Position numbers and translations under genes: made by a program. Shown piece after piece: positions 1 to 64,000 of a stretch of 64,000 nt of DNA. The notes under the pieces were generated by a model. That model saw nothing but the letters and a program-made list of their open reading frames with translations, was not told the DNA's origin and ran no database searches. Each line of letters begins with the position of its first letter. Position 1 is the stretch's first letter. This DNA is from Fervidobacterium sp. (GTDB lineage: Bacteria; Thermotogota; Thermotogae; Thermotogales; Fervidobacteriaceae), in NCBI GenBank assembly GCA_026419195.1, contig JANZZV010000008.1, forward strand, positions 1-64,000, in the 5' to 3' direction.

Positions 1-110
1 TGGTTCCTCTTTATTATAGGATTTTGAGAATATCTCCAAACGACTTCACTACTACCTTTTGGTCTATCTTCCCAAGGAATATTCGGTAGACTTTCAGCAA
101 TTATTCTCAA
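1..110 (-). CDS. GH130 glycoside phosphorylase, N-terminal fragment (runs off the left edge)
   Basis: Thirty-six codons are visible from a TTG start, preceded by a purine-rich ribosome-binding site (GGGGGAAG at about 117-124). The peptide begins [20 protein letters not shown] and contains NPIIKRN, the characteristic opening of GH130 beta-mannoside phosphorylases. These cytoplasmic enzymes phosphorolyse beta-1,4-mannosyl linkages. The catalytic part lies outside the window. The gene follows the ATPase gene of the adjacent ABC transporter by 35 bases on the same strand, so it is probably the last visible gene of that operon and points to beta-manno-oligosaccharides as the cargo. The family call rests on a short segment, so the exact substrate specificity is open. 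Confidence 0.75.
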
Positions 111-145
111 TCGTTCTTCCCCCTTTTATAAATTAAATTATATTT

Positions 146-1066
146 TCAAACCTTTACACATGCGACTTTGTGATTTTCTTCAACCTCAACGAGTTCGACA
201 TTCTTGCATTTTTCATCACCGAATGGACATCTATCGTAAAATTTACAATATCCTTTGGGTGTTTCTCTACCATGAAGCGATATAGTAGTCTTCTCCCATT
301 TTTGTTGAACTGTTGGAACAGAAGACAAAAGCATTTTTGTGTAAGGATGTTGAGCATTCTTGAAAACTTTAACAGTATCTCCATACTCCATTATCGAACC
401 TTTATATAGAATTACCGTTTTATCGCTTGTATAATAACCAAGCGACAAATCGTGAGTAATAAAAAGTACAGACAAGCCTTTCTCTTTTAATTTGATGAGT
501 GCATTCAGCACATCAATTCTTGTGGATGCGTCAAGCATACTTATTATTTCGTCCGCTACCAGAAATTTGGTTTTTATCAATAACGCCCTTGCTATAAGTA
601 ATCTCTGCAACTGTCCCCCGCTGAGTTGGTGAGGAAATTTACCAAGTATCTCGGATGGGTTAAGTCCTATATCTTCAATCGCCCTTGCAACCTCCCGTCG
701 CCAGTCTTGCTGATTTTTGTCAGGATAGAACTCTTCACGCACCATCTCAAAAACTCTATCTATCTTGAAAATAGGATTGTAAGAACTGAATGGATCCTGA
801 AATACTCCTTGGACATGTCGATAGTATTCTTTAATATCCTTTATAGTAGTTATATCCAACTCGTTAAAAAATATCTTTCCACTGGAAGGTTTTGTAAGTC
901 TAAGTATCATCTTACCAATCGTTGTCTTGCCACTTCCACTCTCTCCAATAAGCGAAACTATCTGATTATCACCAATTTCAAAAGTTACATTGTCTACAGC
1001 ATAAAATTTTTCTCGACCAAATGGACCAACTGAATAAGCCTTTGTCAAGTTTTTGACCTCAAGCAT
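146..1066 (-). CDS. family-5 ABC transporter ATP-binding protein (DppF/OppF type)
   Basis: A 306-residue ATPase that powers import through the permease pair encoded upstream. Walker A is GESGSGKTT (residues 41-49), the signature is LSGGQLQR, Walker B is LVADE and the switch histidine is in FITHD. The C-terminal extension with CKFYDRCPFGDEKC is the domain typical of OppF/DppF ATPases. Its start overlaps the end of the preceding ATPase gene by 8 bases, so translation is probably coupled. It is the fifth gene of the transporter operon and is followed by a GH130 gene, suggesting an oligosaccharide substrate despite the usual peptide-transporter label. Confidence 0.93.
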   Translation of the reverse strand: MLEVKNLTKAYSVGPFGREKFYAVDNVTFEIGDNQIVSLIGESGSGKTTIGKMILRLTKPSSGKIFFNELDITTIKDIKEYYRHVQGVFQDPFSSYNPIFKIDRVFEMVREEFYPDKNQQDWRREVARAIEDIGLNPSEILGKFPHQLSGGQLQRLLIARALLIKTKFLVADEIISMLDASTRIDVLNALIKLKEKGLSVLFITHDLSLGYYTSDKTVILYKGSIMEYGDTVKVFKNAQHPYTKMLLSSVPTVQQKWEKTTISLHGRETPKGYCKFYDRCPFGDEKCKNVELVEVEENHKVACVKV

Positions 1067-2039
1067 TTGCTTTCACCTTCCAACAATATGCAACATGATG
1101 CTCTTCGACTTTAACCAAAGGTGGTTCCTCATCACATTCATGACCACGGAGCGGACATCTGTCTTTGAATCTACAACCTGTGGGTGGATTTAAAAGTTGA
1201 GGTGGTTGACCTGGGATGCCTTTTAATAATCTTTCGGTATAGCGAATACCTACTTCCGGTAGTGAATTCAGCAACATCTTTGTGTACGGATGGACTGGGT
1301 TTTCAATTAATCGTCTTGTAGTGCCAATTTCAGCGATTTTACCTGCGTACATAATCATTATCCGATCTGCTATTTGATAGAGCACTGACAGATCATGTGT
1401 AACAAAAATGAGCGATTTAACTATTCCAGCATCTTTAAAATCTTTAATCATTAAACAAACAGCCTTCTGAGAAGAAACATCAAGAGCAGAAGTTATTTCA
1501 TCGGCTATAAGCAATGAAGGATTGAGTAGTGTACTAATAACCATCACCATTCTCTGCTTCATACCACCTGAAAGTTCTATAGGATACATATTTAAAACTC
1601 TTTCTGGAAGGTTGACCATCTTGAGTCTTTCCATCAACTCATTTATGACAGATTCAGGCTCTATTCCTTTACTTAAAAGTACCTCTCGTATGTATTTTCC
1701 AATTTTCCGTGTTGGGTTAAGTGCATCCATCGCATATTGTGGTATGATAGAAACTTTCGTAAATCTAAAGTTTCTCATCTTCTCGTAATCTTCTATAGGT
1801 AATTTTTGTTTATCAAGGTAAACATCTCCACCCATGTAATACATTGGAGGTTTGAGAAGCACTATGCCGTTACCAAGTGTCGATTTTCCACAACCTGATT
1901 CACCAGCTAAGCCGAGTAGTTCTCCATCTTCAACGGTAAAAGATACATCATCAACAGCCTTGACATACCCTCTTAACGTTTTGTAGTAAAGTTTCAAATT
2001 CTTCACTTCGAGCATTTTATCATTCAGCTCCTTATTCAC
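1059..2039 (-). CDS. family-5 ABC transporter ATP-binding protein (DppD/OppD type)
   Basis: A 326-residue ATPase forming the heterodimeric motor with the DppF-type protein. It shows Walker A GESGCGKST, signature LSGGMKQR, Walker B LLIADE and FVTHD, and ends with the OppD/DppD C-terminal motif CRFKDRCPLRGHEC followed by a second cysteine near the end. An alternative start MLEVKNLKLYY lies eight codons inside. The gene overlaps the permease gene before it by 4 bases (ATGA type) and the ATPase after it by 8 bases. Confidence 0.93.
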   Translation of the reverse strand: MNKELNDKMLEVKNLKLYYKTLRGYVKAVDDVSFTVEDGELLGLAGESGCGKSTLGNGIVLLKPPMYYMGGDVYLDKQKLPIEDYEKMRNFRFTKVSIIPQYAMDALNPTRKIGKYIREVLLSKGIEPESVINELMERLKMVNLPERVLNMYPIELSGGMKQRMVMVISTLLNPSLLIADEITSALDVSSQKAVCLMIKDFKDAGIVKSLIFVTHDLSVLYQIADRIMIMYAGKIAEIGTTRRLIENPVHPYTKMLLNSLPEVGIRYTERLLKGIPGQPPQLLNPPTGCRFKDRCPLRGHECDEEPPLVKVEEHHVAYCWKVKANA

Positions 2040-2881
2040 ATTTCTCTTAATCTTGGATTAAACACTTCATCAAGCCCTGTGTTCATAAAATACAAAGCAC
2101 CTACTATGAGCGTAATAACTAATCCTGGAGGAATCGCCCACCACCACATTCCAAGTTGTATGGCATTCCAAAGTACCGCGTTTTGCATCATCAAGCCAAT
2201 CGATATACCCTTAGTCGGACCAAGACCAATGAAATCAAGACCAACTGCAGCAAGAATTGCACCACCAAACTGAAGAATAAAAACCATGAACACGTACGAA
2301 AACATATTTGGCATAATTTCATACAATATTATTTTAAGGTGGCTTCTACCTGTTATTCGAGCAAGATTCACAAATTCTCGAACCCTAAGTGAAAGTGTTT
2401 GGGCTCTAACTGCACGAGCAGTCCATGGCCAAGCCGTGAATCCTATTATGATACTCTCTACTAAAATACCTCTGTAAGGTAAGTAAGCGGCTATAATTAT
2501 TAACAATGCTAAGGTTGGTATTACTAAAAGGATGTTCGTTATCATCATAAGTAGTTCATCGATCCATCCACCTTCATAACCAGCAAAAAAACCTATAATC
2601 AAACCTATTAAAGTGGCCAATCCTCCACCTATTAATCCTACAAGAAAAGATGAGCGTACTCCGTACACCAATTGTGTAAAAACATCTTGTCCAAATGTGG
2701 TTGTTCCAAGCCAAAATTCCTTGCTCGGTGGTTGATAACCTCCGCCAACATATTCAAGTGGATCTTTGTACTTGGAAATAAGTGGTCCAAAAAGTCCAAG
2801 AAAAACAAAAAACAAGACTATGGAAAGACCTATTCTGAGTTTTTTATTTCTAAACGCAAAGAACAACATTTCATTCATCAT
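2036..2881 (-). CDS. family-5 ABC transporter permease (DppC type)
   Basis: A 281-residue inner-membrane permease with an N-terminal membrane anchor (about residues 15-35) and a BPD_transp_1 domain with about five further helices. The loop EFVNLARITGRSHLKIILYEIMPN is the EAA-type coupling helix that contacts the ATPases. It pairs with the DppB-type permease just upstream, overlapping it by 4 bases. Length and topology are normal for the family. Confidence 0.92.
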   Translation of the reverse strand: MMNEMLFFAFRNKKLRIGLSIVLFFVFLGLFGPLISKYKDPLEYVGGGYQPPSKEFWLGTTTFGQDVFTQLVYGVRSSFLVGLIGGGLATLIGLIIGFFAGYEGGWIDELLMMITNILLVIPTLALLIIIAAYLPYRGILVESIIIGFTAWPWTARAVRAQTLSLRVREFVNLARITGRSHLKIILYEIMPNMFSYVFMVFILQFGGAILAAVGLDFIGLGPTKGISIGLMMQNAVLWNAIQLGMWWWAIPPGLVITLIVGALYFMNTGLDEVFNPRLREM

Positions 2882-3876
2882 ATCTCACCACCGTATGAAT
2901 ATCTTACACGAGGATCTAAAAGCATGTAAACCAAGTCAACAGTGAAGTTAGCAACAAGAACTCCGATAATTATGAATATAAAACATCCTTGTATCAAAAA
3001 ATAATCTTGATTCAATATCGCCTGTGTAAGTACATAACCAATTCCAGGGTACGAAAAAACAACTTCTGTCGTTACTTGACCAGCGATTATTGTTCCAAGC
3101 TGTAATGCTAAACCTGTCACCTGCGGAAGAATTGCATTTCTAAACGCATACTTTCGAATAAGTTTCTGTTTAACGCCCAGTGCTTCAAGATATCTTGAAT
3201 AATTACTTTCAAGTTCGTATATTACCATATTTCTCATTCCTATTGCCCAACCACCCAGCTGAACTATAAAGAGTGACAAGAATGGCAAAATCCAATGTTT
3301 CAGATAATCGGATATGAATAACCACGACCAATGAGGTCTTAGGGAAAAGCTATACGCACCGGCAATCGGAAATATCCTCAATACAACTCCAAAATAGTAA
3401 GCAAGTAGTATACCAAGCCATAGATAAGGTGCACCTGTTATAAAATACATTGTTGGTAATATTATTGAATCAAGTCTTTTTCTTCTTGCAGCGATCGCAC
3501 CAAGATTATTTCCAACGATCCAACTTGCTATTATCGATGGTAAAAGCAGTCCTAACGAAAAAGGTAGCGCACTCTTCAAAACATCCAGAACAGGTTTTGG
3601 ATAAAGATAGATACTAATTCCCAAATCTCCCCTTAAAAACGCTATCCAAAAATTGAGATATTGCTTCCACATAGGCTCATCAAGACCAAAAGCTTTTGTC
3701 AAATAACTATAGATCACCTTCGCTGATTCTGGCAATCCTGAAAATCTTGAGACAAGAACAAGGATAGGATTCCCAGGCATCAGCCTGGGAATCAACCAGT
3801 CGATAGTAACTGCAAAGATAAACGTTAAGACGTAAACTAATATCTTCATTCTAAGGTATTTTTTCATTAAATACAC
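2878..3876 (-). CDS. family-5 ABC transporter permease (DppB type)
   Basis: A 332-residue inner-membrane permease with an N-terminal helix (residues 8-28), a periplasmic stretch and the BPD_transp_1 domain. The coupling loop near YSRYLEALGVKQKLIRKYAF is of the EAA type. It is the first permease after the binding-protein gene, 26 bases downstream of it, with a start close to an AGAGGTG ribosome-binding site. The gene ends overlapping the DppC-type gene. Confidence 0.92.
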   Translation of the reverse strand: MYLMKKYLRMKILVYVLTFIFAVTIDWLIPRLMPGNPILVLVSRFSGLPESAKVIYSYLTKAFGLDEPMWKQYLNFWIAFLRGDLGISIYLYPKPVLDVLKSALPFSLGLLLPSIIASWIVGNNLGAIAARRKRLDSIILPTMYFITGAPYLWLGILLAYYFGVVLRIFPIAGAYSFSLRPHWSWLFISDYLKHWILPFLSLFIVQLGGWAIGMRNMVIYELESNYSRYLEALGVKQKLIRKYAFRNAILPQVTGLALQLGTIIAGQVTTEVVFSYPGIGYVLTQAILNQDYFLIQGCFIFIIIGVLVANFTVDLVYMLLDPRVRYSYGGEI

Positions 3877-3902
3877 CTCTTCGGTTATAAGAAATTGCTA
3901 TT

Positions 3903-5579
3903 CTATTGCTTTAAACCAATGAGCATGAGTACTCCGCCAGTTTGCCATCTGCCACCCCATGTAACTGGATATGCGTATGGCATCTTTTCGCTTGGCCAAC
4001 CTTTCCATACCTGGGTACTTGCCTGGAACCACATACCATTGTACCAGAGAGGTATAGCTGGCATTTCTTTGAGATGGATTTCCGCTATTTGCTCTACAAT
4101 TCTCTTACAACCCGAGACATCATCCATTGGTGTTGAGTTAAGTTGTGTGATCAACTCAAAAAGTTTTTGATTGACGTACCTTCCAAAGTTTCCGTTGTAC
4201 ATCTCACTGCTAATATTTGAATTGAAGACCCAATTATACATCGTCCACGGTGATACTGTCATTTGACTGTTGAAGTTATTAATTGCCATATCAAATTTTC
4301 CCGTGGTTAGATCTTCCCAGTATTTGCTGTAATCTGGGAACTTCGCTTCAGCGTTAATTCCAACTTGCCTGAGTTGTGATGCTATTAATTTTATCGATTC
4401 CATCCAGTCTGTCCAACCAAACGGAACGATGATTTCTACTTTGAACCTGCTCCCATCTGGCGCTTCTCTGTAACCATCCTTATTCACGTCTTTATAACCA
4501 GCCTTGTCAAGCAAGTCTCTAGCAGTTTTTGGGTCATACTTAAATCCAAATTGTTTTGCAGCATTCTCTGGATAGTATTTCATCCAACCTTTGATCGGTA
4601 AGAAACCAACAGGATTGGAAGGAACAACTTGTCCTTCGAATACAGTCCTTGCAATAACACTTGGATCAATGGCAAATGCTATAGCTCTCCTAAGGTTAGG
4701 ATCGTTTAAAGGTTTTTTGGTTGTATTGATAAACAAATAAGCAACGTTGTCAGATAACATGTAGGGTTCCTTTTCAAACCAAGTGTGAATGTCAGAATAT
4801 GTTTTCTTCAGCGTTGGAACTCCTGGTAGGAAGAAATTGGATATGTCAAGTTCACCTTTCATTATCATACCCAAGGCAACGTTGTTACTCAAAACTCTTA
4901 AATAGACTATTCTTTTTGGTTTTGGTTGGCCGAACACCTTGTTACCCCACCAATTTTCGTTTCTCAGATAAATCATTCTGTCATCACTGTACGTTTCGAA
5001 AAGATATGCACCGGTACCTATTGCCTTTTCATTTGCACCGCTAAGAATGTCCTCTTTAGATTTTTTTGACCAAATATGTTGTGGTATGATCGGAGTTTGA
5101 TAGATGTTATAATTCCATTCGTGGTACCTTGGTGAAGAGAATGTGAAAATCACGGTGTAATCATCAGGAGTGTCTATCTTTGCAAGCCATGTCCAAATTG
5201 GGCTGTATGAAATCTCTGGTATTTGCTTTGCAAGCTCGTATGTAAATTTTACATCTTTTGATGTGAACGGTGTACCATCATGCCACGTTACTCCTCTTCT
5301 TAATTTGATTTCAAAAGTGTTTTTTGATGTCCATCTACCACTTTCAGCAAGCCAGGGAATTAATTCGTCTTTTAACGGGTCATATCCATACAACGTTTCG
5401 TATATCAAACCTACTGTTCCAGTTACTGCATTCCATGGTGTTATCGGGTTCCAGTTTGAAGGAGGTGCCCACATACCGCCACCGGCATACAATGTTTCTT
5501 TTCTTTCGTATACAACACTGGCAAACAAGACCGTTGACATAAGGGTCACTACAAGCATCACAAATAATACCCTTTTCAT
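3903..5579 (-). CDS. family-5 extracellular solute-binding protein
   Basis: A 558-residue exported binding protein. A classical signal peptide covers about residues 1-20 (KR, then a hydrophobic core ending LFAS). The SBP_bac_5 fold is indicated by LRRGVTWHDGTPFTSKDVKF and the Trp-rich C-terminus. There is no lipobox cysteine, so it may be free in the periplasm under the toga. It is the first gene of the operon and gives the transporter its specificity. In Thermotoga maritima several family-5 binding proteins bind cello- or manno-oligosaccharides rather than peptides. With the GH130 gene in this operon, a beta-manno-oligosaccharide ligand is the better inference. Confidence 0.92.
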   Translation of the reverse strand: MKRVLFVMLVVTLMSTVLFASVVYERKETLYAGGGMWAPPSNWNPITPWNAVTGTVGLIYETLYGYDPLKDELIPWLAESGRWTSKNTFEIKLRRGVTWHDGTPFTSKDVKFTYELAKQIPEISYSPIWTWLAKIDTPDDYTVIFTFSSPRYHEWNYNIYQTPIIPQHIWSKKSKEDILSGANEKAIGTGAYLFETYSDDRMIYLRNENWWGNKVFGQPKPKRIVYLRVLSNNVALGMIMKGELDISNFFLPGVPTLKKTYSDIHTWFEKEPYMLSDNVAYLFINTTKKPLNDPNLRRAIAFAIDPSVIARTVFEGQVVPSNPVGFLPIKGWMKYYPENAAKQFGFKYDPKTARDLLDKAGYKDVNKDGYREAPDGSRFKVEIIVPFGWTDWMESIKLIASQLRQVGINAEAKFPDYSKYWEDLTTGKFDMAINNFNSQMTVSPWTMYNWVFNSNISSEMYNGNFGRYVNQKLFELITQLNSTPMDDVSGCKRIVEQIAEIHLKEMPAIPLWYNGMWFQASTQVWKGWPSEKMPYAYPVTWGGRWQTGGVLMLIGLKQ

Positions 5580-5618
5580 AAATATCCTCCCTTTCGCTGA
5601 GTTTTACCCTTGCGGGCA

Positions 5619-5624
5619 ATTATA
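5619..5624 (-). promoter_or_regulatory. probable -10 element of the transporter operon
   Basis: A perfect TATAAT on the minus strand lies about 40 bases before the binding-protein start. No good -35 hexamer is seen at the standard distance. A short GCCC/GGGT repeat sits between this box and the GGGAGG ribosome-binding site. Confidence 0.4.
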
Positions 5625-5740
5625 TGATACCAATGTAAATATTTTCACAAGAAAACTTGAAAAGTTATTATTTTTGTACATTTTTTATGAAGTCACTGAA
5701 AGTTTTTATTTACCTATAAAAAACTTATGATATCAAAAAC

Positions 5741-5770
5741 TCTACACGTTTTACTTTTTCATGATATAAT
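5741..5770 (+). promoter_or_regulatory. probable tsaB promoter
   Basis: TCTACA (5741-5746) and TATAAT (5765-5770) are separated by 18 bases, facing tsaB and divergent from the ABC operon. The leader to the start codon is about 75 bases. Confidence 0.5.
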
Positions 5771-5849
5771 AAATCACAGCAGAATTTGGGAAAATTCTGT
5801 GAAAATTATACAAAGTGCAAGAATTCAAAGTCTAAGGGAGGTAATAATA

Positions 5850-6515
5850 TTGAAAATTTTTGCAATCGATACATCAACACCAAGAGTTGTAGCTTGTTAC
5901 TGTGATGACGAGCAGAAAATGCTTGTTGAACTTGAAACAAAGGCTAAGCATGGAATTCAAGTAACTCAGATAGCGGACATGCTTAACAATGTGGACTTCG
6001 GTGATCTTGATATAATCGGAGTTGGAATAGGTCCTGGAAGCTTAACAGGATTAAGAGTGGGAATAGCATTTGCTACAGGGCTTGGAATAGGAAAAAAATT
6101 CGTCGAAATAAACTCCTTGAAATTGATAGCTTACAATTTGGAATTTTACAATGGATACGTAGTGGTCCTAAGAAAAGCAAGAGAGGGTTACCTGTATGGA
6201 GCGATCTATAAAGGTAATGGTAATCAGGGTTTAATTGAAGAAATAGAAAAGCCTTTTATAGATGATATCGAATCAGTGAGGAAAAAGGTAAAAGCATATG
6301 CACCAAGTTTATGCATAGGTGATGGAGCAGAATTTTTTGAAAATAGATTGGATGAAAATAATTACAATGTCCCAAGTGCAAGAAATTTGTTAAGGCTCGT
6401 GGAAATGGAAATAAATGCCGGAAGGCTTGTAGATGTTGTAGAGCCATTGTATCTTCAAAAAAGCATAGCCGAGTTGAATTTTGAAAAAAGGGAGCAAAAA
6501 TTAAAAGGTTCGTAA
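5850..6515 (+). CDS. tsaB: tRNA threonylcarbamoyladenosine biosynthesis protein TsaB
   Basis: TsaB is the inactive ASKHA-fold partner that holds TsaD during t6A37 tRNA modification in the cytoplasm. The N-terminus MKIFAIDTSTPRVVACY and the motif GIGPGSLTGLRVGIAFA are diagnostic. I chose TTG at 5850 because GGGAGG lies just upstream and the product then begins exactly at the family N-terminus, giving 221 residues. An in-frame ATG at 5727 would add 41 unrelated residues and start upstream of the likely promoter. The gene is monocistronic, ending at a bidirectional terminator. Confidence 0.93.
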   Translation: MKIFAIDTSTPRVVACYCDDEQKMLVELETKAKHGIQVTQIADMLNNVDFGDLDIIGVGIGPGSLTGLRVGIAFATGLGIGKKFVEINSLKLIAYNLEFYNGYVVVLRKAREGYLYGAIYKGNGNQGLIEEIEKPFIDDIESVRKKVKAYAPSLCIGDGAEFFENRLDENNYNVPSARNLLRLVEMEINAGRLVDVVEPLYLQKSIAELNFEKREQKLKGS

Positions 6516-6527
6516 AAATTAAACTAC

Positions 6528-6553
6528 AAAAGCCACCTGATAAGGTGGCTTTT
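6528..6553. terminator. bidirectional terminator between tsaB and the convergent gene
   Basis: AAAAGCCACC, loop TGATAA, GGTGGCTTTT form a perfect 10-bp stem with A and T flanks, so it can serve both converging genes. Confidence 0.85.
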
Positions 6554-6579
6554 GTTGCACTGAATTTGTAAAGCTAATA

Positions 6580-8253
6580 TTATTCTTCTGCTTTTATTAC
6601 ATAGTTTATTATCAATTTTCCGTAAACAATCCAGGAATATATATCGTATTCTTCAAGTTTCATCATTATTGCTTCACCAATTTCCTCACTTGGAAGTTGG
6701 AAAGATATTGTAAAATATTTTGTTCCATCTCTACCTATTGCTGGGAAAAATTCTAAGCGTTTCAAAAAGTTTTGTGGGTAATTGCGTAATGACCAAATTG
6801 TTGGAATAAATCCTTCGTCTAATTTTTCAATTAAGTAATTAATTACACTTACCAAATTATCAACTGTTGTGTAAACGTAATTTTCGTCGAGAATTTCTTC
6901 GTATTCTTCCTCGTAAAGTCCTTCTGCCGGTGGGGCTTCCTCTGTTTCATCCCCTGTTTCATATTCTATTTCATCAAATGTTTCTTCATAGTCTTCTTCC
7001 TCTATCTCTTCTTCTTCATAATAATCATATTCATCTGAATAATATTCTTCCGTTTCTTCAAAAGCCTCTTCTAAATACTTTTCCAAAAACTTTTGAAGAT
7101 TCGTTACCTTTCCCGTTATTTTTATGCCACCATTGGTTATTCTTTGCACATTTAGTAAAAAGCTAAAGTCTTCTTCTTCTTCACCAATTATTCCAATATA
7201 CATCAAGCTATTTTCTAAATCCTTATGTTTTGTTTCAATCCCTACTTCTTTACCTTGCCATGCGTTTACTAAATTGTTAATTCTATCAAATTTCATATAC
7301 TGGAAATGTTCTTTCAAATTGAATTGAACGAGTTTTTCGTACTCAGGTTTATATTTTGCGCACATGAAAAGATCGGTACTTCCTGATATCAAGAAAATAT
7401 CGATGTTTTCAGTAAAGAAAGGTACTAATTCCTCCGGAAGCTCTTGGAGTAATATTAAAAGTGGGAGGAAATTAAAGTTCCTAGTTGCACCTATAAAAAT
7501 TTTTGAATTGGGTACATAATTTAGCTCGGAAAGGTAGAATTCATTTCTCTTAAGCAAGGTCTTTTCGTAATCTGAAATATTCTTTTCAATTATGAGTTCA
7601 AACCAAATTTTGTTTTGCTCGATACAACCCTTTAATTCTTCCGAAACTGGCTTTCCAAAAGTATCACCAAATGCGTACAACCAGTTTCCTATGGGAGTGG
7701 TACCAAAGTTCTTATAGTATATATCAACCTCTTGAGGTATATTTACTTCTACAAGCTTAACCTTTGAATTTAACATATCTTCAACAACCATTTTTTGGAT
7801 TTCAGAGCATGTTAGATAAAGTGCTTCTTTTGAGCGAATTGTATAAAATGCAACCTCCCCAATTTGAATCTTCTTGGTTGATTTATCAAGGTCAGTTACA
7901 ATGTATGATGCTTTCATAAGCTCAGCCAAGGTTTTGGCTATAGCATCTTCTGAAAATTTCGGTTCAATAGCTACAACAATAGGTAATTTCAAAAAAGCCT
8001 TACTCGTTATTCGCTCGTCTTCCAACATAAATCCCAGCAAAATCTCCGAAATTCCACCAAACGAATCTTTACCAAAAAGTGTTATTTGACCGAATTCGAA
8101 GTTGTAATCTGGTAGGATTAAACTTAGAACTTTGTCGACAGATGAAATGTGAAATACAAAATCCGCGTTCTCCGGGACTTTGAAGCCGAATACGAGGTAA
8201 ATGGATGTAACCAAAACTAACAAAACTACTTTCCTAAACCTTCTGTTTCTCAT
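6580..8253 (-). CDS. exported protein of unknown function with an acidic low-complexity segment
   Basis: A 557-residue protein with a signal peptide or anchor at about residues 8-24 (KVVLLVLVTSIYLVFGF). The body has mixed alpha/beta composition. About residues 393-455 are almost entirely Glu, Asp and Tyr (for example EEEEIEEEDYEE), forming a long negatively charged insert before a folded C-terminal part of about 100 residues. No catalytic motif is recognisable. The general plan (exported, acidic linker) recalls secreted proteins of the DUF3352 kind, but I cannot establish that. It stands alone, divergent from mutS and convergent with tsaB. The acidic stretch could bind cations or keep the protein soluble in the periplasm; this is conjecture. 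Confidence 0.75.
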   Translation of the reverse strand: MRNRRFRKVVLLVLVTSIYLVFGFKVPENADFVFHISSVDKVLSLILPDYNFEFGQITLFGKDSFGGISEILLGFMLEDERITSKAFLKLPIVVAIEPKFSEDAIAKTLAELMKASYIVTDLDKSTKKIQIGEVAFYTIRSKEALYLTCSEIQKMVVEDMLNSKVKLVEVNIPQEVDIYYKNFGTTPIGNWLYAFGDTFGKPVSEELKGCIEQNKIWFELIIEKNISDYEKTLLKRNEFYLSELNYVPNSKIFIGATRNFNFLPLLILLQELPEELVPFFTENIDIFLISGSTDLFMCAKYKPEYEKLVQFNLKEHFQYMKFDRINNLVNAWQGKEVGIETKHKDLENSLMYIGIIGEEEEDFSFLLNVQRITNGGIKITGKVTNLQKFLEKYLEEAFEETEEYYSDEYDYYEEEEIEEEDYEETFDEIEYETGDETEEAPPAEGLYEEEYEEILDENYVYTTVDNLVSVINYLIEKLDEGFIPTIWSLRNYPQNFLKRLEFFPAIGRDGTKYFTISFQLPSEEIGEAIMMKLEEYDIYSWIVYGKLIINYVIKAEE

Positions 8254-8376
8254 ACAACCTATCCCCCCTCCTCAAAATCATGTCAAAAATTAAGAATGTT
8301 TAATTAATTATATTTTACTACATTTTTGTCGAAAATTGCAAGAAAAATGCAAAATAATACGCGGAACTATCATCGC

Positions 8377-8405
8377 TTTAAAATTGCCTATGGTTGTTGT
8401 ATAAT
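8377..8405 (+). promoter_or_regulatory. possible mutS promoter
   Basis: TTTAAA (8377-8382) and TATAAT (8400-8405) are 17 bases apart. The -10 is good and the -35 weak. It lies about 65 bases before the mutS start. Confidence 0.4.
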
Positions 8406-8469
8406 TGATTCTAGACAAGTTCTTTCAATTTTTGACCTACTTATAAACATAAAATACGGGGTGAAAAGA

Positions 8470-10947
8470 ATGAACCATTTGAATCAAGAATTGTTCAGTA
8501 CCAGAAATTTTAAAGTTACACCTATGATGAAGCAATATCTCGATATTAAAGAAAAATACAAAGACGCTATTTTACTATTTAGACTCGGGGATTTCTACGA
8601 AGCTTTTTTTGATGATGCATTGACAGTTTCGAAAGTGCTAAACATTGTCTTGACCAAACGTCAGGATGCTCCAATGGCCGGCATACCTTATCATGCACTT
8701 GAGAATTATCTTAAAAAATTAGTTGATTCAGGATTTAAGGTTGCCATATGCGAACAAATGGAAGATCCTGCTCTTGCAAAAGGTATTGTGAAAAGAGAAG
8801 TGACAAGGGTTGTTACACCTGGAACACTAATTGAAGATGAACTACTTACTACAGAAAGTAATTATATGATGTCGTTGTACGCAAGTGAAAATGATATCCA
8901 ATGTATTTTGACTGATACCTCGACTGGAGAAGTAATTGTCAAGAAACTGGACAATGTAAATGAGATAGCTGATTTTATTCAAACACATAAGATTTCGCAG
9001 ATAATTTGTCCGGAGGATTTTTACAACGATATTCTTAGTGTTGCACGCAGCTTTGGGATTTTCGTTGACAAGCTTGATGAATGGTATTACACAAATGAAG
9101 AACAAACGATTAAAGAGGCGTACGGTGTTGTTTCGATAGAACATTTTGAACTTGGAAAGGCGGCTAAACCTCTCAGTGCCACTATAAAGTATCTAAATTA
9201 TACTCTTAATAAGAATGCAAAGTTAAAATTTCCGAAGATTCTTGAAGAATCTATATACATGAATCTTGATTCAGCGACTGTTGAGAATTTATCACTTATT
9301 CCAGGTGATAAAGGTAAGAACCTTTATGACGTTTTGAATAGGACAAAAACCCCTATGGGAAGTAGATTGCTGAAATGGGTAATACTGCATCCATTGAAAG
9401 ATAAAAACGAAATAGAAAAGCGTTTGTGGTATGTAGAGGCATTTTTTGAAGATACTTTATTAACAAACGAAATAAGGGAATACCTCGATGGGATATATGA
9501 TATCGAACGTATAATAAACAGACTCGAATACGACAGCGCAAAACCAAAAGATTTAATTAGTTTGAAAAATACTCTTGAGGTTCTGCAACCAATAAGGGAT
9601 GCCCTTTCTACAAATGAAAAACTTTTGCCTATAGCCGATTCTATTCCAAACGTGGACGATCTGAGATTAAAGATAGAGAATACGTTATACCAAGAGATTG
9701 AAGGTGAACTTGGTGAAGGTAAGATAATACGGCATGGTGTTTCAAAAGAACTTGACGAATATAGAGAGTTATTATATCACGCAAACGAGAAGCTGAAAAA
9801 TTTTGAGGAGAAAGAAAAGCACAAAACAGGTATCCAGAAGCTTAAAGTAAGTTTTAACAACGTCTTTGGATATTACATAGAAATCCCAAAAGGACAAGCA
9901 AAACTTGCTCCGGAAAGCTATACAAGAATTCAAACTCTTGTGAACGCGGAAAGATTCACAACAGCCGAACTAAAAGATTTTGAACAAAAAATCCTTGCAG
10001 CAAAGGAAAAAGTCGATATATTAGAAAAAATGATATTCAAAAATCTGTGCGATGAAATAAAACAGTATACTCAAGAGTTAAGAAAATTGGCTGAATTAAT
10101 AAGTTGGATTGACGTATATTCCAACTTTGCGTACGTATCGAGGTTATACAATTACGTTAAACCAGAGATTTCCGACGAAGAATTCAAAGTATTACGAGGT
10201 AGACATCCTGTTGTTGAAAGATTCGTAGAAGAATTTGTACCAAATGACATATACATGGATAGTACTTTACGCATGTTCATTTTAACAGGACCAAACATGA
10301 GCGGTAAAAGCACATATATAAGACAAGTTGGACTCATTGCATTAATGACTCAGATAGGCTGTTTCGTTCCAGCAGATTTTGCAAAAATCCCGATCTTTGA
10401 TAGGATATTCACACGCATGGGGGCAAGAGATGATATTTCAACAGGCAAGAGCACTTTTCTTACCGAAATGAATGAAGTAGCCTTAATACTTGCAAAAGCT
10501 ACGAAAAACAGCTTAGTTTTACTTGACGAGGTTGGTAGAGGTACAAGTACTTTCGACGGTATAAGTATCGCATGGGCAATGAGTGAGTATATTTACAACG
10601 AAATTAAGTGTAAGACGATATTCGCAACGCATTTCACAGAACTCACAGAGCTTTCTGAAGGATACAACGGAATAAAAAATTTAACAGTAGATGTAAAGGA
10701 AACAACCGATGGCGTAATCTTTTTGCATAAAGTCATTGAAGGAGTAGCTGATAGAAGCTATGGAATTGAAGTAGCAGCTATCGCTGGATTGCCAGAAAGT
10801 ATAATAGAAAGAGCAAAGGAGATATTGAATATAATTGTAGAAAAAAGCGATATTGAGAAGAAAGTTGGTATATTAAAAGAAGGACAGATGAAAAAAATAA
10901 AGTCAACAAGAAAAAGTATTCCAGAAGGTCAAATGAAACTTTTCTAA
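8470..10947 (+). CDS. mutS: DNA mismatch repair protein MutS
   Basis: MutS recognises mispairs and small loops and recruits MutL. The 825-residue product has the mismatch-reading Phe-X-Glu as F42-Y43-E44 in RLGDFYEAFF, the lever and clamp regions, and an ABC-type ATPase with Walker A GPNMSGKST (607-615) and DEVGRGTSTFDG. The C-terminus KSIPEGQMKLF is typical. ATG at 8470 was chosen because GGGGTG precedes it and family homology begins shortly after. A longer frame from 8326 would run through the likely promoter, while GTG at 8461 is possible. No mutL is next to it. Confidence 0.96.
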   Translation: MNHLNQELFSTRNFKVTPMMKQYLDIKEKYKDAILLFRLGDFYEAFFDDALTVSKVLNIVLTKRQDAPMAGIPYHALENYLKKLVDSGFKVAICEQMEDPALAKGIVKREVTRVVTPGTLIEDELLTTESNYMMSLYASENDIQCILTDTSTGEVIVKKLDNVNEIADFIQTHKISQIICPEDFYNDILSVARSFGIFVDKLDEWYYTNEEQTIKEAYGVVSIEHFELGKAAKPLSATIKYLNYTLNKNAKLKFPKILEESIYMNLDSATVENLSLIPGDKGKNLYDVLNRTKTPMGSRLLKWVILHPLKDKNEIEKRLWYVEAFFEDTLLTNEIREYLDGIYDIERIINRLEYDSAKPKDLISLKNTLEVLQPIRDALSTNEKLLPIADSIPNVDDLRLKIENTLYQEIEGELGEGKIIRHGVSKELDEYRELLYHANEKLKNFEEKEKHKTGIQKLKVSFNNVFGYYIEIPKGQAKLAPESYTRIQTLVNAERFTTAELKDFEQKILAAKEKVDILEKMIFKNLCDEIKQYTQELRKLAELISWIDVYSNFAYVSRLYNYVKPEISDEEFKVLRGRHPVVERFVEEFVPNDIYMDSTLRMFILTGPNMSGKSTYIRQVGLIALMTQIGCFVPADFAKIPIFDRIFTRMGARDDISTGKSTFLTEMNEVALILAKATKNSLVLLDEVGRGTSTFDGISIAWAMSEYIYNEIKCKTIFATHFTELTELSEGYNGIKNLTVDVKETTDGVIFLHKVIEGVADRSYGIEVAAIAGLPESIIERAKEILNIIVEKSDIEKKVGILKEGQMKKIKSTRKSIPEGQMKLF

Positions 10948-10996
10948 CTTTTCAGCAAAGAGGTTAACATATGAAAATTTTTTATAACATGACCTA

Positions 10997-11215
10997 TTGA
11001 TAAACAAACGTGCTATCACAGAGAATTTCTTACCCGTGTTTATATCGTTCGAAAACTACGTCAGTGTTTTAAAAGAAGAAAACTTTGTCGACTTTTTTCA
11101 ATACAATGTTGAATTTTTCTTAAAACACAAATTGCACTTACAAAAGTTACCAAAGCATATAAGTTCAACTAGTGAAATTGAAAAGATACGAGAAAGAAGA
11201 AATAGAAGGTTTTAA
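10997..11215 (+). CDS. doubtful small ORF or gene remnant
   Basis: A 72-codon frame from TTG, with no convincing ribosome-binding site and a stop codon only four codons upstream. The product is basic at its end (KIRERRNRRF) and rich in Phe, with no known domain. Coding-like composition in the middle suggests either a genuine short protein or the tail of a lost gene. Function unknown. Confidence 0.25.
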   Translation: MINKRAITENFLPVFISFENYVSVLKEENFVDFFQYNVEFFLKHKLHLQKLPKHISSTSEIEKIRERRNRRF

Positions 11216-11268
11216 GAACCCGCTGTTAATTCTAATAAAGTTTTGAATTTTCTTAATCTTCATCTGAT

Positions 11269-11316
11269 ACACTCTCCTTTTGGAAAATATATAAAATCGA
11301 ATCCAAAGGAGAGTGT
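11269..11316. repeat. long inverted repeat over the HD-GYP leader
   Basis: ACACTCTCCTTTTGGA (11269-11284) pairs with TCCAAAGGAGAGTGT (11302-11316), 15 base pairs with one bulged base and a 17-base loop, followed by a short T run. The right arm contains the GGAG ribosome-binding site of the next gene and the left arm its complement. The loop contains a TATAAA-like -10. It could be an mRNA hairpin hiding the start site, a terminator of upstream transcripts, or a dimeric operator around the promoter. Confidence 0.8.
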
Positions 11317-11322
11317 TTTTGG

Positions 11323-12957
11323 TTGAGTGAAAAAGTAACGATACGTGAATTTTTTAGGAAAGAGATATTCCTAAGACTTCTTATAGTTTTGATTATCACT
11401 GTATTCACTTGGATAGGTTTTCTCGGGATTTTCATAAGAAATGTACATCGTACACTTTCATTCCAAATTTACAATCAAATTAGTAGCCAAGTCCAGTTCA
11501 TTGAAATTGGTGTCAAGAATCTCTTTGAAACCTACGAGAACTCAATTTTAGATGTAACTTACCAGATGACAAACGTATTAAAAAACGAAAGCCAGTTAAA
11601 CGATTCTATTGTGAAATCATATATAAACATTTATCTTTCATACTTTATTCCACCATTTAGTGAAATTGAATACGAAATAGTGAAGAACATAGATAATCAA
11701 ATCTTATTAAAAGAACAAACAAGAACAGGTTTTGACATATCAAAGGAAAGAATATACCTTGATGTTTTTCAAAGATTAAATGGAAAAGGGATAATAAAAT
11801 TGAGATTCTACTTGCCTGATGAGTATATAAAAGATTACTTGAAAAAAATAAATCTAAAAAGATACGATATGATAAATGGAATTAAATTGTTCGACGAAGA
11901 AAGTTTAAAACCTATTTTCCAATTCGAGAAGGAAAGAAAGAATGTCTTTTTTAGGTCAACTGAAGTCTTTACAATGGAAGATGAACTAAGATTATTGAAC
12001 CGTAAACTTGTTTTATGGATTGATATTAACTACGATTCAATAGTTTCTCCTATTATAGTTTTATTTGTTCTCACTGTTTTTTCCGTTACCTATTTAATTG
12101 TCAAGATGGGCAAGTATTCAAATCATTTAGCCAAAGAATTAGAAAAAGTAGATGATGCCATATGTGATTTTCAAGGAAACGTATGCGGTCAAAAGAAAGA
12201 AAGCGACATCGTTGAAATTGATAAAACACTCGATTTGCTCAAAAACACTTACGATCTGGTTTGTCACCAAATCGAAGAACTACAAAATTCAAATGCTAGG
12301 ATAGAAGAACTATACTCAGAGATTGAGACACTTTCAAATGAATTAAGAGATGCCTTCTTTGATTTCTCGCAACGACTGGCAACTGTTGTAGAAGGTTACG
12401 AACAGGAGACATCAAAGCACATAAAACGAACGCAAGTTTTAACACGGATGATGGTCGAAAGATTGGAATTGCCAAAAGAATACAAAGATGAAATAGTGCA
12501 ATACTCAACTTTACATGATATAGGTAAAATATTCATTCCACACGAAATTTTAAATAAAAATGGTAAATTAACAAAAGAGGAGTTTGAAGAGGTAAAAAGA
12601 CATACTGTATATGCCAAACGATTGCTTGCACATCCAAGGTTCAAAGTTGCACTTAACATAGCCTTATTTCACCATGAAAATTACGATGGAACAGGTTATC
12701 CGCTTGGTTTGTCGAAAGATGAAATACCACTTGAAGCAAGAATAGTTAAAATAGTAGACGTTTATGATGCACTTAGGAGTGATAGACCTTATAAAAAAGC
12801 CTTTACACACGAGGAAGCCATTGAGATTATTACAAATGGCGATGGACGGGTTGAACCATCACATTTTGATCCAAGATTGTTAGAGATCTTCCTGTCGCTA
12901 TCTGAGCAGATTATGAATTTTTACAATATGACTAATAACATCAACATACTCATTTAG
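11323..12957 (+). CDS. membrane-bound HD-GYP phosphodiesterase
   Basis: A 544-residue membrane sensor that probably hydrolyses cyclic di-GMP. There is one transmembrane helix near residues 17-38, an extracytoplasmic sensor region of about 200 residues, a second helix near 244-262, a short coiled-coil stretch (about 310-345), then the HD-GYP domain. Catalytic signatures are intact: HDIGK from residue 398 and HHENYDGTGYP at 450-460. Translation starts at TTG 11323 after GGAGAG, which lies in the right arm of the inverted repeat. The gene stands alone. A GGDEF cyclase gene lies 15 kb downstream, so both arms of cyclic di-GMP turnover are present in this window. Confidence 0.9.
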   Translation: MSEKVTIREFFRKEIFLRLLIVLIITVFTWIGFLGIFIRNVHRTLSFQIYNQISSQVQFIEIGVKNLFETYENSILDVTYQMTNVLKNESQLNDSIVKSYINIYLSYFIPPFSEIEYEIVKNIDNQILLKEQTRTGFDISKERIYLDVFQRLNGKGIIKLRFYLPDEYIKDYLKKINLKRYDMINGIKLFDEESLKPIFQFEKERKNVFFRSTEVFTMEDELRLLNRKLVLWIDINYDSIVSPIIVLFVLTVFSVTYLIVKMGKYSNHLAKELEKVDDAICDFQGNVCGQKKESDIVEIDKTLDLLKNTYDLVCHQIEELQNSNARIEELYSEIETLSNELRDAFFDFSQRLATVVEGYEQETSKHIKRTQVLTRMMVERLELPKEYKDEIVQYSTLHDIGKIFIPHEILNKNGKLTKEEFEEVKRHTVYAKRLLAHPRFKVALNIALFHHENYDGTGYPLGLSKDEIPLEARIVKIVDVYDALRSDRPYKKAFTHEEAIEIITNGDGRVEPSHFDPRLLEIFLSLSEQIMNFYNMTNNINILI

Positions 12958-13064
12958 AATGCAATTAATAGTGCACTTCTAATAACTTGATTCGTTTTGA
13001 CACCCTTCGCTTCTGCAAGATTATTGTTTGAGACTGGATCTTTTATTTCCACATAGCACACGCT
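12954..13064 (-). pseudogene. possible C-terminal gene fragment
   Basis: A minus-strand frame of 36 codons, ending in TAA that overlaps the HD-GYP stop codon, reads VCYVEIKDP... and closes with VKTNQVIRSALLIAF. Its composition is protein-like, but it has a stop upstream, no ribosome-binding site and no start other than GTG at 13061. It may be the surviving end of a decayed gene. I do not recognise the family. The rest of 13065-13207 shows nothing clear. Confidence 0.3.
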
Positions 13065-13207
13065 TTACAAATGTAACTTTGAACAGGAAAATCCATAAAA
13101 GTTGTGACTGTATACCTTAAATAATCTTTTACCCGTCAGCTCATAAACTTCAGAGCATTTGATTATAACATCACAAGAAGTTTGCAGATTTCTATCAGCA
13201 ATAACTT

Positions 13208-13236
13208 AAAAACAATAGCCCGCTTTTGCGGGCTAT
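13208..13236 (-). terminator. nrdGD operon terminator
   Basis: On the minus strand ATAGCCCGC, loop AAAA, GCGGGCTAT is followed by TGTTTTT, 17 bases after the nrdD stop. The 9-bp stem is perfect. Confidence 0.9.
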
Positions 13237-13252
13237 GTGTAACAATGGATTT

Positions 13253-15181
13253 TTAATTTACCCGATAAAACACTCTTTTTGGATATTCTTCGTTTTGCCT
13301 TGTCTTGTTAAATGACTTTACTGGCACTAAGTAACCAACTATCCTGATGAATTCATCTACTTTGTGTTTGCCACACATTGGACATCTCATACCATAAAAG
13401 GCATGCCCATCTTCACATACATTTATCTTCTGATTAAAAGCAAAATAAACAACCCCCATACTTGCGACAAGATTCACCATATTCCATGCTTCTTCTTCGT
13501 TCCTAAAAGGTGAGTCTAAATTTATGTGCAATATTGCTCCTCCTGAAACTTTTTTATCGTACATACCTGAGTATCGTATTCTGTTCAACATATCTGTATT
13601 AGTTGTTAGTGGCAACCACTGATTGGAATACAAGATGTATTTGGTGCCATACAGTAAATTATCCTTTTGTGCTAGTGTTACTGCTGCTTTCTCTGCTGGT
13701 ACTTGCTCAATATTGAATGTGAATCCGTATATCTCAAAGGCTTCATCGTTTGCTTTGGCAATTTGATTAAGCACATCGAAAATAAACTGCTCACCTTCTT
13801 TTGTGTACTTAACGCCATCTATATCTTCATATGTTAATCCAAGAATCTCACACGCCTCGTATAAGCCGTTTATACCAACTGTGCCATATTGGCGATTCAA
13901 ATCCATCAACCCCAAATTGTACAACGGCAATACACCTTGCTGAATCCTTTCTTGAATTATACTTCTTATTGCCGAAAGTGTTCTATGAACGACACTTAGT
14001 TTTTCCTTGAGCTTGCTCATAAACCCAGCTTTTGATTTAGTCTCTAATGCAATTCTAGGAAGATTTATCGTCACGACTTTGAATGAACCAATGTTTAAGT
14101 CAGAACCTCCAATAGAATTAGACATACCAGCCAATTTCTCAGGTCCTATTTTGAATTTGAGATTTTTTGTTGAACTTGTTAGTCTACAACACGATGCCAC
14201 AGCATCTATACTATCTGAAATATACCAATTTGTATCCTGCCATTTCAAATTAACTTTGTTTATAAACCTTGCACTATCTTCATCAACGAACTTTCCATCT
14301 TTATACAAAAGCGAAGCTGTCAGAACTGGAAATGTGAACATCTGCTTTTCCCTTTCCTGACTGATCCAAAGCCAGTATTCTTTTTGTAGTGCAATTATAT
14401 CTTCCACGTAATCAGTTATAAGTGTTCCATCCGGATATTTCTCACCCTCAAAGATAGTTCTAATGTAATTTCTGTCAAGATACGTAAAATTTGTATAAGG
14501 TGACTGAGTACCACGGATAGGTTGATTGATAGAATATGTGAATATCTGGAAATGCTGATGGAGATATTGTTTTTTCTGATCTTCCGGAATAATTCCAGCC
14601 TTCAGATCTTTATTGTAAAAATAAGCAAGCCAGACAAAAAAGTCAGGTAAACCAACTGCCCCTGATTGCTGGTTGGAGGCAAACATTACAAACTGTATTA
14701 CATGTTGTATAAACGAAGAAAGATGCTTTGCAGGCACCGATTTGATGCTATCGATAAAAAACAACCCTTTTTCAACTATTAATCGTAGCGAATAAGCATA
14801 GCAATATGGTTCGAATGCAGCGTGATGCGCATCGTGCAGATATATATCGCCATAAAGCTGGTATTTTAAAAATTTTTCTGCCTCTCGCTGTCCAAATAAA
14901 TCTTTCATTCTCTCGTAAACATAGTAAAGCGAATACAACTTAGACCATGGTTTTACAACTTCATTGAAATAAGTATAAACGTTTGTGCTTCTAACATTTG
15001 CGTTTGAATCTATCGATGAATCCAGTATGCCGTTGTTGAAAAAGTGCTTTGTGAATTTATTAATATCAAGCTGCCAACCTAGACCTTCGAGTTCTAAAAG
15101 CTTCTCTGGAGTCTTTTTGAACTCTTCAACAAAATCAGGAGAAAAACTCATTAATGATAAAAAATTTAATAATTCTGACAT
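13253..15181 (-). CDS. nrdD: anaerobic (class III) ribonucleoside-triphosphate reductase
   Basis: This oxygen-sensitive glycyl-radical enzyme makes deoxyribonucleotides. The 642-residue product ends with a zinc-site-like region (VCEDGHAFYGMRCPMCG) and the glycyl-radical loop RIVGYLVP, the glycine being residue 616, instead of the usual R-x-CGYLG. No ATP-cone is seen at the N-terminus. Cysteines are few: one in EPYCYAY, a pair in VASCCRL, one in YEACEIL, and the C-terminal group. The Thermotoga maritima enzyme, prototype of subclass IIIh, lacks a pre-positioned active-site cysteine, and this protein is probably its relative. ATG 15181 follows GGGGGAG; an ATG five codons earlier is less likely. 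The start overlaps nrdG by 16 bases. Confidence 0.93.
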   Translation of the reverse strand: MSELLNFLSLMSFSPDFVEEFKKTPEKLLELEGLGWQLDINKFTKHFFNNGILDSSIDSNANVRSTNVYTYFNEVVKPWSKLYSLYYVYERMKDLFGQREAEKFLKYQLYGDIYLHDAHHAAFEPYCYAYSLRLIVEKGLFFIDSIKSVPAKHLSSFIQHVIQFVMFASNQQSGAVGLPDFFVWLAYFYNKDLKAGIIPEDQKKQYLHQHFQIFTYSINQPIRGTQSPYTNFTYLDRNYIRTIFEGEKYPDGTLITDYVEDIIALQKEYWLWISQEREKQMFTFPVLTASLLYKDGKFVDEDSARFINKVNLKWQDTNWYISDSIDAVASCCRLTSSTKNLKFKIGPEKLAGMSNSIGGSDLNIGSFKVVTINLPRIALETKSKAGFMSKLKEKLSVVHRTLSAIRSIIQERIQQGVLPLYNLGLMDLNRQYGTVGINGLYEACEILGLTYEDIDGVKYTKEGEQFIFDVLNQIAKANDEAFEIYGFTFNIEQVPAEKAAVTLAQKDNLLYGTKYILYSNQWLPLTTNTDMLNRIRYSGMYDKKVSGGAILHINLDSPFRNEEEAWNMVNLVASMGVVYFAFNQKINVCEDGHAFYGMRCPMCGKHKVDEFIRIVGYLVPVKSFNKTRQNEEYPKRVFYRVN

Positions 15182-15729
15182 ACTTTCTCCCCCCATTCCG
15201 TCAAACCTTGCAATATTGGAAGCAGCCTATCTTTTGTTATGTAAACTTGATTTTTTGATGCAGGAAATGAACCTGTATCATATTCTTTGACATACTTTCC
15301 AAGTACGAACTCATCAAAATAATCCAAAGGAATGTCTAAATAAAGTAGCTCTTTGAAACTTCTCCAAGTATACAATATAGTCCTTACACTCTCTCCATAT
15401 TTCTCTTTTACAAACCTTGCAAGCAAATATGCTATTTCTCTATTTATTTTTGTCAAAGGTTCACCCCCGAGCAAGGCAAGGGATATAACTTTGTGTGAAA
15501 TTAACAGCTGCTCAATTTTTCTATCCAAAATTTTTAGAAGATGAGAAAATTCAACTTTGTAAGTATTATCAAATTTCCAAGTTTCAGGGTTGTGACAACC
15601 AATGCACTTAGGAATAGCATCACAACCTTGGAAATAAACGCTAATCGAAGGTAAATTTGGATGATCTCCATAAGTCACCCTCACACTTCTGATAAGCCCA
15701 AAAGAGTTACCAAGCTCTGAAAATACCAT
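15166..15729 (-). CDS. nrdG: anaerobic ribonucleotide reductase activating protein (radical SAM)
   Basis: NrdG uses S-adenosylmethionine and a 4Fe-4S cluster to create the glycyl radical on NrdD. The 187-residue product has the cluster motif spaced as C36-X5-C42-X2-C45 (GCDAIPKCIGCHNPETW), whereas textbook NrdG uses CX3CX2C; the following HNPETW and the glycine-rich LGGEPL motif are normal. ATG 15729 follows GGGGGAG; an upstream ATG at 15783 would add 18 residues unlike the family and begin close to the mapped promoter. nrdG precedes and overlaps nrdD, the reverse of the common nrdD-nrdG order. Confidence 0.92.
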   Translation of the reverse strand: MVFSELGNSFGLIRSVRVTYGDHPNLPSISVYFQGCDAIPKCIGCHNPETWKFDNTYKVEFSHLLKILDRKIEQLLISHKVISLALLGGEPLTKINREIAYLLARFVKEKYGESVRTILYTWRSFKELLYLDIPLDYFDEFVLGKYVKEYDTGSFPASKNQVYITKDRLLPILQGLTEWGEKVCQNY

Positions 15730-15758
15730 AAACTCTCCCCCTCGAGAAATCCTCTTGA

Positions 15759-15774
15759 TAACTTTATATTGTGT
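15759..15774 (-). promoter_or_regulatory. NrdR box, promoter-distal copy
   Basis: On the plus strand TAACTTTATATTGTGT matches 13 of 16 positions of the NrdR consensus acaCwAtATaTwGtgt. Its centre is 31 bp from the second box, the spacing expected for cooperative NrdR binding. It would lie just downstream of the transcription start. Confidence 0.75.
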
Positions 15775-15789
15775 CTTTGACAATATGCA

Positions 15790-15805
15790 CTACTATATAT
15801 AGTAT
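15790..15805 (-). promoter_or_regulatory. NrdR box overlapping the -10 of nrdG
   Basis: CTACTATATATAGTAT contains the perfect 14-bp palindrome TACTATATATAGTA and matches 13 of 16 NrdR consensus positions. It covers the -10 hexamer, so binding of NrdR with dATP would block RNA polymerase. Confidence 0.8.
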
Positions 15806-15827
15806 CACAAATGGACCGGAAAGTCAA
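15799..15827 (-). promoter_or_regulatory. nrdGD promoter
   Basis: On the minus strand TTGACT (-35) and TACTAT (-10) are separated by exactly 17 bases. Start codon of nrdG is 70 bases downstream of the -10. Confidence 0.8.
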
Positions 15828-15940
15828 TGGCAGCAATGAAACAGGATTATGGTAGAATTATAAATTAGGAAAGTTAGCTAGACATTTAAATCTATTTTGA
15901 AGATCGGAACCGGATCATAATCATTTGGAGGGAAAGATCC

Positions 15941-18900
15941 ATGATAAAGTCACCGGCTGAGTTAGTGCGTGAGAATCCAAATTGTAATTATTTTATCTCT
16001 GCTTCTGCAGGCACCGGCAAAACTTACACACTCACAAATTACTATATGGGTATTCTCGAATATTGGGAGAATTATAACAAACCTGATATTGTCGACAATA
16101 TTTTGGCTGTAACATTCACTAATAAAGCAGCAAATGAGATGAAAGATAGAATTATGAGTGAAGTAAGAAAGAAAATTCAGGCAACGTCAAATATTTACTG
16201 GCAGCGTGTTTATTCAAATATGTCTCGTGCTGTTATCTCAACAATAGATAGTTTATGCAGAAGGATTTTAGTCGAACAAAATATAACTGCTGGTGTTGAT
16301 CCAAATTTCAAGATAATAAACGAGCTTAAGCAGATGAAAATAATAGATAATGTTTCAAAATACGCCATAGAAGTTGCTTTTCAAATATACGAAGATATTG
16401 ATGTTAAATTTCGACAAACGCTTCCAGTAGAAAGAAGGAAAAGACTGGAAAACTATGTTTCTGAACTAAGACAAAATAAGGAAGCTATACTTGAACTTTT
16501 CAAAAGACTGGAAAATATCGACACTGTTAAAAAACATATAGCAAACGTTGTGAAGAATTGGCGAATAGAATTAAACTATTCTAAGATAAGTGAGAGACTT
16601 TTAAGTTTATTCAAAAAAGTCGGAACATCGTTGAACGTTTTCAGGCTAATGTGTCTAATTGCTGTAGAGCTATACGAAGCAGAGACTCTCGATAATTTCG
16701 AATATGACTTCAAAGGTACGCTTGAGAAGGTTATAAGTTTACTCCAAAACGAAGAACAGGTTAGGAAACAATATCAAGAAAGGTTCAAATATATTATCGT
16801 TGATGAATATCAAGACACAAATGACTTACAAAGAAGACTATTTGAGATGCTCCATACAGACAAAAATTATGTTTTTTATGTAGGCGATAGAAAACAATCG
16901 ATATATAGATTTCGTGGTGCTGATGTATCAGTGTTCATTAAAACCATGAACGAATTTGAAAAAAAACAAAAAGATAGTCCAGAAAAGTATAAAATTCTTT
17001 CTTTACAAACGAATTTTCGTTCACACAAGGATTTAGTAAAGTATTTCAACTATGTTTCTAAAGAAGCAATATTTTGTTCGAAAATAAAATCTGATTCGCC
17101 GTGTTCAAATTCAGAAGATGAAGTTAATGGCGTTAATTATTACGAAGTTTTCAGACTCAGATTTCCGGAATTGTACGATAAACTTTTCTTTTTGGATGAT
17201 GACATCTCAAATGCAAACAATCAAGGTTGTGAGAATGAAACACTTCCACAAGTTAACTTGGAAGAAAGTTATAATCTTCGCAGAGTTGTTTATATGTGTA
17301 TAAATGATAGAGAAAAACTTAATAATAATACCTACATGGAGGCTTTGTTGGTAGCAAAAGTGATTAACGAGTTAGTGGGCAAGGAGATGACGTTTTTTGA
17401 AAAAGACTCTTCCGGATTAAAGCCTGTAAAAAGAAAGATCACTTACAAAGATATAACCATTCTTTCTTACAAACTTAGCAATGTAGAAGACACGTACAAA
17501 GATGTGTTTGCAAAGTTTAATATACCACTGTACGTTGTTAAAGGAAGAAGCTTTTACAAAAGGCCAGAGATCAAATCAATTATAAGCGCACTGAATGTTA
17601 TTCAAAACCCAAACAATAATTACAACTTCATGGAATTTTTCTTCACACCGTTTTTTGAAGACACCGAAGTTAAAGATTCTTTCGACAAGTTTAAGATATT
17701 CCACAAAATAGTCTCTAAAGCAAAAGAAATCAAGGATAAGGAAGGAACATATTCGTTTTTCCAAGCAGCAAAGGAACTCTCAAACTCAGGTTCTTTACCA
17801 AATTATGTCTTAGAGATGATACAACTTATTCAAAAGTACGACGAAATGAAATATTTCTTAAGACCAGCAGAGGTCATGAAAAATTTTATCAAAGAGAGCA
17901 ATTATCTAACCAAAATTGCTAAATTTGAGGGTTCTGAACAAAAACTAAAGAATGTAAAGAAATTGATGGACCAAGCATCCGAATTCAACCAACAGGCTAA
18001 TTCTTTCCTTGAGTTGACGAGACTGTTTGAGAAAATAACTGACTTGCAAGAAATGGAAGCTTCCCAAGTTTCCGAAGAAAATGATGTAGTAAAGATGATG
18101 ACTGTGCATGCCTCAAAGGGTCTGGAATTTAATATAGTGTTTTTGGTTGGAAATAGCGAATCGGAGAAAGATGAGGAAAATGTTATGTTTCCGGTAAGTG
18201 ATGATGGTGATGGTAGGTATCTGCACATAAAGCGATTTTTGGATAAATTCAAGGATGAAATTAATAGCGACAGTGGAGAATATAAAGAACTTATAAAACA
18301 GCTCGAAGCGGAAGTCATCTTTGATGAAACGGAGTTGCTTAGAAAAATGTACGTTGCAATAACACGTGCTAAGGATATGCTATTTGTAGTTTTACTACCC
18401 GATGGTAATAAAAACAAGGCATTAACGGCGAAAAAAATTTTCGAAAGAAAGCATGATGATGAACACAGAATGTTAATAAATATCAGTAAGAATTTTTTAG
18501 AAGAAATAAATTTAAAATCTCAACAAGATAATGAATATCCCAAAGATGAACAAGAGATTCTGGATGAAGCTATTGTTGAAAAACAGATAAGCGATCTTTC
18601 CGAAATGGCGTACAAAAGGTACTTATCCCCGACTATCCTTTCCGGTATTTTAGACGAAAAAAGTGATTTTGAAATTGATCATGAAAATTTGGAAGAAGTA
18701 AATGAATCAGAGAATCTCATAAGCTATCCATCCAAAATATCGGATAAGTTATCCAAATTCTTAGAATCTTCTTCTGAGATTTTGGAAGGTAAACAGATTC
18801 ACAGAAAACTTATGAGTGTGAATGAATACAACCAGATTGTATATCTTGCACAAACTGGTCAAATACCACAAGGAATTTTGAAAGCCCATATATTGAAAGA

Positions 18901-19258
18901 ATTATTTGAAAACAGTAAGGTATTATCAGAATGGCGACTTGCCAAACACTTTGAAGTAAACGAAAAAAAATACGTGCTTTTTGGAATACCTGATAAAGTT
19001 TTCTTTAAGGATAACAAGATCTATGTCGTTGATTTTAAGTGTACTTATCTTAGTTGGGGAACATTAGAACTAGAAAAATTTATATTTCAAATGCAATTTT
19101 ACATGTATCTTCTGAAAGACTTTGGAAAAGTGGAACGTGGTTATATTGTAAATATAAAGACCGGCTGGGTTGTTACCGTAGAATGTCCGGATGAAAAATT
19201 TACAGAGCAAATCGCTGAAAAAATCAGACTGTTTGAATCAGCTGAGGTGGTGATTTAA
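15941..19258 (+). CDS. addA: AddA-like ATP-dependent helicase/nuclease
   Basis: A 1105-residue UvrD/RecB-family protein that probably processes double-strand breaks to feed RecA. Walker A is SASAGTGKTYTL (20-31), the DExQ-type motif is VDEYQDTND with D288, further helicase motifs include GDRKQSIYRFRGAD and VMMTVHASKGLEF-like sequence, and the C-terminal RecB-type nuclease has GIPDKVFF and DFKCT (D1031, K1033) followed by QMQFYMY. Both activities therefore look intact. Start ATG follows GGAGGG. It is divergent from nrdGD and followed 2 bases later by its partner gene. Confidence 0.88.
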   Translation: MIKSPAELVRENPNCNYFISASAGTGKTYTLTNYYMGILEYWENYNKPDIVDNILAVTFTNKAANEMKDRIMSEVRKKIQATSNIYWQRVYSNMSRAVISTIDSLCRRILVEQNITAGVDPNFKIINELKQMKIIDNVSKYAIEVAFQIYEDIDVKFRQTLPVERRKRLENYVSELRQNKEAILELFKRLENIDTVKKHIANVVKNWRIELNYSKISERLLSLFKKVGTSLNVFRLMCLIAVELYEAETLDNFEYDFKGTLEKVISLLQNEEQVRKQYQERFKYIIVDEYQDTNDLQRRLFEMLHTDKNYVFYVGDRKQSIYRFRGADVSVFIKTMNEFEKKQKDSPEKYKILSLQTNFRSHKDLVKYFNYVSKEAIFCSKIKSDSPCSNSEDEVNGVNYYEVFRLRFPELYDKLFFLDDDISNANNQGCENETLPQVNLEESYNLRRVVYMCINDREKLNNNTYMEALLVAKVINELVGKEMTFFEKDSSGLKPVKRKITYKDITILSYKLSNVEDTYKDVFAKFNIPLYVVKGRSFYKRPEIKSIISALNVIQNPNNNYNFMEFFFTPFFEDTEVKDSFDKFKIFHKIVSKAKEIKDKEGTYSFFQAAKELSNSGSLPNYVLEMIQLIQKYDEMKYFLRPAEVMKNFIKESNYLTKIAKFEGSEQKLKNVKKLMDQASEFNQQANSFLELTRLFEKITDLQEMEASQVSEENDVVKMMTVHASKGLEFNIVFLVGNSESEKDEENVMFPVSDDGDGRYLHIKRFLDKFKDEINSDSGEYKELIKQLEAEVIFDETELLRKMYVAITRAKDMLFVVLLPDGNKNKALTAKKIFERKHDDEHRMLINISKNFLEEINLKSQQDNEYPKDEQEILDEAIVEKQISDLSEMAYKRYLSPTILSGILDEKSDFEIDHENLEEVNESENLISYPSKISDKLSKFLESSSEILEGKQIHRKLMSVNEYNQIVYLAQTGQIPQGILKAHILKELFENSKVLSEWRLAKHFEVNEKKYVLFGIPDKVFFKDNKIYVVDFKCTYLSWGTLELEKFIFQMQFYMYLLKDFGKVERGYIVNIKTGWVVTVECPDEKFTEQIAEKIRLFESAEVVI

Positions 19259-19260
19259 CA

Positions 19261-22200
19261 GTGGAAAAAAATAAAAAAGCCCTCGTCATTCCAGTAAACA
19301 ACGAACATTTTGATTTGATAGTATCTCAAATACAACAAATTTATTTAGAGAATCCTTTCGATTTTCTTTTCATAGGTCCAACTGGTTTCTACACACGCCA
19401 AATTGCAGATAAAATGGCTCAGAATATGGGCAAGACGTTAAATAGGAACGCGTTTTTAGTCATAAACCAATACGTTACCGAATTGCTGTTGCAAAGCAAC
19501 TATGATGCCGAAGTACTCGATAGAGACTTTTATACAATTTACATATCAAAAACTATTGAAGAAATGTACGAAGAAGCAAGAAAAAGCGAAGATAACGTTG
19601 ATAACCAAAGGATTCTGCTTCTAAGGACTTTGTCAAAATCGAACACGATCATTCAATATATTGTAGAGATATTTGAAAAACTTTGGGAATTAGAATTGTA
19701 CGGTGAACAAATAGAAACAACTGGACATTACGCTCTTGTTCAAAGTATTTTAAATGACGAAAGCACGTTTGCACAAATAGTAAGAGATATAGTTACAAAC
19801 ATAAAACAGGCAGTAAAAATGCTTCAGTCAAGAAGTGTTTACGACCCGATTAGTGTGTACAATTGGTATATTAATAATGCAAAGCATATAGAAAAGCAAA
19901 GGAAATATCTTGTAATAAGTGGCTTTTTCGATATGCCACTTCTAATACAAAAAGCTTTAAAAGAGATGATTGAAAAAAGCGAAAATGTTATCTTCTTTGT
20001 TTGGCAAAAAATAGAAGACGAACCGTTTGAGACTCTCAGAGAAATATACAAGTTTCTTGAAGAATTGAATTTCCAATTTGACTACACACTTTGTCCAGAA
20101 GAGAGTATCAGTGTTAAGAAGCTTTTAGAAAAAAACGACATCTCTTGCGTGGATACAGAAAATGTTTACTTTCAGTACCAATATATTGTTAAAGAAGTCA
20201 AAAAATTGCTCTTGGATGGAGTAAAACCAGAAGATATAGGTATTGTTGTTCCTAATTCAACCATTAGCTTGCGGATAATGGATGAATTCGAAGAAGCGAA
20301 GATCCCATACAGATACAGTGGAAAAAATTCGCTTGTGGAGAGCCAAATTGTTAAAATTTTATTGCAACCCTTAGTAACTATTGAAAACAACTATAATAGT
20401 GAGGACTTGCTCGCCTTGATCGAATCTCCATTGTTAGGAATTAAAAAAAATTCCAACAAAGAAGACACACTTAATATGACCCAATCTTTTCTTGTCCAAA
20501 AAAGAACTCTCACAATGGACGAGATAGAACAACTGTTTAAAGAATACAATTATTTTTCGATAAACCTAACACCATCTGAAATGAAGGATAAAGAAAAAAG
20601 GCAGGAAGTTTACTTCAAAAACCTCAACGAAGATATTGAATTTCTGAAAGGAAAGTTGAAACAAAATGAGCAAGAATTCGATGGTGAAGAAAGTGAAGAT
20701 GAAGAAGAGATAGATGTAATGGCTTCGGTAAAGGAACGATTAGAAAAATTGGAGAATTTTAAACATATAATGGAAAGAACTTTCGAAATATTGGATGATA
20801 TACATGAAAGTAGAAAAAACGATGTGGACTTTTTCGATTGGTATAGGGGGTTTATCGAGAAATTTATAAACTCTAACGACACGCTCAGTAAACTTGGCAA
20901 AACCAAGTCTTCCTATTCAACTTTTTCAACTATTAAGAGTCTTGGAAAGGAACTGAATGCGTTTTCTAAATTTATTGAGGTGTTGAACAAGTTAGAAATG
21001 TACATAAAAAAACTAAGAGAAAGCAATATTGTGAAAGAACTTAAGAGCTGGGATAGGATATTTAAATTTCTCCAAGTACTTCTAAACACAGTTGGGTATA
21101 GGGACACATTTAAATCGGCTAATGTAATTGATATTATTGACATATCAACAGCAAGGTTTGTAACAAAGAAGTACAAATTTTTTGTGGAATTCACTGATGA
21201 TTACTATCCTTCAATAAACAAGATAAATCCTCTCTTGTACAGAACAAACAACGAACGTTCAAAGATATACGAGGTACTTGAAAATAACGAACGTAGAAAC
21301 GTGATCTTATCCTTCGTCTTTTCTGAGTGTGCAAAGTTGTTATTTCCTCGTGCTACAAACACTGGCGAAGAGCTTGTTAGATCAAAGTATATCTCCGAAT
21401 TCTGTAACGTCTACGAGCAAGCAACGTTCACAATAAACGATATATTTAAAGAAATCGACTACAAAATTTATAAGTTGAAAAATTCTACAAAACAAAAATT
21501 TTATATTAAACCTTTTGATTTCATTGTCGGACAAACTAATGTGTTTGACTTCAGTCACTCGAAGTTATCAAACTACTTACGTTGTCCGCTGCAATTTTAT
21601 TACTCATCTATAGCAGATGTCAGCAAACCAGTAAAATCAAGCGAAAAATTATCGATAGGTGTTGGATTAATTGTCCACAGAGTGTTGAGAAGATTTTTTG
21701 AAAAACCAATTGGGTTTCATATAGACGAAGATGAGGTAAAAAACTGGATACGTGAAGAATATAGTTCTATATTCTCCGAAGGCATATGGAAATATTCTGT
21801 ACCTCGGGAAATGAAAGTCAATGAAATTTTGAAATCATTGATACCTTTGCTAAGAGATTTTGTAGAATCAAGAAGAATAATAAAACTCAACGCAAAGTCT
21901 TTTAAACCAGGAAAAGACGGAAAGAAAACTAATGCAAATTTAATATCTGAAAATACCGTTGCCTTAGAAAAAGAATTTAGAATAAATCACGGAAAATACA
22001 ATTTAATAGTCCGCATTGATAGGATAGACAAAGTAGAGCAAAACTATGCAATGGAAGATGAGAAAACCCCGATTGATAGACCTGCATATGCGATAATAGA
22101 TTACAAACACTCAACATCCACTGATAACTCTCAAATCGAGCAGTTATTATTGTATGATTATGTAATTTCAAATTCAGAAAACGATCTGATTCCAAAAGAT

Positions 22201-22620
22201 AAACCCGTAGATTTTTATCTTATTTTACTTGCAACAAAGTTGAGTAATGGAGGTTACAAATACTCATATGTAAAGAAGGAAATAAGTGAATCACAGTATT
22301 TAGTTTTCAAAGTAAAAACTGAAGGAGAGGAAAAAAATAACTTTATTGTCATTGAAACAAAAGAATTTATCGACTGGCTAACTGAACTGCTTAATGAAAT
22401 ATCTCTAAATGGTGACTTTACTCCCGTGTTTATAGACCCAACCTCGAAAAGTTTTATAAACAAAATTTCTACCACGGAAAATCAGGAGTTTGACGTTCCA
22501 AAAGGATCAAAACAGACCAGAAAATGTCGCGGATATGGAAAGCTTGGTCCAATGAATTGTCCCTATGAACCTGTTTGTTCAGTGTTTGAAGTTTACGGGA
22601 TTAAATTGGTAAAAGGTTAG
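19261..22620 (+). CDS. addB: AddB-like PD-(D/E)XK nuclease subunit with iron-sulfur cysteines
   Basis: The 1119-residue partner of AddA begins at GTG two bases after the addA stop, with GAGGTGG inside the addA end. The N-terminal P-loop is degenerate: FIGPTGFYTRQIADKMA lacks the GK(T/S) of an active Walker A. The C-terminal nuclease shows IDRID, IIDYKHS and QIEQLLLYDY. Four cysteines, C775 in LRCPLQFYY and C1089, C1100 and C1106 near the end, fit the AddB 4Fe-4S arrangement that staples the nuclease domain, although the last three are spaced CX10CX5C. It probably cuts the strand opposite AddA and stabilises the complex. Confidence 0.85.
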   Translation: MEKNKKALVIPVNNEHFDLIVSQIQQIYLENPFDFLFIGPTGFYTRQIADKMAQNMGKTLNRNAFLVINQYVTELLLQSNYDAEVLDRDFYTIYISKTIEEMYEEARKSEDNVDNQRILLLRTLSKSNTIIQYIVEIFEKLWELELYGEQIETTGHYALVQSILNDESTFAQIVRDIVTNIKQAVKMLQSRSVYDPISVYNWYINNAKHIEKQRKYLVISGFFDMPLLIQKALKEMIEKSENVIFFVWQKIEDEPFETLREIYKFLEELNFQFDYTLCPEESISVKKLLEKNDISCVDTENVYFQYQYIVKEVKKLLLDGVKPEDIGIVVPNSTISLRIMDEFEEAKIPYRYSGKNSLVESQIVKILLQPLVTIENNYNSEDLLALIESPLLGIKKNSNKEDTLNMTQSFLVQKRTLTMDEIEQLFKEYNYFSINLTPSEMKDKEKRQEVYFKNLNEDIEFLKGKLKQNEQEFDGEESEDEEEIDVMASVKERLEKLENFKHIMERTFEILDDIHESRKNDVDFFDWYRGFIEKFINSNDTLSKLGKTKSSYSTFSTIKSLGKELNAFSKFIEVLNKLEMYIKKLRESNIVKELKSWDRIFKFLQVLLNTVGYRDTFKSANVIDIIDISTARFVTKKYKFFVEFTDDYYPSINKINPLLYRTNNERSKIYEVLENNERRNVILSFVFSECAKLLFPRATNTGEELVRSKYISEFCNVYEQATFTINDIFKEIDYKIYKLKNSTKQKFYIKPFDFIVGQTNVFDFSHSKLSNYLRCPLQFYYSSIADVSKPVKSSEKLSIGVGLIVHRVLRRFFEKPIGFHIDEDEVKNWIREEYSSIFSEGIWKYSVPREMKVNEILKSLIPLLRDFVESRRIIKLNAKSFKPGKDGKKTNANLISENTVALEKEFRINHGKYNLIVRIDRIDKVEQNYAMEDEKTPIDRPAYAIIDYKHSTSTDNSQIEQLLLYDYVISNSENDLIPKDKPVDFYLILLATKLSNGGYKYSYVKKEISESQYLVFKVKTEGEEKNNFIVIETKEFIDWLTELLNEISLNGDFTPVFIDPTSKSFINKISTTENQEFDVPKGSKQTRKCRGYGKLGPMNCPYEPVCSVFEVYGIKLVKG

Positions 22621-22653
22621 CTTTTGATTTTGTTCTAAAGGAGGGAAGGATCT

Positions 22654-23328
22654 ATGTCATATACAATTATGATTTTTCTTTTAATTTCAGTATTTATTGC
22701 CGATGGATTAATAATTTATACGGTTTACAAAGTTAACAAAACAAACTATGAACAGAGGAAAAAGATTTTTAATAGCCTGGGATATAGAATAATAGAGGCA
22801 AAAAGTAAGGAACATAAGAGCATCATTAAAATTTTTGAAAAGGTAAGAAATATCCCTGTTTTGCTGTTAAGGTTTGATTTTATTGTAGAACTTTCTCATG
22901 GTAGTTATTTCTTCGAGGTTGTTGCTAATCAAAAAAACCCAGCTCCTTATACTTATGGAATTTTGGAAATGATACCCGATGAATTGCAAAATTTTCCAGA
23001 TTTTGCAATCTCAAAAAGGTCTTTATTTGGTAAATTATACACAAAAACACAAGATCCATTTTTAAGAGATTACAAACTTTATCCTGAAGAAATGTTTGGT
23101 ATGCTTGTGAATTCGTCAATTTATGAAGACTTAAAAAATCTATTTAGCAAGAATGCTGGTAAGCAAGTTAAAAAATTTGGTGAATACGTTGCATACTACG
23201 AAACTCTATCAAAAAGCATCAAGATAGAGAATCTATACGATAAACTACAAGAATTTGAACAATTCAAGAAAAATTTTTTGGAGTTAATTTCTCAAATGAA
23301 TTTAGAAAAACCGAAGTTGGAATCTTAG
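22654..23328 (+). CDS. membrane-anchored protein of unknown function
   Basis: A 224-residue product with one N-terminal transmembrane helix (about residues 4-25, YTIMIFLLISVFIADGLIIY) and a basic, soluble remainder that may face the cytoplasm. A helical tail with QEFEQFKKNFLELISQM could form a coiled coil. The ATG follows GGAGGG and lies 33 bases after addB, so it is probably in the same transcript. I do not recognise a family. Confidence 0.7.
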   Translation: MSYTIMIFLLISVFIADGLIIYTVYKVNKTNYEQRKKIFNSLGYRIIEAKSKEHKSIIKIFEKVRNIPVLLLRFDFIVELSHGSYFFEVVANQKNPAPYTYGILEMIPDELQNFPDFAISKRSLFGKLYTKTQDPFLRDYKLYPEEMFGMLVNSSIYEDLKNLFSKNAGKQVKKFGEYVAYYETLSKSIKIENLYDKLQEFEQFKKNFLELISQMNLEKPKLES

Positions 23329-23386
23329 AATTCGATGAGAAACGAAATTAATTCTTACGAATCTTATGGAAAAACATAACAACAAT

Positions 23387-24319
23387 TTAACAATTTAATT
23401 CTTCTACGAATATTTTGTCAATTAGCTTTTCAACATCCGACCTTCTACAAAGTCTTGTTCCAGGTGTCATTACTGCTGCGGTTCCTGCAGCGTTAGCCCA
23501 TCTCAATGCCTCTTCATCGCTTGCTCCTTCAGATTTTTTCAGAACAAATCCTGCCAAGAATGAATCTCCAGCACCAACAGCACTCTTTACACTTACCTTA
23601 ATTGTTTTTGTAAAGAGCACTTTTTCTTTTGAAATGAAATAAGCACCCTCGCCACCAAGAGTTAGCAATATACCACTAAGTTCGTGAACTTCTATCACTT
23701 TTCTTGCTTCGGAAACTATTTCGTCCTTAGAAGAGATGTGTTTACCTATCAGTCTTTGAAATTCATGGAGGTTAGGTTTTATATAGTCAGGTTGAGCAAT
23801 TAAGCCTGCTTTTAGCTTATCACCATCAGCATCGAAATAAACCGTTGCTCCCCATTGCTTGAGAGCAAAAATTATACCAGTATAAAATTCTGAAGCAACT
23901 CCCTTAGGCAAACTTCCGGAAACAACAACTGTATCTTTTTCTCTTACAAGTGCTTGTAATACCTCAAGAACTACCTGCAGCTTTTTAACACTTATTTTTT
24001 CTCCTGGCATACTTATTCTGTACTGACCTTTGCTCGTTTCTAAAATCACATTCATTCTTGTTTCTTGCGGAACTCTGATTGAGCTATAAATAACACCTTC
24101 TTTATCAAGCATTTCCTCCAGTTTGCGTCCAGTGTCTCCTCCAACAAGAGCAATAGCTATTGAAACACCACCAAGCTCTCTTATAACCCGCGACACATCT
24201 ATTCCTTTTCCAGCGGGATAATCAACAACCTTTTTTGCACGAATTGTATCGTCAACGATAAGTTCATCAACATATATATACCTATCAAGGCAAGGATTCA
24301 TTGTAAGTGTAAATATCAC
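23387..24319 (-). CDS. PfkB-family sugar-phosphate kinase, probably 1-phosphofructokinase
   Basis: A 310-residue ribokinase-fold enzyme. The opening FTLTMNPCLDRYIYVDEL, the GKGIDVSRVI substrate loop and the anion hole plus catalytic base in SAVGAGDSFLAGF are typical of the FruK/LacC branch, which phosphorylates fructose 1-phosphate or tagatose 6-phosphate with ATP in the cytoplasm. No PTS genes or other sugar genes are adjacent, so the natural substrate cannot be fixed from context. It follows the GAF-protein gene by 24 bases on the same strand, and may be cotranscribed with it. Confidence 0.85.
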   Translation of the reverse strand: MIFTLTMNPCLDRYIYVDELIVDDTIRAKKVVDYPAGKGIDVSRVIRELGGVSIAIALVGGDTGRKLEEMLDKEGVIYSSIRVPQETRMNVILETSKGQYRISMPGEKISVKKLQVVLEVLQALVREKDTVVVSGSLPKGVASEFYTGIIFALKQWGATVYFDADGDKLKAGLIAQPDYIKPNLHEFQRLIGKHISSKDEIVSEARKVIEVHELSGILLTLGGEGAYFISKEKVLFTKTIKVSVKSAVGAGDSFLAGFVLKKSEGASDEEALRWANAAGTAAVMTPGTRLCRRSDVEKLIDKIFVEELNC

Positions 24320-24343
24320 AAAGCTCCTCTCCTTTTTAACATT

Positions 24344-26017
24344 TTATTCTAAGAATATCTTCGGCAAAATGCTGTAACACCTATCACCAAAGTCAATAGT
24401 AACAGTTGCTAAGTCATCTTTACCTTCAATTATAGCCAGTTCGTCTTTTGATTTTCTGAGAGATCTGAATTCACCAAATCTCAAAATGTCCTCTTTTGAG
24501 AATGAATTTTTATTAAGTAAGATGGAATATTCTATGGAACTAAACAGAACAATGCTACTTAACACAAGAAGTTTTTCATCTTCTAAGGTTAAAGGCCTCT
24601 TTAATTCGTAATAAACTTTCCCATAAACTGATGCAACATTTTTTATCATTAGTTCATTTAAGCTATCTATTTGTCCGTACACATACTTGTCATAGAGAGA
24701 TATACCTTTTATAACAAATGGGAAAAAGCTTTTACTGTAAGTTTCGAAAACATCCAATATATCTTCTGGAGCCATTTCTTGAAAAGCAAGATAATTTTCG
24801 ACTATAAAAGATATCACTGTGTTGTAAAATTCAACGACATTCTTTTCCTTGATGAGTTGTTCGTGATAAAATACATTTTGGATTGCTCTGAGTATTTCTG
24901 TAGAAATCGTTTGCTTTATCAATTCCTTTACTTGTTCACTCAAATAACCAGGTAACACTTCCTCGCCTACAATTATAAATACATTTTCATCCATCAATTC
25001 AAAACTGTAAAAATCAAGTGCTTTCGATAGTTCTTCTTTAATTTCATCATATGTGATCAGATTTGGAAAAGCTCTTTTCTCAAAAGTTTTATAAAATGTC
25101 AGCCTTAGATTTTCCTTTCCTTCATAAAGTAATACATGCTTTGCTTGGTAAACTTCCGCTATATAGTCCACTATGTTCTTTTTAAGTTCATCAAAGTTTT
25201 TTGAAGATAAGACATAAACAGAAAACTCAGATAAAGAACGCAAAATAAATTCATACTGTTGTACAAGTTTTTCATTCTTTCCAAAAATTTCTGCACTTTT
25301 CATCAGATCTCTACCTTTTTGAAAAACAAGGCCAATAGCGCTGAGTATACTTTGTTCTTCAATTTCAAGATCCTTTCTTTCAAGCAATACATAAAATTTC
25401 TCGCCCTCACTTCCTTCAAACTCAAATCCAAAGCCCTCCGATGTTTTACCGAATATCAATCCGTTGAATTTTGGAGTTTCTATCTCCTTCTCGAATTTGA
25501 AATTTCCCACGAAATAGATTAAATGGGAACGTTCCTTGAGGCGTCTATACACACCTACAGAAGTTACAAATAGCTCACTGATCGTTTCTGCAAAAAGTGG
25601 TAAAAGAAGTTCAGTGGGAAGTGGTTCAGTTAAAGATGAAAGAATCGAACCTATTCCACTGATTTGATAAGAAAACTTTGTTAAACGCTGTTCTATATCG
25701 GTCAACTTTCTAAACTTTTCAGAGTCTGCGTAGATACTTTTTAATTCTTCTGGTAGAGGTTCTTTCGAAAAAATCAATACCTCTTCCATTTCAAAAACAT
25801 AAGGAAGAAAATGAAATGCTTCCTTGGCTTTTTCGATGCCATCAAAAACAAAATCTTCTACTAAGACTTCGTTAAAAAAACTCACAATCCAATAACCCGA
25901 AAAATCACTTGACTTTCTTAATGCTACCACGTTCTTAAAAAACTTTAGAATATATTCATCTAAGAGTGTTGTCCCGAAAACTTTTGAGTATTCCACAAGA
26001 TCTCCAAAACACATCAT
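24344..26017 (-). CDS. large protein with GAF-like regions, function unknown
   Basis: A 557-residue soluble protein. Two stretches, roughly residues 105-245 and 255-400, have the pattern of GAF-type sensor domains: a leading helix (SSLTEPLPTELLLPLFAETI and RSLSEFSVYVLSSKNFDELK) followed by alternating strands. The C-terminal 150 residues are mainly helical and end with a short beta segment. No catalytic motif is visible. Its start codon overlaps the stop of the DUF342 gene (ATGATG), so the two are translationally coupled and probably work together, perhaps as a sensor with its partner. The domain call is by eye only. Confidence 0.7.
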   Translation of the reverse strand: MMCFGDLVEYSKVFGTTLLDEYILKFFKNVVALRKSSDFSGYWIVSFFNEVLVEDFVFDGIEKAKEAFHFLPYVFEMEEVLIFSKEPLPEELKSIYADSEKFRKLTDIEQRLTKFSYQISGIGSILSSLTEPLPTELLLPLFAETISELFVTSVGVYRRLKERSHLIYFVGNFKFEKEIETPKFNGLIFGKTSEGFGFEFEGSEGEKFYVLLERKDLEIEEQSILSAIGLVFQKGRDLMKSAEIFGKNEKLVQQYEFILRSLSEFSVYVLSSKNFDELKKNIVDYIAEVYQAKHVLLYEGKENLRLTFYKTFEKRAFPNLITYDEIKEELSKALDFYSFELMDENVFIIVGEEVLPGYLSEQVKELIKQTISTEILRAIQNVFYHEQLIKEKNVVEFYNTVISFIVENYLAFQEMAPEDILDVFETYSKSFFPFVIKGISLYDKYVYGQIDSLNELMIKNVASVYGKVYYELKRPLTLEDEKLLVLSSIVLFSSIEYSILLNKNSFSKEDILRFGEFRSLRKSKDELAIIEGKDDLATVTIDFGDRCYSILPKIFLE

Positions 26018-27555
26018 TCGAACTTCACCTCATTGTCTTCATCTATGTACAAAACCCTAAAATATGATTCTGCTATGTCAACGGGTTTATCTTTAAGTAT
26101 GACTTTCAAATCTCGAGCTTTTGACGTTATATAGACAGCTCCTTCACCTTTAACATGTGACAATAAATCCTTAATTTCTTCAATTCTTGACTCAAGTTTG
26201 CCATACATTTCAAGCATTTTTTTGTACTTTTCGGTAAATTCTTTTTGCATTTTGAGTTCTTTTTCCATCTCATGTGCACTTAACTTGCCTTCAACTAATC
26301 TAGTGACACATTCTTTTATCCTTATGGAGAGATCGATCATTATCTTTTTTGTTTTCTCTTTCTCGTCCTCGAGTTTCTTGATAATACTGACAAGTTCCCT
26401 TCGAGAAAAACCTTCAACCCTCAATTTTCTCTTGCCTCCGACTATTTCCTTGACATATGCAGCGTACTTTAAAGAAAGTTCCGTATTTACGAGTTTTCCA
26501 CTTTCACCACTCAAGAAAAGTGAACCTTCACATTTTACTTCACTGTTCATAATATACTCGTTAACAAATATATCCCCACCTACGTTTATTTTTGCATCTT
26601 GGATGAATTTAGCACTCAAATTTTTCTTACATGAAACTTCTGTCTTTTCACCACCGAAAATTCCACCTTTCACTGTTACACTTTCCTCGGCTTGTATGAT
26701 ACAATCTTTCTCGACACCACCTTCTATCGTTATATTTTTCTTAGAAATTACCTTGAACCCAGCTCTTACCCAACCTTTTATGTATACATCAACCTCGGAA
26801 TTGATATTGCCTGTTGAAATGTCCACATCTCCTGGAATATAAAGCACGGGGTCTACAGAAAACTTGTTATCCTCAAATTTCAAGACACCTTCAATCCTTG
26901 CCCTTATCAAATTGTTATCCAAATAAACGTTGTCACCTAAAACGTAAACTGCTTTTTCACCTTTTTTAGATTTGAGAACTCTGCCCGTGACTGTCATACC
27001 GTCGATACCGTCTGTTGGAGGAATTATTTCAGCAATAATCTGGTCTTTTTTGACAAATCTGAATATATCAAGATCGTAAAGATTTACCCTACCTTCCTTG
27101 GATAACTCTCTAATTCTCTTCTTTGGCAATTCAACATGCATTACTATTCTTCCGTCATCGCCATTTACCGGTACCTTTCCAATAGCTGCTACAAACTCTA
27201 CATTTTGTTTCTCCAAATTTTTTTTGATTTCTTCTTCAAGAATACCGTAAACAACTCCAGAGTTTTTAAGCTTCTCAAGAACCTTTTCAAAAGAAAAGGC
27301 TACTTTGACATTGATTTTGACCCTTGCCTCCATTTCATCAGGAGAAATAAGAACTGTTATATCCTCCGGTAAAATCTCCTCTATGCTTTCGTCTTCTTTT
27401 GCTCCAAACTTTATCAAGAAATCAAAATTTTGCCTGATTCCAAGTGCGGACAATTTCTCAATTATCTCTTTAATCTCTTGCTGACTTAATCGGCCACGTC
27501 CTTTCTTTATATAAAGTGCGCTTCCTGCGCCGAATATCTCGTACAATCGGACCAC
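26014..27555 (-). CDS. DUF342/FapA-family protein
   Basis: A 513-residue protein of the FapA (DUF342) family. The N-terminal 85 residues are a small alpha/beta domain. The middle contains the family sequence EIIPPTDGIDGMTVTGRVL, then a regular series of strand-turn units (about residues 220-365, for example GDVDISTGNINSEVDVYIKG) expected to form a right-handed beta helix. About residues 375-460 form a long coiled coil. The biochemical role of the family is poorly defined and it has been linked with polar localisation and signalling in other bacteria. It is the first gene of a two- or three-gene minus-strand operon. Confidence 0.85.
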   Translation of the reverse strand: MVRLYEIFGAGSALYIKKGRGRLSQQEIKEIIEKLSALGIRQNFDFLIKFGAKEDESIEEILPEDITVLISPDEMEARVKINVKVAFSFEKVLEKLKNSGVVYGILEEEIKKNLEKQNVEFVAAIGKVPVNGDDGRIVMHVELPKKRIRELSKEGRVNLYDLDIFRFVKKDQIIAEIIPPTDGIDGMTVTGRVLKSKKGEKAVYVLGDNVYLDNNLIRARIEGVLKFEDNKFSVDPVLYIPGDVDISTGNINSEVDVYIKGWVRAGFKVISKKNITIEGGVEKDCIIQAEESVTVKGGIFGGEKTEVSCKKNLSAKFIQDAKINVGGDIFVNEYIMNSEVKCEGSLFLSGESGKLVNTELSLKYAAYVKEIVGGKRKLRVEGFSRRELVSIIKKLEDEKEKTKKIMIDLSIRIKECVTRLVEGKLSAHEMEKELKMQKEFTEKYKKMLEMYGKLESRIEEIKDLLSHVKGEGAVYITSKARDLKVILKDKPVDIAESYFRVLYIDEDNEVKFE

Positions 27556-27725
27556 CTACCTGAACTGTTGATAGTTTATAATATAATTATACATCAACTC
27601 CTAAGGTAATTTCAATAGAGTCGTATAAGTTCATTTGAGAATGGGGTATGGTTTTCGAAAAATACAATTTGTGATAAAATACATAAGGAAACCATCTTTC
27701 AGAAAGATAATAAGGAGGAACATAA

Positions 27726-29384
27726 ATGTTTTTAAAAAAGAAAATAATTTCTTTTATAATTATAATTTCTATAGCCTTAGCAATGTCTTTGAGTATTTTT
27801 TGGTATTACCAAAATTCAATAGTTGATTCTACCATACAAGTTTTTAAAAAAACTGTTGAAATCTTGGCAGAAGGTATTTCTGCTTCCTATTTTCAATGGA
27901 CAGAGATGTACAGTGCCTTTTTAAACAACGACGATGAATTCATTCAAAGAATGCTCAACGATATAAAATTAGAATTTCCCGAGGTTGAAAATGTAATAAT
28001 CACTATCGACAAAATAGAAAAAGATGATCTTTTCGAAATCTCATCTGACGAAACAAGTATAATTATAAAGTTTCGTATATGTAACACAGAAGGCACTAAA
28101 TACGTACCGAACAAATTGGTTTCAATTTTAATCCCTGCTCAAAAAATATTAGACGGGTTACACGTAAGAAATATACTTATCTCAAAAACAGGATTTAATT
28201 TTATCTACAATTTGAAGTATAAATTTAGGTTCTCAATCGCTGATTTAATCATATTTGTTGGCTTACTGTCTATAAGCTTAATATTAGCAATTTTATATTT
28301 ATTTACCACAGAAAGAAAATTAAGACAGGCCGAGTCAACTGAGAAGTTAGCACTCGAGGCTATCACAGAGCTTACACAGTCACTTCTTAAAGGTATTTTG
28401 GAACCAAGCTATCAACTATTGTTACAGAAAGCTGTTCAAATAATCCCTGGTGCACAAGCTGGTAGTGTTTTAACAAAAGAAGGTGAAGAGTTTGTTTTTT
28501 CAGCCGTTGTTGGTTACGATTTTGAGGCTCTTGCAAATTTAAGACTAAAACCACACGAATTAGCCCAAGGATTTGAAAAAGATATAAAGATAATACGAAA
28601 TATAAGGGATTTCGACAAGAAAAACCTTACAGATGACAAAATAAATATATTAAGAAGTGCAGGTCGAGTTAACGAAATAAAATCCACTTTGTCCCTCCCA
28701 ATAGTTGTTGACGACGAAATTAAAGCATTTCTTAATCTCGATAATCTTTCAAATCCCGATGCATTTTCAGAATTATCAGTTCAAATAGGAAAGGTATTTG
28801 CAAACCAATTAGGAGTAATATTTGAAAGAATAAAGTTAGAAAAAGAACTGAGAGAACAGAAGGAAAGGTTGGAATACCTGTCACTTCACGATGCACTTAC
28901 CGGGCTTCCCAACAGACGTTTTCTTGAAATAGAAGGTGAACGTCTAATCGCGCTGGCAAACAGGGAAAATAAAAATTTGTGCCTTATGTATCTTGATTTG
29001 AAAAAATTCAAGCCAGTAAATGATGCTTATGGACATAATGTGGGAGACTATGTGCTTAAAGTTCTTAGTGAAAGATTTAAGGTTGTGATAAGAAAAAGTG
29101 ATTTTGTTGCAAGAATGGGTGGAGATGAATTTGTGTTCTTACTTTACGACTGTAAAGAACATCGACATTTTATTGATAGAATCCTTGAAGAGATAGAAAA
29201 AGATATATACTACAACTACATTAAAATAAACATCTCAGGTAACTTCGGAATCGTTTTTTATCCACAAGATGCTTCCACCTTCGGTGAATTGATTACAAAA
29301 GGAGATATCGCAATGTATTATGCAAAATCAAATAATTTAAAATACTACCTCGCATCGAACCTAAATATAAATTCCAAAGAATAA
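27726..29384 (+). CDS. membrane sensor diguanylate cyclase (GAF-GGDEF)
   Basis: A 552-residue protein that probably makes cyclic di-GMP. It has a transmembrane helix at about residues 8-28, a sensor region outside the membrane, a second helix near 177-198, a GAF domain (about 215-375) and a C-terminal GGDEF domain. The active-site loop is perfect (RMGGDEF, GGDEF at 465-469) and the inhibitory I-site RxxD is present as R456-K-S-D459, five residues before the loop, so product inhibition is expected. ATG follows AAGGAGG. A small ATCTTT/AAAGAT hairpin lies just before the ribosome-binding site. Confidence 0.92.
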   Translation: MFLKKKIISFIIIISIALAMSLSIFWYYQNSIVDSTIQVFKKTVEILAEGISASYFQWTEMYSAFLNNDDEFIQRMLNDIKLEFPEVENVIITIDKIEKDDLFEISSDETSIIIKFRICNTEGTKYVPNKLVSILIPAQKILDGLHVRNILISKTGFNFIYNLKYKFRFSIADLIIFVGLLSISLILAILYLFTTERKLRQAESTEKLALEAITELTQSLLKGILEPSYQLLLQKAVQIIPGAQAGSVLTKEGEEFVFSAVVGYDFEALANLRLKPHELAQGFEKDIKIIRNIRDFDKKNLTDDKINILRSAGRVNEIKSTLSLPIVVDDEIKAFLNLDNLSNPDAFSELSVQIGKVFANQLGVIFERIKLEKELREQKERLEYLSLHDALTGLPNRRFLEIEGERLIALANRENKNLCLMYLDLKKFKPVNDAYGHNVGDYVLKVLSERFKVVIRKSDFVARMGGDEFVFLLYDCKEHRHFIDRILEEIEKDIYYNYIKINISGNFGIVFYPQDASTFGELITKGDIAMYYAKSNNLKYYLASNLNINSKE

Positions 29385-29399
29385 ATTAGTTCTATCTAA

Positions 29400-29442
29400 T
29401 TGACTAAGAAGCCAATAAATGATAAGATAATAATGTATCTTG
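29400..29442 (+). promoter_or_regulatory. copA promoter with an overlapping inverted repeat
   Basis: TTGACT (29400-29405) and TAAGAT (29423-29428) are 17 bases apart. The perfect inverted repeat AAGATA-ATAATG-TATCTT (29424-29441) covers the -10, as expected for a repressor operator. It does not resemble the published CopY (TACAnnTGTA) or CsoR sites. Confidence 0.65.
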
Positions 29443-29476
29443 TAAGATTCCACTGAATTGATGGAGGTTATTTTTT

Positions 29477-31642
29477 TTGGAAGACAAAAAAACGTTAAAA
29501 ATTACAGGTATGACATGCACAAATTGTGCAAGGATTGTTGAAAGATCACTTTCAAAAGTTGAAGGTGTTAAATTTGCTGCAGTAAACCTTGCAACAAACA
29601 CCGCGTTTGTTGTGTTGGATAAACCTATTTCTGAGGAAGCTCTTGTAAAGGCAGTCCAAAGTGTTGGATACGATGTCTCAAATGAATCAGTTGAACGTAT
29701 AGAAGAAAAACGCCTCAAACGTATCAAAACAAATATGCTCATTTCACTATCGGTTAGTATTCCTTTAATGCTTTTAATGTTTTTACACATGAGTAATGTT
29801 CATATTCCATATTTTTCTGAATTTGAAATTGTTTTGTCTGCAGTAGCAATTTTTTACGCTGGACGCGATACGGTACGTGCTTGTTTAATAGCCTTAATGC
29901 ACAAGCATGCAAATATGGATACATTGATAATATTCGGTTCTGTAACTGCATGGTTAACAAGCATTATTAACTACTTTGGGATTAATGTACACCCATTTGG
30001 AACTATTGGTGCGATGATTATCTCACTTCATCTTGTCGGTAGGTTTATAGAATCTTATCTAAGAGATAAAGCTTCAAAACAGATACAAAAGCTGCTTTCC
30101 ATTCAATCTAAGGAGGCACAAGTACTTACTGAGAAAGGTGAGTTCATGATGCCAATAGAGGCTATAAAAGAGGGATTTACTGTAGTTGTTAAACCTGGCG
30201 ATAGAATTCCAACGGATGGTGTTATATTAGATGGGGAAACATCAGTAGATGAATCTATGATTACTGGGGAACCTATACCCGTGGTTAAGTCCGTTGGAGA
30301 TGAAGTCATAGGTGGTTCTCTTAACCTAAGTGGATTATTAAAAATTAAAGTTACAAAGACAGGTGAAGACACTTTCTTGTCAAAAATGATATCTCTTATT
30401 CAGCAAGTTCAAGGGTCAAAGGTACCAATTCAAGCGTTAGCGGATACAATTACAAATTGGTTCGTACCACTTATTATTTTTTTGGCTCTTTTGAGTGGAA
30501 TTGTGTGGTATTTTGGTTTTGATACACTCAATATACTCACGAAAAATGTAAGAGAAATTTTGCCGTGGTCAATACACATAGAAGATAGAGTCTCTTTTGG
30601 AATATTTGTCTTCTTAACAACAGTAGTGATAGCTTGCCCTTGTGCACTTGGTCTTGCAACACCTATGGCACTAATCGTAGGAACGTCAATTGCATCGAAA
30701 AGAGGATTACTAATCCGGAACGCGGAAGCCATCCAAACAGCTAAGGAAGTAGGATATGTTCTGTTTGACAAAACAGGAACAATAACGAAAGGCAAACCCG
30801 TTGTTGTACATGCACAATGTCCACTTGAGGACAAAGAATATTTAAGCGTTATCGAAAGTTATTCAAACCACCCACTTGCCAAAGCTATTGTAGAATATCT
30901 TGGAAGAGACAACAAAGATGGTAAAATAATCAACTTTGAAGAGTTCAGCGAGGTTCACGGAGAAGGTGTTTATGCAAAAATTAACGGTCAAAATTACTTT
31001 ATCGGGAAACCTCGCGATTTTTCAAAATATGAAAATTATTTATCAGTAGGTGCCTCCGTTGTAGAAGTAGTAAAAAATGACAATGTTATTGGTTTCTTCG
31101 TATTTCAAGATATTCTCAGGGAAGATTCTAAGGAGGCTGTAAAAAAGCTTTCAGAATTTGGAATTGTACCTGTTATGGTGACTGGAGATAACGAAAAAAC
31201 CGCAAGATATATTGCAAACGCAGTAGGTATTAATTACGTTTATGCAAACGCGAAACCTCAAGATAAGCTATCTGTACTGAGAGAATTTCAAAGCAAAGGC
31301 AAAAAGGTAATAATGGTGGGAGATGGAATAAATGATGCAATAGCCTTGAAAGGAGCCGACATAGGAATAGCTATAGGCAGTGGAAGTGACCTTGCAATAG
31401 ATAATGCAGATATCATAATAACTAAGGGAGGGATTTCAAAAGTTGTTGATGCCATCCAAATTTCAAAAGCAACATTTAAAATCATAAAAGAAAATCTTAT
31501 ATTCGCATTTTTTTATAACATTCTCGCTATACCACTTGCTATGCTCGGACTTCTACATCCCGCGATTGCAGAAGGTGCAATGGCTACAAGCTCAATAACG
31601 GTTATCGTTAATTCTCTAAGATTATCGAAGCTTTCTAGCTGA
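29477..31642 (+). CDS. copA: copper-exporting P1B-type ATPase
   Basis: A 721-residue heavy-metal ATPase that exports Cu+ across the inner membrane. It has one N-terminal HMA domain with GMTCTNCARIV, about eight membrane helices, the A-domain motif TGEP, the ion-binding CPC at 387-389 in IACPCALGLATP, the phosphorylated aspartate D431 in FDKTGTITKG, the HP motif in YSNHPLAKA and the GDGINDA hinge. TTG at 29477 was chosen because GGAGG lies 8 bases upstream and no ATG is available. It is first in an operon with copZ and a CYTH protein. Confidence 0.94.
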   Translation: MEDKKTLKITGMTCTNCARIVERSLSKVEGVKFAAVNLATNTAFVVLDKPISEEALVKAVQSVGYDVSNESVERIEEKRLKRIKTNMLISLSVSIPLMLLMFLHMSNVHIPYFSEFEIVLSAVAIFYAGRDTVRACLIALMHKHANMDTLIIFGSVTAWLTSIINYFGINVHPFGTIGAMIISLHLVGRFIESYLRDKASKQIQKLLSIQSKEAQVLTEKGEFMMPIEAIKEGFTVVVKPGDRIPTDGVILDGETSVDESMITGEPIPVVKSVGDEVIGGSLNLSGLLKIKVTKTGEDTFLSKMISLIQQVQGSKVPIQALADTITNWFVPLIIFLALLSGIVWYFGFDTLNILTKNVREILPWSIHIEDRVSFGIFVFLTTVVIACPCALGLATPMALIVGTSIASKRGLLIRNAEAIQTAKEVGYVLFDKTGTITKGKPVVVHAQCPLEDKEYLSVIESYSNHPLAKAIVEYLGRDNKDGKIINFEEFSEVHGEGVYAKINGQNYFIGKPRDFSKYENYLSVGASVVEVVKNDNVIGFFVFQDILREDSKEAVKKLSEFGIVPVMVTGDNEKTARYIANAVGINYVYANAKPQDKLSVLREFQSKGKKVIMVGDGINDAIALKGADIGIAIGSGSDLAIDNADIIITKGGISKVVDAIQISKATFKIIKENLIFAFFYNILAIPLAMLGLLHPAIAEGAMATSSITVIVNSLRLSKLSS

Positions 31643-31672
31643 TAGTTTAAAAATTACTTGGAGGTGTACAGT

Positions 31673-31879
31673 ATGACAAAATATCTTTTGAAGGTACCAG
31701 ATATTTCTTGCAATCACTGCAAAATGAGAATTTCAAAAGCACTTGAAGAAATCGGAGAAAAAAATTTTGAAATAAGAGTTTCAGAAAAGGAAGTAATTAT
31801 TGAAACAAACAACATTGAAAAAGTTGTCAAGAAACTTGAAGAAATTGATTATCCTGTAGAACAAACAATCGTTCAATAA
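31673..31879 (+). CDS. copZ: CopZ-like HMA-domain metallochaperone
   Basis: A 68-residue ferredoxin-fold protein with the Cu+-binding motif DISCNHCKM near the N-terminus. It probably carries Cu+ to CopA in the cytoplasm. ATG 31673 follows TTGGAGGTG; reading from the TTG at 31658 would place the start inside the ribosome-binding site. It lies 30 bases after copA on the same strand. Confidence 0.9.
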   Translation: MTKYLLKVPDISCNHCKMRISKALEEIGEKNFEIRVSEKEVIIETNNIEKVVKKLEEIDYPVEQTIVQ

Positions 31880-31954
31880 ATCTGCCACTGATACTATTTG
31901 ACAGCGTACAAGCTTGTCCAAAAATGTTAATCATCAAAGGATCAGGAGGAAAAG

Positions 31955-32530
31955 ATGAAGCTTGAACGTGAAAAAAAGTACTTAATAACAGATGAGCAAG
32001 CAAAGAATTTAATGAAAAAATCACTTAAAACAATAGGGGCAGTACAATGGTATATTGACGATTGTAAGTTGTTTGGAAAAAGCAATGGTTGTAGAATAAG
32101 GTACACATTTGATGTCAGTGGGAGCGAAGAATGGATAATCGCAACAAAAGGTGAATTAATGAATGACTTTACAAGAGAAGAGCAAGAAGATCAATTAAGT
32201 GCATCAAACGAAATTTTCAGCTTACTTTACTTCAAACCAGTTGTTGCAAAACTTCGATACTTCTTAATGTTTCAACCAGCCGAGGTTGTACTCGATGAGT
32301 TCATCCAACTTGATAGACCTTACAATGTATCCGTTAAATATATAGTTGAGATTGAAACCGATGAAGATTTTGAGAAGTATGAAAAAATTTTCGACTTAAT
32401 CAACCCACTCTGTGCTGAAGACTTTCTAAAATACACCAACAAAAACATCGCAACAGTTAGTAAATTAGCTCCTCAAAAAATAATAGAAATTGTCAGAATC
32501 AAGATGATAGAAAGTAAACAACCTTGGTAA
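31955..32530 (+). CDS. CYTH-domain protein
   Basis: A 191-residue protein that opens with the CYTH signature E-x-E-x-K as LEREKKYL, followed by conserved-looking charged strands (CRIRYTF, EEWIIATKGE, VVLDEF, KYIVEIETDED) suited to a triphosphate tunnel. The family includes thiamine triphosphatases, inorganic triphosphatases and class IV adenylate cyclases; which applies here is not visible. The ATG follows AGGAGG. It is 75 bases after copZ with no terminator between, and ends at a strong hairpin, so it is probably the third gene of the copper operon. No link between CYTH enzymes and copper is established to my knowledge. Confidence 0.8.
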   Translation: MKLEREKKYLITDEQAKNLMKKSLKTIGAVQWYIDDCKLFGKSNGCRIRYTFDVSGSEEWIIATKGELMNDFTREEQEDQLSASNEIFSLLYFKPVVAKLRYFLMFQPAEVVLDEFIQLDRPYNVSVKYIVEIETDEDFEKYEKIFDLINPLCAEDFLKYTNKNIATVSKLAPQKIIEIVRIKMIESKQPW

Positions 32531-32547
32531 AAACACCAAGGTTGTTT
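32516..32547. terminator. bidirectional terminator
   Basis: AAACAACCTTGGT, loop AAAAAC, ACCAAGGTTGTTT: a perfect 13-bp stem containing the CYTH stop codon, between convergent genes. Confidence 0.9.
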
Positions 32548-32554
32548 ATTTTAA

Positions 32555-33910
32555 TTATTTTTCCGAAGTAAAACCGAGTATTTTGAGAATCTTTTTTTCA
32601 TTGTAGAAGATCAATAATATGTATCCCAAACTCATGAATATCAAGGATATCAGCGAACTTATTCTCAGTCCGAATTCATTTACCTCGTTTGAACCAATTA
32701 TAAAAACAGATGGAAATACAAGTCCCGCTAATGTTTGTCCCATTTTTTGCATAAAAGTTCTTGCACCGAAGAACACACCAGCTTTATAATTTCCGGTTTC
32801 TCTGCCATGCGCTTCAGCAATATCTGCAACCATGGCATTTGGTAATATTCCAAAGATTGCAAGAGGTATAGCAGACAAAACAGCAACTATATAACTTTGC
32901 ACATAAGCAGAAAAAGGAAATTTTCCCAATAAAGATGTAAAAGCAAAATCAAAAGCAAATATTATAAAACCAATCATAAGCAGACGTTTTTTACCCAACT
33001 TCCTGGCTAATATATTTACAGGTATATAGAAAACAAACGATAACAAAAACATAATAAGCTGAACTTTTGAAGCCTGTTCTTTTGGAAGCCTAAGTAAAAT
33101 TGTCACATAGTAAACTAAACCAAGACTGATTCCCGTAAGTCCAACCCAATAAAGTAGATCTTGGATAACAAAAATCGTGAAATTTTTCTCTTTAAACGCA
33201 TTTATTATAGACTCTAGACTACCCTCAGTAATGGTGTGTTGCACACAATACCTTTTCTCATCAATGAATATAACCGGTAGAATCATAAAAATAAAACCTA
33301 AGATACCATAGACGACAGTAACAATCTGAAATGCTCTAAGAGGTTGAAAACCAGCATTTTCAAGCATTCCTTGGAACAGATATACCTGAGTACCGATTAC
33401 ATACCCTATTGCCCAGGTAATTGAAATCATTGTACTTAATTGAAGCCTTTCATTTGGATCTTTTCCAAGCTCGCTCATCCAAGCAAAAAAAGGCGTAACG
33501 TACATAGTCATAAACCAGTAAAATGCTATAACTGTTGCAAACAACCAAACAGTGTTTAAATTGTAACTTGTTGACGGTGGCAAAAATGGCAAAAAGGAAA
33601 GTACAGCAAACGGTAAGACACTGATTGCTAAAAATCCCCTTCTCCTTCCAAGTTTCATTTTGCTTCGATCAGACAAAGTTGCCACTAAGGGATCAGTAAT
33701 GGCATCAAAAAACCTCGATACTCCCAACACCAATCCAACAATTGTCAAGCCCGCAAATACTATGCCTTTCTGTATAAATTGAGGAAAGTTGATACCTTCC
33801 GGTGGCATGTAGAAATACACCAACACATTTCCTATTGAAAAACTCGTAAGTGACCACCCCAATTGTCCAAGTGCGTACATCCATTTCTTCCACATGGGCA
33901 ACCTCTCCAT
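32555..33910 (-). CDS. GPH-family (MelB-like) sugar:cation symporter
   Basis: A 451-residue, 12-helix membrane transporter of the major facilitator superfamily. The N-terminus WKKWMYALGQLGWSLTSFSIG, the motif FFDAITDPLVATLSDRSKMKLGRRRGF and the long loop between the two halves are typical of glycoside-pentoside-hexuronide symporters, which take up di- or oligosaccharides with Na+ or H+. ATG 33910 follows GGAGGTG; a longer frame from 33997 would read through the promoter. The gene is monocistronic and has a LacI-type operator upstream, so sugar-controlled expression is likely. The sugar is unknown. Confidence 0.88.
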   Translation of the reverse strand: MERLPMWKKWMYALGQLGWSLTSFSIGNVLVYFYMPPEGINFPQFIQKGIVFAGLTIVGLVLGVSRFFDAITDPLVATLSDRSKMKLGRRRGFLAISVLPFAVLSFLPFLPPSTSYNLNTVWLFATVIAFYWFMTMYVTPFFAWMSELGKDPNERLQLSTMISITWAIGYVIGTQVYLFQGMLENAGFQPLRAFQIVTVVYGILGFIFMILPVIFIDEKRYCVQHTITEGSLESIINAFKEKNFTIFVIQDLLYWVGLTGISLGLVYYVTILLRLPKEQASKVQLIMFLLSFVFYIPVNILARKLGKKRLLMIGFIIFAFDFAFTSLLGKFPFSAYVQSYIVAVLSAIPLAIFGILPNAMVADIAEAHGRETGNYKAGVFFGARTFMQKMGQTLAGLVFPSVFIIGSNEVNEFGLRISSLISLIFMSLGYILLIFYNEKKILKILGFTSEK

Positions 33911-33966
33911 TGTGCAACACCTCCAGAGATTCGAACAGAGATTTGAAAATATTAAAACAGATTGTA

Positions 33967-33994
33967 ATATAAGATTTTGTTGTGAAATGTTCAG
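33967..33994 (-). promoter_or_regulatory. possible promoter of the sugar symporter
   Basis: On the minus strand TGAACA and TATATT are 16 bases apart, about 57 bases before the start codon. Confidence 0.4.
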
Positions 33995-33996
33995 CA

Positions 33997-34008
33997 CAAC
34001 TAGTTGTT
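33997..34008. promoter_or_regulatory. palindrome upstream of the symporter
   Basis: ACAACTAGTTGT is a perfect 12-bp palindrome just upstream of the possible -35 and centred 24 bp from the LacI-type palindrome. It may be a second operator; no regulator is assigned. Confidence 0.4.
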
Positions 34009-34020
34009 CATTGAATGATT

Positions 34021-34032
34021 GGTAACGTTACC
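34021..34032. promoter_or_regulatory. LacI-family type operator
   Basis: GGTAACGTTACC is a perfect 12-bp palindrome with the central CG typical of LacI/GalR-family operators. It lies 111 bases upstream of the symporter start. No LacI-family gene is in the window, so the regulator must be encoded elsewhere. Confidence 0.7.
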
Positions 34033-34386
34033 GATAAAATCGATTATATTTTATCATTCAATCCCCTCTGTTCTTATGTCTATTTTGTAATGCCGATAAC
34101 TTTGGTTAGTTTTCTATAACTAATTTTCTTGAATTATCTTTTTCTTTCTCATTTTTTCTATCGTTTGCAATGTTTTCTTTTGCATTCTAAGAATTTTAAA
34201 TCAGGATGGTAAATTTGGTGCGTTTTGTCGAACTTTTGGTATAAACAGGATTTTAACCTATTTGAAAAATAAAATATATTTAGTAGATAAATTTGTGCAA
34301 CTGATCAAATGTATAATTTTTTTGGAGATAATGCAAGTCACTCTTCTGCGCGAGTAGCGAAAGCTAGCCAAGGGGGATCAGCGAGC
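34033..34386 (+). other. non-coding interval with a structured leader
   Basis: Between the symporter operator and the Cys-rich gene no coding frame is supported. A TATAAT at 34312-34317 probably serves the Cys-rich gene. The 60 bases after it are markedly richer in G and C than the surroundings and contain TAGC-GAAA-GCTA, a stem capped by a GNRA-type tetraloop, then GGGGGA before the start. I do not match this leader to a known riboswitch class. Confidence 0.45.
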
Positions 34387-34626
34387 ATGACGGATGCTGA
34401 AGTATCAAAATTTAAGATTGATACGAATAAGTACTCAAAAGACACAGATGAAAACGTTTGTTTGACGTGCTTATTTTGGACTGGATACAGAAAAAGGGAA
34501 AACAGCTGCGTGTCCACACTTTCTGAAGGAACAAAAGGTGTTTGCCTTTGGCACGGTAACACATCTACTCAGGCATCTTTTTCATGCAATCATTGGATAA
34601 GAAAGTACAAGAAATTGCTCGAGTAA
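34387..34626 (+). CDS. small cysteine-rich protein
   Basis: A 79-residue protein with five cysteines arranged CX2CX13CX11CX13C (VCLTCLFWTG, NSCVSTL, GVCLWHG, FSCNHWIRK). The pattern of an opening CxxC followed by aromatic residues and a closing CNHW suggests a small zinc or iron-sulfur binding fold, somewhat like short HiPIP-type or zinc-ribbon proteins, but I cannot assign it. ATG 34387 follows GGGGGA at a good distance. A longer in-frame start at 34309 lies at the -10 box and is rejected. It has its own promoter and terminator. Confidence 0.65.
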   Translation: MTDAEVSKFKIDTNKYSKDTDENVCLTCLFWTGYRKRENSCVSTLSEGTKGVCLWHGNTSTQASFSCNHWIRKYKKLLE

Positions 34627-34669
34627 AATAAATCTTTTAAAGAGTGTTCTAAATGTAAAATATAAAAAA

Positions 34670-34700
34670 ATCGCCATTTTTTGAATGTGGCGGTTTTTTT
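34670..34700 (+). terminator. terminator of the Cys-rich gene
   Basis: ATCGCCA and TGGCGGT pair (one G-T pair) around an 11-base loop, followed by a run of T. Confidence 0.75.
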
Positions 34701-34787
34701 ATTGAATTGTAAATGGTCCAATGTTATAATAACTATGAAAAATTCTGAGCTCTATTAATAGGATTAAATGCATTGGGGGTGCTTGGT

Positions 34788-35816
34788 GTGAGAAAAGATT
34801 TTTTTCTCCTGTTATTGATAATTTTTTGCTCAATTTCGCTTTCTGCAGTTGTGAATTTCTCTTTTGTTGGAGATGTAATGTTTCCAAAATCTATTCTTGA
34901 GATGTTTAAAACACCTTCTGGATATGATTTTAAGCCTATATTTTCCGAGGTGAAAGATATAATCTCCTCGTCTGATATTGCATTTTGTAATCTTGAAACA
35001 ACACTCGGAGGACCTCCATACACAGGTGTACCGAAATTTTCCTCTCCCGATGAAGTGTTAGAGGCGATACATTGGGCAGGTTTTGATGTTGTAAATGTGT
35101 CAAACAACCATATGCTCGACACAGGTACAAATGGTTTGAGAAGGACGATTCAGCAAGTTAGAAACTATGGTTTCACTTCGGTTGGTGGACGATTGTCACC
35201 CGACGAACCAAGGTATTCTATTGTTGAGGTAAATGGTGTAAAGATTTCTTTCGCGGGCTTTACTTTTTCTACTAATGGCATACCTATTCAACGTGAATAT
35301 GCTTATATGTTTGATTATATAAATGACCATGTTGTACTTTCAACTGTTAAGCAGATGCGTCAAAATTCAGATATAGTTGTCGTACATTTCCACTTTGGTG
35401 TTGAATTCATGAGAAATCCAACAAAAGAGCAAGAACGAATAGCTAAACTGTGCATAGAAAATGGTGCCGATATTGTTGTAGGTTCACACCCACATGTCTT
35501 ACAAAGAGTAGATGTGGTTAACTACAACGGCAAGAAAAAAGTTATAGCATATTCTCTTGGAAACTTTGTCTCAAATATGCTAGAACCATACACGGATGTA
35601 GGGGTTATTCTAAATGTTTCTTACGACACAGAGCAAGGTGCCATTGTGGTCAATCCAATAATAACTTGGAGACATCGCTTTTCCAAGAATGGGAAAAATT
35701 CTTTGCGGATAATACCAGTTTTAGATTTTGTTAAAAAGCCCGATAAATTTATAACTAAAACTGACTTAGAAGCTTTGAAAAAGATTCTTGAGAATACAAA
35801 ATTGTTAAAAAACTAA
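34788..35816 (+). CDS. CapA/PgsA-family phosphoesterase, exported
   Basis: A 342-residue calcineurin-like enzyme with an N-terminal signal peptide (RKDFFLLLLIIFCSISLSA). The metal-site motifs of the CapA family are visible in order: FVGDVMF, FCNLETTL, VSNNHMLDTG, VHFHFGVEF and GSHPHVLQ. Relatives are linked to poly-gamma-glutamate capsule or to periplasmic phosphoesterase activity; there are no capsule genes nearby. GTG 34788 was chosen because TTGGGGGTG precedes it. An upstream TTG at 34773 is inside that site. The gene is monocistronic. Confidence 0.85.
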   Translation: MRKDFFLLLLIIFCSISLSAVVNFSFVGDVMFPKSILEMFKTPSGYDFKPIFSEVKDIISSSDIAFCNLETTLGGPPYTGVPKFSSPDEVLEAIHWAGFDVVNVSNNHMLDTGTNGLRRTIQQVRNYGFTSVGGRLSPDEPRYSIVEVNGVKISFAGFTFSTNGIPIQREYAYMFDYINDHVVLSTVKQMRQNSDIVVVHFHFGVEFMRNPTKEQERIAKLCIENGADIVVGSHPHVLQRVDVVNYNGKKKVIAYSLGNFVSNMLEPYTDVGVILNVSYDTEQGAIVVNPIITWRHRFSKNGKNSLRIIPVLDFVKKPDKFITKTDLEALKKILENTKLLKN

Positions 35817-35853
35817 TTGTCTCTAAGCGTGTGATAGAGCTTTTTTAAAAAAG

Positions 35854-35888
35854 AAAGCGGCTTTAGTACAAGCCGCTTTGTTTTGTTT
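35854..35888 (+). terminator. capA-like gene terminator
   Basis: AAAGCGGCTT, loop TAGTAC, AAGCCGCTTT, followed by GTTTTGTTT. A weaker CTCTA/TAGAG hairpin with a T run lies just before it (35821-35846). Confidence 0.85.
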
Positions 35889-36003
35889 AATCGTGAAGGA
35901 GTTTTCCCATAGATAAAGCTTTCAGCTACATTATAACCATTTTTTTGGCCAACAAAATTACGTTTTACAGATCTTATTTTTGTTACACTCATTGAGATGT
36001 AAA

Positions 36004-37005
36004 TTAGTAGAATCGCTTGGCGAGTTGCTTTATATAATAATCTACAGGTCGGATATTCAGCAATGTTTCACTGTATGGTACTTCTGTAACTATGAAACCT
36101 TTTATACCAACTGCATGGTAAAATTTGCCCATTTTTACAAGCTCAACAGCCCTTGAACTCATTTGAGTTGCTATTATTCTGTCTATTGCTGCAGGTGTAC
36201 CACCTCTTTGAATGTATCCAAGATTTGTGTACCTCCACTCAAGTTCAAGCTTTTTACCGATGTATAACCCTATTACTTCGGCAGGGTCTGTTTCATAAGA
36301 ACATTTACATTCTTCCAATATCTCTTCTGGTAGTTGCACACCATCTTCGACAACTACTATGGAAAATCGCTTACCACTTTCGTATCTGTGTTGTATAGTT
36401 CTTATAAGTTCCTTCGGTTCTAGTACGTCAGAGTTAGTGACAACAAAATCTGCCCCTCCAGCAAGTCCACCAAATGTTGCAAGCCATCCACCAGGAGCAC
36501 CCATTGTTTTTACAATCATAACCCGATGGTGTGATTCCGCCGTTGAGTGTATAATATCAAGTGCCTGTGTTACATGTTCTAATGCAGTGATAAAGCCAAT
36601 GGAAAAGTCCGTAAATGATAAATCGTTATCTATTGTTGCTGGAACTAAGATGCTTGGTATACCATATTTCTGTAAATTCAGTGCACTTCTAACTGCATTT
36701 CGTCCACCAAGGAGTAAGTAACCAGTGATTCCATATTGAATTGTCTTGTTTTTAATGGCTACAAGTTCTTCATCTTTCTCTGGAATAAAAAGGGAAGTAC
36801 CAAGTATTGTACCACCCTGGTGAAGTATCCCCGATACATTGTTTCTCACAAGTATATCCACTTTATCTTTTAATAGTCCTTCAAAGCCGTCTTTTATTCC
36901 CATGACTTCTATTTCTTGTTCAATTGCATTAACAACAATAGATCTTATAGCTGCATTCAATCCAGGGCAATCGTTACCAACAGACAACACACCTATTCTT
37001 CTCAT
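36004..37005 (-). CDS. divergent phosphofructokinase (PfkA superfamily)
   Basis: A 333-residue protein that aligns by eye with bacterial 6-phosphofructokinase over its full length. The sugar-phosphate side is kept: PATIDND with the catalytic base D126, R161 and M168 in HHRVMIVKTMG, VVEDG and YIQRGGTP...DR. The phosphoryl-donor side is altered: GGDAPG is GNDCPG (10-15), GGDGS is GGRNA (100-104), and the positions of E. coli R72 and R171 are L72 and A170. The donor may be pyrophosphate or something else, or the protein may be regulatory. The start touches the hppA stop (TAA-ATG) with GGGAGGTGG inside hppA, so the two are cotranscribed. Confidence 0.85.
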   Translation of the reverse strand: MRRIGVLSVGNDCPGLNAAIRSIVVNAIEQEIEVMGIKDGFEGLLKDKVDILVRNNVSGILHQGGTILGTSLFIPEKDEELVAIKNKTIQYGITGYLLLGGRNAVRSALNLQKYGIPSILVPATIDNDLSFTDFSIGFITALEHVTQALDIIHSTAESHHRVMIVKTMGAPGGWLATFGGLAGGADFVVTNSDVLEPKELIRTIQHRYESGKRFSIVVVEDGVQLPEEILEECKCSYETDPAEVIGLYIGKKLELEWRYTNLGYIQRGGTPAAIDRIIATQMSSRAVELVKMGKFYHAVGIKGFIVTEVPYSETLLNIRPVDYYIKQLAKRFY

Positions 37006-38982
37006 TTATAACCACCTCCCCACTATTGAATAAAAAACTATGGATGTTATTGCCATTAATTTTATCAGTATGTTCAGAGAAGGTCCTGCGGTATCCTTGT
37101 ATGGATCGCCTACTGTGTCACCAACTACCGTAGCTTTATGTGCAAATGAACCTTTCCCACCAAGGTGCCCTTCTTCTACATATTTTTTTGCATTGTCCCA
37201 TGCACCACCAGAGTTTGCCATAAAGATAGCGAGTGCAACTCCAGTAACAGTGGAACCTATCAATAACCCAGCAACTGATTGCACGCCTAAGCCTACCATA
37301 AGTATTATGGGTGATAATATAGCAAGTATCGATGGCAATACCATTCGCTTTAGTGCACCTTTTGTAGCTATTTTTATACAGCTTTGATAATCTGGCTCAG
37401 CACCACCTAATAAAATTCCAGGAATTTCTCTTATTTGTCTTCTTATTTCCTCAACCATATCGTTTGCGGCATCACCAACAGCGTTCATTGTCAAAGCAGA
37501 GAAGAAAAATGTCAACATAGCACCTATAAGTGCTCCAATAAACATCTTTGGATCTTGAAGTTGTAGTTCTTGTATACGCGCCGCCGAACCAAAGTTTGCA
37601 AATAAGGCTATAGCCGTCAAAGCAGCAGAACCTATAGCAAATCCTTTTCCCATGGCGGCTGTCGTGTTACCAAGTGCGTCGAGTTTATCCGTAATTGCAC
37701 GGACACTTTTGTCAAGTCCAGACATTTCAGCCACACCACCGGCATTATCAGCTATGGGACCGTACGCGTCTACAGAAAGATTCATCGCAAGTGTTGCAAG
37801 CATCCCTACACCTGCCATCGCTATTCCGTAAAGTTCTGCTATCTTGTAGGACAGAAGTGTACCAATTGCTATCAATATAGTTATTACTGCTGTTGACTCC
37901 ATGCCAAGTGCAGTTCCACTAATTATCACATTAGCAGGTCCCATCGCAGCTGAGTGTGCGAGTTTTTCAACCTTTTTACCCGATGTGTACCATTCAGTTA
38001 TCAACCCTATGGCAACCCCTACAACGTTACCTATTAAAACTATCCAAAATATATTCAAATTTTTCTCCAAAATTGCATACGCAAATGACAATATCAAAAA
38101 TATAATGCTTGAAGCTATGGTACCACTTCTTAACGCAAGGGCCGGTTCAGTGTTGAGTTTCGACAAAACTTTTACAAATATTATTGCTAATATAGACGAA
38201 ATCAATCCAAACGCGACAATATAAAGAGTGTTTAATACTCCCTTTTCACCAAAAAATAGGTATCCAAGTGCAATACCAGAGAAGATCGAACCTACGTACG
38301 ATTCGTAAAGGTCCGCACCCATACCAGCAACATCTCCAACATTGTCCCCAACATTATCAGCTATAACGGCTGGGTTTCTTGGATCGTCCTCTGGCAAATT
38401 TGCTTCAACTTTACCCACTATATCTGCTCCGACGTCAGCAGCCTTTGTGTATATTCCACCTCCGACTCTTGCAAATAGAGCCACAAATGATGCACCGAGC
38501 GAATAAAAGCTAACTTCCTGCAAACCGAATATCTGATACACCAACGCAAGTCCAAATAACCCAAGTACTGATACAGTTAATCCCATAACCGCTCCACCTG
38601 AGAAAGCAATATCAAGTGCTTCCCCAACTCCTTTTGTTGCCCCCCAAGCAGTTCTCGCATTTGATTTTGTTGCTATCATCATACCAAAAAAACCTGCAAG
38701 AACAGAAAAAATCGACCCTATCATGAACGATAAAGCAGCTTTATAACCTGTTGAAAAGGTAAAAATTAGGGAGAGAATCACTACTATTGGGAAAAACACA
38801 GCATATTCTTGGAAAAGGAAAGAACGAGCACCAGTCTGAATAATTCTCGAGATCTTATCTGTTTTTTCATTTCCAGTACTCTTGTCCAGCACAGAGAGTG
38901 TTAAATAAATAATTAACACCACACCTGCTAAGATCGAGGAAATTAAAACTGCCAAGTTATCACCTCCCAAGAAAAATTTCAA
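37006..38982 (-). CDS. hppA: membrane-bound ion-pumping pyrophosphatase
   Basis: A 658-residue integral membrane enzyme with about 16 helices that couples pyrophosphate hydrolysis to export of Na+ or H+. The active-site blocks KAADVGADIVGKVEANL, ADNVGDNVGD and the C-terminal GDTVGDPYKDTAGPSLN are complete. GNTTAAMGKG has Ala where K+-independent enzymes have Lys, so K+ dependence is expected. The DLYESYVGS segment resembles the Na+-pumping Thermotoga maritima enzyme, so Na+ transport is a reasonable inference. Start ATG follows GGGAGGTG. It leads the operon with the phosphofructokinase-like gene. Confidence 0.94.
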   Translation of the reverse strand: MKFFLGGDNLAVLISSILAGVVLIIYLTLSVLDKSTGNEKTDKISRIIQTGARSFLFQEYAVFFPIVVILSLIFTFSTGYKAALSFMIGSIFSVLAGFFGMMIATKSNARTAWGATKGVGEALDIAFSGGAVMGLTVSVLGLFGLALVYQIFGLQEVSFYSLGASFVALFARVGGGIYTKAADVGADIVGKVEANLPEDDPRNPAVIADNVGDNVGDVAGMGADLYESYVGSIFSGIALGYLFFGEKGVLNTLYIVAFGLISSILAIIFVKVLSKLNTEPALALRSGTIASSIIFLILSFAYAILEKNLNIFWIVLIGNVVGVAIGLITEWYTSGKKVEKLAHSAAMGPANVIISGTALGMESTAVITILIAIGTLLSYKIAELYGIAMAGVGMLATLAMNLSVDAYGPIADNAGGVAEMSGLDKSVRAITDKLDALGNTTAAMGKGFAIGSAALTAIALFANFGSAARIQELQLQDPKMFIGALIGAMLTFFFSALTMNAVGDAANDMVEEIRRQIREIPGILLGGAEPDYQSCIKIATKGALKRMVLPSILAILSPIILMVGLGVQSVAGLLIGSTVTGVALAIFMANSGGAWDNAKKYVEEGHLGGKGSFAHKATVVGDTVGDPYKDTAGPSLNILIKLMAITSIVFYSIVGRWL

Positions 38983-38995
38983 AACGACAGAAATT

Positions 38996-39025
38996 ACAAA
39001 AACGGGGGCACTGTGGGTGCCCCCG
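38996..39025 (-). terminator. yajC-secD-secF terminator
   Basis: CGGGGGCAC and GTGCCCCCG form a 9-bp GC-rich stem with a 5-base loop, followed on the minus strand by TTTTTG. Confidence 0.9.
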
Positions 39026-39042
39026 AGTCTATCAGTTGAAAA

Positions 39043-39939
39043 TTACAGGGATTTAACCCACTTTATCACTATCGGAGATGCTATAAAGATTGATGAATAT
39101 GTACCTACAACAACACCTATTGTCATTCCAAAAGCAAATGATTTGATACTACCAGTTGAGAAAAGTAAAAGCATCAGAACGGTGAAGAAAGTTGTGAGTG
39201 ATGTGTTTATAGTTCTTATTATAACTGAGTTTATACTATCATTCACAATTGATGCCATATCCTTCCCTTTGAACTTCCTTCCAAACTCTCTTATTCTATC
39301 AAAAACTATTATTGTATCATTAACAGAATAACCAACAAGTGTAAGAAGGGACGCAATCGCAGCAATATTCATCTCAATGCCAAAGATTGAGAAAAATCCG
39401 AGGGTAATCACAACATCATGAATAAGTGCTAAGACCGCACCTACTCCAAATGCAAATTTGAACCTCAATGCTACATACGCAAGTATACCAATAAGTGTGA
39501 AGACTACTGCCTTCCATGTAAGATTTTTTATTTCATTTGCAGCATCTCCGCTAACTTCGTTAAAAGATACAACCTTTGTATTTAAAATTTGCTCAACCTT
39601 TTTTGAAAGCTCAGCTTTTTCATCAGCAGAGTATACTCTTAAACTACCTTTTTCATCTTTTGGAGCAACCACTATTGAAAATGTTTTTTCATCAGCCTGA
39701 CCAAGTGCATGAACTTCTATTATTCTAGCCTTGGCAAACTCTGGAGCAACCGATGATATCTTCTCCCTTATCTGTGATAGTGTCATATTCTGGGAAGTTT
39801 TTATTACCATTTCGCTTCCACCGAGAAATTCAAGACCGAGGTTGAAACCTTTTACAAAAAAGCTTATTAAAGACACGGCAATAAGAACAATAGACAAAGA
39901 TATAAAGTAGTATCTCTTACCAACAAAATCAATTTTCAT
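39043..39939 (-). CDS. secF: protein translocase subunit SecF
   Basis: A 298-residue RND-type membrane protein that assists Sec export using the ion gradient. Six helices and the family sequences GLEFLGGSEMVI, the middle ALIHDVVITLGFF and TLVGYSVNDTIIVFDRIRE are clear. Its start codon shares one base with the secD stop, so translation is coupled. It is the last gene before the terminator. Confidence 0.95.
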   Translation of the reverse strand: MKIDFVGKRYYFISLSIVLIAVSLISFFVKGFNLGLEFLGGSEMVIKTSQNMTLSQIREKISSVAPEFAKARIIEVHALGQADEKTFSIVVAPKDEKGSLRVYSADEKAELSKKVEQILNTKVVSFNEVSGDAANEIKNLTWKAVVFTLIGILAYVALRFKFAFGVGAVLALIHDVVITLGFFSIFGIEMNIAAIASLLTLVGYSVNDTIIVFDRIREFGRKFKGKDMASIVNDSINSVIIRTINTSLTTFFTVLMLLLFSTGSIKSFAFGMTIGVVVGTYSSIFIASPIVIKWVKSL

Positions 39940-41363
39940 TACTGCGCACCCCCAGTCTTTCTAACTCTAATTTCTGCAGCCATTGCATCGAGCAAGAATT
40001 TACTGAATACAAGGTTCATAAACATCGCTGAGAATATACCTACTATTGTTGTTATTGCAAACCCTTTTATAGTACCTGTTCCAAAATAATACAAGAACAA
40101 AGCAGCAATGATTGTTGTCAAATTCGCATCGAACAAGGTCCAGAACGATCTGGAAAACGCAACTTCTATAGCCGCTTTGGTTGTCTTTCCCGCTCTTATT
40201 TCTTCTTTGATTCTTTCGTAAATTATTATGTTACCATCAACAAGAGTACCGATAGTGAATATAATACCTGCAATACCTGGTAAGGTAAGTATTGCACCTG
40301 TACCGGCTAAGAAACCAAATATGATTATTAATGCATAGAAAATACCAATTACCGCAACTATACCCATTACACCGTAGAAAGCTAGCATATATCCCATAAC
40401 TAATATAGCACCAATTATACCTGCCCTTAAAGATTGTTCTAGCACATCCTTTCCAAGTGATGGAGAAACTAAGCTTGCAGTTGTTTTTTCAAGTCTTGCA
40501 GGAAGCGCACCACTTCTTAATATTGCTGCAAGTTCTTTTGCTTCGTCGAACGTGAAGTTGCCCCTAATTTGCCCTTTACCATCTTCTATAGGACTTACAA
40601 CAAATCCAACAAATTGAACTTTATCATCGAGGACTATTGCTAACCTCTTTTTGAGGGCTATCTGATATTGTGTTGCTCCACTGTTCAGAATTTGCTCAGG
40701 GACATATAATTCTTTTGTAATGTTCTTAAACACTTCTACAAACTGTCTGTCTAAGGTAAATGAAACCACATAATTTGCTACTCCTTTTTGATCAATCACA
40801 GGAATAGCTTCTATAATCTTTGGACCTGATAAAATAAGATCTTTTCTATTGTTTATTTCCTTCCTAATTAAATACCACTTCTTACCATCTTTGTCTGGGT
40901 ACCACTGTGCACCTTCTCTTGTTGCCAAATTAACATCATCTGGATTTAACGTTGGATCAGATGTTCTCTCATCGATCGCTTGACCAAACCATAAAAGACC
41001 AGTTGAGCCAACAAGTTTTTCAGCAGATGTTGTGTCAGTGGCATCTGGTATTTCAACAATTATAAAGGAATTATTTTCTCGAAAGCTTTTCCTTATAACC
41101 GCCTCCGTGTAACCAGCGGAATCAAGTCTGCTTCTTAAAACTGTCCATACATCATCAACCACTGCACTTGGATTTTCAGCACCTTTTTCAACTTCTACCC
41201 TGTACTCAAGCCGTACCCCACCACTCAAATCTAAGCCAAGTTTAATTCTACTAAACAGCTTAGCTAATCCCGTAGCAGGCCTACCTCCAGGTAAAAATAA
41301 AGCCACAACGGCTGCGATCAGTAGTACCAATGAGACTATGAGTCTTATGCGATCACTTCGCAT
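39939..41363 (-). CDS. secD: protein translocase subunit SecD
   Basis: A 474-residue partner of SecF. It has an N-terminal helix, the periplasmic P1 region opening with RIKLGLDLSGGVRLEYRV, and six helices including GTLVDGNIIIYERIKEE. The P1 head region is shorter than in E. coli, as is usual outside the Proteobacteria. ATG follows GGAGGG 22 bases after yajC. Confidence 0.95.
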   Translation of the reverse strand: MRSDRIRLIVSLVLLIAAVVALFLPGGRPATGLAKLFSRIKLGLDLSGGVRLEYRVEVEKGAENPSAVVDDVWTVLRSRLDSAGYTEAVIRKSFRENNSFIIVEIPDATDTTSAEKLVGSTGLLWFGQAIDERTSDPTLNPDDVNLATREGAQWYPDKDGKKWYLIRKEINNRKDLILSGPKIIEAIPVIDQKGVANYVVSFTLDRQFVEVFKNITKELYVPEQILNSGATQYQIALKKRLAIVLDDKVQFVGFVVSPIEDGKGQIRGNFTFDEAKELAAILRSGALPARLEKTTASLVSPSLGKDVLEQSLRAGIIGAILVMGYMLAFYGVMGIVAVIGIFYALIIIFGFLAGTGAILTLPGIAGIIFTIGTLVDGNIIIYERIKEEIRAGKTTKAAIEVAFSRSFWTLFDANLTTIIAALFLYYFGTGTIKGFAITTIVGIFSAMFMNLVFSKFLLDAMAAEIRVRKTGGAQ

Positions 41364-41385
41364 TCTGTAACCCTCCTTTTAATAC

Positions 41386-41757
41386 TTATTGTTTGGAATT
41401 ATCGTTTTCTTCTTGTGTTTCTTCTTTTTCTTTCACAACCTTGGCAATATAGGCTTTATGAACTTCAAGTTCGGTGGTGTTTGCACTTTTAATCTTCACC
41501 GTGTCTTTCTTTATGTCTATAATCTTACCAATGATACCACCTGTTGTAACAATTACGTCTCCTTTTTTCATACTCTCGATCATTTGTTTGAATTCCTTTT
41601 CTCTTCTTCTTTGTGGAAGAATAACAAGAAAGTACATCATGGCAAAGAATATGAGTAACATTATGAGCATTTGCATCAATGCTCCTGCTCCACCTGTTGT
41701 CTGAGATGTTGCTGTGGATGCTCCTGCATCCGGTGCACCTGCAAAAATCAGCTTCAC
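41386..41757 (-). CDS. yajC: preprotein translocase subunit YajC
   Basis: A 123-residue single-span protein associated with SecDF. The helix covers about residues 27-48 (LMQMLIMLLIFFAMMYFLVI), followed by the family motif PQRRREKEFKQMIESMKKGD and TTGGIIGKI. The start is a GTG after GGAGGG. An N-terminal Ser/Thr/Gly-rich lead of 25 residues is longer than in many YajC proteins. First gene of yajC-secD-secF. Confidence 0.93.
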   Translation of the reverse strand: MKLIFAGAPDAGASTATSQTTGGAGALMQMLIMLLIFFAMMYFLVILPQRRREKEFKQMIESMKKGDVIVTTGGIIGKIIDIKKDTVKIKSANTTELEVHKAYIAKVVKEKEETQEENDNSKQ

Positions 41758-41815
41758 TAAAATCCCTCCTTCGGTAGTATTGATAAACTTTAAATTATTT
41801 CTTTGAACCTGATTC

Positions 41816-42637
41816 TTATAACCCAGCAGCTTTTTCAGCTGCCCTTACTGTATGTTCCATCAAAACAAGTGTTGTTATCCTACCGACACCACCTGGCACT
41901 GGCGTTAATTCACATATTTCTGCAACTGAAGGATCAACATCACCGTATATTCCGTCGTCTTCAACATTTATACCTACATCTATGACTATACTTCCAGGTT
42001 TAAAATAATTTTTACCCAACATCTTCGCTTTTCCAATTGCAACCACAACGATATCTGAACTCTGAGTAATTTCATCTATGTTCCTAGTTTTTGAATGACA
42101 TACAGTTACAGTAGCATCAATTCCCTTTTGCAAAAGTAACATCGCAAGAGGTTTTCCTACAGTTACACTTCTACCAACAATAGTTATCCTTTTTCCCGAC
42201 GGACTGGTCAGATAGTTTATGATCCTTAGTACAGCCTCGGCAGTACAAGGTGAAAACGTTGGATGATCATATATTATGTTTCCTAAGTTAGCAGGATGTC
42301 TTCCTTCCACATCTTTATCAGGAGAAATTAACGTAACCGCTTCATATTCAGATATACCTTCCGGAAGTGGATGTGTTAAAAATATTCCATTTACCGAAGA
42401 ATCTGCTGAAAGTTTTGGCAACAGTGATTTTAAATCGGAAATTTTCGGGGCTTCATAAACAGCAAATTCTATTCCCAAACGTTTTGCCTGTTTCTCTTGA
42501 CTTTTCAAATAAGCTAGTGTTGATGCCTCTGGTTGACAAGTGACAGCTGCAAGCTTTGGTGGATTAGTTAAAACCGCTACTCGTTCTTTTATATTTTCAA
42601 CTATTGATGAATAAAGCGGTTCAAGATTTACCATCAT
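41816..42637 (-). CDS. folD: methylenetetrahydrofolate dehydrogenase/cyclohydrolase FolD
   Basis: FolD interconverts 5,10-methylene- and 10-formyl-tetrahydrofolate with NADP. The 273-residue product has the usual two domains: FLTHPLPEG, SPDKDVEGRHPANLG, SPCTAEAV, the Rossmann motif IVGRSVTVGKPLA and the closing TPVPGGVGRITTLVL. In the first motif the residue four after the conserved Tyr43, normally the catalytic lysine, appears to be Gln47 (AYLKSQEK), with lysines at 45 and 49. It ends a long minus-strand operon that also encodes ThyX, another methylene-tetrahydrofolate user. Confidence 0.93.
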   Translation of the reverse strand: MMVNLEPLYSSIVENIKERVAVLTNPPKLAAVTCQPEASTLAYLKSQEKQAKRLGIEFAVYEAPKISDLKSLLPKLSADSSVNGIFLTHPLPEGISEYEAVTLISPDKDVEGRHPANLGNIIYDHPTFSPCTAEAVLRIINYLTSPSGKRITIVGRSVTVGKPLAMLLLQKGIDATVTVCHSKTRNIDEITQSSDIVVVAIGKAKMLGKNYFKPGSIVIDVGINVEDDGIYGDVDPSVAEICELTPVPGGVGRITTLVLMEHTVRAAEKAAGL

Positions 42638-42678
42638 TTTTCTTCACCTCTGTAACCTTCCCAAATTAAGTACAAATT

Positions 42679-43038
42679 TCAAGTTTGACCATAAACCGGC
42701 CTTAAACCGGCCTGATACAACAATCCACAAACTTCATACATACCTTTCTTTGTAACACAAAGTACAACATTCGACATCTCAGCTGCCTTTTTTGTCTCTG
42801 GCATTATCTCCCTATTTCTAACGATCAATACAACAGGTATACCGACCACACCGGCAGTTCTAACACACTGAGGTGTTGCCAATCCAGTTACAAGTAATGA
42901 ACCAGGCTCTGATAACGCAAGTACATCGCTCATTAAATCGGAAGCTGCCACTTTTTCTATTTCTATATCGTCTAAGTTCGAATCACAAGAAACCACTACC
43001 TCTCCCTCGACAAGTTCCAATAATTGCCCCAATTTCAC
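42679..43038 (-). CDS. DRTGG-domain protein
   Basis: A 119-residue stand-alone DRTGG-type domain, the small fold also found beside CBS domains and in HPr kinase-like proteins. It reads [15 protein letters not shown], then [17 protein letters not shown] and [15 protein letters not shown]. Such domains are thought to bind ligands, but none is established. Its start overlaps the thyX stop by 4 bases, and folD follows 41 bases later. Confidence 0.8.
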
Positions 43039-43769
43039 AAAATATCACCTCTATAAGAATATTTAACAAATGCCTCATAAGTCCAAGGACAAGTTGTTTT
43101 GAAAAACTCCGCTATTGCTAATGCATATTGCTGAATTTCCCACTGCGCATGTGAGTCCGCTCTTAGACTTAAGAAATTCATCAAACTTCGTGCATTAACT
43201 GTCCAGTAGAATTGTGTATATGTAGCAAGAGGGAGGACTATTCTTGCAAGCTCGCGTGCAACTCCCATCTCGAGAAGTTCTTTGTAAGTTTTGTAACTCT
43301 CTTCAAATAAAACTTCCATTTTACGAACAACACTTTCAAATAGATCTTTGTCATTTACTTCAACTGCCTTTTGCCTGTCTTCCGGTACATTTACACGTAC
43401 GTTTAGTGGTATATAAAACTCTTCCTCTTTAATTTCCGTGTATCTTTGACTAATCTCGTTGAATGAACCTATTCTATGTCTGAACCATTGTCGAGCAACG
43501 AAAATTGGTGCCTTTACATGAAATGTAAAAACAATATGTTCAAATGGTGTTTCATGTCCATGCTCCATAAGATACATAATGAGCGCCTTGTCCCTTTCTG
43601 GGGTTTTTAGTCCTTGCCCATACGAAACACGAGCGGCCAATATTGCCGAATAATCATCCCCCATCATATCGACAAGTCTTACAAATCCTTTATCTAATAT
43701 ACTTTTTTTCAGTTCATGAAAGTTTTTACTTGACTTTACGTTTGAAGTGTTTGGTTCGTGTGTTTCCAA
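43035..43769 (-). CDS. thyX: flavin-dependent thymidylate synthase ThyX
   Basis: ThyX makes dTMP from dUMP with methylene-tetrahydrofolate, FAD and NADPH. The signature [11 protein letters not shown] (RHR at 97-99, Ser107) and [22 protein letters not shown]-type C-terminal sequence are present. The protein closely resembles Thermotoga maritima ThyX from [12 protein letters not shown] on. I chose TTG 43769 (244 residues) because GGAGGTGG lies just upstream; a longer frame from 43814 adds 15 residues unlike the family. The start lies within the 3-prime end of rnhB, a 44-base overlap. Confidence 0.92.
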
Positions 43770-44424
43770 ACATGTCCACCTCCATAGAGTCAAGAAGCAA
43801 TTTGTATCTTTCAAGTGATATCAATCTTTCTGAAAGCCATTTATCTAACAAACTTTTGCTTATCATATTAAAAACCGGATCAAACGTCAATCTATGATAC
43901 GGTGTAGGACCATACTCACGTAAAGCTTTAATATGTTCAGTCGTAGGATATCCTTTATTTTTCGAAAGACCATATTGTGGAAATTGTTCGTCAAATTTTC
44001 TCATTAATCTGTCTCTTGTAACCTTTGCTAATATGGAGGCTGCCGAAATTTGGTATATCTTTTCATCACCCTTAACAACACATTTACAAGGGAAATTTAG
44101 TCTTAAATTTTTGCCATCAACATAGACTTCTTTTATCTCAATATATTGAGCGAGTATTTCAAGTGCCCTGTTCATAGCAATTTCTGTAGCATGAAGTATG
44201 TTGTACATATCTATTTCTTCGGCTGTTGCAATGCCTATACCAAATTTGGCACTAAGAAATAATTTCTCGTAAAGTTCTTCCCTTTTTTCCTCACTTAACT
44301 TTTTGCTATCTGTTACACCTTCAATTAAAGTTCCATCATCAAAATAAACCGCTGCAGCAACCACTGGTCCAAATATAGGTCCTCTACCTGCTTCATCAAC
44401 TCCGATAATTCTGTAATTTATCAT
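43726..44424 (-). CDS. rnhB: ribonuclease HII
   Basis: A 232-residue enzyme that removes ribonucleotides from DNA and RNA from RNA-DNA hybrids. The motif [21 protein letters not shown] carries the catalytic Asp-Glu pair, followed by [18 protein letters not shown] and the tail with [10 protein letters not shown]. Its last 44 bases overlap the chosen thyX start. It follows the lipoprotein gene by 14 bases. Confidence 0.95.
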
Positions 44425-44438
44425 GTTATCACCAGTTC

Positions 44439-44924
44439 TTATCTTTTGATAGTTTTATATATATTGTTCACATCTTTAACGAAATTTTCAACTCCATCGC
44501 CAGTTATGACTACCAACCAATTATCCTTGTACCAGGCATATAAATCCGTTTTTTCAAGCCGTATTGTAAAAATACCATAACTTTGCATATTAATCTTCAC
44601 GTATTTAATTTTAAATGGATTTCCATACCTTTTCGTAATCTTATTCCAATTTTCTCTCGCTTGATCAAGATTTTCATATCTAAACACCATAAACAGACCA
44701 TCGACCCCATCGAACACGGCATACCTACCTTCTTCAAGGTTTATGTCACCAAAGCCATTTATATAACCACTATCAAGAAGGTAATACTTTCCTGTAAGTA
44801 CGTTTATAGCAGCCTCCAACGAGTAACTTGATGGTGGAACTTCCGGCAAAAACGGTATCGAACAAGAATAAAGAATAAAGAACATCATGAAAGCTATTAT
44901 CGAAATGTAGATACCTTTCTTCAT
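44439..44924 (-). CDS. putative lipoprotein of unknown function
   Basis: A 161-residue protein with a type II signal peptide: MKK, a hydrophobic core and the lipobox ILYSCS, so Cys21 would be acylated and the protein anchored in a membrane. The mature part has alternating strands and several aromatic residues (DLYAWYKDNWLVVITGDG). I do not recognise the family. It sits between the lipase-like gene and rnhB in the long operon. Confidence 0.75.
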   Translation of the reverse strand: MKKGIYISIIAFMMFFILYSCSIPFLPEVPPSSYSLEAAINVLTGKYYLLDSGYINGFGDINLEEGRYAVFDGVDGLFMVFRYENLDQARENWNKITKRYGNPFKIKYVKINMQSYGIFTIRLEKTDLYAWYKDNWLVVITGDGVENFVKDVNNIYKTIKR

Positions 44925-44951
44925 CGTCTAACACCTCTTAGCATATCCAAT

Positions 44952-45944
44952 TTAATTTTCTTTATAGAAATACTGAATAGATTCATTTATAACCCTTCTA
45001 TCAAAAGCCAAATCGGCATGATCACAATTTAGAAAAACCTTTTCTCTTCCAAAATATGTGGCGCTTACCAGAGGTACAAGTCCATCACTTTGAACGTACA
45101 CAGAATCTTCCGGATATAAAATTTTTACAACGGTACTGATCGCATACAACGCTGCAGTAGAAAATATTTCTGTATCAACGATGTTTAAAAGGACTTCTGT
45201 TGGTTCATTAACAACAACTCCAGCAAGATTTAGGAATTCTACTCCATCAGGTATAACCGGGTTATTGAACCCCACCGCTACATACTTGTAGTTTGGTGCC
45301 TCAATAAAAACTCCTGAAGCATTCGCAGATAAAAGTATAGGTTCTATAATACTGTACTTATGATGAAGTTTTAAAATTAACTTGTCCATAAGAACAAAAT
45401 TAGCTAACGGTGAACCAATGTGTGGTGTACCAGCAAATATTATTTTGATTACAAGATTTCTGAAAGATTCATCTTGAAGAGCGTATCTTACTAAAATTCC
45501 ACCCATACTGTGTGCGTAAATGTTGACCTTTGAGTTTAGTCTTTTTATTTCTTTAATTAATACTTCTGAACTTTCTTCAAGAGGAACATCTAATGATGGA
45601 TAAATGAAAATGTATAACCCATAAACTTCCGGCAATAACCTTAACCAACTTTCTGCAAAGAGCTTTTTATAAAGAGTCCACTCCCCATAAATTTCATACG
45701 GATCTATTCCATGAATAAGAATTACAGGTTCTTTGCCTTTTCTTAATTCAACAAGTTTACATTCTGGTCTTTTCCAAGATTGCTTTACCACTTTTGTGTA
45801 TTCAAAAAAGGGTTTTATTTCATAAAGAGACCTATAAACGGGGACTATCCCGTTGTAATACACGTAATATTCCTCAGCAAATCCAACTGAAACACAGAAA
45901 ATTACACAAAGCAATATTGATAGATTCAGTACACCAATTTTAAT
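44952..45944 (-). CDS. exported alpha/beta-hydrolase (lipase-like)
   Basis: A serine hydrolase of about 330 residues with a signal peptide. VILIHGIDPYE forms the oxyanion region, YAHSMGGILVRYAL carries the nucleophile elbow, and SDGLVPLVSATYFG and NCDHADL probably supply the Asp and His. The start is uncertain. The nearest TTG (45914) has no ribosome-binding site and would truncate the signal peptide, whereas ATT at 45944 has GGAGG seven bases upstream and gives KIGVLNLSILLCVIFCVSVG as a complete signal sequence. The gene overlaps the end of the DUF47 gene. Substrate unknown; an esterase or lipase acting outside the cytoplasm is likely. Confidence 0.8.
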   Translation of the reverse strand: MKIGVLNLSILLCVIFCVSVGFAEEYYVYYNGIVPVYRSLYEIKPFFEYTKVVKQSWKRPECKLVELRKGKEPVILIHGIDPYEIYGEWTLYKKLFAESWLRLLPEVYGLYIFIYPSLDVPLEESSEVLIKEIKRLNSKVNIYAHSMGGILVRYALQDESFRNLVIKIIFAGTPHIGSPLANFVLMDKLILKLHHKYSIIEPILLSANASGVFIEAPNYKYVAVGFNNPVIPDGVEFLNLAGVVVNEPTEVLLNIVDTEIFSTAALYAISTVVKILYPEDSVYVQSDGLVPLVSATYFGREKVFLNCDHADLAFDRRVINESIQYFYKEN

Positions 45945-46573
45945 AATAAAACCTCCAGAACGTCAGAAGCATCTTCGGTTCTGTCAACTATATCGCCAAT
46001 ATTTATGACCAACTCTTTCAGTTGCATCTTTTCTGATAAATGTATGTCTAGTAAAAAAATCTCTTTAAGCAGTTTTTCTTCAACAATATCTTCTTCGTGT
46101 TCTAATTTTTCAACTTCCAAAATAAGTGGAGTAACGTTATCTATGTTATTGAAAAGTTCCTTAACGGAATTAGAAAAAGACTTTGTCGCATTTATGCTGC
46201 ACTCAAGCTGAGAAAAAATCATATCTCTTAGATCTTTTGGTATGTTTGGTCGCTGATAATCGATTATTTTGCTGACAGATTCACATTTGTTCACAATTTT
46301 GTCTATGCTCTCACTTAATGAATGTATCACTTCTCTCATGTCGGGTAAAAACAAACCCTTGTAAGTCTCTGAAATTATATATCGCCTGATCTCATCGGCC
46401 TCATGTTCTATACGCTTGATAGCAGAAAAAAACTCGGTCATTCTGTCGCAATTTTCTGAGAAATAACAACTAAAATATTCTTTTAAAGCCAACGTGGCTT
46501 CAACTGTCTTAAAGGAAAGATTTATAATTTTTTCAATCACTTCCTTTTCCTTCCTTGCAAATGCAAATGGCAT
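45926..46573 (-). CDS. DUF47/PhoU-like protein
   Basis: A 215-residue all-helical protein of the DUF47 family, related to PhoU and often encoded with Pit phosphate transporters. Visible family traits are IKRIEHEADEIRRYI and the C-terminal GDIVDRTEDASDVLEVLLLK. No pit gene is adjacent here, so its transport partner is unknown. ATG 46573 follows GGGGTG; an ATG six codons earlier is less well placed. Confidence 0.85.
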   Translation of the reverse strand: MPFAFARKEKEVIEKIINLSFKTVEATLALKEYFSCYFSENCDRMTEFFSAIKRIEHEADEIRRYIISETYKGLFLPDMREVIHSLSESIDKIVNKCESVSKIIDYQRPNIPKDLRDMIFSQLECSINATKSFSNSVKELFNNIDNVTPLILEVEKLEHEEDIVEEKLLKEIFLLDIHLSEKMQLKELVINIGDIVDRTEDASDVLEVLLLKLVY

Positions 46574-46591
46574 ATTAACACCCCTACACAA

Positions 46592-47143
46592 TTATATCAC
46601 AAATTGCTTTTTTTCGAAGAAGTAAAGTAAAGAATCTCCATATTCCTTCGTTTTAATTACTTCTAAAAGTTTTATGTCTTCTTCTTTTGGTTTTTCTCTT
46701 TTCGAACATTGAAGAATAAAAATCGAATCATTATTCATTATATGGTGTACCCTTTGAACAATATCCTTTACTATTCCTAAGTCATAAGGAGGATCTGAAA
46801 AAACTAAATCAAATTTTCTTCCGCACTCTTCAAGAAAACTTCTAACATCATTTCTATAAAAGTTCACAATACTTTCAACTCCTAGGAGTTTGGCGTTAGT
46901 TTTAACAGTAGAAATCGCTTTTGCGGAAGCGTCAACAAATGTAACACTACTTGCTCCGTTACTCAACATTTCAAATCCTACAATACCACTGCCACAACAG
47001 ATATCAGCACAAATTTTACCGTTAAAATCTATCATACTCGAAAGTGCGCGTCTAATTACAGCAGGCGTGTACCTTGTTCTTGAATCCGGCACTGTGTTAA
47101 TTATCTTTCCTTTGTATTTACCCGTTTCGATCCGCAACATCAT
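46592..47143 (-). CDS. rsmD: 16S rRNA (guanine-966 N2) methyltransferase RsmD
   Basis: A 183-residue class I methyltransferase. The N-terminal RIETGKYKGKII, the AdoMet loop CADICCGSGIVGFEML and the catalytic motif FSDPPYDLG are typical of RsmD, which modifies the small-subunit rRNA during ribosome assembly. The start overlaps the rsmI stop by 4 bases. Confidence 0.93.
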   Translation of the reverse strand: MMLRIETGKYKGKIINTVPDSRTRYTPAVIRRALSSMIDFNGKICADICCGSGIVGFEMLSNGASSVTFVDASAKAISTVKTNAKLLGVESIVNFYRNDVRSFLEECGRKFDLVFSDPPYDLGIVKDIVQRVHHIMNNDSIFILQCSKREKPKEEDIKLLEVIKTKEYGDSLLYFFEKKQFVI

Positions 47144-47874
47144 TCTCCACTCTCTGTCTTATTTTTGTTGATCGCATCTGTTATTTTAACAATTACTGTT
47201 AATTCACCTTTCGTTTGCTTAAATCTTTCAATAGCATCTTCAACCTTCCCAAAAAACGATTCTTCGTAAATCTTAGTTAACTCACGCGCGATAAAAATCT
47301 CACAATTCCCCAATATGTTCAGTATATCTTGAAGTGTTTTGCCCAACCTCTCGGGACTCTCAAAAAATACCAGAGTGTCTATTAATTCATAATCTCTAAT
47401 TTCATATAATTTCCTCAACAACCTTCTTCTATTCTTATCTTTCGGCATGAAACCAACAAAATAAAAATGACTCCCAGAGAATCCACTTAAAGCTACAGAT
47501 GTTGTAAGCGCACTTGGACCAGGAATAACTCTAACAGTTATACCTTCTTCGTGACATCTTCTTACTAAATTACATCCAGGATCAGAGATAACCGGCATCC
47601 CTGCGTCGGTTACCTGAGCAATCTTCTTTCCAGATTTCAATTGCAGAATTATTTTTTCAATTTTTTTATTGGAATTATGCTCGTTAAAAGATTCAAGTGG
47701 TTTTTTAATATCAAAATGTTCGAGTAATTTTAAAGTTCTTCTTGTGTCTTCAGCTAGTATTAAATCTACCATTTGGAGTGTCTCTATAGCGCGCAGCGTT
47801 ATATCCTTCAAATTACCTATAGGAGTTCCTATCACATAAAGTACACCTTTATTATCTATATTTACATTTTCCAT
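47140..47874 (-). CDS. rsmI: 16S rRNA (cytidine-1402 2'-O) methyltransferase RsmI
   Basis: A 244-residue tetrapyrrole-methylase-fold enzyme. GTPIGNLKDITLRAIETL, LAEDTRRTLKLLEHF, VTDAGMPVISDPG and SALSGFSG-like sequence identify RsmI. It methylates the ribose of C1402 in the decoding centre. It overlaps the lipoate ligase-like gene by 13 bases and rsmD by 4, indicating coupled translation. Confidence 0.94.
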   Translation of the reverse strand: MENVNIDNKGVLYVIGTPIGNLKDITLRAIETLQMVDLILAEDTRRTLKLLEHFDIKKPLESFNEHNSNKKIEKIILQLKSGKKIAQVTDAGMPVISDPGCNLVRRCHEEGITVRVIPGPSALTTSVALSGFSGSHFYFVGFMPKDKNRRRLLRKLYEIRDYELIDTLVFFESPERLGKTLQDILNILGNCEIFIARELTKIYEESFFGKVEDAIERFKQTKGELTVIVKITDAINKNKTESGE

Positions 47875-48596
47875 AAGAACCTACCTTTCAATTCATTTGC
47901 CTTTGCTTTTAATAACTCTTCAAATGGAAAAAGTTTAGTTGGGCCCAAGTGTTTTTCAAAGGCTACCTTTAATCTTTCCACAATATCTTTCAACGGAACA
48001 AACTTGTAGTCATAGAGACCTTTCATAGGTATTTCAAGATCTCTCGTTTTTTTAAAGCAGTACTTTATTTCATCATGAGGTACAAGTACGATAGATCCAT
48101 GTTGCAATATATAATCTTGTGTGCGCATTTGGGCACTACCTATTACTTTTATTCCATCAAGAACTACCTCATATGCAGATGGAACTTGAAAACATACGTC
48201 AGTCAATAACTTTCTTTTTCCATCAACTAGTTCCACAGGGTATCCTAAATCATTTAATCCACCGGCAATAATCTTTGATATAAAATGGTAGAGCTCTAAA
48301 ACTTTTGTATTAAAAAGCTCGTGTCTTTTTGGAATAATCACACAATAAGTTAACTCTTCCCAATGAAGAACCGCTCTACCTCCAGACGGTCTTCTAACGA
48401 TATCAAATTTTTGATTTTCTATGTACTCGTAATTCAAATCTTCTATTTTTTGATGTTTTCCAAGAGAAAGAGTCGGAATCTTCCAGGTATAAAACCTCAC
48501 CGTTACATCATCTGTAACCTCACCTAATGCAACATCTATAGCCATATTCGTTGCGCCGTCTAAATTGTATGATTCATAGAAATACATCCGAGTCAC
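47862..48596 (-). CDS. lipoate-protein ligase A / octanoyltransferase family protein
   Basis: A 244-residue BPL_LplA_LipB-fold enzyme that attaches lipoyl or octanoyl groups to proteins. RRPSGGRAVLHWEELTY, the KVIGSAQMRTQDYILQHGSI lysine region and VCFQVPSAYEVV are visible. The Cys in VCF sits where LipM-type octanoyltransferases have their catalytic cysteine, so LipM is an alternative to LplA. No lipoyl-dependent enzyme genes are nearby. It overlaps yhhQ by 4 bases. Confidence 0.82.
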   Translation of the reverse strand: MTRMYFYESYNLDGATNMAIDVALGEVTDDVTVRFYTWKIPTLSLGKHQKIEDLNYEYIENQKFDIVRRPSGGRAVLHWEELTYCVIIPKRHELFNTKVLELYHFISKIIAGGLNDLGYPVELVDGKRKLLTDVCFQVPSAYEVVLDGIKVIGSAQMRTQDYILQHGSIVLVPHDEIKYCFKKTRDLEIPMKGLYDYKFVPLKDIVERLKVAFEKHLGPTKLFPFEELLKAKANELKGRFLWKM

Positions 48597-49180
48597 TCCT
48601 TAAATCTTTTTGTTAATAAAAAGACAGGATTTATAGCCAAAACTATTATAACCTTAATTACATATTGAGACAATATCATAGACCAAAGACTTGGATAAAC
48701 ACCAAGAAATGCCGCGTAAGTAAATACCAAAGTATCAACAAGCTGAGCTATGACTACAGAAAGTAAGTTTGAAAAGAAAGTATTCTTGAAAAAGGCCTTG
48801 TTGAATATGTAATGATTTACAAGTTGCGATGCACCATACGCTAATAAACTTGATAATGTAAATCTCCAATTAGTACCAAGTATAAGCTTGTAAGCCTCTG
48901 ATCTTTCAATTGAAAGCGCAGGCATAAATAAACTAACCAAAATGAGTCCACTTGCCGTTGCTTGTGCTAAGAAACCCATAAATATAAGATACTTGGAATA
49001 TCTTCTGTCAATAACGTCAGAAACCATATTGGAAAGTATAAAAGTAAATGTATAACTCACTATAGACGCTGGAAAAACAAAGATACCAAGCTTGACCACT
49101 TTGGAAGCTAAAACATTTGAAATAACAATGCCTGTTATGAAAAGTGTTGTAAATAGCATAATCCTTTTTTCTGTTTTCAT
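48593..49180 (-). CDS. yhhQ: queuosine precursor transporter (YhhQ/VUT family)
   Basis: A 195-residue membrane protein with about six helices, matching the DUF165/VUT_1 family that imports the queuosine precursor preQ0 or preQ1. Diagnostic stretches are NVLASKVVKLGIFVFPASIVSYTFTFILSNMVSDVIDRRYS (start of helices 2-3) and QLVDTLVFTYAAFLG. ATG follows AGGAGG. No preQ1 riboswitch is seen upstream. It is the first gene of the long minus-strand operon. Confidence 0.85.
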   Translation of the reverse strand: MKTEKRIMLFTTLFITGIVISNVLASKVVKLGIFVFPASIVSYTFTFILSNMVSDVIDRRYSKYLIFMGFLAQATASGLILVSLFMPALSIERSEAYKLILGTNWRFTLSSLLAYGASQLVNHYIFNKAFFKNTFFSNLLSVVIAQLVDTLVFTYAAFLGVYPSLWSMILSQYVIKVIIVLAINPVFLLTKRFKE

Positions 49181-49364
49181 GTAATCCGGTCCTCCTTTTA
49201 CCAGCTAAATATTTCTAATTTTGCGATTTTTATGGCATGATATTATACTTCACCATCGAATCAAAGACCATTTTTTAAACCAAAATTTACCATATTTTTT
49301 ACATCTTCGTAACCATAAAAATCAAAAATAGTGTATATAATATTGTTCGTACTACTGACGTATT

Positions 49365-49393
49365 TTGTTCACTTAAGTAGACATGACTATATA
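49365..49393 (+). promoter_or_regulatory. probable speD promoter
   Basis: TTGTTC (49365-49370) and TATATA (49388-49393) are 17 bases apart, about 57 bases before speD. The rest of the 270-base divergent interval (49181-49450) shows only AT-rich sequence with another TATAAT near 49335. Confidence 0.5.
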
Positions 49394-49450
49394 AGTTACT
49401 AAAGGATGTATACTTAACACGACAAAAAATACTGATGGGGAGGGATTGTT

Positions 49451-49864
49451 ATGAAGAGTTTGGGAAGGCACATCATAGCAGAATTTTATGACTGCGACAA
49501 GCAAATACTCGACAATATCGACGCTATTGAGTTTCACATGAAACAAGCTGCTTATGAAACTGGTGCAACGATAGTTAACTCATCTTTTCACCGGTTCCTC
49601 CCCTATGGAGTGAGCGGTGTAGTTGTAATAAGCGAATCGCATTTGACAATTCATACATGGCCAGAATATGGTTACGCAGCTGTTGACTTATTCACATGCG
49701 GTGATCATGTTGATCCTTGGAAGGCATTTACATATCTTAAGAAAATCTTCAAATCGCAGAGAGCCCATGTTGTTGAACACCTCAGAGGAAAATACGACGA
49801 AGTTGGTATTCCAGAAAACGCCCCACATAAAGCGTACGTTGAAGAATTAGTTGAAAGTTTGTAA
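49451..49864 (+). CDS. speD: S-adenosylmethionine decarboxylase proenzyme
   Basis: A 137-residue bacterial type enzyme that supplies decarboxylated AdoMet for polyamine synthesis. Self-cleavage before Ser63 in [13 protein letters not shown] would form the pyruvoyl group. Ser55, His68 and Cys83 stand at the positions known to matter in the Thermotoga maritima enzyme. ATG follows GGGGAGGG. It is cotranscribed with speE 52 bases downstream. Confidence 0.96.
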
Positions 49865-49916
49865 AAGTTCTTGATACATCAAACTTTGCTTAATTTATCT
49901 CCGAGGAGGTGCAACT

Positions 49917-50804
49917 GTGAGCAAAGAACTGGAAAAGGAATTAAAAACAGGCAGACACATAATATACATGGAATGGTATTCAAAAGATCCTGGTGGTCTT
50001 TTTATGCGAGTTAACAAGTACATTTATTCCGCTCAAAGTCAATATCAAAGAATAGATATATTTGAAACACCATTTTATGGGAGAGTCTTTGCACTTGATG
50101 GCATAACAATGACAACAGAGATAGATGAATTCATGTACCATGAGATGCTTGTGCACGTACCGATGTTCATGCATCCAAACCCAAGAAAAGTGTTAGTCAT
50201 AGGCGGCGGAGATGGTGGAAGTATAAGAGAAGTTTTGAAACATTCTTGTGTTGAAAAAGCTGTTATGTGCGAAATAGATGAGTTAGTAGTTAAGGCTGCA
50301 ATGGAGTATCTTCCATACACCGCTTCGAAATTAACAGATCCAAGGGTTGAACTTGTATATGAAGATGGTGCAAAATTCGTTAGACAATTTAAAAATGAAT
50401 TTGACGTTATAATAATCGATTCCACAGATCCGACTGCCGGTGAAGGTGGGCATTTGTTTACACTTGAGTTTTATAAAGCATGTTACGAGGCTCTAAAAGA
50501 AGACGGAATACTTTGTGCACAAACTGAAGGTATGACCTACGATTATGAGTGGGGTTCAACTGCTTATAAAAGAATTAAATCAAACTTTCCTCTAACTAAG
50601 ATGTATCTTGGGTTTATGCCAACTTACCCAGGTGGTATTTGGTCTTACACATACGCATCAAAATCTAAAATACATCCAGTGAAAGATTTCAACCCTGAAA
50701 AAGTAAAAAGTTTCAAGGAACCTTTAAGGTACTATAATGAGGAGATACATGTAGCTGCTTTCGCACTTCCAAATTTTGTTAAAAAGTACATAGGTGAAGA
50801 ATAA
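49917..50804 (+). CDS. speE: polyamine aminopropyltransferase (spermidine synthase)
   Basis: A 295-residue Rossmann-fold enzyme that transfers aminopropyl groups from decarboxylated AdoMet. The motifs VIGGGDGGSIREVLKH, CEIDELV, EDGAKFV and the catalytic loop IIIDSTDPTAGEG are complete. The DSTDPTAGE region has Glu where some enzymes have P-x-G-P, as in other Thermotogales, so longer polyamines may also be made. The start is GTG after GAGGAGG. Confidence 0.95.
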   Translation: MSKELEKELKTGRHIIYMEWYSKDPGGLFMRVNKYIYSAQSQYQRIDIFETPFYGRVFALDGITMTTEIDEFMYHEMLVHVPMFMHPNPRKVLVIGGGDGGSIREVLKHSCVEKAVMCEIDELVVKAAMEYLPYTASKLTDPRVELVYEDGAKFVRQFKNEFDVIIIDSTDPTAGEGGHLFTLEFYKACYEALKEDGILCAQTEGMTYDYEWGSTAYKRIKSNFPLTKMYLGFMPTYPGGIWSYTYASKSKIHPVKDFNPEKVKSFKEPLRYYNEEIHVAAFALPNFVKKYIGEE

Positions 50805-50815
50805 GATTTTTGGTA

Positions 50816-50845
50816 AACGGCAGGTTTTATCCTGCCGTTCTTAAT
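50816..50845 (+). terminator. speDE terminator
   Basis: AACGGCAGG, loop TTTTAT, CCTGCCGTT followed by a short T-rich stretch. Confidence 0.8.
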
Positions 50846-50899
50846 TAAATTTGAGATTATCAAACAATTTTATGCGTTTAACCGATACGAGGTGAGATA

Positions 50900-51427
50900 G
50901 TGAAGCTTGGCAGTAAGATAAAAAGATTGAGAATCGCACGCGGGTATACTCAGGAAGAACTTGCAGATAGATGTGATTTGTCGAGAAGTTTTATATCACA
51001 ACTTGAAAGTGATAAAGTTTCACCATCCGTAGAAACCTTAGAGCGTGTATTAAGGGTACTCGGAACAGATTTAAAACATTTTTTCTCGGACGAGCCTAAG
51101 AAAATTGTCTTCAAAAAAATAGAGCGCGTACCAATTTACGAATTACCTAAAGGCGTCAAAATTGACATACTTATGGACGGAGTAGAAGATAAGGAAATCG
51201 ATGCAAAGATCGTTGAGCTTGAACCTGGAGCACAAACAGAACAAGAGGATTATCACGATGGTGATGAGTTTGGATTTGTAATAGAAGGATCTGTGGAGAT
51301 TTATATAGATGGCAAGAAATATAGAGCCAATGAAGGAGATTGCTTCTATTATTCCGCCGATTGTATACACTACCTTAGAAACCCTGGAAAAGAAAAAGCA
51401 AAGATATTGTGGATACAAACTATATGA
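50900..51427 (+). CDS. XRE-family regulator with C-terminal cupin domain
   Basis: A 175-residue DNA-binding protein. Residues 5-60 form an HTH_3 domain (IKRLRIARGYTQEELADRCD, then SRSFISQLESDKVSPSVETL) and about 100-170 a cupin barrel (DEFGFVIEGSVEIYIDGK, GDCFYYSADCIHYLRNPG) that could bind a small ligand. Regulators of this build in other bacteria often control polyamine or amino-acid genes, and its position just after speDE supports that idea without proving it. The start is GTG after GAGGTGAG. Confidence 0.88.
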   Translation: MKLGSKIKRLRIARGYTQEELADRCDLSRSFISQLESDKVSPSVETLERVLRVLGTDLKHFFSDEPKKIVFKKIERVPIYELPKGVKIDILMDGVEDKEIDAKIVELEPGAQTEQEDYHDGDEFGFVIEGSVEIYIDGKKYRANEGDCFYYSADCIHYLRNPGKEKAKILWIQTI

Positions 51428-51461
51428 CATTCAAAATAACAATATGATTTTTAAAATTTTC

Positions 51462-51492
51462 TGGTAGCAGAATCATTCTGCTACCATTTTTT
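51462..51492 (+). terminator. XRE-cupin gene terminator
   Basis: TGGTAGCAGAAT and ATTCTGCTACCA flank a single C and are followed by TTTTTT. Confidence 0.88.
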
Positions 51493-51711
51493 AACTGCAC
51501 AACATTTAGCGGAGTTGCTTATGCTGAACTTTAAGGTTCTTGCGGTGATATTTTTATACTTGTAGAAAGAATAAACATCGCCCAATACATAGTGATTCAG
51601 TGGTATTACAACGAGTCGGAGAAAATTATGATCACGGAAGAAACAAAAAGTGTGAACATCGGTTAGTTCTGTTAATATTGGTGGTATAACAATATCTTTA
51701 AATCCTATTCG
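51481..51711 (-). pseudogene. open frame without start, probable gene remnant
   Basis: A 76-codon minus-strand frame with protein-like composition (DIVIPPILTELTDVHTF, LVVIPLNHYVLGDVYSFYK) but no start codon and no ribosome-binding site; a stop immediately precedes it. It ends inside the convergent terminator. No family recognised. It belongs to the degenerate tract 51481-52988. Confidence 0.35.
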
Positions 51712-51867
51712 TTATTCTAATAGAAAATGTTACGGATTTATAGGGATAAATTGTCAATTTCTTCGGATAAAATGAGATATTTTGATTTTCTGAAGAAAGT
51801 AATGATAAGAACTTGTATGAAAATTCATATCATAAGATTTTCCAGACGGGGTAACATCTTTTTATCC

Positions 51868-52260
51868 CTAGGTAAAACATAGGGAGTGTAGAATGTATAG
51901 TAAGTTTTCCTTTCGGGAAAAATCACTAAATCGAAAGAGTCTATTGGAATTTCTGATATCGTTGTTTTCAAATCCCTTTGGAGGAAAGAAGATATTATCG
52001 TTGTTTTCTATTTCAGGTGTTATCAATGATTCAAAATCTCCGTAAGTATCATCAGGTTCCTCTGAAAGGTCTCTTACAAAAATATTTGTTATCTTTATCG
52101 ATTGATACACAGGAATATTCCTAAATCTTACAAAAAATGGAACTATATAATTTAGTTTTACTTGAACTTGACCTACCGTTGCCTTTTCTTGCAAGATTCT
52201 TAAAGCAAATACACCGGTGGCACCAGGAAGATCTACTGGAATGTCGAAATTAACCACCAC
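51868..52260 (-). pseudogene. fragment of an exported beta-rich protein
   Basis: A 130-codon frame. Its first half (NFDIPVDLPGATGVFALRIL, VKLNYIVPFFVRF, SIKITNIFVRDLSEEP) has the strand pattern of an immunoglobulin-like domain such as those of pilus-chaperone-like secreted proteins. The open frame extends upstream (SYALSIQQQKK) without a start codon, and the last third is low-complexity. This suggests loss of both ends of a larger gene. There is no ribosome-binding site. Function cannot be assigned. Confidence 0.4.
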
Positions 52261-52358
52261 TTTTTTCTGTTGTTGAATAGAGAGTGCATAACTTTATTCT
52301 TTTAGCTTCACATATTGCTTTAAATATACTTTTTATTGGGACCATCAAAGACATAATC

Positions 52359-52571
52359 TCAACCATCTGTGATAAAATCTATCACTTCGATGCTAACTAT
52401 TGATTGCGTTGGAATATCGTTATCCATACCTCCTATCAACTCTCTACAAAATTTCTGACTTAGTATAACGTCTCTAACATATTTAAACATATTTATTACT
52501 TCCTGTTCGTCCAAAATTTTGACGAAGAAAGTATCTTTCTCTCGTTGATAACTGTATAATTTAGCTTTCAA
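52359..52571 (-). pseudogene. small ORF or gene fragment
   Basis: A 70-codon frame from TTG preceded by GAGAGGAGGCG at a slightly long distance, so it might still be translated. The product (KLYSYQREKDTFFVKILDEQ, SIVSIEVIDFITDG) looks like a folded alpha/beta fragment but matches no family I know. The open frame continues upstream of the TTG. It lies between two degenerate genes. Confidence 0.35.
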
Positions 52572-52668
52572 AATGTCTTTACGCCTCCTCTCAGTTGGAG
52601 TAACAAATTACTGTAAATCTTGTTCACAAGATTCCTAAACTACTGAATCTAGTCGTCATCAAAACCTC

Positions 52669-52988
52669 TCAGTAATTTAGAATCAAGAATTTTTTATCCT
52701 GTTGTAACTTCTTTGCTAAGTTCTTCAAAATCTTTTTATGGTTGAGCTATCAACTTGTCTTTCAAACACAAAAAAATCTGCTAATTGATTAACATACGTA
52801 TATTTACGCTTTGTTAGCAAGTACATGAAAATAAATATTTCTCTTTTAGAAGGTGATAACTCTGAAGCTTCATCAATTGAAAAGTCTCCCAAGAACCTAT
52901 CAAACTCCTCACCCTTCCACACCTTTCCATTTTCAGAAAAAACAAGATCATAGCAGAATAACCTACAAATATTGCATGTTAAACTAAT
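52669..52988 (-). pseudogene. frameshifted gene with HTH-like region
   Basis: The frame 52988-52725 reads TCNICRLFCYDLVFSENGK, later SPSKREIFIFMYLLTKRKYT and STIKRF, then stops. One extra T in the run at about 52728-52735 would continue it as LKNLAKKLQQDKKFLILNY to 52669. The helical pattern before the break resembles a helix-turn-helix domain. There is no start codon at the 5-prime end. It is best explained as a decaying regulator-like gene; a sequencing error in the homopolymer is the alternative. Confidence 0.55.
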
Positions 52989-53223
52989 TTATGACTTCTA
53001 ATTACAGTAAAGTTTCATACGATAAATGTTAATTTGAATAGAGAAAATATTAAATTATAATTTACTAAAAATTGCAATTTAGGAGTATACAACTTTCTTT
53101 TTCGAATGTCATGAAAATTGGCTTAGGTTGGAAAAGCGAGTGTTTAGCTTTGTCTAAACTATTTTCAATTATTTTTCACCACTTTTTGCATTTGAAAATA
53201 ATCTCCGTCATGATAAAATTGAC

Positions 53224-53252
53224 TTGAGTTATATTAACACGGATAATAGTAT
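53224..53252 (+). promoter_or_regulatory. possible promoter of the mutase subunit-meaB operon
   Basis: TTGAGT (53224-53229) and TAGTAT (53247-53252) are 17 bases apart. The 230 bases before it (52989-53220) are AT-rich and show no other signal. Confidence 0.45.
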
Positions 53253-53285
53253 ATTTTACAAACTTTTCAAGAAGGAGTGGGGTGT

Positions 53286-53693
53286 ATGGAACGAAAAATA
53301 CGCGTACTTATAGCGAAACCTGGCCTTGATGGGCATGACAGAGGCGCAAAGGTTGTGGCAAGAGGGTTAAGAGATGCTGGTATGGAGGTTATATACACCG
53401 GGTTACGACAAACGCCGGAAGAAATTGTCAAGGCGGCTATACAAGAAGATGTTGATATCATCGGACTTTCTATTTTGTCTGGTGCGCATATGAGCGTCTG
53501 TAAAAAGATTCTTGAGTTAATGGATAAGTACGATTTTCACGTACCTGTATTTGTTGGTGGAATTATCCCAGCTGACGATTCTGAAGAATTGTTGAAAATG
53601 GGAATTAAGGCTGTCTTTGGACCTGGTACTCCTATTTCTGAAGTTGTTCAGAAAATAAAGGAAGTACTTGAGCAAGGTGTAGAAATGCAATGA
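53286..53693 (+). CDS. methylmalonyl-CoA mutase, B12-binding subunit
   Basis: A 135-residue cobalamin-binding domain protein. The motif D15-x-H17-x-x-G20 ([17 protein letters not shown]) provides the lower cobalt ligand, followed by LSILSGAH and VGGIIPADD. It matches the separate small subunit of archaeal-type methylmalonyl-CoA mutase, which interconverts succinyl-CoA and methylmalonyl-CoA. The large catalytic subunit is not in the window. ATG 53286 follows AAGGAGTGGGG; GTG 53277 lies within that site. The end overlaps meaB by 4 bases. Confidence 0.92.
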
Positions 53694-54616
53694 ATACAAA
53701 AGATAAACTGTTAGAACTATCAAATCAAGTGATTCTTGGAAACCAGATTGCTCTTGCAAAAGCGATTACAATAATCGAGAATGAACCAGAACTGATATTT
53801 AAAATTGAAGAGAAGTATCGGAATAAGCTAAAAGATAGTAGATCTCACATTGTTGGATTTACGGGAAGTCCTGGCGCTGGAAAGAGTACATTGACAGATG
53901 CGTATGTTTCTCGCCTTAGACAAGTTGGAAAAAAAGTTGGAATAATAGCTGTGGATCCTTCCAGTCCATTCACTGGTGGTGCTCTGTTAGGAGATAGAAT
54001 CAGGATGAAGAGGCATTTCACCGATGACAATGTTTTCATAAGAAGCATGGGAAGTAGGGGAAATGTAGGTGGTTTGAACGATTCCATATTCGGTGTTACT
54101 TTGCTTTATAAGTTGTACGGATTTGATTATATAATAATTGAAACTGTTGGAGCAGGACAAAGTGAGATAGATATTGTTTTTGTGGCAGATACAGTTATCC
54201 TGGTGCTATCACCCGGTAGCGGTGACGAGATACAACTTATGAAAGCTGGCATTATGGAAATCGCAGATGTGTTCGTTATAAACAAATCAGATATGGAAGG
54301 TGCCGATTTGTTGAAGTTAAACTTGGAAACTACACTTTCTTTTTCAGATACTAAGAAACCAATAGTCATGTGTATCGCCACTTCTGGAAAGGGAATAGAA
54401 GAATTGTACAATGAAATTGAGAAACACAGAAACTACCTTGCCGAATCTGGAGAGATTTACAAGAGAGAGGAAAGAAGAAGAAAGAAACACGCCGAAACTA
54501 TTTTGAACAGACGAGTGCAAAAGATTCTGTCAGATGGAATTCCAGAAGGAAAAAGTGTTTCAGAAATAGTTGAGTACATATTAAGCAAGTTTTGCGAAGC
54601 TAAGAATCGATACTAA
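53690..54616 (+). CDS. meaB: methylmalonyl-CoA mutase-associated GTPase MeaB
   Basis: A 308-residue G3E-type GTPase that protects and reloads the mutase with cobalamin. Walker A is GSPGAGKST (59-67), followed by [19 protein letters not shown], the switch region [20 protein letters not shown] and the NKSD base-recognition motif. The coupling to the B12-binding subunit by ATGA overlap is typical. Confidence 0.95.
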
Positions 54617-54634
54617 AAAATTGGAGAGTTCAGC

Positions 54635-55420
54635 GTGCTTGTGAATATTGTTGGACTTGGAAAAGTTTCACTTTCAATAGCAAGACAACTTGAAGGTAAA
54701 GTAAAGTTCGGGTATTTTGTATCACGTGATTTTGAGAAAGCAAAGTTGGTTTCCAAAGAACTAAATGCAATACCTGCTACTTACAACGACGATTTTAAGT
54801 TGAACGGCGTAGTGCTGTTTGGGTTAAATGATTCAACTTTGCCAGAAGCAGAAAGGTTACTCTATTCAAAAATAGAGAATATAATTGCTATTCATTTCAG
54901 TGGATTCCACCCCTCGACAGTGTTTCCAAATGATTGGAACCCAGCTTCTATGCATCCTAATTGTGCGGTTGCAAGTGATTCTACCCTATTTAAGGACGTA
55001 TTATTTGGTTTAGAAGGTACAGAAAAAGGTATTGCTACCGCTCAAAATCTTGTACAACTCTTAGAAGCAAATTATGTTATTATCCCCTCTGAGAAAAAGG
55101 TCCTGTATCACCTTGCTGCGGTGATTTCAAGTAATTTTCCCGTAGGTTTAGCATATATCTCATACCTTCTGTATAGGGAGATCGGAGTTGATGATGAAAA
55201 TTCAAGAAAAATAATTTCAAGGCTTTTAAGGACGGTAAGTGAAAATATAGAAAAAATGGACATAACTATGGCATTAACAGGACCAATCAAAAGAAAAGAC
55301 TGGACTATTGTGGAGAAAGAAAGGGATGTATTTCTTGATTTTTCCAAAAGAACACAGCTTTATTCAGAAACATTGTACGACGAGTTTGTAAAATTGCTAG
55401 CTTCAATTGCAGAGAAATAA
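54635..55420 (+). CDS. Rossmann-like DUF2520 protein
   Basis: A 261-residue protein with an N-terminal NAD(P)-binding fold (NIVGLGKVSLSIARQL) and a helical DUF2520 domain containing HFSGFHPS, the conserved HLAAVISSNF and TGPIKRKDW (usually GPI-x-RGD). The family resembles F420- or NADP-dependent oxidoreductases of unknown substrate. GTG follows GGAGAG, 18 bases after meaB, so it shares that transcript. Confidence 0.85.
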   Translation: MLVNIVGLGKVSLSIARQLEGKVKFGYFVSRDFEKAKLVSKELNAIPATYNDDFKLNGVVLFGLNDSTLPEAERLLYSKIENIIAIHFSGFHPSTVFPNDWNPASMHPNCAVASDSTLFKDVLFGLEGTEKGIATAQNLVQLLEANYVIIPSEKKVLYHLAAVISSNFPVGLAYISYLLYREIGVDDENSRKIISRLLRTVSENIEKMDITMALTGPIKRKDWTIVEKERDVFLDFSKRTQLYSETLYDEFVKLLASIAEK

Positions 55421-55447
55421 AAAGGTGCCACAAACGGCACCTTTTTT
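55417..55447 (+). terminator. meaB operon terminator
   Basis: AAAAAGGTGCC, loop ACAAAC, GGCACCTTTTTT, directly after the stop codon. Confidence 0.92.
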
Positions 55448-55493
55448 CAGTTTTATCTTTATTCCTAGAATGACATGAAGCTAAATTCAAATT

Positions 55494-55730
55494 TTACTTG
55501 GAAGTCATTTGATATTTTGATATGTTTTCAACTCCAAAGAAAACAACGACAAGCTGTCCAGATAATACCTTATCCCAGGAAATCCTAATCCATTGCCTTT
55601 CAGAGAAAGTAAGTGTTTGTGACCAGCTAACACTTTGACCAACATGACCAACAAGCTGAAGCCTAACATCACCAACTGCTAAAAGTGTGCCAAAAAGTAC
55701 TGAAAGTAAAACTAACACTAATGGTACCAT
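55494..55730 (-). CDS. doubtful small exported protein
   Basis: A 78-codon frame starting with a convincing signal-peptide-like stretch (VPLVLVLLSVLFGTLLAVG) followed by a strand-rich tail (VRLQLVGHVGQSVSWSQTLT). There is no ribosome-binding site before the ATG, and it lies between two terminators, the minus-strand one being just upstream of it. It may be the remains of a larger exported beta-rich protein. Confidence 0.35.
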   Translation of the reverse strand: MVPLVLVLLSVLFGTLLAVGDVRLQLVGHVGQSVSWSQTLTFSERQWIRISWDKVLSGQLVVVFFGVENISKYQMTSK

Positions 55731-55753
55731 GATATAAAAAATAAAATTTTAAT

Positions 55754-55783
55754 AAAAAAGCAGGCTTTTATGCCTGCTTTTTT
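55754..55783 (-). terminator. mce-mmd operon terminator
   Basis: AAAAAAGCAGGC and GCCTGCTTTTTT around a 6-base loop, 31 bases after the biotin carrier stop. A and T flanks make it usable on both strands. Confidence 0.9.
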
Positions 55784-55813
55784 ATTCCGCTATTGTTATT
55801 GATTTTCTCGATA

Positions 55814-56248
55814 TTATTCTAATTCAACTAACACTTGACCTGTGTCGACTGTATCGCCCTCTTTAACAAGTACTCTCTTCACGATTCCTGGTCTATCTGC
55901 CACTATATCGTTTTCCATCTTCATCGCTTCGAGTATAACAACTTTCTGACCATACTCTACTTTCTGTCCACTGTTTACAAGCACTTTTAAAATGACTCCA
56001 GACATTGGGGCATGGATTTTCATACTTTCTGACGTTGGACTTGATGACTGAACTACAGATTTTTCTTCAGCTAACTGTTTTGTTTGGTTTTCTTGTTGCA
56101 TATTTTGTGTAACTGGTTGCGTCATTTCGATTGGTTGCTTAGTTTCTTGGAGCTTTTGAGTATGAATTGATGATTGGGCACTTGAAACTTCTTCAACCTC
56201 AACAACGTATTCTTTACCGTTTACTCTAACAAGAAATTTCTTCACCAT
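55814..56248 (-). CDS. biotin carboxyl carrier protein of methylmalonyl-CoA decarboxylase type
   Basis: A 144-residue carrier with a short N-terminal segment (MVKKFLVRVNGKEYVVEVEE), a Gln/Ser/Thr-rich linker (about residues 22-72) and a biotinyl domain in which Lys110 of EAMKM is the biotin site. It moves CO2 from the alpha subunit to the membrane beta subunit (MmdC role), or serves a carboxylase. It overlaps the OadG-like gene by 7 bases. Confidence 0.92.
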   Translation of the reverse strand: MVKKFLVRVNGKEYVVEVEEVSSAQSSIHTQKLQETKQPIEMTQPVTQNMQQENQTKQLAEEKSVVQSSSPTSESMKIHAPMSGVILKVLVNSGQKVEYGQKVVILEAMKMENDIVADRPGIVKRVLVKEGDTVDTGQVLVELE

Positions 56249-56619
56249 CTATTTCCACCTCTCCAGCCATACATTCTCCATTCTTCCCATTCTCTTTTTC
56301 CTTTCTTACTGGCTATTTTTTTCACAGGAGTCACTGATTTTATAATTACATCCTCCCCTAAAATCGAATATATTGCAGAGAATACCGCAGCTATTTCTTC
56401 ATGCTCTGTGTTTATTGTGTCTTTTTGAGTAGTTTCTACATTGTGAAAACCAATTACCTTTGGCGTATTTTCCTCTATCTGCTTTGGTAATTTCATCCTC
56501 TTGTTTTGACTGATTCCAACCATTTCCATGATTTTAAAAATAGCATAAAGTATTACGAATACAACGAAAACAGTTAGAACACCAACTACTGTTACTGTTA
56601 ATTCGTTTACTCCTTCCAT
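56242..56619 (-). CDS. OadG/MmdD-type small membrane subunit
   Basis: A 125-residue protein with one N-terminal transmembrane helix (TVTVVGVLTVFVVFVILYAIFKI lies at about residues 8-30), a polar middle and a Trp-rich C-terminus (WEEWRMYGWRGGNRW). In Na+ decarboxylases this subunit anchors the soluble alpha subunit to the membrane. It lies between mmdA and the biotin carrier gene. Confidence 0.85.
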   Translation of the reverse strand: MEGVNELTVTVVGVLTVFVVFVILYAIFKIMEMVGISQNKRMKLPKQIEENTPKVIGFHNVETTQKDTINTEHEEIAAVFSAIYSILGEDVIIKSVTPVKKIASKKGKREWEEWRMYGWRGGNRW

Positions 56620-56661
56620 TTCATCACCCCGCTATTAAAAGCAAAAAATATTTCACTAATC

Positions 56662-58200
56662 TTACAACGGTATATTCCCATGTTTTTTCTTTGGTCTTGG
56701 TTCTACTTTTGTCGAACCATATTCAAGTGCTTTTTCTATCCATTCTCTTGTTTCTCTTGGATCAATAACAGCGTCTATGTATCCTCTTGAAGCGGCAAAG
56801 TACGGATTAGCAAACATTTGTCTGTATTCTTCTATTTTTTGCTTTCGTGTTTCTTCTGGATTCTCAGAACTGTCTATATCCTTTTTGAATATAATATTTG
56901 CTGCACCATCTGGACCCATGACAGCTATTTCTGCTGTGGGCCATGCTGCAACAAAATCTGCTCCAAGATGTTTGCTTCCCATTGCAATGTACGCTCCTCC
57001 ATATGCTTTTCTCAAAATTATTGTTATCTTTGGTACTGTTGCTTCACTGTAAGCATAAAGTAGCTTCGCCCCGTGCCTTATTATTCCACCATGTTCTTGT
57101 TTTACACCAGGTAAATAGCCTGGAGTGTCCACAAAAGTTAATATTGGAATATTGAATGCGTCAAGGAATCTAATAAACCTTGCTGCTTTATCAGAAGAAT
57201 CTATATCAAGAACACCTGCTAAATAATTAGGTTGATTAGCAACTACACCAACAGAATGACCGTTTATTCTCGCAAACCCAATCACAATACTTTTAGCAAA
57301 GTGTTCGTGAACTTCAAAAAACACGCCATCATCGACTATCCTTTTTATAACATCTCTAACATCAAAGCCTTTCTTTGAATCAATTGGTACTATCGTATGA
57401 ATGTCTGATGAATCTGGCTTTGCAAATTCATCTTTTGCTGGGGGCTCTTCCATATTGTTTTGAGGAATATAAGAAAGAAGAGTTTTAACCATTTCAATTG
57501 CCTGTCTATCATCCAACGCAAGAAAATGTGCATTACCACTCTTTGAATTGTGGACATATGCACCACCAAGGTCTTCCTTAGATATGTCTTCTCCTGTGAC
57601 AGCCTTTATAACATTTGGACCTGTTATAAACATTTGAGCTGTTTTATCAACCATCAAAACAAAATCAGTAATAGCCGGAGAATAAACAGCTCCACCTGCA
57701 CAAGGGCCAGAGATAACTGTTATTTGGGGAATTACTCCTGATGCCAGCGTATTCCTATAAAATATTTCACCATACCCATAAAGTGAGTCTACACCTTCCT
57801 GAATTCTTGCACCACCTGAATCATTGATACCAACAAGAGGTATACCAAGCTTCATTGCTAAATCCATTATTTTTGCTATTTTCTTTGCATGCATTTCACC
57901 AAGTGAACCACCCATAACCGTAAAATCTTGTGAAAATGCAGCAACAGGTCTTCCATTAACCTTACCAATTCCTGTGACAACCCCGTCAGCTGGTAATTTC
58001 ATTTTATCAAGACCGAACGTTGTGTTTCTGTGTTTTACAAATTTGTCAATTTCTTCAAATGTACCTGGATCGAAAAGTAATTCGAGCCGTTCCCTCGCTG
58101 TCAATTTACCCTCTGCATGTTGCTTTTCTATTTTTTCTTGACCACCACCAATTTCGATTTCTTTTTCCAACTCTTTCAATTTTTGTATTAGCTCATCCAT
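56662..58200 (-). CDS. mmdA: methylmalonyl-CoA decarboxylase / acyl-CoA carboxylase alpha (carboxyltransferase) subunit
   Basis: A 512-residue crotonase-fold carboxyltransferase. GKLTARERLELLFDPGTF, FSQDFTVMGGSLGE, SGGARIQEG, GPCAGGAVYSPA and the C-terminal KAYGGAYIAMGSK and AVMGPDGAANI blocks are typical. It moves the carboxyl of methylmalonyl-CoA to biotin. The OadG-like and biotin carrier genes beside it favour a Na+ decarboxylase over a cytosolic propionyl-CoA carboxylase; no biotin carboxylase gene is present. ATG 58200 follows AAAGGAG; ATG 58221 is an alternative. Confidence 0.92.
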   Translation of the reverse strand: MDELIQKLKELEKEIEIGGGQEKIEKQHAEGKLTARERLELLFDPGTFEEIDKFVKHRNTTFGLDKMKLPADGVVTGIGKVNGRPVAAFSQDFTVMGGSLGEMHAKKIAKIMDLAMKLGIPLVGINDSGGARIQEGVDSLYGYGEIFYRNTLASGVIPQITVISGPCAGGAVYSPAITDFVLMVDKTAQMFITGPNVIKAVTGEDISKEDLGGAYVHNSKSGNAHFLALDDRQAIEMVKTLLSYIPQNNMEEPPAKDEFAKPDSSDIHTIVPIDSKKGFDVRDVIKRIVDDGVFFEVHEHFAKSIVIGFARINGHSVGVVANQPNYLAGVLDIDSSDKAARFIRFLDAFNIPILTFVDTPGYLPGVKQEHGGIIRHGAKLLYAYSEATVPKITIILRKAYGGAYIAMGSKHLGADFVAAWPTAEIAVMGPDGAANIIFKKDIDSSENPEETRKQKIEEYRQMFANPYFAASRGYIDAVIDPRETREWIEKALEYGSTKVEPRPKKKHGNIPL

Positions 58201-58232
58201 CGATGTTTCAACTCCTTTCATCTGTTTTAAAA

Positions 58233-58640
58233 TCAATGTTCACCTTCTACAAGTTCGACAAGAACTCCGCCTGTTGTTTTCGGATGCAAAAATAAAACCC
58301 TCGTGCCTGAAGCTCCTTTTTTTGGTTCTTCGGAGAGCGGCTGGAGTCCATTTTCCTTGGCAAGTTTAACCGCTTCATCTATGCCCTCTACGTTAAACGC
58401 TATGTGGTGGATACCCTCACCTTTTTTTTCTAAGAATCCAGAAACTTCCGAATTATCATTCATAGGTTCGAGTAATTCTATCCTTGTATCTCCAACTTTT
58501 ATAAAGTACACCCTAAGTCCACGTTCTGGAAGCTCTTCAACTTCTGAAACTTCAAGCCCAAGGAAATTTTTGTAAAGCCTTAACTTTTCGCTTGCCTCTC
58601 TTACGGCAATACCTATGTGATCTATTCTTTTGGTCAACAT
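58233..58640 (-). CDS. mce: methylmalonyl-CoA epimerase
   Basis: A 135-residue glyoxalase-fold enzyme that interconverts the R and S forms of methylmalonyl-CoA. Metal ligands are probably H8 (IDHIGIAV), one His of GIHHIAF (78-79) and E131 near the C-terminus (LVELVEG). It begins the minus-strand methylmalonyl operon after AGGAGG and links the mutase to the decarboxylase. Confidence 0.94.
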   Translation of the reverse strand: MLTKRIDHIGIAVREASEKLRLYKNFLGLEVSEVEELPERGLRVYFIKVGDTRIELLEPMNDNSEVSGFLEKKGEGIHHIAFNVEGIDEAVKLAKENGLQPLSEEPKKGASGTRVLFLHPKTTGGVLVELVEGEH

Positions 58641-58689
58641 ATGAAAAACCTCCTGCTACAGTGGGATTATAACTTCAAATTCTGATAAT

Positions 58690-58718
58690 ATTCTATCTTG
58701 TGTATATTGTTTCATCAA
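58690..58718 (-). promoter_or_regulatory. probable promoter of the mce-mmdA operon
   Basis: On the minus strand TTGATG and TAGAAT are separated by exactly 17 bases, starting at the stop codon of the upstream CNB-domain gene. Confidence 0.6.
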
Positions 58719-59038
58719 ATCCAACCAAGTGCCTTTGCTGTTCTTTTGATGAAACTTTCAAGTGCTTTCTTCCCAAGATCTGTTTTTGCGTATATTTCTA
58801 AGAATTCATTCACTGCGCACCTAATTACTTTTACTTGGTTTACAGCTGTGCATGTTTCAGTGTAAATTTCGTTGATTAACGCTTCAAGTCCAAAAACATC
58901 GGGTTCTCTCTCTGAAAGAGTGCATTCGTATGAGCCAACTTTTGATTTCACATTTCCTGATTTAATTATATAAACGTAATCACCTTTCTCACCATTTTTG
59001 ATAATAACGTCTCCAGGTGAAAAATCAACTGTTTCCAC
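58715..59038 (-). CDS. small cyclic-nucleotide-binding-like domain protein
   Basis: A 107-residue protein with a CNB fold: FSPGDVIIKNGEKGDYVYIIKSGNVK, a mid-barrel segment and ESFIKRTAKALGW at the end. It lacks a DNA-binding helix-turn-helix, so it is not a Crp-type regulator by itself. The phosphate-binding cassette (normally with R and E) is not clearly conserved (DVFGLEALINEIYTETC), so nucleotide binding is doubtful. Its start overlaps the preceding gene by 14 bases. Confidence 0.75.
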   Translation of the reverse strand: METVDFSPGDVIIKNGEKGDYVYIIKSGNVKSKVGSYECTLSEREPDVFGLEALINEIYTETCTAVNQVKVIRCAVNEFLEIYAKTDLGKKALESFIKRTAKALGWI

Positions 59039-59765
59039 GCATCATCACCTCAATAACTTTGGATGTTTTATTAAACCTTCTCCACAAGATATTTCCCTCA
59101 TCTTTGTAAATTCCCTCCAATGCTTTCAGCGCCTCATAACAATATTCAAGTTCTCGTGGAAAGTAAAGAAGTACCTTTTTGAGTAACGCTTTTGCCAAAA
59201 ACTTGTCATTTAGTATAATGTATACCTTTGCTGCGGTTTCAATTAGTAATCTTGCACCCACAGTTTCTTGTGGAAATTTTTCGAGAAATCTTCTAACCAA
59301 GTTCACCTTTGTAATTAATTTATCATCCTCAAGTTGCTGAATCATTTTCATAGCCTCGTTCTTGTCATCGGGCAATTCGCCAGCCGATAAGGTGAGCAGA
59401 GCTTCAATTTGATCCAAGTATTCGTCTAAATCAACGTTTTCAAATTCAAAGTCTTCCAAGACTATATTCTCCACGTCTATCGACGTCTGATACATGATTC
59501 TTCTTAATTCAACAGTCTTCTTTATTATATCAGTGTATTCCTCTTCCCAACTAACGTCAACTATCTCAGACTCATCAATAGCGACGATATCTTCCTCGAG
59601 AGGAAGTCCAGTAAAATACTCCAAAAGAGCAATATAATCTCCTGCTTTCAAGTCGTGATAAGTCTTATTTCTTGTTTCTCTTACGGTTCCCGAAACTACT
59701 TTAAATAACTTTTTTGGAATTTCACCTTCTTTAAATATCACACCTTCTATCTTCATTACTGGCAC
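59025..59765 (-). CDS. CNB-like protein with helical C-terminal repeat region
   Basis: A 246-residue protein. Residues 1-75 resemble a CNB barrel (VIFKEGEIPKKLFKVVSGTVRETRN, GDYIALLEYFTGLP). The remaining 170 residues are acidic then helical, and from about residue 150 resemble TPR-type hairpins (VRRFLEKFPQETVGARLLIETAAKVY). Overlap with the next small CNB gene suggests the two form a complex. No enzymatic domain is visible. It follows secA by 9 bases. Confidence 0.7.
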   Translation of the reverse strand: MPVMKIEGVIFKEGEIPKKLFKVVSGTVRETRNKTYHDLKAGDYIALLEYFTGLPLEEDIVAIDESEIVDVSWEEEYTDIIKKTVELRRIMYQTSIDVENIVLEDFEFENVDLDEYLDQIEALLTLSAGELPDDKNEAMKMIQQLEDDKLITKVNLVRRFLEKFPQETVGARLLIETAAKVYIILNDKFLAKALLKKVLLYFPRELEYCYEALKALEGIYKDEGNILWRRFNKTSKVIEVMMRGNS

Positions 59766-59774
59766 TTCCTTTCA

Positions 59775-62372
59775 TTAATTTCTTTTTATTTTCAACTTAG
59801 GGCGTTTCTTTTCTGCAGGTTTATCCTCTGCTATAAGTTTAAACTCATCGTGTATTGTATTAACACGCGCAAGCTCTTTCTTGGACTCTTCTTCAGCTCT
59901 ATTATCAATTCTTCTAAGATTGAGTAAGTAAGATACTGAAAGTTCATATGTTCTGAGCATCATGTCGTTAAACATATTGTACGTTTCTTTTTTGAATTCT
60001 AAAACTGGATCTCTTTGTCCGTAACTTCTAAGTCTTACTGATTCTTTAACATGTTCAACTTCTTCAAGATATTGCCTCCAATTTTCATCTATTACTCTTA
60101 ATACTATGAATCTTGCCACATGTTCAAATTCATCAAGTCCAAATTCTTCTTTCTTTTTTAAGTAAGCTTTTTTAATCTGACTTACCAAATCTTCTTTTAA
60201 TTTCTCCCTGTCATCCGTTTTTTTGTCCACTTCAACAAACTCTCTTATAACAGCAAAAGAATCCTTTAATCCTTCCCAGTTCCATTCGGGACCTGTACAA
60301 AACTCATCAAGCCTAGATTCGACAAATTTCTCAATTGCTTCATTCATAAAGTTGTCTACATCATGTTCAAGTATGTAGTCTCTATAACCATATATAGCAC
60401 GTCTTTGGGTATCAAGCACACTATCCAATTCAAGAAGGTACTTACGAACGGAAAAGTTTATCCCTTCGACCTTTTTTTGAATCTGCTCAATCAACTTGGT
60501 TAACAAAGGATGGTATATGGGTTGTCCTGGCTCAATCTTCACCATATCCATTACTTTTTGGATTTTATCTCCACCAAAAATTCTCATTAAATCGTCTTCA
60601 ACAGATAAGAAAAATATTGATTCTCCAGGATCACCTTGCCTTCCAGCTCTACCGCGTAATTGATTGTCAATACGTCTGCTTTCGTGTCTTTCGGTACCTA
60701 TGATCAACAATCCTCCAAGTTCTTTAACACCAGGACCAAGTTTAATATCAGTACCTCTACCTGCCATGTTTGTTGCTATTGTGACCATTCCTTTTTGACC
60801 TGCTTGAGCAACTATCTGTGCCTCTTTTTCATGATATTTTGCATTCAAAACTTGGTGAGGAATTTTTTCCTTTTTTAACATTTCACTTAGTTTTTCACTC
60901 TTTTCAATCGATGTTGTACCAACAAGAACGGGTTGACCTTTTTCATAACGTTTTTTTATCTCTTCAACTATCGCTTTGTATTTCTCTTCAACAGAACGAT
61001 ATATTAAATCGTCTTTGTCTACTCTTATCATAGGTTTATGAGTAGGTATCACAACAACATCCATATCGTAAATCGTTTTGAATTCTTGTTCTTCGGTTTT
61101 TGCCGTTCCTGTCATACCAGCTATCTTCTCGTACATTCTAAAGTAATTTTGATAAGTTATTGTAGCGTACGTGATGCTTTCTTCTTTTATTGGTACGCCT
61201 TCTTTTGCTTCTATCGCTTGATGAAGCCCTCCACTGTATCTTCTACCTGGCAGTACACGACCTGTGAATTCATCAACGATCAGCACTTGACCGTTGTGAA
61301 CTATATAATCTACGTCTTTTTTAAACAAATGAATCGCTTTTAAAGAATTTGTTATGTGATAAATACTGTTAACATTCACCGGGTCATACAAGTTTTCAAC
61401 ACCAAGTAATTTTTCAAGATACTCTATTCCATCATCTGTTAATAAAACTGTTCTGTGTTCTTCATCCAATTTGAAATGTTTATCTTTTTCAAGACGTTTT
61501 GCTATTTGATAAAATTGTTTGTAAACACTCGCGTTATTTTTCGATGGTCCGCTTATTATCAGTGGTGTTCGTGCTTCATCAATTAAAATACTATCAACTT
61601 CGTCCACTATAGCATAAAAATGACCTGTTTGAACTTTATCATCAATTGATACCACAAGATTATCTCTAAGATAGTCAAATCCAAACTCTGAATTGGTTCC
61701 ATATGTTACGTCACATTTGTAAGCTTCTTTTTTACTAACTTCGATTAAATCAACTTCAAACGCCTCAACAGCTTTTTTTACTTTTGCTTCATCGGGTAAA
61801 AATTCTCCAGTAAAATTATCCGGCCATACACAGTAGTTTTCTTTTAAACCCTTTTGGGCAAGATCTGGGTTTTTCCAAACAACTTCGAATGCTTTACCAG
61901 TTGTATTAATTACGCCTACCCTGAGTCCTAAGGATAGATATATTGGTCCCATCCACAAAGCATCACGTTTTGCAAGGTAATCGTTAACAGTTACCATGTG
62001 TATATTTTTGTTCATTAGGGAATTTAAAACAACAGGAGCCGTTGCCACAAGTGTTTTACCTTCTCCTGTTTTCATCTCAGCAATCTTGCCTTTGTGAAGC
62101 ACGATGCCACCTATAAGCTGAACATCAAAATGCCGCATTCCAACGGTTCGTCTTGCTGCTTCTCTTACAAAAGCAAAAACTTTTTGCAGATGCTCATCAA
62201 GCTCACTATCATCTTTTATTTCTCCCTTATTTTTAAGTATGTAATTTCTCATATCCTCAAAGCTCATTTTGACTACTTCTTTTTCAAGTTCATTTATTCT
62301 CTCAACAATCTTCTTTGCCTTTCTAAGCTCTATCTCATTTTTATCAAAAATCTTTCCTAAGGTTTTGAACAT
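59775..62372 (-). CDS. secA: preprotein translocase ATPase SecA
   Basis: The 865-residue motor of Sec export. Walker A is [13 protein letters not shown], with [16 protein letters not shown], the preprotein cross-linking domain, [13 protein letters not shown] and the helical scaffold. The C-terminus ends in a basic tail ([11 protein letters not shown]) without the cysteine-type zinc motif found in E. coli. ATG follows AAGGAG. The CNB-like genes follow closely and may share its transcript. Confidence 0.97.
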
Positions 62373-62464
62373 TTGTTTACCACTCCTTTTATTGCTTATG
62401 ATTAAAAGATCTACATTATCTATTATACCATGAACCTTAAATTACACATGTTTAAAAATAAAAA

Positions 62465-62487
62465 AGGTCACCCATTTTGGATGACCT
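62465..62487 (-). terminator. korDA terminator
   Basis: On the minus strand AGGTCATCC, loop AAAAT, GGGTGACCT (one G-T pair), followed by TTTTT. It lies 9 bases after the korA stop, so korB and korC do not follow. Confidence 0.85.
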
Positions 62488-62495
62488 AAGGTCAA

Positions 62496-63662
62496 TCAAA
62501 AATCTATTCCTTCGAGGAGCATGTTATTTAGTTCAGTCAAAATCTCATGAGGTGCAATCAATTCGCCTCCCACTCGACTCAGCAACCTCAACTTTGTTCC
62601 AGGCTTTACAAATTTCACAATTTCACTTGCATATTGTCCAAGGTTCATCTCTGCAACAAGTATGTTTTGCACATTTGACAATCTCTTTTTCATTTTTTCA
62701 ACAGGGATAGGCCATATGGTAATTGGTCTTAGTAATCCAACCTTTATACCTTCTTCACGTGCCATCAAGACAGCCTCTTTTGCGGATCTTGCAACTGAGC
62801 CGTAGGCTATTATAACAGTCTCTGCATCATCCATCATAAATTCCTCGCACTGTGAAATTTTATCTATGTGTAGTTTTATTTTATTCACTAATCTTCTAAT
62901 CAATTTTTCCGCTGTTTCCATAGTTGCCATAGGAAATCCAGATTCATCATGAACAAGCCCAGAAACATGGAACTTTGCACGTCCCATTTCAACAAGCGAT
63001 GGTGGTAGGTTCTCTGCGTATTCGGTTTCAGAAAATGGTACGAAAATTTCCTCCTCTTCTAGTTCTTTTGAAGTCACGCGTTCCACAACTTCTATCTCAC
63101 TATCAGGTGGTAATATGAAGTTTTCGTACATATGCCCAAGTACTTCGTCCATTAGTAATATCACTGGGGTTCTATATTCCTCAGCAAGATTGAATGCCCT
63201 TATTGTAAATTTGTAGACTTCCTCAACAGTCGATGGATAGATAGCTATTATTGCATGATCTCCGTGTGTACCCCACCGCGCCTGCATTATATCCCCTTGA
63301 GAAGGTTTTGTCGGCATACCGGTGGACGGACCGCCACGCATTACATTTACAAACACAGTTGGAGTTTCCGTCATTATAGCATATCCTATAGCCTCTTGCA
63401 TTAAACTAAAACCAGGCCCACTCGTTGCAGTCATGGATTTTGTCCCAGAAAGCGAAGCACCTATAATTGCCGCAGCACTTGCAATTTCATCCTCCATTTG
63501 GATAAACACACCACCGACTTTTGGGAGTTCACGTGCCATTGCTTCTGCAATTTCAGAAGAGGGAGTAATGGGATATCCTGCATAAAATCTACACCCTGCC
63601 CTAATTGCTCCATATGCACATGCTTCATTACCTTGCCAAAATACCATTCTAGAATTAGGCAT
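62496..63662 (-). CDS. korA: 2-oxoacid:ferredoxin oxidoreductase, alpha subunit
   Basis: A 388-residue alpha subunit of a KorA/VorB-type enzyme that oxidises a 2-oxoacid to acyl-CoA and reduces ferredoxin. GNEACAYGAIRAGCRFYAGYPITPSSEI, QMEDEIASAAAIIGASL and RGGPSTGMPTKPSQGD are typical. 2-Oxoglutarate is the usual substrate of this branch, giving succinyl-CoA, which would feed methylmalonyl-CoA metabolism; branched-chain oxoacids are an alternative. The thiamine-binding beta and the gamma subunits are not adjacent downstream. The start overlaps korD by 8 bases. Confidence 0.9.
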   Translation of the reverse strand: MPNSRMVFWQGNEACAYGAIRAGCRFYAGYPITPSSEIAEAMARELPKVGGVFIQMEDEIASAAAIIGASLSGTKSMTATSGPGFSLMQEAIGYAIMTETPTVFVNVMRGGPSTGMPTKPSQGDIMQARWGTHGDHAIIAIYPSTVEEVYKFTIRAFNLAEEYRTPVILLMDEVLGHMYENFILPPDSEIEVVERVTSKELEEEEIFVPFSETEYAENLPPSLVEMGRAKFHVSGLVHDESGFPMATMETAEKLIRRLVNKIKLHIDKISQCEEFMMDDAETVIIAYGSVARSAKEAVLMAREEGIKVGLLRPITIWPIPVEKMKKRLSNVQNILVAEMNLGQYASEIVKFVKPGTKLRLLSRVGGELIAPHEILTELNNMLLEGIDF

Positions 63663-63882
63663 TTTCTACACCTGCCTTCTCTTTGACCTCTACTATATTT
63701 ATTACAAAATCAGGGCACAGATTTTCGCACATAAGACAGCCTATGCATGTAGTATGATCTGGCACTGCTGGTTTATTCAATTCACCTCTTATTATAGTTT
63801 TAGTTGGGCAGATGTGATAACATATACCACACGCTTTGCACCATTCGTACTTAATTTCTACCCTGAACTGCCTTTTCGTCAT
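63655..63882 (-). CDS. korD: 2-oxoacid:ferredoxin oxidoreductase, delta (ferredoxin) subunit
   Basis: A 75-residue protein with two 4Fe-4S motifs, CKACGICYHICP and CIGCLMCENLCP, which carries electrons out of the oxidoreductase to free ferredoxin. ATG follows GGAGG, 17 bases after the decarboxylase beta gene and overlapping korA. Confidence 0.93.
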   Translation of the reverse strand: MTKRQFRVEIKYEWCKACGICYHICPTKTIIRGELNKPAVPDHTTCIGCLMCENLCPDFVINIVEVKEKAGVENA

Positions 63883-63899
63883 TAAAACACCTCCAGTTT

Positions 63900-64000
63900 T
63901 TAACCAAATATCGCCAAAAACACACCAGCTGCTACGGCTGAACCTATAACTCCAGCAACGTTTGGTGACATGGCATGCATGAGGATGAAATTTGTCGGAT
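63900..64000 (-). CDS. Na+-translocating decarboxylase beta subunit, C-terminal end (runs off the right edge)
   Basis: The last 32 codons read [20 protein letters not shown] followed by [11 protein letters not shown] and a stop. This closely resembles the C-terminal helix of OadB/MmdB/GcdB beta subunits, which decarboxylate carboxybiotin and export Na+. It supplies the membrane subunit missing from the mce-mmdA-oadG-mmdC cluster 5 kb away. It is followed by korD in the same direction. Confidence 0.85.

Follow-up and report, generated by a model that had tools for sequence, protein, structure and literature searches.

A probable NrdR operator at the promoter of nrdG-nrdD, the class III ribonucleotide reductase genes of Fervidobacterium sp.

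In the Fervidobacterium sp. genome studied here, two palindromic boxes at the nrdG-nrdD promoter very probably constitute the NrdR operator of this class III ribonucleotide reductase operon. They lie within a stretch of 64,000 nucleotides (hereafter the window). The boxes are read in this way because their core pair is perfect and unique in the genome, an intact nrdR gene is present, pairs spaced by 30-31 bp are conserved in relatives, the class II gene nrdJ is preceded by a pair of its own and the spacer measures 15 bp. At nrdG-nrdD, the boxes, their spacing, the overlap with the promoter, the conservation and the intact nrdR gene were observed directly.

Boxes, promoter and target genes

Both boxes were scored against the 16-bp consensus ACACWATATATWGTGT and match it at 13 of 16 positions, each with three mismatches. 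The box TAACTTTATATTGTGT (positions 15759-15774, no strand assigned) is located in the predicted nrdG leader, and the box CTACTATATATAGTAT (15790-15805, likewise without strand) is distal from the nrdG start on the promoter side. The conserved C and G of the NrdR box (C4 and G13) are present in both. The box centres are 31 bp apart, which corresponds to about three helical turns, and the spacer of 15 bp falls inside the range of 14-17 bp known for NrdR binding (PMC12051234). Thus, the paired 13/16 boxes of the original prediction were recovered at the same coordinates and with the same distance. Moreover, the minus strand carries a promoter TTGACT-N17-TACTAT, consisting of the -35 hexamer (15822-15827), of which TTGAC is kept in relatives of families f1 and f2, and the -10 hexamer (15799-15804), which is also kept in relatives and is preceded by TG, making it an extended -10. 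As had been claimed, one of the boxes, namely the distal one, covers this -10. The operator is located at the predicted -10 of nrdG-nrdD and is thus sited on the promoter of the ribonucleotide reductase operon. An Rfam search of the nrdG leader region gave no match.

The first gene of the operon, nrdG (15166-15729, minus strand), codes for a class III activase of 187 amino acids, with an ATG start and a strong upstream Shine-Dalgarno sequence (GGGGGAG). The top NCBIfam matches of its product are NrdG families, which score under their cut-offs, and Fer4_12 scores above its cut-off. The downstream nrdD gene (13253-15196, minus strand) encodes the anaerobic reductase of 647 amino acids, whose translation includes SCCR and SIGG, sequences that have been discussed for the NrdD of T. 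maritima (PMC4493059). Both genes overlap by 31 bp, and the overlap in T. maritima is 35 bp (PMC4493059). A peptide-pattern scan of the genome contigs for named NrdD relatives gave no match. The search of NrdD for an ATP-cone was also negative; therefore, NrdR may be an important route of dATP feedback on NrdD. In the same genome, the class II gene nrdJ is preceded by a weaker, diverged pair of boxes, which match at 10/16 and 12/16 positions, are 30 bp apart and abut a TATAAT just upstream of the start (L096, about 992-1037). Relatives possess better box pairs than this one at nrdJ, again at 30-31 bp. In the present genome, nrdJ is probably a target of NrdR, too.

The regulator and its proposed action

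The search of the genome for nrdR, on which the original prediction depended, returned one intact copy containing a zinc ribbon and an ATP-cone (TIGR00244, 207.4 bits, above the cut-off). By eye, the neighbouring open reading frames resemble whiA and greA. At the thresholds used, no box pair was found within about 1.5 kb of nrdR, neither in this genome nor in relatives. The protein aligns over its length with solved NrdR chains and retains the four zinc cysteines as well as R12, D15, R17, R26-R29 (RRRR) and R37. The residues matching these arginines and D15 contact DNA in the NrdR of S. coelicolor, and its contacts D15, R17 and RRRR are thus also found here (PMC9110341). In addition, by eye F127, V130 and Y131 would match F124, V127 and Y128 of the reported nucleotide pocket with an offset of three residues.

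Work on other bacteria suggests that NrdR would bind to the nrdG-nrdD operator under nucleotide control and repress nrdGD. When dATP levels rise, NrdR loaded with dATP and ATP would assemble as a tetramer and hold both boxes, three helical turns apart, with its two zinc-ribbon pairs. The bound protein would span the -10 together with the predicted start site and the early part of the transcribed region, so that RNA polymerase would be blocked. When dATP levels fall, NrdR would be loaded with ATP and unable to bind, and the operon would be expressed. The control had originally been described as exerted by dATP; this wording is refined here because the DNA-binding form of S. coelicolor NrdR requires dATP plus ATP and neither nucleotide suffices alone (PMC9110341).

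The geometry agrees with that of experimentally tested operators (PMC12051234; PMC9110341) and is kept upstream of nrdG in relatives, which bears out the claim that the arrangement is a known one for NrdR. For instance, the nrdRJ operator of S. coelicolor also consists of two boxes three turns apart, with conserved G-C pairs at distances of 9 bp within a box and 31 bp from box to box (PMC9110341). However, S. coelicolor belongs to a different phylum and its nrdR gene heads the operon (PMC9110341), whereas the nrdR gene of the present genome is located elsewhere and lacks boxes. Paired boxes also precede the ribonucleotide reductase operons in E. coli (nrdDG) and Listeria, with spacers of 15-16 bp (PMC12051234); these systems differ from the present one in gene order and enzyme subfamily (PMC12176259; PMC12051234). 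RegPrecise, as quoted in PMC4493059, predicted NrdR control of nrdD, nrdG and nrdJ in eight Thermotogae. The present case resembles that regulon in its regulator family, in the overlap of nrdG and nrdD and in having nrdG, nrdD and the class II nrdJ under predicted NrdR control (PMC4493059). Thus, the nrdG-nrdD site is a correct and ordinary instance of the NrdR regulon, since such control has already been predicted for this bacterial order. The literature collection searched contained no work on NrdR in Fervidobacterium. The site adds a further thermophilic species in support of NrdR control of the class III reductase, and probably of the class II enzyme, via a common three-turn operator; beyond that support it is routine annotation.

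Alternative readings of the paired boxes

It could be argued that the boxes arose by chance, as A+T-rich palindromes at a -10 region of the ordinary kind. Indeed, the -10 itself supplies TACTAT, and single boxes are background and uninformative in this genome of 35% G+C: the window contains three sites at 13/16 vs 1.87 expected, and the genome-wide pattern search yielded 52 single boxes vs 60 for the reversed-pattern control. The best single match in the genome, with two mismatches, lies inside a histidine-kinase-like open reading frame; the next-best one is also within an open reading frame, and GTACTTTATATTGTGT, considered as a single box, is inside a radical-SAM-like one. However, first-order Markov models, with the single-site rate squared, predict only about 0.006-0.008 pairs of at least 13/16 at 30-32 bp per 2.06-Mb genome, i.e. 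fewer than 0.01, and fewer than 1e-6 for the intergenic region upstream of nrdG. Pattern searches of the genome with the 12-base core pair at the nrdG-nrdD spacing retrieved the nrdG-nrdD site as the one match without mismatches and a single further match with three mismatches, vs eight matches within three mismatches for a control pattern. At 30 bp, seven core pairs were found in the whole genome, each with three mismatches. Moreover, the geometry is kept in relatives despite diverged flanks, and an origin by chance is very improbable. Similarly small is the probability that the boxes serve a different repressor recognising A+T-rich palindromes, such as a redox regulator. The target enzyme is indeed anaerobic, and many repressors could use palindromes that overlie a -10, but the consensus, the phasing of 30-31 bp and the recurrence at the class II nrdJ in this and related genomes specifically fit NrdR.

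A further reading takes into account the addA-like and addB-like helicase/nuclease genes, which are divergent and located on the plus strand. A promoter-like sequence TTGACA-N17-TAGTAT facing addA (15777-15805, plus strand, 10/12) shares bases with the distal box and with the nrdG -10; it is the top plus-strand promoter match between the boxes and addA and is not conserved in relatives. The pair might therefore mainly control addA-addB, instead of or besides nrdGD. However, tblastn of the regions flanking nrdG in relatives detected no addA, yet the pair remains at nrdG; no pair was found in the addA upstream regions of seven relatives, where the best sums are 17-20 of 32; and the plus-strand TTGACA sits in the non-conserved spacer. 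Control mainly of addA-addB is thus unlikely, and we consider it quite unlikely, too, that the operator also serves to control these recombination-repair genes in this species. If it did, dNTP supply would be linked to double-strand-break repair via the NrdR operator. The overlap of the distal box with a possible promoter towards addA is a mild twist of this site, and co-repression of addA is possible, though weakly supported, in the present genome.

Conservation of the NrdR operator in relatives

Among 61 genomes, nrdG was located in 24. In eight Fervidobacterium genomes, including the present one, the boxes of the best-scoring pair in the roughly 450 bp upstream of nrdG are 30 or 31 bp apart, and the same holds for the second nrdG of one of them. 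Outside the genus, the same distance separates the boxes of two genus g2, one family f2 and eight family f3 genomes. Overall, pairs at 30-31 bp occur throughout Fervidobacterium and in five other genera. In one genome of family f6, the nrdG pair is tied between 30 and 32 bp. Across Fervidobacterium, g2 and f2, the identity of the boxes averages 0.79 and 0.60 vs about 0.35 for spacer and flanks, values that are lowered by the inclusion of the mis-anchored locus L024. Of all elements upstream of nrdG, the equivalent of the distal box is conserved best, and TTGAC is found at a near-constant distance from this box. Most relatives have stronger boxes, with sums of up to 28 of 32, than the present genome (13+13).

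Two registers can be distinguished. In one, seen at the nrdG genes of families f1 and f2, the distal box contains the -10 and the leader contains the second box. In the other, seen at nrdJ and at the nrdG genes of the Thermotoga-like family f3, it is the second box that adjoins the -10, with the first box further upstream. In either register, an NrdR tetramer on the boxes would leave no access for RNA polymerase.

In genus g5, no pair was found directly upstream of any of the four nrdG genes, and nrdG is located closely 3' of nrdD in at least two of these loci. The genes nrdD, nrdG and the class II nrdJ adjoin in this genus (L036, L037, L038 and L039, with L088, L089, L094 and L105), which suggests that both reductase classes are encoded in one operon. 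One Fervidobacterium genome (G003; L021, L041) possesses two copies of nrdG-nrdD, each with its own paired boxes, at 31 and 30 bp, respectively. In another genome (G021; L040/L042), the nrdG match on a short contig is split in two, with the parts in different frames; this is a frameshift or an assembly error, and the upstream box pair is intact.
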